From IMG/VR virus record IMGVR_UViG_3300023181_000022, positions 1 through 36,364 of that record: a stretch of 36,364 nt of DNA. One strand, written 5' to 3'. Made by a program: the position numbers and the translations under genes. This document shows, in pieces, positions 1-36,364 of the stretch. Every line of letters begins with the position of its first letter. Within the stretch, counting starts at the first letter, position 1. This DNA is from a virus. The notes under the pieces were generated by a model. The model ran no database searches and was not told where the DNA came from. It worked only from the letters and a program-made list of their open reading frames with translations.

Positions 1-99
1 ACGATGCGCCCGAAGAGTAACCGCTTGACGATGCGCCCGAATAGTCACCGCTTGACGATGCGCCCGAATAGTTACCGCTTGACGATGCGCCCGAATAGT
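1..99. repeat. Left copy of 99-bp terminal direct repeat
   Basis: Bases 1-99 are identical to bases 36266-36364. A duplication of exactly 99 bases at both contig ends is what a de Bruijn assembler leaves when it closes a circular or terminally redundant molecule (inference). Collapsing one copy gives about 36,265 bp and joins the two halves of the DUF7666-type gene in frame. Since the repeat lies inside a 27-bp tandem array, the true number of units could differ from the collapsed model. Confidence 0.95.
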
Positions 100-478
100 C
101 ACCGCTTGACTTTGTGTCTTCGGTAAATTTTACTTTTTCAAAAATAAATTTAATACCCGTTTCAATAATACTTTTCAATTTTATTTCTGCCCCTATTTTT
201 ATTTTTGATACAGCTACTTTAGAATCTGAATTTTCTTTAGAAATAATGCCTCCTCCCTCTACATTGGTAAATCTTGAATTTGATGGAGGATAATAATTAA
301 AAATATCTAATGGGTTTTCACAAAAATGAAATCCTGATTTACAGGCTTCTGCCGTTTCTTCTTCATACTCTTTTCCAATTTCATATTGAAAATCACGACA
401 TTTAAGATCTTTATCATATCCCTTAAATCCGAAAACAACTTCTTCTTTTGATTTTGTGACCTCTTTTTTTTCTTTCAT
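1..478 (-). CDS. DUF7666-like nonapeptide-repeat protein, N-terminal part (gene spans the contig ends)
   Basis: The ATG is at 476-478 and the frame stays open to base 1. It begins MKEKKEVTKSKEEVVFGFKG and continues with a domain I recognise from phage proteins of the DUF7666 type (GFKGYDKDLKCRDFQYEIG, then SGFHFCENPLDIFNYYPP). From about residue 123 it enters nonapeptide repeats of the form SG-x-x-SGASS. With one copy of the 99-bp terminal repeat removed, this part joins 35979-36265 to give 765 nt, or 254 residues. The function of the family is unknown. The start lies 13 bp downstream of the stop of the HTH gene at 492-716, so the two are probably co-transcribed. Confidence 0.85.
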   Translation of the reverse strand, partial: MKEKKEVTKSKEEVVFGFKGYDKDLKCRDFQYEIGKEYEEETAEACKSGFHFCENPLDIFNYYPPSNSRFTNVEGGGIISKENSDSKVAVSKIKIGAEIKLKSIIETGIKFIFEKVKFTEDTKSSGDYSGASSSGNYSGASSSGDYSGASSSGYSSGAS

Positions 479-491
479 AATAAATGTTGGA

Positions 492-716
492 TTAAATTTT
501 AATTTTTGCTTTTCCTTCTATATACATTCCGTGCTCAATTCCTTTGAATTCCAACTCTTCCATACCTAATTTCTTGGCATATTTAAAAGTCATTTTAAGG
601 CTGTTTGCGCTTTTTAGGTCGTTTGATATTATTGATTGATTTATCTCTAAATCTTTAGCCAGTTGTGATTTGGTAATTGTCAATGAATCAATAAAGTTTT
701 GCAATACTGTTTTCAT
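492..716 (-). CDS. Small helix-turn-helix protein
   Basis: 74 residues. The segment around residues 16-38 (ITKSQLAKDLEINQSIISND) has the spacing of an XRE/Cro-like helix-turn-helix, with LAKDLEIN as first helix and QSIISND as recognition helix. The acidic and lysine-rich C-terminus is unassigned. It sits between a small conserved phage gene (720-1115) and the repeat gene starting at 478. A role as transcription regulator is inferred from the fold only. Confidence 0.6.
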   Translation of the reverse strand: MKTVLQNFIDSLTITKSQLAKDLEINQSIISNDLKSANSLKMTFKYAKKLGMEELEFKGIEHGMYIEGKAKIKI

Positions 717-719
717 AAA

Positions 720-1115
720 CTAATTTGTTTTATATTTTAATTCTTCGCCTGTTAATGCAAAATACATATTCTGCAATTCATGTACGTGCTTTGCTTCAAC
801 ACCAATCTGGTCTGAATTTACAGAAACATTAAATCCATGACGTATTCTTCCCCAAATTGAAAAACCTAAATCAGAATCTATTTGATAAGAATCATTTATT
901 TCCGTATATTCAAATCCGAATCTAAACAGCCATTCCCTTGTTATCTGAACAGGTTCTGCATTCGAAATTTTAAAGCATCCTTCCGTAGACTCCCCTCTTT
1001 TTATCCTGAACGTATCATCACTATGAAGTGAAGATATTTCTACAATCTCGGATTTGTAAGCTATAAGGTTTCCTATCCTGAAATCCTTTGACGATAATCT
1101 TTTTTCTTGTTCCAT
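720..1115 (-). CDS. Conserved phage protein, paralog 1 (RIGN ... LQNxYFxLTGEEL family)
   Basis: 131 residues; function unknown. It starts MEQEKRLSSKDFRIGN and ends with the family hallmark VHELQNMYFALTGEEL. Middle motifs are an ITREWL segment and GFEY. Two more members of this family are in the genome, at 3828-4175 and 33398-33820. The first 50 or so bases are nearly identical to those of the 33.8-kb copy (51 of 52 bases by hand alignment, 1069-1120 against 33774-33825), pointing to recent duplication or conversion. The start lies in a TAATTATG context. A TATATTTG -7 box lies 21 nt upstream and a terminator at 1200-1222 isolates it from the lysis region. Confidence 0.85.
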   Translation of the reverse strand: MEQEKRLSSKDFRIGNLIAYKSEIVEISSLHSDDTFRIKRGESTEGCFKISNAEPVQITREWLFRFGFEYTEINDSYQIDSDLGFSIWGRIRHGFNVSVNSDQIGVEAKHVHELQNMYFALTGEELKYKTN

Positions 1116-1135
1116 AATTAAATATTTTGTTATAG

Positions 1136-1143
1136 CAAATATA
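1136..1143 (-). promoter_or_regulatory. Candidate Bacteroidota promoter -7 box (TATATTTG)
   Basis: The reverse complement reads TATATTTG, matching the TAnnTTTG consensus of Bacteroidota housekeeping promoters. It lies between the terminator at 1200-1222 and the gene starting at 1115. No good TTG was found 17-23 nt upstream, so the -33 element is weak. Confidence 0.45.
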
Positions 1144-1199
1144 TGTAATAATTTAAACTTTTAAATATATAAAACAAACTTTAACATAATTAAAATAAA

Positions 1200-1222
1200 A
1201 AATCCCCGTAAACAGGGGATTT
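1200..1222 (-). terminator. Intrinsic terminator after the spanin gene
   Basis: An 8-bp perfect stem (1200-1207 with 1215-1222, four GC pairs) has a 7-nt loop. On the minus strand it is followed by TTTTATTTTAATT. It lies 22 nt past the end of the gene at 1245-1703 and closes the lysis transcript. Confidence 0.8.
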
Positions 1223-1244
1223 AAAAGTTAAAATAAAATTTGAA

Positions 1245-1703
1245 TCAGGTTTTTTTATTTATGTATTTGTAAACCAACAATAAAAATAAGCTTCCTAAAA
1301 CGGTCCCTACAAACATGAATCCAATGACAATATAAATAAGCCATCCGAAATCAGCCTTTTCTTGCTTTTCAGATTCCTTGTCCTTAATAGATTGTTGCAG
1401 TTCTCGATTTTCTTTTCTAATTTCCTCTATGAAAGACGAAAAACAGTCTACTTGGGTAATCCTTCCGGAATCATCGTAAACTGTCTTTAAAACGGTTCCT
1501 TGAATGTTTTTACGGTATATCGTAGTATCTTTGAATATAACATTTGGAACTTCATAGGTTACGGTGTCGCCTTTTCGGAAAGTCTTTGTTTCTATCTGTT
1601 CTTTGAGAAGGGTATCTGTTTTAGACTTGGAGGACTTTTTTACTATGTCGCAGGAAAATAATAAAACAGACAATAATAATATTTTGTATATTTGTTTTTT
1701 CAT
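1245..1703 (-). CDS. Unimolecular spanin (u-spanin)
   Basis: 152 residues. The N-terminus has a lipoprotein signal (KKQIYKILLLSVLLFSC, lipobox LFSC with Cys18). It is followed by a charged periplasmic region with a likely coiled coil around residues 88-115 (ENRELQQSIKDKESEKQEK). A transmembrane helix spans about residues 119-146 (WLIYIVIGFMFVGTVLGSLF) and a short KYINKKT tail ends the protein. An outer-membrane lipid anchor plus an inner-membrane C-terminal helix in one chain is the u-spanin architecture, which links the two membranes for the last step of lysis. Its position directly after the M15 peptidase gene supports this. The assignment rests on topology, not sequence homology. Confidence 0.75.
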   Translation of the reverse strand: MKKQIYKILLLSVLLFSCDIVKKSSKSKTDTLLKEQIETKTFRKGDTVTYEVPNVIFKDTTIYRKNIQGTVLKTVYDDSGRITQVDCFSSFIEEIRKENRELQQSIKDKESEKQEKADFGWLIYIVIGFMFVGTVLGSLFLLLVYKYINKKT

Positions 1704-1727
1704 AATTAATTTTTGGTTTTAAATTTG

Positions 1728-1757
1728 AAAGCCTCCTATGTGTAATAGAGAGGCTTT
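1728..1757. terminator. Hairpin between endolysin and spanin genes
   Basis: AAAGCCTC (1728-1735) pairs with GAGGCTTT (1750-1757), an 8-bp stem with a 14-nt loop. The T-rich side is on the plus strand, where no gene ends. On the minus strand only TTTCAAATTT follows the GC part of the stem. It could be a weak terminator or an RNA-processing or stability element between the two lysis genes. Confidence 0.45.
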
Positions 1758-1764
1758 TTTATTT

Positions 1765-2259
1765 TTAAAATATAACGTATCCGTTTTTGTCTTTCGGCAT
1801 TGAATTTATTTCCTTCAACGTAAATCCAAATGTTTTCTGAAAGTGTGGCGAGTCCTTGATTGACTTAAAATCACCGCCCCATTCCCAGCCTTTAGACTTG
1901 AAATAGTTGGTTACCTTCATCCAGTGTTTGTCTACATTATAAGAAGCAGTTTCAAAGGTTCCGTTTCCGTCCTTGTCTAAAAGCATTACGATGTCAAAAG
2001 CAAGAACTGCAGGCGGATTATGCCAGGACTGGCTACCTTTTGCGTTTGTAACTATTCTGCCCGGTTTTGTGCGGCCTTGGGCATATAGGGCATCCTGTTC
2101 TTTATTGGATCTTAATGTATATGTCAAACGCAACCTTACGCCTTTGGGCAATAGTTTTTCATTTGCATATTCGTACATTTCCAAAACCTCTTTTAAAACG
2201 CACGGGTGCATTGTTTTTATTCTCTGGATTGTTATTTCATCTAATGCCATAATTTTCAT
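1765..2259 (-). CDS. Endolysin, M15-type peptidase (L-alanyl-D-glutamate or D-Ala-D-Ala type)
   Basis: 164 residues. Zinc-peptidase M15 motifs are visible: TLRSNKEQDALYAQGRT (residues about 48-64), SWHNPPAVLAFDIV (residues about 78-91, zinc ligands His and Asp), WEWGGDF (about 126-132) and SPHFQ (about 137-141, third zinc ligand). The family cleaves peptide cross-links or stems in peptidoglycan. There is no signal peptide, so export would need a holin. It overlaps the upstream membrane-protein gene (2237-2470) by 23 nt and is followed by the spanin. An alternative start is the ATG three codons downstream (MALDEIT). Confidence 0.88.
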   Translation of the reverse strand: MKIMALDEITIQRIKTMHPCVLKEVLEMYEYANEKLLPKGVRLRLTYTLRSNKEQDALYAQGRTKPGRIVTNAKGSQSWHNPPAVLAFDIVMLLDKDGNGTFETASYNVDKHWMKVTNYFKSKGWEWGGDFKSIKDSPHFQKTFGFTLKEINSMPKDKNGYVIF

Positions 2260-2470
2260 TTATTTTAATACTGTCAATTGATTTTGTAAGGAGATAAAGT
2301 TGTATGTCAAACATCTGTGATTTTAACTTCTTCTTGTTCTTGTAGAATATGTAGTCTGCATTTACCGAAGCATCCGGAATATGTTCTTTTGTCTTCGGAA
2401 TATCCTTTATGCCGATTGTGGTAAAAAATCCGACAAGATAAAGAATCAATATTATTATGGTATTTTTCAT
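2237..2470 (-). CDS. Small membrane protein of the lysis region
   Basis: 77 residues. A hydrophobic helix at residues 4-20 (TIIILILYLVGFFTTIG) is followed by a charged soluble tail. It is coupled by overlaps to the genes on both sides (4 nt with 2467-2865, 23 nt with the peptidase). Function not recognised. A holin accessory protein or an antiholin is possible from position and topology only. Confidence 0.65.
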   Translation of the reverse strand: MKNTIIILILYLVGFFTTIGIKDIPKTKEHIPDASVNADYIFYKNKKKLKSQMFDIQLYLLTKSIDSIKINENYGIR

Positions 2471-2865
2471 TTTTTAGTCCTTTTCAAAACTTCGAGTTCA
2501 ATTGTGATGCTGTCCAATCTTCTTTTCTGTATTTCCATTTCTTTAAAACCCAGCTGTAGTTCTTCAATCTGTTTTTTATCTTCATCCGTTTGTGCCTTTT
2601 TAAGAGATTCGTTTTCAAGGAGTATTTTTTTATTTTCCAATGAATATTCTGAATCAACTCTTGTTTCCGATATTCTTCTATCAACTTCCCGCCAAATTAA
2701 TAAGGACACCAGTATTGCATAAATAAAGTTAGACCTTATGTTTCTTTTTTCTCCAGGCTTCTTGCTTCCAAACCAGTCTGCCAATTTTATAAAAACATTC
2801 ACCAGCCATGTAACAAACTCCATAAACGGTTTATACATCCATTTAAAAAAGTATGTTATGTCCAT
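2467..2865 (-). CDS. Membrane-anchored coiled-coil protein of the lysis region
   Basis: 132 residues. The N-terminal 28 residues are amphipathic and aromatic (FFKWMYKPFMEFVTWLVNVF). A hydrophobic segment lies at about 47-58 (FIYAILVSLLIW), then a long charged coiled coil runs from about 60 to the end. It overlaps 2843-3037 upstream by 23 nt and 2237-2470 downstream by 4 nt. The layout could fit a lysis accessory or a second spanin-like component, but I do not recognise the family. Confidence 0.65.
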   Translation of the reverse strand: MDITYFFKWMYKPFMEFVTWLVNVFIKLADWFGSKKPGEKRNIRSNFIYAILVSLLIWREVDRRISETRVDSEYSLENKKILLENESLKKAQTDEDKKQIEELQLGFKEMEIQKRRLDSITIELEVLKRTKK

Positions 2866-3037
2866 TATGGTTTTTTATTTTGGTGGCTAATTTTATTATT
2901 TTTGCTTTAATAAATGAAATTGACTTTTTAATATTTGAATAGAAAATACCTATGAATATGGCGCCTGTTTCAATGTATATTGAATGATTCCATAGCCACT
3001 CTAACATTATTCCGATTTCTTGTCCAGTCTGAAGCAT
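2843..3037 (-). CDS. Small membrane protein, holin candidate
   Basis: 64 residues with one hydrophobic segment at about residues 18-34 (HSIYIETGAIFIGIFYS) and a strongly basic C-terminus (KKSISFIKAKIIKLATKIKN). Small size, one helix and a positive tail fit class III-like holins, but this is an inference from topology. It overlaps the polytopic membrane gene upstream by 31 nt and the next gene by 23 nt. Confidence 0.55.
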   Translation of the reverse strand: MLQTGQEIGIMLEWLWNHSIYIETGAIFIGIFYSNIKKSISFIKAKIIKLATKIKNHNGHNILF

Positions 3038-3426
3038 CTTATCAGGATTAGAGCTACAGCAAATATAATCAATGGTTTTGCGTAGTCGTTTATATAATTA
3101 CTATGTAATGATGTAATTTTTTCCTCTACATATACATAGCAGTAATCCCAAAGATATAATTTTAAAATGACAATATTTACGGCTGAAATGAAATTTACCA
3201 ATGTAAATGATAAAATGGTTGCATAAACGCATTTCCAAACTGATGTCATTTTGTTTATGTCGAGCCCTATGTACATTAAAAAAAAGAGGGTTTCCGACGT
3301 CATAGTGACGTCAGAAACCCTCCAGTAGAATTTGTTCCAGAATTCCAAGTCAATACTTGAAATACAAAGCAGTAAAAAGTCTGTTATCAATATACATCCT
3401 ATTAGGAATTCTTTCTTGTAATTCAT
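3007..3426 (-). CDS. Polytopic membrane protein, holin candidate, with a terminator inside the gene
   Basis: 139 residues with about four hydrophobic segments: residues 8-24 (LIGCILITDFLLLCISS), about 46-54, about 68-90 (VYATILSFTLVNFISAVNIV) and about 118-131 (LIIFAVALILI). It is the first large gene of the lysis region. A very strong intrinsic terminator (3286-3322) lies within codons for residues about 35-47. Immediately after its T8 tract comes an in-frame ATG at 3274-3276 that would give an 89-residue shorter form (MYIGLDINK...). Expression may therefore depend on terminator read-through, and two products are possible. The family is not recognised. Confidence 0.65.
   Translation of the reverse strand: MNYKKEFLIGCILITDFLLLCISSIDLEFWNKFYWRVSDVTMTSETLFFLMYIGLDINKMTSVWKCVYATILSFTLVNFISAVNIVILKLYLWDYCYVYVEEKITSLHSNYINDYAKPLIIFAVALILIRCFRLDKKSE
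3286..3322 (-). terminator. Strong intrinsic terminator inside a coding region
   Basis: Left arm 3286-3302 (GAGGGTTTCCGACGTCA) and right arm 3306-3322 pair over 17 positions with a 3-nt loop. The single plus-strand mismatch (C3295/A3313) becomes a G-U pair in minus-strand RNA, so that RNA forms an unbroken 17-bp stem followed by eight U (complement of A8 at 3278-3285). The wobble and the T tract both show that the minus-strand transcript is the functional one. Confidence 0.9.
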
Positions 3427-3582
3427 CTACGTTTTTTTAGGTCTTGGCTGTGTGGACTCTCCACTCTCCGTTTCTGTTGTAACCTCGAATCCCATCAGCT
3501 CGTACTTTTGGCACACTTCCTCGTGAGAGGTAATTTCTTCTGGTAAAGGTTCGTTTGACATTACGATTCTAATTGTTGCCAT
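3427..3582 (-). CDS. Small protein of unknown function (51 aa)
   Basis: 51 residues, start ATG at 3580-3582, stop TAG at 3427-3429, 1 nt before the start codon of the next gene at 3426. It begins MATIRIVMSNEPLPEEITSH and is acidic with a basic end (QPRPKKT). No family recognised. It fills an otherwise empty 200-bp gap and is the first gene after the terminator at 3620-3643. Confidence 0.6.
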   Translation of the reverse strand: MATIRIVMSNEPLPEEITSHEEVCQKYELMGFEVTTETESGESTQPRPKKT

Positions 3583-3619
3583 TTTTATATTATTTTAAGT
3601 TGAAACAAAATTAAATAAA

Positions 3620-3643
3620 AAAAGCATCGGTTAGGATGCTTTT
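3620..3643 (-). terminator. Intrinsic terminator after the gene at 3631-3831
   Basis: AAAAGCATC (3620-3628) pairs with GATGCTTTT (3635-3643), 9 bp with a 6-nt loop. The minus-strand RNA continues with a U-rich tract. The stem overlaps the last codons of the gene at 3631-3831. It separates that operon from the lysis genes. Confidence 0.85.
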
Positions 3644-3831
3644 AGGGTTTTGTTTTTTGACACTTCATAAAATTTTGACCTTATAGATGATAATGTTCTC
3701 AATGGAAATTCAAGACCACTTTCATTATGAAGCATATATCTTGCAAATTCAAACGCTTCTTCCATAGTTTCGCTATCATCAGACTCTATATACATAAATA
3801 GCCATTCTATTTCTTTTTCACTCCATTTCAT
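3631..3831 (-). CDS. Small acidic protein of unknown function
   Basis: 66 residues, rich in Glu and aromatic residues (MKWSEKEIEWLFMYIESDDS). It may fold as helices. It overlaps the upstream gene (3828-4175) by 4 nt (ATGA type), so it is translationally coupled. No family recognised. The intrinsic terminator at 3620-3643 covers its stop codon. Confidence 0.65.
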   Translation of the reverse strand: MKWSEKEIEWLFMYIESDDSETMEEAFEFARYMLHNESGLEFPLRTLSSIRSKFYEVSKNKTLKAS

Positions 3832-4175
3832 AATAATTTATTTAAGTTTAATTCTTCGCCTGTTAATGAAAAGTAAAGGTTTTGGAGTTCGTGAACATAT
3901 TTTACTTCCCTTATTGCTTTATCCGCCCAATCAGCAATAAAACCATCAAATACATCAGGATTTACCCAAACTGTAAACATTGTCCAATTCTCATATATAT
4001 TTCCCTTTTTTTCAAATCCAATATTAAGAAGCCATTCTTCCGTTAATGGGATTCCTAAATACATAACAGAGGGTTGTATAATTTTTGAAACAGCGTAAAT
4101 TGTTTCTGCTGTACAATTAACGTGTTTACCTAAATAGTTTATTGTATTACCTATTCGTAGTTCTTCTGCTTTCAT
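3828..4175 (-). CDS. Conserved phage protein, paralog 2 (RIGN ... LQNLYFSLTGEEL family)
   Basis: 115 residues. Family landmarks: LRIGNTINYLGKHV near the N-terminus, IPLTEEWLLNIGFEKKG in the middle and VHELQNLYFSLTGEEL at the C-terminus. It is more diverged than the other two copies (720-1115 and 33398-33820) and lacks the MExEKRLSSKDF leader. Function unknown; the family is widespread in Bacteroidota phages and prophages. It is 2 nt from the outer-membrane barrel gene upstream. Confidence 0.8.
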   Translation of the reverse strand: MKAEELRIGNTINYLGKHVNCTAETIYAVSKIIQPSVMYLGIPLTEEWLLNIGFEKKGNIYENWTMFTVWVNPDVFDGFIADWADKAIREVKYVHELQNLYFSLTGEELNLNKLL

Positions 4176-4177
4176 AA

Positions 4178-4660
4178 TCAGTTTAATTTAAAAGTTAATC
4201 CTATTTCCCCACTCGGTACGTAATCCTTATCCTCAACATCGGGCCTTTGCTGTATGGTCATTCTTGCGAAAGCCATAAACCTTCCAATATCGTATCTTGT
4301 TTCGGCACGGTATCCCCAAGAAAAGAAAGCAGAATTGGATTCCCTGTTTATAATGGAGAAATTAAGCCCGTTGTAGAATGACATTTTTTTGGTTGCGTGG
4401 AACTCATAGCCCGAAGCAACCCCATATCTTAAATAATCAGGATCCAAAGCGGTATGCTGTTCAAGTTCCAATGCGACTTCGAAGTTTCGGTAATTCGCCC
4501 CTATCTGTGCCGTGTAGTTCAAGGTAGGATTGTTGCCCGTCTGTTCGCTTCCGTGAACCAAATGCCTTCCGTCAACCCCGAAAGATATAAAAGCATATTG
4601 GTCTTTGTTCTGTGCTGTTGCTGTTATTGAAAACAGCAGTATGGTGATTATAGTTTTCAT
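4178..4660 (-). CDS. Secreted outer-membrane beta-barrel-like protein
   Basis: 160 residues. Signal peptide MKTIITILLFSITATAQ, with likely cleavage after ATA or AQ. The remainder is rich in alternating aromatic and polar strands (YAFISFGVDGRHLV, TLNYTAQIGANYRNFEVALELE, FMAFARMTIQQ) and ends GEIGLTFKLN, a terminal strand with a penultimate polar and final aromatic/leucine pattern typical of small barrels. It probably inserts in the host outer membrane. Superinfection exclusion by receptor masking would fit a phage-encoded barrel, but this is inference. Overlaps the methyltransferase gene by 4 nt. Confidence 0.65.
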   Translation of the reverse strand: MKTIITILLFSITATAQNKDQYAFISFGVDGRHLVHGSEQTGNNPTLNYTAQIGANYRNFEVALELEQHTALDPDYLRYGVASGYEFHATKKMSFYNGLNFSIINRESNSAFFSWGYRAETRYDIGRFMAFARMTIQQRPDVEDKDYVPSGEIGLTFKLN

Positions 4661-5334
4661 AATTTGAATAGTTTTGTTTGTCCAACGTGGTCGGTTATTC
4701 TTTTAATTGCAGAATCGAAATAATCCTTGTCTAATTCGCAGGCTGTTAATTCAAAGCCGTAATCGTGGCAGGCTATGGCAATGCTTCCTGAACCTAAATG
4801 GGTGTCTAAAATTTTATATCCCGGTTTGGCACACTTTTCTAAACAAAATTTATACAACTCAAATGGTTTTTCCGTAGGGTGTATTCTTTTTTGTTTATTT
4901 TTCATATTTTCCTGAATCATTCCATTCCAAGTATGTTTGAAAATCCTTGTTGCCTGATCGAATGAAGTATAAGCCAATTCTGCATCCGCAAATTTTGTAG
5001 TCCCGTTATTTTTATCCCAAACAATCCAACATTGTGAATTTTCTAACATATTACAAAAATAATTACCACCCCAAATAATCCTGTTTTTTGAAACCCTTAT
5101 TAACTCATCAAAATACTCTTTACTTGGTATTTCCTTATCCCAATCCTTTTTTATGAATTTTGATTTTAAAGCGGCCCCCTTCCCTGATTTTCTTTTTTCA
5201 CCTGCAAACGTTTGGCTTGCATCAATTCCGTAAGGAGGGTCTACAATGGCTAAATCGAAATAATTGTCCGGATAACGTGACATTAATTCCATGTTATCCT
5301 CGTTTGTTATTGTAATTTTATCGGTTATATTCAT
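4657..5334 (-). CDS. DNA methyltransferase, N6-adenine or N4-cytosine type (orphan)
   Basis: 225 residues. Catalytic motif IV DPPYG at residues 32-36, HPTEKP at 152-157, and the SAM-binding motif I (ILDTHLGSGSIAIAC) at 175-189. Motif IV before motif I is the order of beta-class N6_N4_Mtase enzymes. The family usually carries FxGxG in motif I; here THLGSGS keeps the glycines but has His-Leu in place of Phe/Pro. No restriction gene is adjacent, so it is likely an orphan enzyme protecting phage DNA or marking it. It is followed by the barrel gene with a 4-nt overlap. Confidence 0.92.
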   Translation of the reverse strand: MNITDKITITNEDNMELMSRYPDNYFDLAIVDPPYGIDASQTFAGEKRKSGKGAALKSKFIKKDWDKEIPSKEYFDELIRVSKNRIIWGGNYFCNMLENSQCWIVWDKNNGTTKFADAELAYTSFDQATRIFKHTWNGMIQENMKNKQKRIHPTEKPFELYKFCLEKCAKPGYKILDTHLGSGSIAIACHDYGFELTACELDKDYFDSAIKRITDHVGQTKLFKL

Positions 5335-5337
5335 AAT

Positions 5338-5457
5338 TTAAAGGTTAAAAATTTTATAAGCAATACAGAAAACAACAGTAATCGAAATAGTTCCTACTAT
5401 CACAAAGCCTACTATTGTCTTTAATATCCTGTCTGTTCTTTCGTCGTCGTGGTTCAT
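5338..5457 (-). CDS. Single-helix membrane micropeptide (39 aa)
   Basis: 39 residues: MNHDDERTDRILK, then a hydrophobic helix of about 20 residues (TIVGFVIVGTISITVVF) and a short end (KIFNL). Its ATG overlaps the stop of the gene at 5454-6146 (ATGA), and its own stop lies 4 nt before the methyltransferase gene. The tight coupling supports it being real. Function unknown. Confidence 0.65.
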   Translation of the reverse strand: MNHDDERTDRILKTIVGFVIVGTISITVVFCIAYKIFNL

Positions 5458-6146
5458 TGTTCTAAATTTTTAGTTGATTCGCTATACCATTCCCAGTTAT
5501 CCACACCACCAGCTTCTAAAGCAGATAATAATTCATCACGTTTTAAAAGATTAGAATATTCTTCACCGCTTATTGATATTTCTTCACCCTCAATCATTAC
5601 TTTTTTTGAATCCTCCAAATTTTTAATGTCTTGGATTAGTTTATCATAATCTTTTATTACAATATCTGTAAGAGATTTTCTATTCTCTACAATTCTGTCA
5701 TATTTAATAATTTCTTGTGAATTATCCTGCAATTGTTTTTCCTGAATTTTTATAAGACTTTTGTTTTCAGCTACAATGTCTATCAGTCCGTTAAGAATAT
5801 TCTTATTAGATGCAATTTGTGACTTTAGTTTTTCATTTTCTCTCCACTCAAAAGGGATGTCTTTTAAGTCCTTTGCTTTAACCCAAAATAAGTTTTCTTC
5901 TGTTATTTCATTCTGTTGAAATATTTCTTCCAAAATATCATTGGCATTATTCACCCTATCATCACAATAGCAAGTGCTTTTGTGACCTACCATACAAGCA
6001 TCACAACCTCTAAATGATTCTGCGATTTGATCCAAATCTTTTCCTTCTATTTCAATCTTAACAAATACTTGGTAAAAATCTATTTGCTCATGTTTTTTTA
6101 AAACCAATACAGGTCTGTTGTTGTAGTACTTAATCGTATTTTCCAT
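5454..6146 (-). CDS. Cys-rich coiled-coil phage protein of unknown function
   Basis: 230 residues from the ATG at 6144-6146 (TAATTATG context); an upstream in-frame extension is rejected because it runs through a stem-loop leader. Residues about 50-70 hold a cysteine/histidine cluster (RGCDACMVGHKSTCYCDD) that may bind zinc. Residues about 105-190 form a long charged coiled coil. The combination is familiar from Bacteroidota phages but has no assigned role. It is followed by the coupled micropeptide gene at 5338-5457. Confidence 0.75.
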   Translation of the reverse strand: MENTIKYYNNRPVLVLKKHEQIDFYQVFVKIEIEGKDLDQIAESFRGCDACMVGHKSTCYCDDRVNNANDILEEIFQQNEITEENLFWVKAKDLKDIPFEWRENEKLKSQIASNKNILNGLIDIVAENKSLIKIQEKQLQDNSQEIIKYDRIVENRKSLTDIVIKDYDKLIQDIKNLEDSKKVMIEGEEISISGEEYSNLLKRDELLSALEAGGVDNWEWYSESTKNLEQ

Positions 6147-6165
6147 AATTAAATATTTTAAAGCA

Positions 6166-6215
6166 AGAATGCCAATCAAATCAAGAGCTTGGACTCTATC
6201 ATTAATTGGCATTCT
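6166..6215 (-). promoter_or_regulatory. 11-bp perfect inverted repeat in the leader of the gene at 5454-6146
   Basis: AGAATGCCAAT (6166-6176) and ATTGGCATTCT (6205-6215) are perfect complements separated by 28 nt. The loop holds a smaller stem (AGAG with CTCT). It ends 20 nt before the start codon and lacks a following T tract, so it looks like a leader RNA structure or an operator rather than a terminator. A poor TATATTTT -7-like box lies just upstream. Confidence 0.5.
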
Positions 6216-6284
6216 AAAATATATTTTCCCTTTGTAACTAAAAGTCCAAGTTTAATTACATGACAAACATAATAAATTATTCAA

Positions 6285-6503
6285 TCACTTGTCATTATTT
6301 TTTGTTAAATCTGAAATTGTCTGGTCTTTTGTCGTGGAACTCTTGGAACTTCCGAAGTAGAAACCAAGCACTACGCCCATAATTCCGAATATTCCAATCT
6401 TGTCTGAATCGTTAACCTTTACAAAGGCTATTATCGAAAGACCTCCAAGGACAACAATAAATGCAAGTACTGCCTGAATCTTTATATGGTCTAGCAGTTT
6501 CAT
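6285..6503 (-). CDS. Small two-helix membrane protein, possible holin
   Basis: 72 residues with two hydrophobic segments: about 9-27 (IQAVLAFIVVLGGLSIIAFV) and about 36-51 (IGIFGIMGVVLGFYFG). A polar C-terminus follows (SSKSSTTKDQTISDLTKNNDK). Proteins with the GFYFGSSKSS end are common in Bacteroidota phages. The small size and two helices fit a holin, but the lysis enzymes lie 4 kb away. The start overlaps the stop of the fibre-like gene at 6503. Confidence 0.6.
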   Translation of the reverse strand: MKLLDHIKIQAVLAFIVVLGGLSIIAFVKVNDSDKIGIFGIMGVVLGFYFGSSKSSTTKDQTISDLTKNNDK

Positions 6504-7327
6504 TATTTTTCAGTGATTAGCACGTCAACTGTTGCGCCTGAAACATTTCCCCATGTAGGCAAAAGTCCAACTACATCAACCCTATTTCTAACCAATACTG
6601 TAAAGCCTGTTGTAGATACGGAAGTAGTTCTAATATTTTGGCTGTCTGTCCCGTTTATAATATTAGCCTGAATATTCGGAGCAACGCTATAAGCTGTTCC
6701 AAAAGTAACAGTATAGGTTCCGGCCGTTATAGTTGTCCCCGAATACGTTTCTTGTCTTTTCTTTGATATTGTAAAGTTTGGATATGTTCCTCCCGTTGAA
6801 ATTCCGTTGCTCCCGGTTAAAGAAACCGTTTGATCCGGCAATGTATTGGCAATGACTCCGCCTGTTATGCTTATTCCTGTTCCTGCCGTGTTTAGTGGCG
6901 GAATAGTTGGCTTATTGGTTAAGTCTAAATAACTTCCGGAAAACAATGTAGGCTTTCCTGTAAGGTCACCATAAACACCACTAAATAAAGTTGGTTTGCT
7001 TGTTATTTCAGACCAATCAGGAACGTATGCTATAGGTTTATAATTTGTTTTTACATAGGCCGAATCTGCAATACGCTTCCAAGAAGTACCATTGTTGAAT
7101 TCGATAAAGTTTCCCGCAGTATTGTACTGCAAAAGTCCTTTCTTTCTGAAAGTTTCAGTAATTGTACTATGGTCACCCAAAGGCATTAAGAATCTCAATT
7201 CAGAACCCAATCCGCCCTTATATTGTACGTGATAATTTGAACTGCCGTATTCATTGTATATCAATCCTCCCTGGGCAGAAATATTCATAGCAGACAATAA
7301 CAAGAATATTAATATTTTATTTTTCAT
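6503..7327 (-). CDS. Fibre-like repeat protein with an N-terminal signal peptide
   Basis: 274 residues. It begins with a clear Sec-type signal (MKNKILIFLLLSAMNISAQ). A fibre-like segment follows (GLLQYNTAGNFIEFNNGTSW), then three repeats of the SKPTLFSG / DLTGKPTLFSG / DLTNKPTIPP type at about residues 107-143. The C-terminal part is beta-rich (YSGTTITAGTYTVTFG ... VDVLITEK) and resembles adhesin or H-type-lectin-like fibre tips. The repeats and location after other fibre genes suggest a receptor-binding or fibre protein. The signal peptide is unexpected for a virion protein, so an exported role is possible. Confidence 0.65.
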   Translation of the reverse strand: MKNKILIFLLLSAMNISAQGGLIYNEYGSSNYHVQYKGGLGSELRFLMPLGDHSTITETFRKKGLLQYNTAGNFIEFNNGTSWKRIADSAYVKTNYKPIAYVPDWSEITSKPTLFSGVYGDLTGKPTLFSGSYLDLTNKPTIPPLNTAGTGISITGGVIANTLPDQTVSLTGSNGISTGGTYPNFTISKKRQETYSGTTITAGTYTVTFGTAYSVAPNIQANIINGTDSQNIRTTSVSTTGFTVLVRNRVDVVGLLPTWGNVSGATVDVLITEK

Positions 7328-7337
7328 TTTTTGTATT

Positions 7338-7910
7338 TTAGTATGTTACCTTAATTAAGTCGCCCGCATCTACCGATACGTTTATTATTCCAGTTTCAGG
7401 ATTATATACTGGATTTATTATAGTAAACCCATTAATTTCTACTTCTGAAACAAATTCGTGACCTATAACCCTAGGAACTGTTATTGTATCAGAACCAACA
7501 ACGGCCTGAAATCTATACGTCAAATCCACCCGGCTTTCATCATAATTCTCTGGAAACACATAAGTAGGGTCAAATTCCAGTATATCATGTATGCATTTTT
7601 CATAGAGTCTTTTTCTGTCTAATGTTGCCTTAAAAGGCATTGGTTGTCTTTCATAAATCCATCTTATTACATGCCTATCCGTATCCAAAAGAGCTTGATC
7701 TAATTCTAATATAGTATTAAAAATATTTCTTTCTAATTGGGTGGTTAAACTTTCGTACCATTCTTGATTTATTTCATCCCACTTTGGAACATAATCAAAT
7801 TGATTTGTATAAAGTGTTTCTGTGAAATTTAATTCAGGTTCATTTTCCCACTGCCACTGTTCATAATTACCTCCCCACTGCCCATCGGGCATAATTCTTG
7901 ATTTTATCAT
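7338..7910 (-). CDS. Putative virion or tail-tip protein of unknown function
   Basis: 190 residues. The N-terminal half is tryptophan- and tyrosine-rich (GGNYEQWQWENEP, YVPKWDEINQEWYE). The C-terminal third is a beta-rich segment (TYRFQAVVGSDTITVPRVIG ... DAGDLIKVTY) with a bacterial-Ig-like flavour. It lies between two fibre-like genes, so a structural role is inferred from context. Confidence 0.55.
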   Translation of the reverse strand: MIKSRIMPDGQWGGNYEQWQWENEPELNFTETLYTNQFDYVPKWDEINQEWYESLTTQLERNIFNTILELDQALLDTDRHVIRWIYERQPMPFKATLDRKRLYEKCIHDILEFDPTYVFPENYDESRVDLTYRFQAVVGSDTITVPRVIGHEFVSEVEINGFTIINPVYNPETGIINVSVDAGDLIKVTY

Positions 7911-7921
7911 TTTATCATTTT

Positions 7922-9000
<1,079 letters not shown>

Positions 9001-9001
9001 T

Positions 9002-9499
9002 TTAGAAATACCATGGCCCATTTGTCTGCGGTTTAGGGTTGACTATATTTTGATCATTGTATTTGAATTCCGGAATAGAACTTTTATTTTTGCACAGCCA
9101 TTTTTCCATACGGTTGCAGTACATTTCCGCTTTGTTCCTCTGGTTGTTTGCGATAAAGTCAACCTCCGTCTTGTCTGCAGGCTGTCCGTTTTGGGGCGTG
9201 TGCCTGTATATTCCCCCGTTGTCCACCATATAGGCCGCACATAATATGTATTCCAATGCGGACTGGTGTATAAGAAACGGCTTTATGTATTTAGAAAAAA
9301 GTACCTCGTAGTTGCCCGTAAGCGTTTCGGCTTGGAAATCCGCCAGTATCTTGTTAAAAAGGTTTTCCCCCAAAACCTCCTCCAGTTTGGAATTCTGCGC
9401 ATCTATAATACAGAACCTGTACTTGTCCACGTCGATATTACCCCCAAGTGGCGTACTCGATGTTATCTCGTTATCTGAAAGCAGGATTATTTCTTCCAT
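9002..9499 (-). CDS. Head-tail connector-like protein (DUF6712 type)
   Basis: 165 residues. A helical protein whose pattern (FCIIDAQNSKLEEVLGENLF, FLIHQSALEYILCAAYMVDN, NKAEMYCNRMEKWL) resembles DUF6712 proteins found next to portal genes in Bacteroidota phages, thought to be head-completion adaptors. It overlaps the portal gene end by 1 nt (TAATG). The family name is given from recognition, without a search. Confidence 0.65.
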   Translation of the reverse strand: MEEIILLSDNEITSSTPLGGNIDVDKYRFCIIDAQNSKLEEVLGENLFNKILADFQAETLTGNYEVLFSKYIKPFLIHQSALEYILCAAYMVDNGGIYRHTPQNGQPADKTEVDFIANNQRNKAEMYCNRMEKWLCKNKSSIPEFKYNDQNIVNPKPQTNGPWYF

Positions 9500-11190
9500 T
9501 ATTTTTCATTTAGGTAACCGTTGTTTGGCATGTCGGCAGGATATTTGGCAACCAGAGGGTTGTTTTTCTCTATCCTTGCTTCCTTTCTTTCAGAAGGTTC
9601 AAGGTTGTTAATTATCTCACGGGCATCTGCCGAATTGATAGACTTGTTGTTTCTCCTCAGGTATATTTTTCTCTGCCAGTAGTGCTGGCAGTTAGGACCG
9701 CCCTTGTAAAGGAATATATTATATTTGTCAGATCCGTGTGGTCCAAAACCAGCATTTACAACCTTGTCGCCAGCCAGTATGATATCTTCTTTTCTGTAAA
9801 CTTTTGAGGCTCCCATCATTTTTGCACAGAACGCTCTCTGCGGTGCCAGGCTTCCGGCATATTCGTAACGCACCTTGAAAAGGCTTGTGTCCTGTTCGCT
9901 TGATGCATTCGGAAACGAACTTGGTACGGATGCAAGGTTTAGAGAAATTTCCTCCAGTTCCGGCATTCCTTCAATCCTCATGCAGTCGATTTCTTCCCAG
10001 TCGTTTACGTCGATATCCTCTCCAAGTCCTATAAGGGAATCTGCAACTGCATCGTCCAATTGTATTTCGTGGCTGTTCAGTGTTGTTGCCTCTGGCTGTG
10101 TAGGCTGTCTCAAAGGTATAAAATCCAAATCGATACCCATTCCTGCGTCCGAAAATATTTCCATCAGCGCATCTAGAATAATTTCCTTCTTTGGTTGTAT
10201 AACATTTATCATAAGCTCGTTGAATGCAGACTCCATTTCGTTTGCATTATTACCGAGTCCGGTATTGTCCTTAATACCGAAGAGTGTAGGAGATGTTACG
10301 CGGTGTGCAATCATAAGCTTCTGCGTGGCTTCCTGACTCAAGAACTCATACTGCTTGTGGGCCTCTGAAACCTCAAGAGCCTCAACGGTTACTGCGTTTT
10401 CTTTGTTATCATTAAAATTTATAACTTGCTTGTTGGCATTTCTGGAACCTGTAAGCCCCCCATGCATTCCGTCAAGAATTTTTCTTTTTTCCTCGTCTGT
10501 TTCAGGTTCTCCATTGTTCATATTTATGATATGACCGAAAGATAATCCATTCTGGATATGGTTTACGCAGTAGTTTGCGATTTCTTCCTCAAGCATTGCA
10601 TACGGAAGTCCGGAAAGATATGCAGGGTCCGTAAAGTATTTTCGCCCTACCTGATAATCTGAAATAATATATATGGCATTTTTAGAGGTTTTATCTTTAA
10701 AATGAAAGCTTATTATTTCTTCTGGTGGGTATATTCTGGTATTATAGAAGTCCTGGCAGTACCAGTAAGATGTTATGTCGCCTTCCTCGTCTAGTTTGGA
10801 AGGGGCAACCATCTGCCTAGGAACGTGCTTTAGTTTCTGTATATCGCCAGACTTGTAGATTATCTCTATAGAGGCTTCCCCGAATATTGCATAGTCGGCG
10901 CATATATTTCGAAGGTCTGTTTTGGAAAGGCATGACTGTATCTTTGCGAACTGCAGTGCCTTTGAGTTCCTTTGTTTTGAAGTAAGCCCCTTTCCGTAGA
11001 TAAACTGCGCGTAGCTGTCAATAATTGCCCTGTTTGTAGGAGATCCGTTGTACCTGTCAATTATATAGTTATAAAAGCACCTTCTCTTGTTGTCAACGAC
11101 ATATTCATTCAGCACATAGTTTCTTGTGCGTACTTCCTGAACTTTTGGGCGTTCGTAACAGCATGCCGATAATTGTACTTCTATACTCAT
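9499..11190 (-). CDS. Portal protein with extra C-terminal domain
   Basis: 563 residues. The first ~390 residues have portal features: RAIIDSYAQFIYGKGLT near the N-terminus, ICADYAIFGEASIEIIY, the HVPRQMVAPS and YWYCQDF segments, SGLPYAMLEEEIANYCVNHI, and VTSPTLFGIKDNTGLGNNAN in the stem region. The last ~125 residues form a second unit beginning FKVRYEYAGSLAPQRAFCAK, with VYRKEDI, FGPHGSDKYNIFLYKGGPNC and HYWQRKIYLRR. It resembles a Cys/His-containing C-terminal module of minor head proteins (gp7/Mu F-like). The fusion is an inference from motif similarity. The portal forms the dodecameric ring at the capsid vertex. It lies after the capsid gene, not directly after the terminase. Confidence 0.85.
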   Translation of the reverse strand: MSIEVQLSACCYERPKVQEVRTRNYVLNEYVVDNKRRCFYNYIIDRYNGSPTNRAIIDSYAQFIYGKGLTSKQRNSKALQFAKIQSCLSKTDLRNICADYAIFGEASIEIIYKSGDIQKLKHVPRQMVAPSKLDEEGDITSYWYCQDFYNTRIYPPEEIISFHFKDKTSKNAIYIISDYQVGRKYFTDPAYLSGLPYAMLEEEIANYCVNHIQNGLSFGHIINMNNGEPETDEEKRKILDGMHGGLTGSRNANKQVINFNDNKENAVTVEALEVSEAHKQYEFLSQEATQKLMIAHRVTSPTLFGIKDNTGLGNNANEMESAFNELMINVIQPKKEIILDALMEIFSDAGMGIDLDFIPLRQPTQPEATTLNSHEIQLDDAVADSLIGLGEDIDVNDWEEIDCMRIEGMPELEEISLNLASVPSSFPNASSEQDTSLFKVRYEYAGSLAPQRAFCAKMMGASKVYRKEDIILAGDKVVNAGFGPHGSDKYNIFLYKGGPNCQHYWQRKIYLRRNNKSINSADAREIINNLEPSERKEARIEKNNPLVAKYPADMPNNGYLNEK

Positions 11191-11477
11191 TTGGTAAGTT
11201 TATAATTTTCTAAATCCGCTTCGTCGGTTGCATATATCTTGCCCCTGTAAAGAAGTTTTCCGTCAGCTTCGTAAAGCTCAAGTTCATAACTTCCCCCTTC
11301 CTTGAAATCGTATGCGAATTCGGCTTTAAGATATCCGGAATCATCTACGGCCGACAAAGGGAAAGTATCTTCAAGATTCTTCAGCTCGTACCTGATATAT
11401 AAATTAGGGTCTGAAACAATCTTTCTTGTTACGACCTTTAACGTGTGCATATTGTCCGAAGGCTTAAATACTTTCAT
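11187..11477 (-). CDS. Small beta-rich head/tail structural protein
   Basis: 96 residues from the ATG at 11475-11477 (MKVFKPSDNMHTLKVVTRKI). A longer ORF from 11519 is rejected because its first codons lie within a terminator stem and a promoter. The C-terminal pattern GSYELELYEADGKLLYRGKIYAT is that of a small Ig-like or OB-like structural protein seen between tail-tube and portal genes in Bacteroidota phages. It overlaps the portal start by 4 nt. Confidence 0.6.
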   Translation of the reverse strand: MKVFKPSDNMHTLKVVTRKIVSDPNLYIRYELKNLEDTFPLSAVDDSGYLKAEFAYDFKEGGSYELELYEADGKLLYRGKIYATDEADLENYKLTK

Positions 11478-11480
11478 ATA

Positions 11481-11509
11481 CAAATATATTAAAAAATGCC
11501 CTATAACAA
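11481..11509 (-). promoter_or_regulatory. Bacteroidota-type promoter ahead of the portal operon
   Basis: On the minus strand a TTG (11507-11509) is followed by 18 nt and TATATTTG (11481-11488). It lies 3 nt upstream of the ATG at 11477, so the transcript would be almost leaderless. The -33 element falls within the loop of the terminator at 11494-11521, which overlaps a termination and a start signal. Confidence 0.6.
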
Positions 11510-11521
11510 GCAAGGGCATTT
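11494..11521 (-). terminator. Intrinsic terminator after the 177-residue tail-tube-like gene
   Basis: AAATGCCCT (11494-11502) pairs with AGGGCATTT (11513-11521), 9 bp with a 10-nt loop. Minus-strand RNA continues UUUUUUAAUAUA. It is 30 nt past the end of the gene at 11551-12084. Confidence 0.8.
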
Positions 11522-11550
11522 GATAATTATTGAAACAAACAAAACATTTT

Positions 11551-12084
11551 TTAAGGTGTAACTACCTCGTCAGAAACGAGTGCTTTCAATGCCGTAATTG
11601 CCGTTGGCGAAAGGAAAGGGGCAAACGTATCGTCCATAGACTGCAACGTTATATTGTACCCGCTCAAATCTCCGCCTGCGCCTCCTGTCTGTGATACTGC
11701 CGTAGTTGAATCCATACCGGTATCGATACCTACAACTTTCACGTTTCCGTTATAGTCGTGGACAAACGCTACAACCCTTCCATAAAGCAGGGCCTGTAGT
11801 TCTGTCTGGCTTTCCGCTCCCAGTTTAGGAAGCGTTACCGCCAAGGCCTGCACAATTTCAGTTGTACGGTTTTCCAAACTTGTTGTGGCGGTTTCCGTAA
11901 GCGTGTTTGCGGTCCCCTTTACCTCGTACCTGAACACTTCTGTAAGTGATACCGGAAGCGTAGCTACAAGTCCGTTGGCTACAACAAATCCATATTCAGA
12001 ATAATTCGCAAAATCAATCCTTTTGATTCCGCCTCTCTGGTCTTTGCAGGACAAAAGCCTGCCTTTTGCTAAATCGCATGCCAT
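11551..12084 (-). CDS. Probable tail tube protein
   Basis: 177 residues. It starts MACDLAKGRLLSCKDQRGG. The pattern FRYEVKGTANTLTETATTSL, VTLPKLGAESQTELQALLYG, VVAFVHDYNGNVKVVGID and GYNITLQSMDDTFAPFL resembles tail-tube or major-tail proteins downstream of the capsid gene in Bacteroidota siphophages. It would polymerise around the tape measure. It could instead be a capsid decoration protein. An intergenic hairpin separates it from the capsid gene, and a terminator follows it. Confidence 0.55.
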   Translation of the reverse strand: MACDLAKGRLLSCKDQRGGIKRIDFANYSEYGFVVANGLVATLPVSLTEVFRYEVKGTANTLTETATTSLENRTTEIVQALAVTLPKLGAESQTELQALLYGRVVAFVHDYNGNVKVVGIDTGMDSTTAVSQTGGAGGDLSGYNITLQSMDDTFAPFLSPTAITALKALVSDEVVTP

Positions 12085-12101
12085 GTGCTTTTATTTTTTA
12101 A

Positions 12102-12120
12102 GGGGAAGACCCGCTTCCCC
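12102..12120. other. GC-rich hairpin between capsid and tail-tube-like genes
   Basis: GGGGAAG (12102-12108) pairs with CTTCCCC (12114-12120) around a 5-nt loop. In the minus-strand direction only TTAAAAAATAAAA follows, so termination would be weak. A 3' stability or processing element for the abundant capsid message is a plausible role (inference). Confidence 0.5.
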
Positions 12121-12128
12121 GTTATTTT

Positions 12129-13151
12129 TTATCCTACGTAAAGAACGTTATATCTCTGGTTTGCAACGTGCGGTTTCAATGTAGCTTCTACTTTGATAAA
12201 CCACATGTCGGAATTTGCCTGAACCTTCTCGATAACAATTTTATTATTATCGGAAACAAGATCGGTTGTCCAAACCAAATGCTGTTTAGGGGAAGCAATC
12301 ATTACGTTTTCAGGAAGCGGTACAAATTTTATTTCCACTCCGTTGAAGTAGTATTTGCTTTTGTCTTCCGAAACGCTGAATGCATCCTTGTAGTTGGTCG
12401 GAGTGTTGTTATAGATGTTGATCATCTGTTTGTGGCTTCTTGGAGCATAAATAAATACGTCCCTGTCCGATCTTTCTAAAACTACAGCTGGGATTGCCGC
12501 ATATATTTTGTCGTATTCTGCCTTTATGTTTGACGCAGTAATGGTAGTACCTACAACCTTGATTCTTCCTCCTACTGCTCCTGTCTGGGCAACGTTTGAG
12601 GAGTTATAAATCATGTTGGTTACAATACCATCCCAAAGTCCGGCAGTAGTTGCCGCAACAAGTGTCTGTTCTGCCGCACCTACAGAAGTCTGTGCAGTAC
12701 CCGGAGTAAGTCCAGCTACTGTAGTTTTTGTCGCCGCCAGTGCATTGTTCCAGAATTTGTTTTCAACATCTGATGAAATCTGTCCTGCATACAACGACAT
12801 AATAAGTCTTTCGTATTCGGTGCTCATAGTTTCCCATGCGCCAGGCTTCATGTCCCTTTTGAATCTTGAAAATCTCAAGTTGTCCGGACAGAACTCGTCG
12901 TAGTAAAGATATTTTACGGGAGTGACTATCGTATCGAAAAGGTCCTGCGACCCTGAAGGTGTAGGAACTCCGCACGTATACGGTTGCATGGCAATGTCTA
13001 CCGTTGCCTCGGTGAAAATTGTTTCTGCCTTTACGTCATCCTCAAAGATAACCAGGTCTTCAGAAACGGTTTTGTTTTCAAAGAATAATTCCTCAAAAAT
13101 AGGCTCGGCCGCTACGCCTCTAATTGCTACGTTGTTATAGTTTATTGCCAT
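12129..13151 (-). CDS. Major capsid protein
   Basis: 340 residues. It starts MAINYNNVAIRGVAAEPIFE. Other features are IFTEATVDIAMQPYTCGVPT, a SRFKRDMKPGAWETMSTEYE helix region, DRDVFIYAPRSHKQMINIYN and the C-terminal VKVEATLKP-type strand ending RYNVLYVG. The size and layout fit an HK97-fold capsid protein lacking a long delta domain, with the scaffold and protease supplied by the gene two upstream. It lies 2 nt from the 60-residue gene and is probably the most highly expressed structural gene. Confidence 0.75.
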   Translation of the reverse strand: MAINYNNVAIRGVAAEPIFEELFFENKTVSEDLVIFEDDVKAETIFTEATVDIAMQPYTCGVPTPSGSQDLFDTIVTPVKYLYYDEFCPDNLRFSRFKRDMKPGAWETMSTEYERLIMSLYAGQISSDVENKFWNNALAATKTTVAGLTPGTAQTSVGAAEQTLVAATTAGLWDGIVTNMIYNSSNVAQTGAVGGRIKVVGTTITASNIKAEYDKIYAAIPAVVLERSDRDVFIYAPRSHKQMINIYNNTPTNYKDAFSVSEDKSKYYFNGVEIKFVPLPENVMIASPKQHLVWTTDLVSDNNKIVIEKVQANSDMWFIKVEATLKPHVANQRYNVLYVG

Positions 13152-13153
13152 TG

Positions 13154-13336
13154 TTATTTATTTTTATCGTTTTTAACTGTTTTCTTTTTTTCTGCCGGAA
13201 GTTCCTCAAAGTCTTCTTCCGTAGCCTTTCCTGATTCCAGAAGGTAAACTGCTATATTATCTGTAATATTGCTATTGTCGATATTACTTGCAGGACCGAA
13301 TGGATGAATGACCGTGTTTTTTTTAAGCTTTGCCAT
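13154..13336 (-). CDS. Small head-module protein (60 aa)
   Basis: 60 residues, MAKLKKNTVIHPFGPASNID to a Glu/Lys-rich end (EEDFEELPAEKKKTVKNDKN). It lies between the protease/scaffold gene and the capsid gene with 2-nt gaps on both sides. Small acidic and basic proteins in this position may help head assembly. No family recognised. Confidence 0.65.
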   Translation of the reverse strand: MAKLKKNTVIHPFGPASNIDNSNITDNIAVYLLESGKATEEDFEELPAEKKKTVKNDKNK

Positions 13337-13338
13337 TG

Positions 13339-14433
13339 TTAAGAGTTTTGCTTGTCGTATCTTCTTTTCTCAAGAGACGTCATATCCTCATATTTCTTTT
13401 CCGATACGCCTTTTTCTTTTGTTAGGCTTGTCGCTTCTTTTTCGCTCTTGAGTTCGGTTTTGAAATCTTCAAGGTCTTTTTTGATTTCCTCCCTGAAATG
13501 TTGCATTTCCGTTCCGATTGTCTTTGCCAATTGGTAGAATACCTCCTGCGTGTGCTTTTCGCTCTTGACTCCTGGGGTTTTCTCTGCTTCAGGCTTTGGG
13601 ACTTCCGCTTCAAGTTCTGCCTCAACTTCTTTCGGCTTCATTTCTTTTGCAAGTCCTCCTTCTACCATAAGCACCATATCATTGTCAAGGATATATTCCC
13701 CATCCGGCACAGGAAGTTTTTCTCCGCCTTCAGAAGTAATGAAAAGCTGTGCGCCCGCCACAAGTTCCTCTCCGTCGAACTCTATAGTTAGGCTCTGGTC
13801 TTTTGTCATTGCCTTTCCAAGACTAACCTTATCTTTTTTACCCAAAGAGGCAAATCCTTCTTTTATGGCTTCCGTTATTGATTTTAAATCCATCTTATCA
13901 CTGTTTAAATTAATTTTTTCCAAATCGAAAAATCCGTCTATTGAGAACCCGGTAACTTTTCCTGTCTTGATATAGTCGTTCCACACTTCCTCGTTGTCAA
14001 CCTTCATAAGCGAGAACCATGTATTGTTCGGCTCGTTCAGTCCGTATGCAATTGACTTGTCGTGTACGTCGTCTTCCTTGATCCAGTTCTCTACAAATGC
14101 AACCTGCGACAGTACAACATCTTCGTTGTGTTCAAGCGTGGAATTTTTATTATACCCCATTCTTGAAAAGTTGTGGCATGCAAGCCTTACCGTTTCCGCG
14201 GGAAAAACTATATTGAATTCCTTCCCGCCCTGCTTTCTGTAAATTGGCTTGTCAGGAATAAGAACGGCTCCTAAAAGCATTCTCTTTTCTTCGTTTACCA
14301 CTTTTAGCTGGACCTTTGTTTCTTTTTTTGCAAGCGCGATGAACATCGACTCCATTGCAGGATTCTCTACAAGAGAAATTCCGTAAACGCCCTCTGTTTC
14401 CCCGTCCTTGAATATGACTTTATATGTTTCCAT
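13339..14433 (-). CDS. XkdF-like prohead protease with scaffold-like C-terminus
   Basis: 364 residues. The N-terminal ~180 residues carry the XkdF-type pattern: YKVIFKDGETEGVYGISLVE, NPAMESMFIAL, MLLGAVLIPDKPIYRKQGGK, HNEDVVLSQVAFVENWIKED and KTGKVTGFSIDGFFDLEKIN. This family is used as prohead protease in many Firmicutes and Bacteroidota phages. The C-terminal ~100 residues are Glu/Lys-rich and probably coiled coil, as expected for an internal scaffold removed by the protease. It overlaps the 62-residue gene upstream by 14 nt. Confidence 0.75.
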   Translation of the reverse strand: METYKVIFKDGETEGVYGISLVENPAMESMFIALAKKETKVQLKVVNEEKRMLLGAVLIPDKPIYRKQGGKEFNIVFPAETVRLACHNFSRMGYNKNSTLEHNEDVVLSQVAFVENWIKEDDVHDKSIAYGLNEPNNTWFSLMKVDNEEVWNDYIKTGKVTGFSIDGFFDLEKINLNSDKMDLKSITEAIKEGFASLGKKDKVSLGKAMTKDQSLTIEFDGEELVAGAQLFITSEGGEKLPVPDGEYILDNDMVLMVEGGLAKEMKPKEVEAELEAEVPKPEAEKTPGVKSEKHTQEVFYQLAKTIGTEMQHFREEIKKDLEDFKTELKSEKEATSLTKEKGVSEKKYEDMTSLEKRRYDKQNS

Positions 14434-14608
14434 TCGACACGGGTACTATTGATTCTATGACGTTGCATTTATATTCTTCCTCGGTACCCTGATTTTTTAT
14501 GACCTGGGATATGGTGTATATCTTATCGGCAATCGTATGCACCCCTACTGGCAGTTCAATGTATGCCGATACGGTGCTTTCCAATTTTATCGCTTTTATT
14601 TTACCCAT
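14420..14608 (-). CDS. Small beta-rich protein at the head-operon start (62 aa)
   Basis: 62 residues, MGKIKAIKLESTVSAYIELP, with a VIKNQGTEEEYKCNVIESIV segment. It is the first gene of the head block after the plus-strand island. It overlaps the protease gene by 14 nt. No family recognised, and I could not find a convincing promoter just upstream. Confidence 0.6.
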   Translation of the reverse strand: MGKIKAIKLESTVSAYIELPVGVHTIADKIYTISQVIKNQGTEEEYKCNVIESIVPVSNGNI

Positions 14609-14747
14609 TTTTATGCTTTGTTCTTATCCTATTAACGACAAAAACGCAAAACTGTATCAATCCTTTGGGAAATATATACGAAAAAACACCCATTAACCCC
14701 AGTAAAATATAGATGCAGCCGATTATAAAAAATAATTCTATTTTTAT

Positions 14748-14778
14748 TTGTAGGACAACGTGCGACGTATTATATTTG
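14748..14778 (+). promoter_or_regulatory. Bacteroidota-type promoter for the RHH gene
   Basis: On the plus strand TTTG (ending 14750) is followed by a 20-nt spacer and TATATTTG (14771-14778), a good match to TTTG-N19-TAnnTTTG. It lies 26 nt upstream of the ATG at 14804. Confidence 0.75.
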
Positions 14779-14803
14779 CATGACAATTTTAAATCATTTA
14801 AAA

Positions 14804-14944
14804 ATGAAAACAACAGAAGCAAAAATTAAAAGGTCGGTTCGAATAAGTCCCGACGTTATCGAAAAGATTCAGAAAATAGCAGACGAGAAGGAATGGACCT
14901 TCTCCTATACCGTGGACAAAATATTAAGGGAATACAAACAGTAA
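14804..14944 (+). CDS. Ribbon-helix-helix regulator (46 aa)
   Basis: 46 residues: MKTTEAKIKRSVRISPDVIE followed by KIQKIADEKEWTFSYTVDKI and a short end. The beta strand KIKRSVRIS, helix SPDVIEKIQKIADEKE and second helix SYTVDKILREYKQ match the RHH/CopG fold almost without extra residues. It probably binds DNA as a dimer. It is the first gene of the plus-strand island, has its own promoter, and is transcribed divergently from the head operon, so autoregulation or control of the neighbouring leader is plausible (inference). Confidence 0.75.
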   Translation: MKTTEAKIKRSVRISPDVIEKIQKIADEKEWTFSYTVDKILREYKQ

Positions 14945-15235
14945 AATTAAACATTATCCGTGCTTCCGTCCCTAAAATCTATATTCCACCTCTTGCAGAC
15001 CTGCCTTTTCTTTCTGCCATATCCGCCTCGAATTCCGTTCGCATTTTGCCTGAACCGGATACTCGAAAGGCTTGAAATGTCCGAATAATCCAAACAGTGG
15101 CGTAGTATATACAAGGTTCGCAATCTTCAATAAATTATCTTTGCGCCCGGATATTCCAGAAATATAACCGAATATCCCAAAATGGGGAAATCCGTAAGGA
15201 TTGTAATTTTAATGTTATTAATTTTGTTTCGTGTT
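14945..15235. other. Gene-free stretch with an inverted repeat
   Basis: No convincing coding region on either strand. It holds GGATATTC (15150s) with its complement GAATATCC about 13 nt later, and CCC-AAAAT-GGG just after. AAGGATT here has its complement AATCCTT beyond the promoter at 15236-15263. These could be operator sites for the RHH protein encoded upstream, but this is only a positional guess. Confidence 0.4.
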
Positions 15236-15263
15236 TTGTTTTTGGTATATTTATATATATTTG
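15236..15263 (+). promoter_or_regulatory. Bacteroidota-type promoter for the DUF4468 gene leader
   Basis: TTG (15236-15238), a 17-nt spacer and TATATTTG (15256-15263) on the plus strand. Transcripts from here would carry about 245 nt of leader up to the T8 tract at 15507-15514 and about 290 nt before the ATG at 15562. Confidence 0.65.
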
Positions 15264-15399
15264 TAATCCTTCCAAATAACAATCCCATCTAAAAATACAT
15301 ACCGATAAAGTCCTGATTTTTTTATCTTTGCTGAATTGGTTTTAAAATATCGAAGCGTTAGCTATTTTCGTGTTACCGAAATCTGAACATTTCCCATAA

Positions 15400-15514
15400 C
15401 ACACACAGAGAATAGATTGATGCTCACGCTCAGGCGTGGGTATTGTACTCTATGGGTGTGTGGGCAGTTCAGAGCCTCGGTAGCCTTTAGAGCTACAAGC
15501 CCACGCTTTTTTTT
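15400..15514 (+). promoter_or_regulatory. Attenuator-like structured leader RNA
   Basis: Structure A: CACACAC (15400-15406) pairs with GTGTGTG (15456-15462). Inside it AGAG pairs with CTCT (15448-15451), AATA with TATT (15441-15444), and CTCACGC (15423-15429) with GCGTGGG (15434-15440), about 22 bp in all. Structure B: GTGTGGGC (15458-15465) pairs with GCCCACGC (15499-15506) and is followed directly by T8 (15507-15514), with a small GTAGC/GCTAC hairpin inside. A and B share 15458-15462 and exclude each other, the layout of an antiterminator/terminator switch. No known riboswitch class was recognised. It could also be a stand-alone structured RNA ending at the T tract. Confidence 0.6.
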
Positions 15515-15531
15515 GTTTAACTTCCACCCAG

Positions 15532-15557
15532 GGTTTGAGTGGTACTATACTCAAACC
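15532..15557 (+). promoter_or_regulatory. Perfect 9-bp hairpin just before the DUF4468 start codon
   Basis: GGTTTGAGT (15532-15540) pairs with ACTCAAACC (15549-15557) around an 8-nt loop, ending 4 nt before the ATG at 15562. As RNA it would occlude the ribosome-binding region. As DNA it could be an operator. Confidence 0.6.
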
Positions 15558-15561
15558 AATT

Positions 15562-16206
15562 ATGAAAAAATTAATTACGTTTTTAATGTTCGCCTCTGCG
15601 GTTTCCGCACAGGAATTTACAACACAGGAGAAATCCGTTACGGGGGTCTTCGAGGTTCCGGGAAAGAAGAAGTCGGAAATATTTTCGGCAGTCAATAAGT
15701 GGATTTCCGTAAACTACAACTCGGCAAATGCTGTTACGCAGTTGAGCGATGCGGAAGCGGGGACAATAGTTATCAAGGGAATCAACTCTATAAACGTTAG
15801 AACCAACGGAAAGGTTCTATATCCGAATGCTCCTAACAATCCAGAATTTTATGAGGTCAAGTTCGACCACATTATTGAGATAAACGTAAAGGACGAAAGG
15901 TTTAGGGTAATCTACAAAATTGTGGGAATCCATAATCCTACCCATCAAGACCAGCTTGCTACGGATGTCGTTTTCGGAGCGTTGAGCCTTGACGGAGTAA
16001 AGGATGAAAATATTGAAATCTATAAAAAATATGTCAGGTCACAGAATCCAACCAACAAGATACTGACCAAAGAAAACCTTGAAGCATATCTGGACTTGGC
16101 AAAACCGACAATGCAGGAAAGTTCCGAATCCTTGGAGCGAAGTATGAAAGACACTATGGATAAGATTTATAATTCTTTCAAGCAACAGGAGAAAGACAAA
16201 TGGTAA
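15562..16206 (+). CDS. Secreted DUF4468-like protein (moron candidate)
   Basis: 214 residues from the ATG at 15562 (an earlier in-frame start is rejected because it precedes the signal peptide and lies in the hairpin). Signal peptide MKKLITFLMFASAVSAQ. The region at about 30-115 (VFEVPGKKKSEIFSAVNKWI, VTQLSDAEAGTIVIKGINSI, IIEINVKDERFRVIYKI) matches the DUF4468 pattern, a TBP-like fold found in exported Bacteroidota proteins. The C-terminus is helical and charged. Such proteins are usually chromosomal, so this looks like a cargo gene altering the host envelope. It has its own promoter, a structured leader and a strong terminator. Confidence 0.75.
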   Translation: MKKLITFLMFASAVSAQEFTTQEKSVTGVFEVPGKKKSEIFSAVNKWISVNYNSANAVTQLSDAEAGTIVIKGINSINVRTNGKVLYPNAPNNPEFYEVKFDHIIEINVKDERFRVIYKIVGIHNPTHQDQLATDVVFGALSLDGVKDENIEIYKKYVRSQNPTNKILTKENLEAYLDLAKPTMQESSESLERSMKDTMDKIYNSFKQQEKDKW

Positions 16207-16210
16207 AAGC

Positions 16211-16239
16211 AAAACCCGAAGTAATCAGCTTCGGGTTTT
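16211..16239 (+). terminator. Intrinsic terminator after the DUF4468 gene
   Basis: AAAACCCGAAG (16211-16221) pairs with CTTCGGGTTTT (16229-16239), an 11-bp perfect stem with a 7-nt loop ending in a T5 run. It begins 5 nt after the stop codon. Confidence 0.92.
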
Positions 16240-16281
16240 TAATTATATTTACATTAACCAAAACAAAATATAATAACTTAT

Positions 16282-16860
16282 ATGACTATAACAGACCAAA
16301 ATGTCGATAAGATGCTACGCGAGGTTTATAATGCAAAAGCTAAAGGCGGAGCAGGATTTGGATATATGCTCGACTATACTGGAGAACAATATGACCAGAT
16401 AAGCGGGAGCAGGATTGCAAAGATACTTCATGATAAAGGGCTTGTTGATTGGAAGGGATATCCTGATGGGGCTGGTGGTGCTGATATGATGTATATAACG
16501 TATAAAGGCGAAAAGTTTCAAGAGGCCGGCGGATGGATTGCTCACATGGAAATAAAAGCCGATATCTCTGGAGAAACAAAAAAAATAACCGAAGTTTCAC
16601 ACACGGTCAATGTCTTCGGAGACAACAACGGCGTTTTGGGTCATGATTTTTTTTCTTCAAATAGCCCAACAAGTATTAATATTAAGCCTGAAAAGAAAAA
16701 GAAACCACAAATCATCCAGCCCAATATAAAACGCCAATCTAAATTGTTGCAGTTTTGGCTACTAATCAGCGAAAACAAACTTATAGCAGGAATATTATTA
16801 ATTATACTTACAATCATAATGAATTATATTTTAAAATATTTTAATATGAATTCAATTTAA
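16282..16860 (+). CDS. Winged-helix-like protein with C-terminal membrane anchor
   Basis: 192 residues. Residues about 1-85 look like a winged-helix domain (MLREVYNAKAKGGAGFGYML, SGSRIAKILHDKGLVDWKGY, MMYITYKGEKFQEAGG), similar to YjcQ-like proteins. A central region and a KKKKPQ linker follow. A transmembrane helix lies at about residues 169-187 (LIAGILLIILTIIMNYILKY). A DNA-binding-like domain tethered to the membrane is unusual for a phage structural block and suggests a moron such as a sensor or an exclusion protein (inference). It ends with a 4-nt convergent overlap with the minus-strand gene at 16857-17054. Confidence 0.65.
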   Translation: MTITDQNVDKMLREVYNAKAKGGAGFGYMLDYTGEQYDQISGSRIAKILHDKGLVDWKGYPDGAGGADMMYITYKGEKFQEAGGWIAHMEIKADISGETKKITEVSHTVNVFGDNNGVLGHDFFSSNSPTSINIKPEKKKKPQIIQPNIKRQSKLLQFWLLISENKLIAGILLIILTIIMNYILKYFNMNSI

Positions 16861-17054
16861 CTATTTTCTTTTAGCCTTTTATTAATTTCTTCTTGATACT
16901 TCATATGGTCCTTAAGAAGTTTTTTTATTTCTTTATTGTATTCTTTATTCGCGTCCCTGCGAAAATATACGATTAATTCCTTTAATATATAAAATACAGC
17001 GACTCCGTAAACAAAGCCGTTTATTATAAAATAAATTACCTCTAATGTTTTCAT
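16857..17054 (-). CDS. Small single-helix membrane protein of the island
   Basis: 65 residues from the ATG at 17052-17054 (MKTLEVIYFIINGFVYGVAV). The TTG two codons earlier is a less likely start. A hydrophobic helix spans about residues 5-27, followed by a charged helix (FRRDANKEYNKEIKKLLKDH). It has its own promoter and converges on the plus-strand gene ending at 16860. Function unknown. Confidence 0.6.
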   Translation of the reverse strand: MKTLEVIYFIINGFVYGVAVFYILKELIVYFRRDANKEYNKEIKKLLKDHMKYQEEINKRLKENS

Positions 17055-17076
17055 CTTCAATTTGTTTGTTTCAAAT

Positions 17077-17108
17077 CAAAGGTATGTAATCTGGTATATA
17101 TATCCCAA
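17077..17108 (-). promoter_or_regulatory. Bacteroidota-type promoter for the small membrane gene
   Basis: On the minus strand TTTG (TTG at 17106-17108) is followed by 21 nt and TACCTTTG (17077-17084), matching TAnnTTTG. It lies 22 nt upstream of the ATG at 17054. Confidence 0.55.
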
Positions 17109-17128
17109 AGAATTAACACTTATTTTTC

Positions 17129-18811
17129 TCAATTGAACAATGCCGTCTGTATTCGGTTTCTGTCAAGGGCCTGCTGTGTGGTAACTTGATTACCCACAAC
17201 ATAAGTTTCTATTGGTTGCCTCTGTTGGTTGGCTATAGTCCCGGCCAATTGGTTATTGCTATTCTGCCCAACTATATTGAATTGTGGTGCCTGTGATTCC
17301 GAGCCTCCTGATGCACTTGAAAGTCTTGATGGTGAAGGCGCAGAACTTGAACCGCCGCCGCCTATTTGAGATAATGCCTTTTGGGTTGCCAATATTGAAG
17401 AAGCAATAGATGCCGCAGCGGTAATACTATTTATTGCAACGAAAGGAGCGCCTGCCGACAATGGAAATGCGGCAACTGCTTTTGCATTTGCTACACTTGT
17501 GTTTACAATAATCCTGGCAATGCCCGCCGCGCTTTCTGCAATCACTGCCGCCTTTTGCAATGTCTTGTTTTTTTCTCCTACTTGTGCCAATAATCCAATC
17601 AATGAATTAGCCAATCCAAACTGAACGTCATTTTTGTTTTGGTTAAATTCTCTAATTCTTGCCAACTCTTCTTCTTCCTGCTTTTTTATTATCTCAAGTC
17701 TTTTTGCCTCAAATTGACTCTCTACATCTACCCTTACAGCGGCGTTTTCGCCTGCCAATTCAAGCAAATTCATTGCATTTTTACGCTCTTCTTCCAAAAT
17801 AGTCAGCGCAGTTTCCCCTCTTAAAGTTCGTAAAAGTGCCTCTTTCTGCAAATAAATGTCAATTTCTGCATTAAAAGACGATTGATTCATGTTGAAAATG
17901 AAGTCCTGGTAGTCTTTTTCAAGCTGTTTTCGCCTTTCAATCTCCTCCTCAAGCAGTTTTTTACGCTTTTCAGACGCCTTTTTCTGCTCCTCAAGCGACT
18001 TTTCAGCGTTTTCTTTGTCCAAATCACGCTGTTTTTGGGCATCTTCTGCCCTTAATTCAGCCTGTCTTATAAGATTTTCGCTGAATAATTTATTAAATTC
18101 AGCCTGTAACTCCTGTCTTCTCTTGATATTTGTTTCTGCCGCCTCTCCACGCATCTTCTCCGATATAAAAGCATCGAAAAGCGCATCGTTTTCGGCAGAA
18201 ATCTGGCGTAGCCTTTCAAAATGTGCATCGGTTTCTATCTTACGGAGTTCTGATTCTGATACGCCCTTCTCTTTTGCACGTGCAATCTGAATTTTGGTTG
18301 CTACGTCCAATTCTTCGGCAAGCTGTTTTGAAAATCGGATACTCGCTTCCAGTTCAATGTTCCATCTGGATTGTTTCTCTTCTGCATCTTCCGTACTGTT
18401 GGCGTATTCATTTACGGCTACAATCAAAGCGATTATTCCGACAACGATTGCACCGATACCCGTGGATATAAGCGCAATCCTCAAAGCCCGCGTGGCAACG
18501 GTTGCCCCAGTAGTAGCAAAGGTGTAAAGTTTTATCGCCGCCTGTCCTACAATCGACTGCTTGGTGAAAAGTGCAGAAGCCTCGACAGCATCTTTTGCAG
18601 TCATTGCATATCCGCCAGTCAGTTCGTTAAGCAGTCCCATTGCCCCGCCGTTATCCAAGAGGCTCTGCTTGTTACTGTCAAGGGAACCGCTTAAATTACC
18701 CGTTTCGGTTTCAAGAGACTCGATAGAACTCTCAAGGCTTCGGACGCTTTTCTCTGCAACGTCCGCGCCAGTCTCGTTTACTATAATGTCAATTATCCTT
18801 TCAATCGCCAT
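17129..18811 (-). CDS. Tail tape measure protein
   Basis: 560 residues. The N-terminus is alpha-helical with ENxET-type pairs (VRSLESSIESLETETGNLSG). A hydrophobic patch lies at about 108-134 (RALRIALISTGIGAIVVGII). A very long Lys/Glu/Arg/Ala coiled coil covers about 145-400. A second hydrophobic, alanine-rich region is at about 425-480 (AAVIAESAAGIARIIVNTSV, AVAAFPLSAGAPFVAINSIT), and the C-terminus is Gly/Ser/Gln-rich. This is the classic tape-measure layout that sets tail length. At about 0.15 nm per residue a tail of roughly 80 nm would be expected (inference). The small gene at 18793-18936 overlaps its start by 19 nt. Confidence 0.85.
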   Translation of the reverse strand: MAIERIIDIIVNETGADVAEKSVRSLESSIESLETETGNLSGSLDSNKQSLLDNGGAMGLLNELTGGYAMTAKDAVEASALFTKQSIVGQAAIKLYTFATTGATVATRALRIALISTGIGAIVVGIIALIVAVNEYANSTEDAEEKQSRWNIELEASIRFSKQLAEELDVATKIQIARAKEKGVSESELRKIETDAHFERLRQISAENDALFDAFISEKMRGEAAETNIKRRQELQAEFNKLFSENLIRQAELRAEDAQKQRDLDKENAEKSLEEQKKASEKRKKLLEEEIERRKQLEKDYQDFIFNMNQSSFNAEIDIYLQKEALLRTLRGETALTILEEERKNAMNLLELAGENAAVRVDVESQFEAKRLEIIKKQEEEELARIREFNQNKNDVQFGLANSLIGLLAQVGEKNKTLQKAAVIAESAAGIARIIVNTSVANAKAVAAFPLSAGAPFVAINSITAAASIASSILATQKALSQIGGGGSSSAPSPSRLSSASGGSESQAPQFNIVGQNSNNQLAGTIANQQRQPIETYVVGNQVTTQQALDRNRIQTALFN

Positions 18812-18936
18812 GCCCTTTTTATTTTCTGCTTCCCTTTTTTAATTGTGGTGGCAAGTTCATATTTACCCTTTGCAATCTCAATCTCCTCGCTTCCAGTTCC
18901 TATCCAGTCGTCCGACTGCAACAGGTCGATTATCAT
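18793..18936 (-). CDS. Small protein overlapping the tape measure start (47 aa)
   Basis: 47 residues from the ATG at 18934-18936 (MIIDLLQSDDWIGTGSEEIE), or 50 residues from 18945. It ends KKGKQKIKRAWRLKG at the TAA at 18793-18795, 19 nt inside the tape measure gene in another frame. The acidic N-terminal and basic C-terminal halves are compact and gap-filling. Unknown function; possibly a tail assembly partner coupled to tape measure translation. Confidence 0.55.
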   Translation of the reverse strand: MIIDLLQSDDWIGTGSEEIEIAKGKYELATTIKKGKQKIKRAWRLKG

Positions 18937-18937
18937 C

Positions 18938-21268
18938 TTAATCATATTGGTTTATTGTTAAGTCAAAATTTACAGAACCGATTGTTAACCTTAATATTCC
19001 AGTACGGAATCCCATGCCGTTTAAATTAACGGTAACCCGAACATAACCCGAAGCCTGCCCGTTTACCCTGTTAGTTGAAAACCACGAAGTGCCGAAACCA
19101 TCATCAATTTTTGAAACCGTCCAGTTGGTGTTAGCCGAAACCCGAACCTCGAAATTCTCCTCGCTGGCGGTTGCAAAATAATCCTCCCTGCTGATGCCGT
19201 TTATAGTATATGATGTTACTGGCAGGTGCAGAGAAACCATATCTACGGTAAGCAGTTCCGAGTCAACGGTATATTCGGTTGAGTCCACGGTTATCGGAAT
19301 TACATTTTCAATACTGTCAATCGGAGGCGAATAGTCGGTAAATATTTCTATGTCCGCATTTCCCGTGGACAGGTCGGACTTGTATCCTGAAATCTTGTAC
19401 TTCTTGTCTCCGATTATAAGCCTGTCATTCAATTGCAATTTATAGATGATGCTGACAGGCAACAAGGTTTTTAGCTGTAATACCCGTGTCTTTCTGTTGA
19501 ACAGGTCTTCAATGTAGGATTTCCACCAGTTGAAATAAAGACCAGGTTCTATCGCCGTATAAAAATAACTCGACAGGTCGTCCCCGAAATTAAGACTGCT
19601 TGTCACCTGGCCTACCAGTATATTGTCTTCTGTTGCCGTATGCCAGATACGGTTGAGTTCCCCTGACGGTTGGATATACATAGTGTCGTCAATATCGGAA
19701 TATCCATTTCTATAGAACATATTCGGCTTTCCCTTGTACGGCTGTAAATCCTTGTCGATTGAATACCCGGCCTGTATGGCAGTTAGGTCTCCGTTCGATT
19801 CATCCGGAAGCCTTTCGAAAAGCATATTTTCAAACTGCGTCTCAATCTTAAGCTCGGAACCGTCAATGTTGTACTTTGCCTTAAGGTCGCCGTATCCGAT
19901 ACCGTTGTTCTGGAAATACCTTTCGCCAAGAATGGCTCCGGCCTTTTGGTAAAGGAAACTTATCTGCTTCTTTACATCCGGACGCTTTACGGTAATCTCC
20001 TTGATGTCTACCAGTCGGCTTATATCGTAGGCCTTGCCATTTGCATACCAATTGTCAAGGGTGTCTATATAAAATTCCGTCTGGCTTGTTGGCCTGATGA
20101 CAAGATTGAACTGTGATATCAATGAGGTGAATAATTCTTTTATCTTCAACTCCGGAACCTGGTCTTTTATAAAAAGATAGGCATCCAACGTCTGTACGGA
20201 TGTGGTCTGCAAATATACGTCGGTTGTGGTGGGGGGAACTCCTACCCGTACCGCCCTTATCTGCGTGGTAAACTGGAATTCTTCCGTTGCCTGTATCCTG
20301 AACTGGACCACGTTTGATGTTCTTGGAAAGGTATAGGGAAATGATTTCGTCCCCACTCCCTGCTTTTCAACTGAAAGTATATTGTTGTTGTAGATTTTCA
20401 TGTTGTAGGTCACACCCTCGAAGCCTGCCTGCGGTACAACCTTTATGCTCAATACCCTGATACCCGAACCTGAATTTCCAGAGTAGGTTATCGTGTCGGT
20501 TGAGTCCTCGAATACAAATCCGTACTGCGTGTGGTCCGACAGCTGTACTACTTCTTCTTCTCCAAGCGCGACAAGATTGCCCGCGTCCTTGTGTAGCCAC
20601 AAAAATAAACTGTAGAATACCGAACGGTCAAAGAAATCACGGGTAAAGGTAATATTGTACCTTGCCTCGATAGCCTCAATAATTCTTATCAGTCTTATGG
20701 CTGGTTTGAATTCCCTATAGTTGATTGTGTTTGACGCATCGATAAGGTCACGTGCTCCAACGGTTCCGATACTCATTTCTCCTATTGCATTTATCATAGG
20801 ATAATAAATATCTCCGGAAGCTATTACGGGCGAGGCAAACGCATCGACTATATCGGGTCCGTAGGTATGGTCGTATGCAGAAAGGTCAAGGTCCTTAAGT
20901 TCATCATCAGCAAAAAGGTCGGAAAGGTTTACCGTATTACCGTAGAAGGTTATCGCGTACGAATCGGGTCTTCCTTCTTTTAATTTAGAGTTGTCCAGCT
21001 GTATAGTTCCATAACGGTACGGCAGGCTGTTGACCTCGATATATGCCTCTACACGAAGATTGGCATTAAATGTTCCGTCTACCGTAGAATCATACCAATA
21101 GGTAAATATGGTGTTGTTAACTGGTGAAGCCGGAACGCTAAACGTCTGGCTGAATTCTGCAAATAGCTTGCTGATGTCCGATATGTTTTTGATGCTGGAA
21201 TTTATCTCAATCTTCTCGTCGTCGAAAAGGTCAAGCCTCTGTCCTTTTATGTAAACGGATACATCCAT
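18938..21268 (-). CDS. Tail tip / baseplate hub-like protein with a C-terminal BACON domain
   Basis: 776 residues. The N-terminal part (VYIKGQRLDLFDDEKIEINS, FSQTFSVPASPVNNTIF) and the many beta strands to about residue 640 resemble large distal-tail proteins of Bacteroidota siphophages. The last ~80 residues (ENFEVRVSANTNWTVSKIDD, WFSTNRVNGQASGYVRVTVN, RTGILRLTIGSVNFDLTINQ) match the BACON pattern, with NTNWTVS and a closing L-T-I-N-Q strand. BACON domains are Bacteroidota-associated and are proposed to bind glycans or mucin. A role in surface attachment is inferred. The start shares 1 nt with the stop of the upstream gene. Confidence 0.75.
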   Translation of the reverse strand: MDVSVYIKGQRLDLFDDEKIEINSSIKNISDISKLFAEFSQTFSVPASPVNNTIFTYWYDSTVDGTFNANLRVEAYIEVNSLPYRYGTIQLDNSKLKEGRPDSYAITFYGNTVNLSDLFADDELKDLDLSAYDHTYGPDIVDAFASPVIASGDIYYPMINAIGEMSIGTVGARDLIDASNTINYREFKPAIRLIRIIEAIEARYNITFTRDFFDRSVFYSLFLWLHKDAGNLVALGEEEVVQLSDHTQYGFVFEDSTDTITYSGNSGSGIRVLSIKVVPQAGFEGVTYNMKIYNNNILSVEKQGVGTKSFPYTFPRTSNVVQFRIQATEEFQFTTQIRAVRVGVPPTTTDVYLQTTSVQTLDAYLFIKDQVPELKIKELFTSLISQFNLVIRPTSQTEFYIDTLDNWYANGKAYDISRLVDIKEITVKRPDVKKQISFLYQKAGAILGERYFQNNGIGYGDLKAKYNIDGSELKIETQFENMLFERLPDESNGDLTAIQAGYSIDKDLQPYKGKPNMFYRNGYSDIDDTMYIQPSGELNRIWHTATEDNILVGQVTSSLNFGDDLSSYFYTAIEPGLYFNWWKSYIEDLFNRKTRVLQLKTLLPVSIIYKLQLNDRLIIGDKKYKISGYKSDLSTGNADIEIFTDYSPPIDSIENVIPITVDSTEYTVDSELLTVDMVSLHLPVTSYTINGISREDYFATASEENFEVRVSANTNWTVSKIDDGFGTSWFSTNRVNGQASGYVRVTVNLNGMGFRTGILRLTIGSVNFDLTINQYD

Positions 21269-22680
21269 TAGATTACCTGGTTCATTATGTTATAGGAATA
21301 TTCCAGATCCATAGAATATTGAATGAGCTTGTTGTTCAGCTTCGTCTTCACATCGAGTGATTTCTTGACAAGGTTTGCCGGAAGTATAGAATCGTTCTGC
21401 TGGATATATATAAATTCAGAGAGTAGCAGTTCCTTGAAAAGCTCATTGTATTCTTCCGGTATGAAATCTGTATTTAGAGTTATCCTTTCCTTTCCTGAAA
21501 CATTAAACGTCCTGTTTCCGTGAGAGTATATCGAGTAGCTTCCAAACTCTGAATTTAATCCAAGGTATGTTGAGTTTTCAATATCCACCGTTTTTTTAGA
21601 AAGCTTGTTGAATGGTATCGACTGCCAGAATCCGTACTTGTTTTTAAATATTACGTTGGCAGTATCAAAAATACATTCTGTCTTTATCGTGAAGTTGTGG
21701 GTTACAGTTTCATCCTCATATACAAATACTGCAGAAAAACTATCGGCTGTTGTATATTCGTAAATATTTACATAACCGACAACCTGGTTACTTATGTCCT
21801 GGTTAAAAGAAAAAGGAATAACGTTTCCGTTTACAGTTATAGAAACCAGTCCTTCAGTCAGAAAATATAATGGATACGAAAAACTGTTTCCAATATAAAG
21901 CACGTGGTTGTTTATAGAACTCAAAACCTTCTTATTTATTGGAGGGTTTGCCAGTTCGGTATGGTATCCGAATCCATCAACTGCAAAGTATTTACGCGTT
22001 ACGGTGGCTACGGAATCCCCAATATAGTATGCGGTTATTGTCGCCTCAATCCAGACGGAATCCAAAACGTTTGTGGTATAACTACCGATAGTTCCAACCG
22101 GAGAATAATTGTTCTTAACGAAATCGTTTGCTATCTTATGGATATCGAAGACAATCTTTTCCTGTCCGGCCTGTACTGCCAGTTTTGAAAGCGTATAGTT
22201 TGGAAGCAGTGGAAGGTCGAAGTTTACGTCCCCTCGATATATCTTCAATTCCATTGTTGCCTGGTCGAAAGGGAACGAAGGCTGTATCTCTACAAAGTAA
22301 GGAGAACGGCTTAATATTTTTATGAAGGGATTCCCTTCTGTCTGTTCGTGGGTGATTATAATATCCCCTGTTATCTCTACGGTTGAAGATGTTACCAGAT
22401 AGGCATCGATAATTATGGTGGCGCCGTCCACATTCTCAACAACCGTAATGAAGTCAATATTTCTGTATCTGAAAGAAAGGAAGTCGAACAGGTTGAATGA
22501 GCTTATCGAAACGTTTGCGCCAATTGTTACGTCGGTACTCAAGTCTTCAGGGTCTGCCTTGAAAATAACCACAAGATTATCCGTATAGAATTCGCTCGTA
22601 GCATCTATACTAACCGTAAAACCTTCCCCCTCCGAGGGGTTGTCACTCAATACTATTTTAATTTCCCTTACCATTGTCAA
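21268..22680 (-). CDS. Tail structural protein
   Basis: 470 residues, mostly beta-rich (VREIKIVLSDNPSEGEGFTV, FYTDNLVVIFKADPEDLSTD, FIKILSRSPYFVEIQPSFPF, RTFNVSGKERITLNTDFIPE). It lies between the neck protein gene and the BACON tail protein and overlaps the former by 23 nt. It is probably a distal-tail or baseplate component; the exact role is not recognised. A second ATG three codons in (MVREIK) is an equally good start. Confidence 0.6.
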   Translation of the reverse strand: MTMVREIKIVLSDNPSEGEGFTVSIDATSEFYTDNLVVIFKADPEDLSTDVTIGANVSISSFNLFDFLSFRYRNIDFITVVENVDGATIIIDAYLVTSSTVEITGDIIITHEQTEGNPFIKILSRSPYFVEIQPSFPFDQATMELKIYRGDVNFDLPLLPNYTLSKLAVQAGQEKIVFDIHKIANDFVKNNYSPVGTIGSYTTNVLDSVWIEATITAYYIGDSVATVTRKYFAVDGFGYHTELANPPINKKVLSSINNHVLYIGNSFSYPLYFLTEGLVSITVNGNVIPFSFNQDISNQVVGYVNIYEYTTADSFSAVFVYEDETVTHNFTIKTECIFDTANVIFKNKYGFWQSIPFNKLSKKTVDIENSTYLGLNSEFGSYSIYSHGNRTFNVSGKERITLNTDFIPEEYNELFKELLLSEFIYIQQNDSILPANLVKKSLDVKTKLNNKLIQYSMDLEYSYNIMNQVI

Positions 22681-23200
22681 GAATTGTTTTAAGCATTTTA
22701 TCTATATCGAGGCCGTAGGCTTCTACTATTTCATCGGGTAGGTTTGCAAACCCAGCCTCGAAAGGTCTTGTGATAAAATAGGTAGGCTTTATTCCTTTGT
22801 GGTAGACACTTCTTGTTATAAGGAAAGCCGTTGAATCGTAGCTTAAATACTTTCCCGTTTTTCTGTCACGGAACTGTAGCCTTTTAGACCTGACCCATTC
22901 TTTTATTCCTTCGGTAAGGCCTCCTTTTCTTCCGCTTCCTGTTCCGAACCTGAATGGTGAAGCCGGAGCTTTTGAACTGCTGGTCTTTCCTTTTACACCT
23001 TGATCAACAAACTCACCGTACTGTTCCATTGATATTCCAACCTGGATGCTGTTTGGAGAAACTGTACTTTCCCCTTTTAAACTATTATATAGTTTTTTTG
23101 AAACATTCTTACCTCCTTTTGACAGATTGGTCCGCGCCTGCTGTACAACATATTTTGTAAATGCTTCAAGAGCCAATCCTGTATTCTCTTTCGTCAGCAT
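22658..23200 (-). CDS. HK97 gp10-like neck protein
   Basis: 180 residues from the ATG at 23198-23200 (MLTKENTGLALEAFTKYVVQ). It overlaps the previous gene by 7 nt. The pattern of a helical N-terminus (AFTKYVVQQARTNL), VGISMEQYGEFVDQGVKGKT, WVRSKR and YFITRPFEAGFANLPDEIVE resembles the HK97 gp10 family of head-tail joining proteins. A longer ORF from 23245 is unlikely because it would overlap the upstream gene extensively. Confidence 0.65.
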   Translation of the reverse strand: MLTKENTGLALEAFTKYVVQQARTNLSKGGKNVSKKLYNSLKGESTVSPNSIQVGISMEQYGEFVDQGVKGKTSSSKAPASPFRFGTGSGRKGGLTEGIKEWVRSKRLQFRDRKTGKYLSYDSTAFLITRSVYHKGIKPTYFITRPFEAGFANLPDEIVEAYGLDIDKMLKTILDNGKGN

Positions 23201-23646
23201 ACGATTATATTGTTTGGTATAGAAACCTGTACCGTAGAGTACCATCCATCAAGAATGTTTGTGAAATCAAACTGAACTGGTAGTAGTTCCGATGCGCTAA
23301 CAAGTTCTATATCGTAGTCATTCCGTTGCAACTTTAACCATGTTATTAGCCTGTTGAGCACGGCATGGCACGTGTTTAGATTGTCAAGCTCGTTGTCATT
23401 CCCTAAAAACTTATCGGTAACCGGTTTCTTTGAAATGTTTCTCTGGTCCAATACGTGAATCTCAAATGAGAAAAGAATAACCCCGTCCTGAATAGGAGAG
23501 CTTACAATTCCAATATGTGCCAAAGGGAATATGTTCTTTTTATCTATGTCAACATTATTCACAACCCCGTGCGTAATAGTATTCACGTCGATATCTTTGG
23601 CCAGCTGGCTTCTCAATAATTCTATTACAAGGTAGAAACTATTCAT
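23194..23646 (-). CDS. Tail completion / terminator-like protein
   Basis: 150 residues. The features FYLVIELLRSQLAKDIDVNT, ITHGVVNNVDIDKKNIFPLA, FSFEIHVLDQRNIS and WYSTVQVSIPNNIIVC give an alpha-beta protein of the size and order of tail-terminator proteins that lie next to gp10-like genes. The assignment is from context and general pattern, not from a clear signature. Confidence 0.5.
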   Translation of the reverse strand: MNSFYLVIELLRSQLAKDIDVNTITHGVVNNVDIDKKNIFPLAHIGIVSSPIQDGVILFSFEIHVLDQRNISKKPVTDKFLGNDNELDNLNTCHAVLNRLITWLKLQRNDYDIELVSASELLPVQFDFTNILDGWYSTVQVSIPNNIIVC

Positions 23647-23650
23647 GGCT

Positions 23651-23857
23651 TTAGATTTGTTTCAGATAAGAGTCTAATTTAGCTTCAACTAGTGACAGCT
23701 GTTCGCTTGTGCAACCTTGCTTATAATAAGTCTTCAACAGCTTATTTAAGACTTTTATTGTTTTTATTTCAGTCTTAATTTTTATTAATTCCAGTCCTGC
23801 TAACTTAGCATCTAAATCTGTCATATCTCTATTTTTTTCAGGATAATTTGCGGTCAT
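23651..23857 (-). CDS. Small helical protein (68 aa)
   Basis: 68 residues, highly helical (MTDLDAKLAGLELIKIKTEI, VLNKLLKTYYKQGCTSEQLS). It starts 2 nt after the stop of the -1 frameshift extension of the upstream chaperone-like gene. Function unknown; a second start at the internal ATG (MTDLDAK) is possible. Confidence 0.65.
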   Translation of the reverse strand: MTANYPEKNRDMTDLDAKLAGLELIKIKTEIKTIKVLNKLLKTYYKQGCTSEQLSLVEAKLDSYLKQI

Positions 23858-23859
23858 AT

Positions 23860-24111
23860 CTATTCTTTTTTAATTTGTCTTGCCTCCTCTGTTGCCAGGT
23901 CCTCCCTGAATTCTAAATATGTCAGGAATTCGTGAATTCCAATTGATGTTGCTGAATCGAACTTGAAAAGGTCGCCTCCAGATACCGTGTATATGCTCTG
24001 ATACCATCCCCACTTTGAGCCGAATCCTGCATCTGCGAAACTTCCTCCTGTATTTTCGGACTCTTTAAATATTGACTCGTAGCGACCAATAACTTCCTGC
24101 TTAAATTGTAA
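23860..24111 (-). CDS. -1 frameshift extension of the chaperone-like gene
   Basis: 83 codons in the -1 frame: LQFKQEVIGRYESIFKESEN, a GGSFADAGFGSKWGWYQSIY core, GGDLFKFDSATSIGIHEFLT and an end RQIKKE before the TAG at 23860-23862. Fused after residue 162 the product has 245 residues. The extension ends 2 nt before the next start codon (23857) and fills the gap left by the frame-0 stop at 23922. The pattern WGWYQSIYxxSGGDLFKFDxAT resembles the tail-chaperone C-terminal domain. A single-base homopolymer error would give the same picture. Confidence 0.75.
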   Translation of the reverse strand, partial: LQFKQEVIGRYESIFKESENTGGSFADAGFGSKWGWYQSIYTVSGGDLFKFDSATSIGIHEFLTYLEFREDLATEEARQIKKE

Positions 24112-24596
24112 AAAAAAACCTGCGCTCCCAAGAACACTTCTATACTTGCCGACTCCATCTGTTTCCGATACTTCTCACTTGATTCGTAAGGTTCTATCGT
24201 ATATGAGTTGCCTACAGATTTATTAACAGGGCGGTACATTATCGCCATTGCGTTACAGAACTTCTCTTCATCGGAAAAATACTTGTCAAGGTCTATATAT
24301 TCTCCAGCGGTCATTTCATCAAGATTCGGAATGAATCCGTATCTCACCTTGTCCAATGTAAAAGTATTAAAAAATCTCGGAGGTTTGGACATTATCTCTG
24401 CAATATGTTTAGAAATATCTTTTAGCTCCTTCAATGGAATAGATTTCGCCTGCTCAACTGAAAGCCTACAGAATATTGTAACTGTTGCTAGCATTTCAAA
24501 TTCCTCGGTAATACCTTCCGACTTCATTACTTTCTGATAGTCAAGATACTGCCTCAATGTTATTTCCGACATATTCTCTGGAATAGTTATTTTCAT
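23922..24596 (-). CDS. Tail-assembly-chaperone-like protein, frame-0 product
   Basis: 224 residues. N-terminal MKITIPENMSEITLRQYLDY, then LDKVRYGFIPNLDEMTAGEY and AMAIMYRPVNKSVGNSYTIE, a pattern common in Bacteroidota phages between large terminase and tail genes. A T9 run at codons 160-162 (24110-24118) leads into an open -1 frame. The frame-0 end (residues 163-224) still looks protein-like, so both products may be made, as for lambda G and GT. Its ATG overlaps the stop of the large terminase by 4 nt. The chaperone role is inferred from the frameshift and position. Confidence 0.65.
   Translation of the reverse strand: MKITIPENMSEITLRQYLDYQKVMKSEGITEEFEMLATVTIFCRLSVEQAKSIPLKELKDISKHIAEIMSKPPRFFNTFTLDKVRYGFIPNLDEMTAGEYIDLDKYFSDEEKFCNAMAIMYRPVNKSVGNSYTIEPYESSEKYRKQMESASIEVFLGAQVFFYNLSRKLLVATSQYLKSPKIQEEVSQMQDSAQSGDGIRAYTRYLEATFSSSIQQHQLEFTNS
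24111..24117 (-). promoter_or_regulatory. Slippery heptamer T-TTT-TTT (probable -1 frameshift site)
   Basis: The coding strand reads CAG GTT TTT TTT TAC. Nine T (24110-24118) include a T-TTT-TTT heptamer in the right phase for simultaneous -1 slippage of both tRNAs. Reading resumes at TTA CAA TTT in the long extension frame. Confidence 0.7.
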
Positions 24597-25795
24597 GATA
24601 TACTGTATTTGCCTTTATTTGGTTTGCCTATTACATGCCATAAAACATATCCTATAGGGTCTAAATTATGATTATAGGCGTCTATTGGCGTGTTGCCTTT
24701 CTTGTCATGCCAAACGTAGTTATTCAATTCTTTTATTGTGTTAGTACTTTCAGGTGAAACAATTATCTGCCAATCCTGAAGCAGGGCAATTCTGTCTATT
24801 ATCAGCGGTTTGTCTATGCCCTTTATGTTGCACCCGTTAATTTCCAACTCTTTTATTAATCTTGGCTCCGCACTGTCAGCTATTATAAGTTTAGTTCCGG
24901 CATATCTTTTATTTTCTATTGCAATTTCAGAAGTTGTAAGGCTTGGTTTGTAAAAACAATCAGATACGTATATTTTCTTTTTCAACCTGTCAACTGAACA
25001 TTTTACCAAAGTCGTAGGATCAATACTAAACCCATAATCCTGTCCAAAATATTCAAACCCAGTATTTACATAGTCCCCAATAACCCAATTGGTATAAACA
25101 ACACCTTCCGCTTTATCCAGCCAACCTCCCATTACAGTATGGTTATACTTTTGCGGGTTGGTTTCTTTTATCATTAAAACCTCGTCTATGAAGGACTGGT
25201 CAAGGTTTTCAATGTTATCCATATAGGTTGTATGGATATAGGTTGTGTTGCCTTTTATACCGTTAAAGCCTGGGTTTATTCCGGCTTGTTCAAAAAACCT
25301 TTTATAAATCCAGTGCTCCTTTGTAGCTGGGTTCAATATCAAAACAATTCTATTCTGTTTTCCCTTTTGTCTTATGGATAGGTTTATCTTGTCAAAAACA
25401 GTTTCATCAGAAAGTTCTTCGGCTTCGTCCAGTATCCAAGTAGTCACGCCCTGCAATGATTTAAGGTTGGCAGTCTGGTCTCCGCTACTTGTTTTTATAC
25501 CCCTAAAAATTATTTCACTTCCAGAGGTTGAGTTTAAAATCTCTGATTTTTTAACCTCAAAGAATTCGTTCAATTCCATTAGGTCAATTTTTTCTTGAAA
25601 TTCTGGAATTATTGAAAGGTGTGCAGATGTCATTGTCTGACGCGTAAACAATATTCTATGTCCGACCTCAAACGACAAAAGGTTGGCAAAAGTACCAACC
25701 CCAAAAGATTTTTGAGAACCACGACCTCCAGTTATTATAAAAAACCTTGTATCATTTTCAAAAAGTGGCTGATATTTACTGTTGAGTTTTATCAA
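24593..25795 (-). CDS. Terminase large subunit (PBSX/Terminase_3 type)
   Basis: 400 residues. Walker A is GGRGSQKS at residues 23-30; Walker B with catalytic acid is WILDEAEE at 120-127 (D123, E124). The coupling motif ILNPATKEH lies at about 153-161. The RNase H-like nuclease has QDYGF with D253, IIADSAEP with D307, and IDAYNHNLDPIGY with D372 and D379. The ATPase drives DNA into the head and the nuclease cuts the concatemer. It overlaps the small terminase gene by 20 nt and the chaperone-like gene by 4 nt. Confidence 0.95.
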   Translation of the reverse strand: MIKLNSKYQPLFENDTRFFIITGGRGSQKSFGVGTFANLLSFEVGHRILFTRQTMTSAHLSIIPEFQEKIDLMELNEFFEVKKSEILNSTSGSEIIFRGIKTSSGDQTANLKSLQGVTTWILDEAEELSDETVFDKINLSIRQKGKQNRIVLILNPATKEHWIYKRFFEQAGINPGFNGIKGNTTYIHTTYMDNIENLDQSFIDEVLMIKETNPQKYNHTVMGGWLDKAEGVVYTNWVIGDYVNTGFEYFGQDYGFSIDPTTLVKCSVDRLKKKIYVSDCFYKPSLTTSEIAIENKRYAGTKLIIADSAEPRLIKELEINGCNIKGIDKPLIIDRIALLQDWQIIVSPESTNTIKELNNYVWHDKKGNTPIDAYNHNLDPIGYVLWHVIGKPNKGKYSIS

Positions 25796-26069
25796 AACTA
25801 ACTACATCCTTCAGTTTGAAATTATTTATATTTACATCATGCTCCAGTTTCTCCTTAGCCTTGCCAAACAAATGCTCTGCCACAAATATCTGTCCGCGTT
25901 GGGATACCAACAATGTATCCTGTATGAATTTAATTTTTGCGTCTTCATCCGAATCAACATCATATAATCTTTTCAAGGCAGTCAAAAATATTACATTTAC
26001 TTTTTCCTCCTCTACTTTTGATTTCCTACCTGCCCCGGGTCTGGCGCCTCCATTTTTCTTTTCTTCCAT
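25776..26069 (-). CDS. Terminase small subunit
   Basis: 97 residues. It begins MEEKKNGGARPGAGRKSKVE, whose GGARPGAGRK motif is a hallmark of DNA-binding N-termini of small terminases. Helices follow (VIFLTALKRLYDVDSDEDAK, QIFVAEHLFGKAKEKLEHDV). It should recognise the packaging site and recruit the large subunit, whose gene it overlaps by 20 nt. Confidence 0.8.
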   Translation of the reverse strand: MEEKKNGGARPGAGRKSKVEEEKVNVIFLTALKRLYDVDSDEDAKIKFIQDTLLVSQRGQIFVAEHLFGKAKEKLEHDVNINNFKLKDVVSFDKTQQ

Positions 26070-26097
26070 AACTGAAATAAGTTATTATTATTCAGAT

Positions 26098-26430
26098 TTA
26101 TTCTAAATTAGAATTATAAAGTTTTGTAAGCTTTGATAATACGTTTTGATTCTGTCCGGTACATCCTTCGCAGTAATTGATTTCCGTATTGAATGTGTCG
26201 TTGTATATAGAATAGATATTCATCCATTCCTCTTTTGATATGGTTGTCTTCTCAATAATATGTTTTATCGATTCCGACTGTTCAGTAGTCATTTCTTTTA
26301 CATTGTGGAAAGGGAATAGCTTGTTGAGAAAGTTTTTCCTATTTTCACATCCCTCACATTTTTTGAGTCCGACAGACTCCGTGATTTTTTCAATTGCGTC
26401 TCCGAGTCCTGCTGACCTTTTTTTTGACAT
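26098..26430 (-). CDS. Zinc-binding small protein upstream of the terminase
   Basis: 110 residues. It starts MSKKRSAGLGDAIEKITESV, with a KKCEGCENRK cysteine pair at about 23-32 and a second pair at about 86-91 (YCEGCTG). The opening GLGDxIEKIT is common in Bacteroidota phage proteins next to terminase genes; the role is unknown. It overlaps the end of the sigma-factor gene by 133 nt in a different frame, a notable stretch of double coding. Confidence 0.7.
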   Translation of the reverse strand: MSKKRSAGLGDAIEKITESVGLKKCEGCENRKNFLNKLFPFHNVKEMTTEQSESIKHIIEKTTISKEEWMNIYSIYNDTFNTEINYCEGCTGQNQNVLSKLTKLYNSNLE

Positions 26431-26831
26431 ATAGCTTCTTTTTTAAATTTGGATATAACGTTTCTTATAGTGTTTATGCTTATACCGCTGTTTCTTGAAA
26501 ATGACCTTATTCCTTCAATTGACGAATAAAGAATTATCTGCTGTTCATACCACTTAAAATTTTCAAGTACGTTCAATTTGTTTGAAACTTCTGGAACTGC
26601 TTCTTCCTCATTGGTTTCTGGAAAATAAAACAGCTTATTGTTCTTTTTTATCTGGTCCATGTATATACTTCTCAATGTAAGGAAAACAAATCTTGAATTT
26701 ATATTTCCGTTTCTTTCGTGAAGCTTGATATACATTTCCTGAACCAGGTCTTCCGCATCTTCCCTGTTCCCGCATATTGAATACGCAGAATTTATCCAGG
26801 TTTTATGTTTCTTAAAAAGTTCTTCCAGCAT
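26298..26831 (-). CDS. Sigma-70-like factor (putative late-gene regulator)
   Basis: 177 residues from the ATG at 26829-26831 (MLEELFKKHKTWINSAYSIC); an upstream TTG extension is rejected. Region 2 is visible at about 21-60 (GNREDAEDLVQEMYIKLHER, LTLRSIYMDQIKKNN). A region-4-like helix-turn-helix follows (IRSFSRNSGISINTIRNVIS). The last ~50 residues are Ser/Lys-rich and overlap the next gene by 133 nt in another frame. Such factors upstream of terminase genes probably direct late transcription or act as DNA-binding packaging factors. A terminator and a TATATTTG box precede it. Confidence 0.75.
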   Translation of the reverse strand: MLEELFKKHKTWINSAYSICGNREDAEDLVQEMYIKLHERNGNINSRFVFLTLRSIYMDQIKKNNKLFYFPETNEEEAVPEVSNKLNVLENFKWYEQQIILYSSIEGIRSFSRNSGISINTIRNVISKFKKEAICQKKGQQDSETQLKKSRSLSDSKNVRDVKIGKTFSTSYSLSTM

Positions 26832-26836
26832 GGAAT

Positions 26837-26844
26837 CAAATATA
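26837..26844 (-). promoter_or_regulatory. Candidate promoter -7 box for the sigma-factor/late operon
   Basis: TATATTTG on the minus strand, 5 nt before the ATG at 26831 and just past the terminator at 26866-26887. The nearest TTG is 27 nt upstream of the box, longer than usual, so the -33 element is doubtful. Confidence 0.45.
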
Positions 26845-26865
26845 CGAATTAATATCAAATAAAAA

Positions 26866-26887
26866 AACCACCAAATTTATGGTGGTT
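26866..26887 (-). terminator. Intrinsic terminator before the sigma-factor gene
   Basis: AACCACC (26866-26872) pairs with GGTGGTT (26881-26887), 7 bp with an 8-nt loop, followed on the minus strand by a run of T. It ends the accessory-gene transcript 24 nt after the gene at 26912-27169 and separates early from late genes. Confidence 0.82.
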
Positions 26888-26911
26888 AAAAGTATTTTAA
26901 AACAAAAATAA

Positions 26912-27169
26912 TTATACTTTTTCATAAGTCTTTTCAAATATATCTGGCTTACAAGGATAAAATTCTCCTTTTACTCCTTTGATAATCCAATCAAGATTAT
27001 TTGCCCGCATATTTCCTTCAAGCGTTGGAATAAAAATATGCGGGCCTTTATCATCTCTATAGATGGGATAAACTACGCCATTCACTTTTTTTTTTAAAGG
27101 GGTTTCGTTTTGTGTATAGACTACGAATTGTTCAGCATCTATAACGACTGGTTTTTTTCTGTACTTCAT
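26912..27169 (-). CDS. PGDYG-like phage protein, copy 1
   Basis: 85 residues. The KYRKKPVVIDAEQFVVYTQN start and the IFIPTLEGNMRANNLDWIIK and GVKGEFYPCKPDIFEKTYEK end are the hallmarks of a small protein very common in phages (PGDYG-type, where PGDYI is here replaced by NNLDWI). Function unknown. It is about two-thirds identical to the gene at 28092-28355, a tandem paralog 0.9 kb away. Confidence 0.85.
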   Translation of the reverse strand: MKYRKKPVVIDAEQFVVYTQNETPLKKKVNGVVYPIYRDDKGPHIFIPTLEGNMRANNLDWIIKGVKGEFYPCKPDIFEKTYEKV

Positions 27170-27176
27170 GATTTAA

Positions 27177-27455
27177 TTAGGATTGTTTGTTTAAATAAGG
27201 TTCTAAAATTTCGTCAATTTCTTTTTCCTCGGATTCAGTCTGCTTTCCGGTTATTGATTTCATCTGTCTTATGCCCGCCAGTTTCTTCAGAAGTCCGGAA
27301 AGGTATCTTGATCGTTCGTTGGATTGTTTCAATCTGTTTTCCAACTGTTCAACGAGAATGTTTACCTCTTCCATTTCGGAAAGTGATTCTTTCTGGTTCA
27401 TTGGAGAATCATCGTCATGGAGTCCTGTTTTATAGTCGTCATAAACTTTTGTCAT
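27177..27455 (-). CDS. Coiled-coil protein of unknown function (92 aa)
   Basis: 92 residues from the ATG at 27453-27455 (MTKVYDDYKTGLHDDDSPMN) in a TAATTATG context; an ORF extended to 27524 would overlap the upstream gene. A coiled coil covers about residues 27-62 (LSEMEEVNILVEQLENRLKQ). No family recognised. Confidence 0.65.
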   Translation of the reverse strand: MTKVYDDYKTGLHDDDSPMNQKESLSEMEEVNILVEQLENRLKQSNERSRYLSGLLKKLAGIRQMKSITGKQTESEEKEIDEILEPYLNKQS

Positions 27456-27468
27456 AATTAATGAATAT

Positions 27469-27645
27469 TTATTTTTTACTTTTAGACTCTTTATAAGTTG
27501 TAACAAAACCAAAAATTCCCACACATATATTTTTCATAAGCTTACATTTATAGCAGTAAAATTTACGATTATACCCATTTCCAAAGCGAGAGTCAAATTC
27601 CTGCCATTTATGTTTGCAGAAAAGTATTTTAAACAGCTTTCTCAT
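27469..27645 (-). CDS. Zinc-ribbon-like small protein (58 aa)
   Basis: 58 residues from the ATG at 27643-27645 (MRKLFKILFCKHKWQEFDSR). The pairs FCKHKW (C-x-H) and YCYKCK (C-x2-C) form a probable zinc site, as in small phage proteins of the CKHxW ... CxxCG type. It overlaps the stop of the upstream 44-residue gene by 1 nt. Function unknown. Confidence 0.65.
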   Translation of the reverse strand: MRKLFKILFCKHKWQEFDSRFGNGYNRKFYCYKCKLMKNICVGIFGFVTTYKESKSKK

Positions 27646-27779
27646 TATTGTTTTTTTAAGGCCTCTTCCATGCATTTAGACAAAGATTCAGTGGTTATTT
27701 TTTTGATATTCCTTGACTCTATTATTTTTGATATTGAGGCGTGGGTTTTAGTTTCTTTTAATATTTTTTTATTGTCCAT
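27645..27779 (-). CDS. Small lysine-rich protein (44 aa)
   Basis: 44 residues, MDNKKILKETKTHASISKII, ending LSKCMEEALKKQ at the TAA at 27645-27647, which overlaps the ATG of the next gene (TAATG). It fills an otherwise unexplained gap. Function unknown. Confidence 0.6.
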   Translation of the reverse strand: MDNKKILKETKTHASISKIIESRNIKKITTESLSKCMEEALKKQ

Positions 27780-27816
27780 CTTTCTTATGCTTTACAGTCG
27801 CATCCCTGATTGAAAA

Positions 27817-28074
27817 TTATTTTTTAAAAAATTGTTTATAAAGCCGAATAAATCTTTTAGATTTTTTTAAATACTCTTTATCTTCTTTAGTAAAATCTCC
27901 CGAAGCTAATATGTTTCCCAAAACATCCGATGTTAAAAAACAAATCTCAAAAGCGTCATCTAACATTTGTTCTAATAATTCTGTTTTCGTAGGCTTTTTT
28001 CTTTTTGTAGTTTTCGATTCTTTTTCTACTTTAACTAATCTTATTGGAAATGTTAGTTTTTGCTCTGTTTTCAT
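27817..28074 (-). CDS. Small basic protein of unknown function (85 aa)
   Basis: 85 residues. A basic N-terminal half (LVKVEKESKTTKRKKPTKTE) is followed by a helical region (LLEQMLDDAFEICFLTSDVL) and a basic C-terminus (LKKSKRFIRLYKQFFKK). A shared AATCAGGGA leader motif lies just before the start. No family recognised. Confidence 0.6.
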   Translation of the reverse strand: MKTEQKLTFPIRLVKVEKESKTTKRKKPTKTELLEQMLDDAFEICFLTSDVLGNILASGDFTKEDKEYLKKSKRFIRLYKQFFKK

Positions 28075-28077
28075 TGT

Positions 28078-28086
28078 TCCCTGATT
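28078..28086 (-). repeat. AATCAGGGA leader motif (one of three)
   Basis: The 9-mer TCCCTGATT on the plus strand (AATCAGGGA on the minus strand) occurs at 27803-27811, 28078-28086 and 28381-28389, each in the short leader of a small accessory gene. Around 28078 and 28381 the match extends to about 14 bases. The AGGGA core could be a rare Shine-Dalgarno-like site or a shared regulatory element. Confidence 0.45.
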
Positions 28087-28091
28087 AAAAA

Positions 28092-28355
28092 TTAGTCATT
28101 AAATTCTTCATAGCTATTTTCGAAAATATCTGGTTTACAAGGATATATTTCACCTTTAATACCTTTTATTATCCAATCAAGATTATCCGCCCTCATAACT
28201 CCTTCTAATGTCGGTATCAATATATAAAAGCCTTTGTCATCTTTATATATCGGAAAGGTTATTCCGTTAACTTCTTTAGTTATAGGCGTTTCGTTTGACG
28301 AATAAATTACAAATTGTTCTGCATCAATTACGACTGGTTTTTTTTTGAATTTCAT
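28092..28355 (-). CDS. PGDYG-like phage protein, copy 2
   Basis: 87 residues: MKFKKKPVVIDAEQFVIYSS, then IPTLEGVMRADNLDWIIKGI and GEIYPCKPDIFENSYEEFND. It is a close paralog of the gene at 26912-27169, keeping both the VVIDAEQF start and the YPCKPDIFE end. Function unknown. Confidence 0.85.
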   Translation of the reverse strand: MKFKKKPVVIDAEQFVIYSSNETPITKEVNGITFPIYKDDKGFYILIPTLEGVMRADNLDWIIKGIKGEIYPCKPDIFENSYEEFND

Positions 28356-28398
28356 TTATAAAAATTTATTTAGTTATTGTTCCCTGATTAATGGTTAG

Positions 28399-29265
28399 TT
28401 AAAATTCACATATTACGCAACCGTTTTCCGTTTCCCAATCTTCACGACCAAAAGTTGTCATAAAAGAATCTACGAAACTGTCTTTATCTCTTCCCCAATG
28501 TTTTTGAAGTTTTTTACTCAATTCCATTGCTTTTTTATAAAACTCTGGGTAAAAATATTCGATACATAAAATATCGTCTAATTGCATATTTTTACACGGT
28601 AGGCAATTGTTATGTTTAAAAACTGGTTTATCAGTACCTAACTTTTTTATTAGTCTTTTTTGCGTTTGTTCATCAAATCTGTAAAGATTAGCTTTTACAA
28701 ACTCCAGAAATCCAACGTCATTCCATTTTATGTCATAAATTTTTGGATACCACCCGATTTCTTTCTTTACCAATTCAAAGCAATTTTCATCTGTAAAATC
28801 TGATATTGGGAAATGCTTAGAAAGAAACAAAGTATTTGCGCCCTTGCTTTCCATATTGTTGATTCTGCGTTGCTCGCTTCTTACATATCCAACTAAATCA
28901 ACAGTACAGTTATGTTTTGATAAAAACGCGTTTGCGGGTTTAATTTTTAGTTCACTTGTGCAAGGCGCAAAAGTAGGGTGTGGGATCATTTTTTGTTTTT
29001 CAAAAAACTCTATAATTGAATTTTCTGTATATTCAAAAATTACATTATCAAAATGCTTTTTGGCATATTCAACGCCATCTAAAACAAATTGTAAACTTTC
29101 AGGCGAATGTTCTTTAAAGTGAGCGTAAAAAATATAAATGTTTTTTGGCTTAAACTCATAATTAGCTAACCAACATAAAACAGCCATAGAGTTAATTCCC
29201 GCTGATAAAGGACATCCTATATTTTTTTCTCTATAATCAAATTCTGAATTTTCATCCATTGCCAT
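28399..29265 (-). CDS. PAPS-reductase-like / N-type ATP pyrophosphatase protein
   Basis: 288 residues. A P-loop of the ATP-pyrophosphatase type is seen as PLSAGINSMAVLCWLANYE at about residues 18-36, where the usual SGGKDS is changed to SAGINS. Further features: NIYIFYAHFKEHSPES, a PCTSELKIKPA cysteine motif (about 102-112), YVRSEQRRINNM, NNCLPCKNMQ near 221 and a final CVICEF. The family includes PAPS reductases, DndC-type DNA sulfur enzymes and tRNA-modifying enzymes. The extra Cys pairs could hold a metal or Fe-S centre. In phages such genes may modify DNA, but the substrate is unknown. The start may also be the second ATG at 29259. Confidence 0.8.
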   Translation of the reverse strand: MAMDENSEFDYREKNIGCPLSAGINSMAVLCWLANYEFKPKNIYIFYAHFKEHSPESLQFVLDGVEYAKKHFDNVIFEYTENSIIEFFEKQKMIPHPTFAPCTSELKIKPANAFLSKHNCTVDLVGYVRSEQRRINNMESKGANTLFLSKHFPISDFTDENCFELVKKEIGWYPKIYDIKWNDVGFLEFVKANLYRFDEQTQKRLIKKLGTDKPVFKHNNCLPCKNMQLDDILCIEYFYPEFYKKAMELSKKLQKHWGRDKDSFVDSFMTTFGREDWETENGCVICEF

Positions 29266-29288
29266 TGCTTTATATAATTTAGGGGTGG

Positions 29289-29801
29289 TTAGTAAATTGG
29301 CGGTTTTGGTTTCTCAAATTTTCTGTAATGCGTGTAATTTTTTGCAAACCAATCTATTTTTGTAGAATCTTTTGGCCAGTAGGTTAGGTTAGGCGCATTA
29401 TGTTTTAATGGGAAATTTTGAAAATCGTACCATCCCGTTTCTTTCGGTAAATCTCCCGAACTTTCAATCTTTGTCCAACCGTTGTTGTCTTCAATGCCTT
29501 GTAAGATTTTAGGTCGCCATTCTCCAAACCTTTTTTGCGCATCTTCAGATGTTTCAATAAATCTGTAATGAAAATCATAGTTAGCAACTATTGAATTACA
29601 TTTGGGGCATCTTTCTATTGAATTGATGCAGTACTTAATTTCTGATTCTTTAAAAATATGGCCTTCACCACATTTAATAATGTCACCATCGTCATCTTGA
29701 ACTAATTCCATTTGGCACCATCCATCTGTATTGACAAATTCTTTTACTTTCTCCCAGTCCGATCCATATGCCCTTTTTATTGCTTCTTTATTTGCTTCCA
29801 T
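29289..29801 (-). CDS. Zinc-ribbon protein with DUF551-like C-terminus
   Basis: 170 residues. The N-terminus is acidic and helical. Cysteine pairs at about 44 (KCGEGH) and 65-68 (RCPKCNS) form a zinc ribbon. The C-terminal NGWTKIESSGDLPKETGWYD resembles the DUF551 pattern W-x-x-I ... LP. Function unknown. It lies directly upstream of the PAPS-reductase-like gene. Confidence 0.65.
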   Translation of the reverse strand: MEANKEAIKRAYGSDWEKVKEFVNTDGWCQMELVQDDDGDIIKCGEGHIFKESEIKYCINSIERCPKCNSIVANYDFHYRFIETSEDAQKRFGEWRPKILQGIEDNNGWTKIESSGDLPKETGWYDFQNFPLKHNAPNLTYWPKDSTKIDWFAKNYTHYRKFEKPKPPIY

Positions 29802-29813
29802 AACTCTGAATGA

Positions 29814-29939
29814 TTAGTTGGTTAGTTGTTTATTTTTATCATTGTCTTTTTTCATCAAACAAATTCCGTCTCCATTTCTGTGGCATTGACAAATCCTATT
29901 AACCGGACAATCTTTTTGATCATATTTCTCTGGTTTCAT
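29814..29939 (-). CDS. Cys-rich micropeptide (41 aa)
   Basis: 41 residues: MKPEKYDQKDCPVNRICQCH followed by RNGDGICLMKKDN. Four Cys and a His in 20 residues (DCPVNRICQCHRNGDGIC) suggest a zinc knuckle. It fills the gap between 29801 and 30033. Function unknown. Confidence 0.6.
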   Translation of the reverse strand: MKPEKYDQKDCPVNRICQCHRNGDGICLMKKDNDKNKQLTN

Positions 29940-29949
29940 ATATTTTCTT

Positions 29950-30033
29950 CTAAGGTTTTAATTTATTTCCTATGATAACTCCTATTAAAAAGCCTAAAAA
30001 ACAGGCTATTAGTATTAATTCTATCTTACTCAT
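29950..30033 (-). CDS. Single-helix membrane micropeptide (27 aa)
   Basis: 27 residues: MSKIELILIACFLGFLIGVI followed by IGNKLKP. It is almost entirely a transmembrane helix with a basic end. Start ATG at 30031-30033, stop TAG at 29950-29952. Its very small size lowers confidence, but the composition and clean gap-filling position favour a real gene. Confidence 0.45.
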   Translation of the reverse strand: MSKIELILIACFLGFLIGVIIGNKLKP

Positions 30034-30039
30034 GATATT

Positions 30040-30228
30040 TTATTTTTGGTAAAATTCTAATTTATCTTTTATGCTTATAAACTCTATATTACTTACATAC
30101 TCAAAACAATTTAATTGAGGTAAAAATACCTTACAATAAGGATCGTACTTATATTTATCAGCCATGTATACTTCTCCTTTTTTTGTTCCAATCCTATCAC
30201 AGGATTTTTTAATTTTTATACTAAACAT
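30040..30228 (-). CDS. Small protein of unknown function (62 aa)
   Basis: 62 residues, MFSIKIKKSCDRIGTKKGEV, aromatic and charged in the middle (YMADKYKYDPYCKVFLPQLN). It starts directly at the stop of the upstream gene (30229). No family recognised. Confidence 0.6.
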   Translation of the reverse strand: MFSIKIKKSCDRIGTKKGEVYMADKYKYDPYCKVFLPQLNCFEYVSNIEFISIKDKLEFYQK

Positions 30229-30498
30229 TTATATATTTTTCCAGTATTTAATTAATTTACCTCCTGCTAAATTAATAGCTCCAAATTCGGTTGTACAGAT
30301 GTCAAAATAAAATTTCCAATTAGTAACCGTGTCATTCATATCAAACCCAAAAACCCTACAATCTTCCTCGGTCCATTTAGTAGTCTGTTCAACAAACACA
30401 AATTTTTTACTTCCTTTGTTGGTAAACATTTCTCCAACATTAAATGTAAAAGTGTTTTGACCGTAAACTTTTGTAATTATATTTCCTGTTGTTGCCAT
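30229..30498 (-). CDS. Small protein of unknown function (89 aa)
   Basis: 89 residues, MATTGNIITKVYGQNTFTFN, beta-rich with WTEEDCRVFGFDM and an end GGKLIKYWKNI. It is the first gene after a gap carrying a TATATTTG box. No family recognised. Confidence 0.6.
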   Translation of the reverse strand: MATTGNIITKVYGQNTFTFNVGEMFTNKGSKKFVFVEQTTKWTEEDCRVFGFDMNDTVTNWKFYFDICTTEFGAINLAGGKLIKYWKNI

Positions 30499-30529
30499 CT
30501 TGTAAATGATTAATTGATTATTTATTCAA

Positions 30530-30537
30530 CAAATATA
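30530..30537 (-). promoter_or_regulatory. Candidate promoter -7 box for the small accessory genes
   Basis: TATATTTG on the minus strand, 32 nt upstream of the ATG at 30498. No TTG at the expected distance, so the -33 element is weak. Confidence 0.45.
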
Positions 30538-30565
30538 ACCAAATTTGATTACTAATTTAAATAAT

Positions 30566-30769
30566 TTATGTTAAATTTTTAAAAACATCTGAGGCTTTAA
30601 TATCTAAACATTCACACAACTCTATAAAAGTTTGCAAAGACGGAATCACGGAACCAGATTTCCATCTATGTATATGCTGGGGAGGTATTCCGAACTTAAT
30701 TGCTATCTGCCTTTGAGATTTGCCTGATATTTTTATTAGTTCGCAGATGGCTTTTGTTGACTGTTTCAT
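30566..30769 (-). CDS. XRE-family DNA-binding protein
   Basis: 67 residues. The helix-turn-helix is at about 16-40 (SQRQIAIKFGIPPQHIHRWK), followed by SGSVIPSLQTFIELCECLDI and KASDVF, the classic Cro/CI DNA-binding layout. At this size it has no C-terminal oligomerisation domain. It follows the NinG gene with a 1-nt overlap, so it is likely an early repressor-like or Cro-like regulator. Confidence 0.85.
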   Translation of the reverse strand: MKQSTKAICELIKISGKSQRQIAIKFGIPPQHIHRWKSGSVIPSLQTFIELCECLDIKASDVFKNLT

Positions 30770-31317
30770 TATTTCATTTCTTTTATTAAAATATCATACT
30801 TTAATTTTTTGGCAATCAATTCTTCTTTAGTGTATTTATAAACCCTTTTTGAATCGGATTCAGCTTCTAATTTTTCAACAAATTCTAAACCGTATCTTTC
30901 GACAAGACCTTTACGGTAGCCTATTAAATTTCCTGAAAGATAAACATTACAATAATCACACGATGCATGACAATTCCTCTTATCAAATATAAGTCCGGAA
31001 AACCTATTGGCATCGAAATAATGAGATCCGTGTATCTCTTTTGCGTTTTCTGTTCCGCAGGATATGCAAGGCATGCCCTTATCTCTTATTCTAACCCACT
31101 TTTGAAACGACTTCTTTGCTTCTTGCTCATATTGTCCAATAGTCTTTAGTTTCTCCCTTAAAACTCGTTTTTCAGATACTGCACTTTTTTTATTGTTGGC
31201 ACTGACTTTATCCATTGCGTATTTTACCGAAGCGTCTATGCATTCCTGGTTTTCATTGCAGTGCTTCTGAAGGAATCTTTTAGGAATGAATTTTGTTTTG
31301 CAGTTTAGGCATCTCAT
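30769..31317 (-). CDS. ninG: NinG-like recombination protein (Rap type)
   Basis: 182 residues. N-terminal zinc finger with C3, C6, C20 and C26 (MRCLNCKTKFIPKRF ... KHCNENQEC). After a helical segment, a second cysteine/histidine unit (GMPCISCGTE, EIHGSHYFDANRFSGLIFDK, NCHASCDYCN) has the layout of NinG, with a C-terminal basic region. NinG proteins act in Holliday-junction or branched-DNA processing in lambdoid phages. Its ATG overlaps the upstream 42-residue gene by 4 nt. Confidence 0.85.
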   Translation of the reverse strand: MRCLNCKTKFIPKRFLQKHCNENQECIDASVKYAMDKVSANNKKSAVSEKRVLREKLKTIGQYEQEAKKSFQKWVRIRDKGMPCISCGTENAKEIHGSHYFDANRFSGLIFDKRNCHASCDYCNVYLSGNLIGYRKGLVERYGLEFVEKLEAESDSKRVYKYTKEELIAKKLKYDILIKEMK

Positions 31318-31442
31318 AATTTATTTTTATATTGTCTTATAAACTTTACACTTGAAATAGACATCGAGTTTACCTTTGTTCTTTCTGTTGGTTTGGATAA
31401 ATGGTTTTTAATCCAAATTTCAGTTTTTAAATTGTTTTTCAT
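31314..31442 (-). CDS. Small basic protein (42 aa)
   Basis: 42 residues, MKNNLKTEIWIKNHLSKPTE to a KFIRQYKNKL end. It is linked by ATGA overlaps to both the RepA-like gene (31439-31442) and NinG (31314-31317), consistent with a translationally coupled replication operon. Function unknown. Confidence 0.65.
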   Translation of the reverse strand: MKNNLKTEIWIKNHLSKPTERTKVNSMSISSVKFIRQYKNKL

Positions 31443-32305
31443 ATCCAATTTTCTCCGTTAGGGTTATCGATTATTATAGGCAACCAGTCTTCATTTACGG
31501 TTATACAGAATTCTTTGAACTTCTTGCCTCTTCCCCTTTGGCATGTCACCAATGAATGTTCTCCTTCGTCTTTTATTATTACGACAGTTTCGCATTTCTG
31601 CTGGAGGATTGTTCCAAGATGACCCCTCGCTTTTGTGGAACCTGGATTAAGATGCAGAACCCCTGTTATGTGAGCTTTGCTTATTGAGCTCCACTTCATC
31701 AGTTTTTGGGTCAGTTCTGAACTTTCAAGCTGTGAATTAAAATCGTTAATCAAATCCACATATCCGTCTATCGAAACTATCCCTAGTTCGTTCCTTACAT
31801 CACTTTCCATAAACAACCATTCCAGATATGCAAGCCTTTCATTCGGAGTCTTTTCTCGAAGCCTCTTGGCTCTGTAGTTTGACGGAACAGCTCCGACCAT
31901 CTTCGGTATTCTTGAGGCGTTAATCCAGCTGTCGTATTCGTCCTGCTCCGTGTCGATATCCAATATTAATTTATCTTTCAGATTGTGGCCTAAAATATCT
32001 AGGCTGTTTGTAAAGTGGTTAGATTTTCCGCCAAATGAACAGCTCAATATAAGTGATTTTAAAAAAGACTTTCTTGCCTTCTCTTCGCCTTTTATCATTG
32101 AAATGTTTCCCTGTGTTCCGAATCTCAAAGGGAAATTTATGCCATTGTAGCTTTTATCATCATAGCCTATGGAAATAACAAGAGGGGGTCTTTCATAATT
32201 CTTATTCAAATCAATGGAGCATTCTTCATCCATCAACTTGAAGTTAAAGTTTTCAGATACTAAATCACTTTTCTGGTTCAATTTTACGTCTGGTATCTCT
32301 ATCAT
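31439..32305 (-). CDS. RepA-like / RecA-fold helicase ATPase
   Basis: 288 residues. A degenerate Walker A (GEEKARKS, 73-80, Arg in place of the usual Gly) is followed by LILSCSFGGK. KLILDIDTEQD lies at about 112-122 and a Walker B-like GIVSIDGYVD at about 175-184. The segment SISKAHITGVLHLNPGSTKA and the TVVIIK strand match AAA_25/RepA-type hexameric helicases. It probably unwinds DNA in replication. It overlaps the upstream gene by 41 nt and the 42-residue gene by 4 nt. Confidence 0.8.
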   Translation of the reverse strand: MIEIPDVKLNQKSDLVSENFNFKLMDEECSIDLNKNYERPPLVISIGYDDKSYNGINFPLRFGTQGNISMIKGEEKARKSFLKSLILSCSFGGKSNHFTNSLDILGHNLKDKLILDIDTEQDEYDSWINASRIPKMVGAVPSNYRAKRLREKTPNERLAYLEWLFMESDVRNELGIVSIDGYVDLINDFNSQLESSELTQKLMKWSSISKAHITGVLHLNPGSTKARGHLGTILQQKCETVVIIKDEGEHSLVTCQRGRGKKFKEFCITVNEDWLPIIIDNPNGENWI

Positions 32306-32801
32306 GGTTTCGGTAGTTGTTTATTGCTTCTGTAATCTGGTTGTTGAGTGATTTGTAAATCTTATCTTCTGAATAAATACCTATGAAATATTTTGAAAGT
32401 TCATTTCCGTTTGCCTTTATAATATGCTGGTCTTTTATTTTTTCTTCATCTGACAGCAACTGTGGATGTTTAATTGAAAGCCCTATTGATTTTTTATACA
32501 AATCCAATTTCAGTTCGTTTAGCCTTTTTGAAAACAGATCGTAATGCTCTTCAATATCCTGGTTTAACAATTCGTGCATTTTCTTTTGGGCGAAATTTAT
32601 GTCTTTGTAAAACTGTATTTCGTGCATGAAGCAATAAACGTAAATCTTAGCGAATAGCTTGTTATTATCCAAATCAATCTGCTTCTGCCTATTAATCCAT
32701 TCTGCAATCTCTTTCATTGAATCAATATCTTTCTGGTTTGGGGTAAACTGTCCGTTTCCTAATCTCCAGAAAATTCTCTGCACTGCCGATTCAAGTGTCA
32801 T
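32265..32801 (-). CDS. Helical replication-module protein of unknown function
   Basis: 178 residues, helical and charged (RIFWRLGNGQFTPNQKDIDS, IEEHYDLFSKRLNELKLDLY). It lies between a DUF6291 gene and the RepA-like ATPase and overlaps both (11 and 41 nt). Proteins of this kind in Bacteroidota phages sit beside helicases and may act as loader or adaptor (inference). The family is not recognised by name. Confidence 0.6.
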   Translation of the reverse strand: MTLESAVQRIFWRLGNGQFTPNQKDIDSMKEIAEWINRQKQIDLDNNKLFAKIYVYCFMHEIQFYKDINFAQKKMHELLNQDIEEHYDLFSKRLNELKLDLYKKSIGLSIKHPQLLSDEEKIKDQHIIKANGNELSKYFIGIYSEDKIYKSLNNQITEAINNYRNHDRDTRRKIEPEK

Positions 32802-33396
32802 TTTTATTTGATTTAATTTCTTTCATCTTTCCGACCCAATTAGCAAAATGCTTTTTATATTCACTCAAGGAGTTTTTATTTTCTGATTGTTGCAGTAAGT
32901 GAATATTATAATCTTTCAATGCATAAGAAAAGTTTTCGGATGTTAATTGACGTTTTATGTAAAATGTTTCTTTCCAAATTTCGTCTTTGATACATTGGTC
33001 TAAAAAATCTTCAAAACGGGATTTATTATTAATATTATTATTAACAGTTAACAGTTTACAGGTTACAGTTGAATTTGTTGAATCTTGTTGAACACTTTCA
33101 ACATTTGTTGAATTTGTTGAATCTTGTTCTTTTGCTAATTTTCTTGCTTCTGCACTTGCTTTTCCTGCAAGGCTTCTACCTTCAATTTTCTTTTCCCATT
33201 TCTTTAAATCACGCTTAAGAGTTGATTCAATATCCACGAATGCTATTTCTGTAAGCTTATCTGGAGCTGTAGGATTTAAATCATTTACAAATCTAAAAAA
33301 ATGCTTTATCAACCTTCCGGCTTCATCATCATCAAGCTTCTCAAATTTATCAATCCAATCTGCATAAACTAATATTGATTTTTTGTCTTCTGCCAT
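32791..33396 (-). CDS. DUF6291-type replication protein
   Basis: 201 residues. The N-terminal ~85 residues (SILVYADWIDKFEKLDDDEA, GRLIKHFFRFVNDLNPTAPD, FVDIESTLKRDLKKWEKKIE) match the DUF6291 pattern found in phage replication regions. A low-complexity linker with repeated QDSTNST follows at about 91-110, encoded by an imperfect direct repeat at about 33067-33128. The C-terminus is helical. It may be a replication-initiation or helicase-loading factor (inference). Confidence 0.75.
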   Translation of the reverse strand: MAEDKKSILVYADWIDKFEKLDDDEAGRLIKHFFRFVNDLNPTAPDKLTEIAFVDIESTLKRDLKKWEKKIEGRSLAGKASAEARKLAKEQDSTNSTNVESVQQDSTNSTVTCKLLTVNNNINNKSRFEDFLDQCIKDEIWKETFYIKRQLTSENFSYALKDYNIHLLQQSENKNSLSEYKKHFANWVGKMKEIKSNKNDT

Positions 33397-33397
33397 T

Positions 33398-33820
33398 TTA
33401 CTTTAGGATAAGTTCTTCGCCTGTTAAAGAAAAATATAAGTTCTGCAACTGGTGGAGAAATTCAAAAGCATTAATTGCCACAACAGTTTCTGAATTATCG
33501 CTTCCTACAACAAACAACCATCTTTTCATTACTGGATTGTATTCAGTTGCCAAAAATGACTTTTCATCATCCCCGAATCTTGAAAACCTTTTTACATATC
33601 CACCTTCTGTAAGCTTAAACCCAAACTTCACCAGCCATTCCACTGTAATTTTAACAGGTTCGGCAGTACAAATACGGAAACACCCCTCGAACAAATCCCC
33701 TTTTTTTGTCCTAAAAGTATCATCTTCATGTAGAGAAGATATTGCCTTTATTTCTCCATTATGTTCAATAATATTTCCTATCCTGAAATCCTTTGACGAT
33801 AATCTTTTTTCGTGTTCCAT
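33398..33820 (-). CDS. Conserved phage protein, paralog 3 (RIGN ... LQNLYFSLTGEEL family)
   Basis: 140 residues from the ATG at 33818-33820 (MEHEKRLSSKDFRIGNIIEH). Landmarks: CRICTAEPVKITVEWLVKFG and a final LHQLQNLYFSLTGEELILK. It is closer to the copy at 720-1115 than to that at 3828-4175. Function unknown. It is the first gene after the structured leader at 33841-33930, whose terminator would silence it unless read through. A longer ORF from 33859 is rejected because it runs through the leader hairpin. Confidence 0.85.
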   Translation of the reverse strand: MEHEKRLSSKDFRIGNIIEHNGEIKAISSLHEDDTFRTKKGDLFEGCFRICTAEPVKITVEWLVKFGFKLTEGGYVKRFSRFGDDEKSFLATEYNPVMKRWLFVVGSDNSETVVAINAFEFLHQLQNLYFSLTGEELILK

Positions 33821-33840
33821 AATTAGTTTATTAAAATGAG

Positions 33841-33930
33841 AAAACCCCAACAGATGCACTACTATCTGTCAGGGTTACTCTATTAGTCATTGACTAAAAT
33901 ATTTTCCTGTCGGTAGTGCTTTCGACTAAA
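33841..33930 (-). ncRNA. Candidate leader or small RNA with complementary hairpin loops
   Basis: The region from the promoter to the terminator encodes about 90 nt. The 5' hairpin (GTCG 33926-33923 with CGAC 33912-33909) has GCACTAC in its loop (33919-33913). The terminator hairpin has GTAGTGC in its loop (33862-33856). These 7-mers are perfect complements and could form a kissing-loop or long-range pairing. Between them is a 15-nt palindrome (TTAGTCATTGACTAA, 33883-33897), and TTTAGTC occurs both in it and at the 5' end, so two pairings compete. It could be an attenuator or a small regulatory RNA. Confidence 0.55.
33845..33874 (-). terminator. Intrinsic terminator in the leader of the gene at 33398-33820
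   Basis: In minus-strand RNA, bases 33874-33864 pair with 33855-33845 over 11 positions around an 8-nt loop (33863-33856). Two of the pairs are G-U, which exist only in minus-strand RNA. UUUUCUCAUUUU follows. It ends 25 nt before the start codon, so it would terminate the short RNA made from the promoter at 33931-33960. Confidence 0.7.
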
Positions 33931-33960
33931 CAAATATACAAAAATATTTCAAACAAACAA
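33931..33960 (-). promoter_or_regulatory. Bacteroidota-type promoter driving the structured leader
   Basis: On the minus strand TTG (33958-33960), a 19-nt spacer and TATATTTG (33931-33938), the best consensus match in the window. It begins directly after the stop codon of the gene at 33961-34230. Confidence 0.8.
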
Positions 33961-34230
33961 TCAAAGCATGAAATTTAATCTGCTTTCATATATGTGGAAT
34001 GTTTGGGTTACATATACAACGGTATAAAGGGCTTTTTTAGTTTTCATTAACCTAATTCTTTCAATCCTTATACGATTAGCATCTTCTAACGTATAAATAT
34101 TAGAATTGTAAGCTCCCCTAACGTATTCTATACCCAAATCTTTAGCAATTGTATTTACATGGCTTTTGGTTATCTGTAAATCATCTGAAATGGTTTTAGA
34201 ACTTACGGTGAATATCTTTATTTTCTTCAT
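33961..34230 (-). CDS. Helix-turn-helix DNA-binding protein (MerR/excisionase-like)
   Basis: 89 residues from the ATG at 34228-34230 (MKKIKIFTVSSKTISDDLQI). Residues about 8-30 (VSSKTISDDLQITKSHVNTI) form a helix-turn-helix. NIYTLEDANRIRIERIRLM follows, the wing-like pattern of MerR/excisionase DNA-binding folds. It lies between the DUF1367 gene and the promoter at 33931-33960, so control of that promoter is plausible (inference). Confidence 0.65.
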   Translation of the reverse strand: MKKIKIFTVSSKTISDDLQITKSHVNTIAKDLGIEYVRGAYNSNIYTLEDANRIRIERIRLMKTKKALYTVVYVTQTFHIYESRLNFML

Positions 34231-34249
34231 TTTAAATATTGTATTTATT

Positions 34250-34669
34250 CTAGAAGAATTTTTCCACATTCTCTATTATATCCTGCCTGTCGAAATTAAA
34301 GCATCTTACTATGGTGTCCAAAACACTATTGTAAAGCTCTGAAAACTCAAATTCATTCATAGACGCGAAGGAAATGCTTTTGGCTTCCTTTATTTCCTCT
34401 CCGTGGATTCCGTATCTTATTTCATAGAACCCAGATTCAATAATCAAATCCTTTCTTAAATATTGAATGTTAGAATACTGTTCCTGGTTCTGATAAACCA
34501 TTTTTATCAAAGCATAAAACTTACGATGGAATTTAATATTACGCTTCTTTACAATCTCAACCTCAATAGTCTCGTTTGCCTTTATCTTCTTGAACTCTTC
34601 AAAGTCAGAGTCAAAAGCGCAAACTAGACTGTTATTGAGTTTCTTTACCATTAGGATTTTCATAGACAC
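34250..34669 (-). CDS. DUF1367-like phage protein
   Basis: 139 residues. The segment VEIVKKRNIKFHRKFYALIK and the following QYLRKDLIIESGFYEI match DUF1367, where an R-x-H-R-K-F-Y/F-A-L motif is conserved; the family is found in phage recombination/replication regions. Its biochemical function is unknown. It overlaps the exonuclease gene by 10 nt. The start may also be two codons downstream (MKILMVKK). Confidence 0.75.
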   Translation of the reverse strand: MSMKILMVKKLNNSLVCAFDSDFEEFKKIKANETIEVEIVKKRNIKFHRKFYALIKMVYQNQEQYSNIQYLRKDLIIESGFYEIRYGIHGEEIKEAKSISFASMNEFEFSELYNSVLDTIVRCFNFDRQDIIENVEKFF

Positions 34670-35274
34670 TGAATATTGTTTCTCAACTTTTCTATGTAGT
34701 TAAGCTTAATTTCTATAGCTATATCCAATCTTGATTTAATTAAATCTATTTTAGATTCGTCTCTGTAAATTATTATTTCGTGCCAATACTCTTTACCGTC
34801 TAAAATAATATAATTGAAAAAAAAGGCTTTTTCAGAATTTGAAGCAAGCATTTGTTTTTGAACCTGCCATTCATATTCAGAATCGACTTTTCCATCAGCA
34901 ACCAATTTGAAGAATTTTTTGGGTCTTGGACATTTGTTTTCGAAAACGCCATCATTTCCTACAATACCATCTGGACTTGCTCCGGCGTGTTCACCATAGG
35001 GAAAGAACAATGCTTCTTTTACTTCAATAAAATCAAGGTCTTTCAAATATCTGAATTTTTCAAATGCCAATGGTTCAAGGTCAATTCCTCTTTGCATATC
35101 ATAAGAAGTGAAATTTTCCTCCACTTTACCAAAACAGCTTTCGATTGCTCTTTCTATTGCATAAGTTTCACCTGTTAATCCCAAACCTTGTTTACCCATT
35201 AGCTTGTGAATTTCAGATGCTGTGAAACGGCCAATCCTTTCATCAAACCATCCCTTACTCCTTTGATGATTCAT
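34660..35274 (-). CDS. YqaJ-type (lambda exonuclease family) recombination nuclease
   Basis: 204 residues. Motifs in order: RIGRFTAS (13-20), the RGIDLEPLAFEKF acidic motif (62-74, E67), GASPDGIV (98-105, D102), FENKCP (111-116, E112 and K114) and WQVQKQM (136-142). These are the conserved residues of lambda-exonuclease/YqaJ nucleases, which resect double-stranded ends for single-strand annealing. It overlaps the upstream conserved gene by 20 nt. Confidence 0.88.
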   Translation of the reverse strand: MNHQRSKGWFDERIGRFTASEIHKLMGKQGLGLTGETYAIERAIESCFGKVEENFTSYDMQRGIDLEPLAFEKFRYLKDLDFIEVKEALFFPYGEHAGASPDGIVGNDGVFENKCPRPKKFFKLVADGKVDSEYEWQVQKQMLASNSEKAFFFNYIILDGKEYWHEIIIYRDESKIDLIKSRLDIAIEIKLNYIEKLRNNIQCL

Positions 35275-35770
35275 TGTAAGATAAATATTTGGTTTCTATT
35301 TCAGGAGAAATATCGTATCTCTCTTTAATTTGCTCTATTGTTGCTTTCGCTTGTGAAGCTTTATCAAAATTTGATTCTGTAAATTTCGGCTTTTGTTTAA
35401 ACAAATTAGGCTGGATGGGTCTTATTCTTACTCCTTGTGTGATACCTCCAGCAACCGACTTTACATTTTCATCAATATAAAGCTCTACACATATATCTTT
35501 CCAATTTTCAACAAAGGAATTATTGCCTGCAAAAACTTTTATCTGTTTTGAATTTGTAACATTAAGGACTAAAGGCTTTATATTTTCTTTAAAATAGGCA
35601 ATGTTGAAATTACCTTTTTTTCCAGCTACCTTTGTGCCAAATTCTTGTTTTACTTCCTTAATAGTAAAAACTAAAGGAACTCCCTGTTCTATAAAATCTT
35701 CTAAATCAGCACTGCCTAGATGGTCTGATTTGAATACATTTCTATAATGATGTTTTTTTTCTTGTGTCAT
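35255..35770 (-). CDS. Conserved recombination-module protein next to the exonuclease
   Basis: 171 residues from the ATG at 35768-35770 (MTQEKKHHYRNVFKSDHLGS), in a TAATTATG context. The motifs HYRNVFKSDHLGSADLEDFI, FNIAYFKENIKPLVLNVTNS and GITQGVRIRPIQP are familiar from Bacteroidota phages, where the gene sits directly before YqaJ-type nucleases. A single-strand-binding or annealing role is a reasonable guess from position, not shown by the sequence. The C-terminus is Lys/Glu-rich. Confidence 0.7.
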   Translation of the reverse strand: MTQEKKHHYRNVFKSDHLGSADLEDFIEQGVPLVFTIKEVKQEFGTKVAGKKGNFNIAYFKENIKPLVLNVTNSKQIKVFAGNNSFVENWKDICVELYIDENVKSVAGGITQGVRIRPIQPNLFKQKPKFTESNFDKASQAKATIEQIKERYDISPEIETKYLSYNESSKE

Positions 35771-35786
35771 AATTAAGTGTTTTGTT

Positions 35787-35975
35787 TTATGATACCTTTC
35801 CGTATTCAAATGTTGTAATAGGTTTCTCAAATACAGGATCCGAAACCAACATCTGTAAATATGTTGGCCTTTCCGGAATATTTGATTTGATAAGATCCTG
35901 TAATCTTAAGTTCTCTTTTTCAAGAGCCTCTATCCTTTTTTCGTAATATTGAATCTTGCTTTCTTGTGAGTTCAT
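35787..35975 (-). CDS. Small coiled-coil protein (62 aa)
   Basis: 62 residues, MNSQESKIQYYEKRIEALEK, with a coiled coil over residues 5-29 (leucine/isoleucine heptads) and a polar C-terminus (RPTYLQMLVSDPVFEKPITT). It starts 3 nt after the stop of the DUF7666-like repeat gene, so it may be on the same transcript. Function unknown. Confidence 0.65.
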   Translation of the reverse strand: MNSQESKIQYYEKRIEALEKENLRLQDLIKSNIPERPTYLQMLVSDPVFEKPITTFEYGKVS

Positions 35976-35978
35976 GGT

Positions 35979-36364
35979 TTAGGCTTTTAAAATTTCATTG
36001 TTTACTAACTTATAGAAAATGTCTGATTTTATAATTTCACCATCCACAATAACAGATTTTAAATGTTTAATATAAAAATCACCATTTAAATCATAATCTC
36101 CCTCCACAACAACAAGCCAGGCACCCAATGATCCTTTAACCTTTGTTCCTTTCCCTACAGCAACTGCGACCCCTCCCTTAACTGTGGAAGCGTAAGAATA
36201 GTCACCGCTTGACGATGCGCCCGAACGGTTACCGCTTGACGATGCGCCCGAATGGTTACCGCTTGACGATGCGCCCGAAGAGTAACCGCTTGACGATGCG
36301 CCCGAATAGTCACCGCTTGACGATGCGCCCGAATAGTTACCGCTTGACGATGCGCCCGAATAGT
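35979..36364 (-). CDS. DUF7666-like nonapeptide-repeat protein, C-terminal part
   Basis: This continues the gene that starts at 478, across the contig junction. Units here read SGNHSGASS, SGNRSGASS and a diverged last unit SGDYSYAST. They are followed by VKGGVAVAVGKGTKVKGSLG, a short beta-rich segment and the end NNEILKA before the TAA at 35979-35981. The repeat-plus-beta C-terminus is typical of the DUF7666-type proteins I know from phages and mobile elements. Bases 36266-36364 duplicate the left end and should not be translated twice. Confidence 0.85.
   Translation of the reverse strand, partial: YSGASSSGNYSGASSSGDYSGASSSGYSSGASSSGNHSGASSSGNRSGASSSGDYSYASTVKGGVAVAVGKGTKVKGSLGAWLVVVEGDYDLNGDFYIKHLKSVIVDGEIIKSDIFYKLVNNEILKA
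36194..36364 (-). repeat. 27-bp in-frame tandem repeat (nonapeptide SGxxSGASS)
   Basis: Units are 27 bp and code nine residues. After circular collapse there are six full units plus a degenerate seventh; the array continues at 1-113. In all six full units the codons for SG and SGASS are identical at every base. The only differences lie in codons 3 and 4 (GAC/AAC/TAC and TAT/TCT/CAT/CGT), and all change the amino acid. Confidence 0.9.
36266..36364. repeat. Right copy of 99-bp terminal direct repeat
   Basis: Identical base for base to 1-99. It holds about 3.7 units of the 27-bp tandem repeat. It should be counted once when the molecule is circularised. Confidence 0.95.

Follow-up and report, generated by a model that had tools for sequence, protein, structure and literature searches.

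The RNAI/RNAII pair of ColE1 forms a seven-base loop-loop helix between two RNAs from opposite strands, and phage morons are extra genes with their own promoter that lie between phage genes. Leader RNA structure before phage homing endonuclease genes has been described for T4-type phages; leader hairpins of I-TevI, segB and Aeh1 mobE are thought to limit expression, and they mask the ribosome binding site in a manner dependent on the promoter used (PMC2988022). For seg43(25) of Aeromonas phage 25, a very stable hairpin is reported that lies immediately upstream of, and does not cover, the start of a free-standing endonuclease gene; this is a single hairpin with no kissing partner described there, and its effect is given as undetermined (PMC2988022). 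The STAXI motif of Weinberg et al. 2010 is a pseudoknotted RNA near DNA-handling genes, with the pseudoknot repeated in tandem (PMC2864571).

The window analysed here, i.e. the whole stretch of 36,364 nucleotides of viral DNA, contains at 33833-33960 on the minus strand an element (copy 1) that belongs to a large family of structured leader RNAs found in Bacteroidota viruses, apparently undescribed until now. As in the T4-type cases, leader RNA structure precedes phage homing endonuclease genes in most members of one subfamily (subfamily B, below); unlike them, the leader leaves the start region outside the fold, owns its promoter and is closed by a kissing helix, and its position upstream of the gene start, without covering it, recalls seg43(25). 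The seven-base helix between two hairpins resembles that of ColE1 but lies within one RNA, and, unlike in morons, the conserved leader places a terminator-like hairpin ahead of the gene. The pseudoknotted fold near DNA-handling genes is shared with STAXI, whose tandem repetition sets it apart from the present leaders, which match no Rfam model. Searching Rfam 15 at the gathering cut-off gave 0 matches in the window and 0 in five loci of the sister subfamily (subfamily B), matches below the cut-off in the window were chance-like, and no description of the leader family was found in the literature searched, itself only part of published work.

Reading of the minus strand at 33833-33938 showed a Flavobacterium-type promoter followed by three hairpins. 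The -7 box of Bacteroidota sigma-A type (TATATTTG) lies at 33931-33938, and a TTG that may be a -33 element stands 19 nt from it at 33958-33960. Hairpin 1 (GTCG-AAAGCACTAC-CGAC, 33926-33909), expected to start at about +1, carries the loop 7-mer GCACTAC (33919-33913). Hairpin 2 (palindrome TTAGTC-AAT-GACTAA, 33897-33883) was predicted by folding within an A-rich linker, and hairpin 3 (GAGTAACCCTGACAGAT...ATCTGTTGGGGTTTTCTC, 33880-33838), terminator-like by terminator scan and fold, carries GTAGTGC in its loop (33862-33856). The two loop 7-mers are exact reverse complements, as an earlier note on this DNA had claimed. An AU-rich stretch (33821-33837) leads from hairpin 3 to the start codon of a gene of 140 aa (33398-33820, minus strand) that matches phrog_10066, of unknown function. 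This ATG, at 33820, lies 17 nt past hairpin 3, and copy 1 is the leader of a gene, a point missed earlier.

The stem of hairpin 3 contains one U-G and one G-U pair, both of which become A-C mismatches in plus-strand RNA; the minus strand is thus the correct one, in agreement with the earlier observation of two G-U pairs possible only in minus-strand RNA. Folding of 33838-33930 gave -27.5 kcal/mol (z -3.15), with 2 of 200 shuffles equally good, and hairpin 3 folded alone gave a z of -4.52, with 0 of 200 shuffles as good. The terminator scan returned one site, hairpin 3, against 1.4 expected, which for a terminator alone is chance level, and a general promoter scan of both strands was likewise at chance level. 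Interruption and partial pairing of the T-run past the stem (TTTTCTCATTTT) make what had been called a terminator a weak one, although its hairpin is terminator-like.

A second leader copy, overlooked earlier together with the membership in a large family, was found by the descriptor scan on the minus strand at 6166-6271. Its -7 box (TATGTTTG) lies at 6264-6271, hairpin 1 at 6234-6259 with the loop CTTGGACT at 6250-6243, and hairpin 3 at 6166-6215 with the loop AGTCCAAG at 6195-6188; the gene behind it (5454-6146, minus strand) matches phrog_6234, annotated as a host RecBCD nuclease inhibitor, at its C-terminal end. Hairpin 1 starts 4 nt past the -7 box in both copies, and neither led gene is a homing endonuclease. 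The corresponding leader of a related phage (L286, from the phage that also carries L149) has GTGCCG in place of CTTGGACT and the partner CGGCAC, with the outer stem kept. Three related genes of LRIGN/phrog_10066 type occur in the window (720-1115, 3828-4175 and 33398-33820). The first and the last share near-identical DNA across the gene start (GATTATCGTCAAAGGATTTCAGGATAGG), with a structured leader at 33398-33820 only; the paralog at 720-1115 has the promoter box and lacks the fold. A tie of the leader to phrog_10066 was rejected, given this paralog and the different gene behind the leader of L149; in L476, moreover, it is a subfamily-B leader that precedes a phrog_10066 gene. At 35979-36362 the window holds a frame with tandem YSGASSSGN/D-type repeats that continues beyond the window end.

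The pattern scan of viral contigs yielded a homolog (L149) that shares about 107 base pairs with copy 1 over the interval between the promoter box and a point shortly past hairpin 3, and BLAST over all fetched loci added L113, L134, L174 and L114. A second copy in L134, whose led frame begins MEIEIWKDVPEYEGL, has CTACTAC/GTAGTAG in place of GCACTAC/GTAGTGC, and its hairpin 1 stem covaries from GTCG/CGAC to GCAA/TTGC. A covariance model built without the window copy and without this CTACTAC copy scored 93 bits for the window (E 3e-15) and 49.5 bits for the L134 copy (E 1e-6). In the six-sequence alignment of this GCACTAC subfamily, 12 of 32 pairs had changes on both sides, against a shuffled mean of 4.2 and 0-2 in slid registers; the kissing helix was paired in 42 of 42 cells, and 6 of the 15 stem pairs of hairpin 3 changed on both sides. 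Hairpin 2 is present in this subfamily with one double-sided change and absent from subfamily B. Neighbouring genes used as bait brought few close relatives, with a remote member (GGTCAG/CTGACC) in L178, and the leader used as a BLAST query matched no phage or plasmid record. An exact 14-mer scan (GCACTACCGACAGG) returned mostly chance matches, the true homologs having come from BLAST. A genome scan with AAGCACTACNGAC...GTAGTGC gave 15 matches, 0 of them with flanking structure, the new matches of the pattern CCGACAGGAAAATATTNNAGT were coding-like, and pattern R1 gave one marginal match, without structure, on 395 Bacteroidota genomes.

Since the kissing-helix changes in the window subfamily occur in one sequence and most of its members were found via the loop sequence, a loop-unbiased test was needed and was made in subfamily B. 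The search pattern around hairpin 3 left the loop free (TGAYAAAG-N7-CCTTTTGA) and gave at least 123 usable places in viral contigs, mostly members. Sixty-one distinct compact leaders among the matches listed formed alignment A11; L441, L443 and L468 were omitted as non-members (promoter-like box, only a 5-nt match, different spacing). In 61 of 61 leaders an upstream 7-mer is complementary to all seven bases of the free loop, about ten different loop pairs being represented, and the kissing helix was paired in 427 of 427 cells, without G-U and with both-side changes in five of the seven pairs; slid controls were 11-70% paired. Double changes were counted in 47 cells, whereas shuffles gave 10.8 and slid registers 0-6, the cells of these related sequences being non-independent events. 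The outer stems, left free by the pattern, also covary. Complementarity was thus kept while the sequence changed, in L134 and in 61 of 61 subfamily-B leaders, and the loop-loop helix is therefore a real RNA structure; about ten mismatch-free pairs leave little room for another interpretation. Uncompensated variation of the two 7-mers had been named beforehand as evidence against the element, and the homologs instead vary with compensation. An antisense role is not supported because the complementarity lies within one molecule and nothing pointed to an opposing transcript. Hairpins 3 of L284 (at 7233), L422, L448 and other subfamily-B loci show a symmetric internal loop, UUGAU/UGAUA, that is nearly constant, partly as fixed by the pattern, and could form tandem sheared G-A pairs. 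The subfamily-B pattern had one match (TGATAAAGTGTATAACCTTTTGA) in 395 Bacteroidota genomes, as chance predicts.

The general architecture was scanned for with a descriptor that combined a promoter box, hairpin 1, a later hairpin whose loop is complementary to that of hairpin 1, and a start codon behind. At a score of at least 38, 17 matches were obtained in 4.75 Mb of Bacteroidota phage DNA (both strands), and controls on the same DNA at the same score, in which the second loop was the reverse, the complement or a copy in place of the reverse complement, gave 3, 2 and 0 matches, respectively. Compared with shuffled sequence, 15 matches were found where 0.67 were expected. At this score Bacteroidota host DNA (0.88 Mb) gave 0 matches and other viral DNA (2.01 Mb) gave 1. 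The joint occurrence of promoter, hairpin, complementary loop and start codon is beyond chance. Members unrelated in sequence included window copy 2 and leaders of other uncultured phages, the hosts of viral contigs being deduced from gene relatives and promoter type. Cultured-phage members were found in Olleya phage Harreka_1, the Flavobacterium elemoE, elemoA and hattifnatt phages, and Bacteroides phage BS-TP2; the elemoE and elemoA leaders, 73% identical, have swapped the kissing pair (GTGGAGG vs TGAGAG) and kept the fold. Three leader-like elements (L222 rc 3948, L254 rc 8188 and L362 rc 800) have kissing pairs of 8-9 nt and no close start codon, and possibly either act as RNAs on their own or precede very short genes. 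In OQ791282.1 (Shigella phage Henu10) a terminase match had the same coordinates and score as in Riemerella phage vB_RanS_PT15, and the host label of that record is doubtful. The proposal of a new phage regulatory RNA was borne out in that the element is absent from Rfam and combines a promoter with a terminator-like hairpin and pairing between its loops.

The position of the leader relative to promoter and gene, which like its structure was established computationally, was similar across members. The Flavobacterium sigma-A box has the consensus TAnnTTTG at -12 to -5 (PMC9723704); in all 61 leaders of subfamily B, 4-6 nt separate the -7 box from hairpin 1, which puts the start of the hairpin at about +1 to +3 on that map, a fixed spacing to which the common descent of these related sequences perhaps contributes. 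The 5' end of the RNA is accordingly expected close to the first base of that hairpin. A TTG in the matching interval occurs in 19 of 94 subfamily-B promoters; the consensus promoter once claimed for the window (TTG-N19-TATATTTG) is present there, but its -33 element is not conserved, and the promoter call therefore rests mainly on the -7 box. In the listed descriptor matches the start codon lies about 5-30 nt past hairpin 3, and when the ATG requirement was dropped most higher-scoring matches still had a start codon at 11-35 nt, a few having none. The start region, 17 nt away in copy 1, thus stays outside hairpin 3, and sequestration of the ribosome binding site by hairpin 3 was not found. 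Judged from the sequences, the leader would be the 5' part of an mRNA and no free-standing RNA.

Members of unrelated sequence have in common a stem at about +1, its loop-loop helix with the hairpin ahead of the start region and, usually, a U-run. Pairing of the 5' end is known to slow 5'-end-dependent decay. The mechanism we infer, and favour tentatively, is a portable 5' leader acting in cis, which would lock the 5' end of the mRNA, usually end in a leaky terminator-like hairpin and set the expression of the cassette gene. Transcription would start at the first base of hairpin 1 or 1-2 nt before it, so the mRNA 5' end would be base-paired at once and may be shielded from 5'-end-dependent decay. 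The loops of hairpins 1 and 3 would then close the whole leader, through 7 bp of Watson-Crick pairing, into a compact unit ending about 5-30 nt before the start codon, insulating the start region from the DNA of the insertion site. Hairpin 3 with its U-run may act as a leaky intrinsic terminator whose partial termination keeps output low, and most likely it is the fold itself that would set expression of the cassette gene at any insertion site. The window copies would act like subfamily B. A self-contained expression module is favoured because 5' pairing would slow decay, the closed fold would insulate and the U-run would trim output; against it, 5' protection offers no reason for kissing beyond a simple hairpin.

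The terminator-like end bears on the main rival, a regulated transcription attenuator in which hairpin 3 is conditional and the kissing, or a factor that recognises it, gates read-through and times the gene. A T-run of at least four was found in 20 of 23 descriptor matches, against 14% of background ORF starts, and 58 of the 61 leaders of subfamily B have one directly past the stem (five or six T in 56, four T in 2). Most members thus have a terminator-like hairpin with a U-run directly before the start codon, and the loop of that terminator is the kissing partner. T4 homing endonucleases are timed by leader RNA (PMC2988022). The U-run is, however, weak or missing in window copy 2, L295 and L291 and interrupted in copy 1, and hairpin 3 as an obligatory terminator was rejected for the family as a whole. 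Nor is an antiterminator alternative conserved: the 15-nt palindrome that had been said to share TTTAGTC with the 5' end does so in copy 1, but the overlap is not conserved in homologs, and no other pair of mutually exclusive conserved structures, as in a classical attenuator or riboswitch, was noticed in an unsystematic comparison. No ligand or factor is known, and the led genes have no common pathway. Attenuation, which the layout had been said to resemble, is less probable than the favoured reading and would have to work without the alternative pairing proposed for it.

No kissing pair was repeated in the 22 loci with at least two predicted leaders, where the extra leaders are predictions and some loci are related; the count within subfamily B alone is too small to exclude chance. 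Each pair might be a private lock of its cassette that avoids cross-pairing, with a loop-loop switch gating hairpin 3 and the cargo gene, which we regard as rather unlikely. If true, it would define a mobile class of regulatory RNA, spreading along with its cargo genes and exchanged among them.

The led genes and their mobility bear on the remaining rivals. Scanning of 54 led proteins (mostly subfamily B) gave 30 HNH_3, 23 NUMOD4 and 6 GIY-YIG matches, which overlap; the remaining genes were helicase, primase-like or unknown. Most subfamily-B led genes are therefore predicted NUMOD4/HNH or GIY-YIG homing endonucleases. A guide RNA of the IscB type (HEARO / IscB omega RNA, RF02033) was rejected, with no Rfam match and led nucleases of HNH_3/NUMOD4 or GIY-YIG type. 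A conserved protein of 78-79 aa (MNTISVQGFKIDINHFDTQISKSGRPFRLSGV...) replaces the nuclease behind leaders of L390, L400, L401, L402, L414, L426, L449, L471 and L488. In the cleanest subfamily-B pairs the flanks are 2-13 nt apart in the empty relative and about 585-922 nt apart when occupied, the insert comprising -7 box, leader and gene together; in the L420/L380 pair a short promoter-adjacent stretch is duplicated at both insert ends. Comparison of these loci indicates that the leader is a mobile cassette with homing endonuclease genes, moving between viruses, as demonstrated for subfamily B alone.

A stand-alone small RNA acting in trans through its loops, with the gene behind as a mere neighbour, would account for the own promoter, the terminator-like end, the variety of genes behind the leader and the few copies without a close start codon. 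It is improbable given that promoter, leader and gene form one inserted unit with a similar short distance to the start codon in most members, and that the loops already pair with one another and vary freely as pairs, a behaviour ill-suited to a fixed target. A leader that modifies the transcribing polymerase in cis, as HK022 put does, for passage of later terminators would fit a two-hairpin core at the very 5' end of transcripts whatever the led gene. The U-run directly behind it and its place mostly before single mobile genes, not at the heads of long early operons, make this very improbable, and kissing, to our knowledge, is no part of put. That the inverted 7-mers are half-sites of a DNA operator, for instance for self-repression by the led endonuclease, with covariation following one protein, is scarcely credible: the inverted repeat adjoins the promoter and I-TevI represses its own promoter in T4 (PMC2988022), but the stems around each 7-mer covary separately, the stem G-U pairs make sense only in the RNA of one strand, and one and the same pair, GTCGTCG, precedes HNH genes as well as GIY-YIG genes.

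Little is known of RNA biology in Bacteroidota phages, to which the finding would add a widespread family of structured 5' leaders that Rfam lacks; its tertiary contact is unusually well backed by covariation, and it is testable because members occur in cultured phages. It opens the question of how mobile endonuclease genes bring their own expression control to any insertion site, and a scaffold with many interchangeable kissing pairs could supply insulator parts for Bacteroidota genetics.
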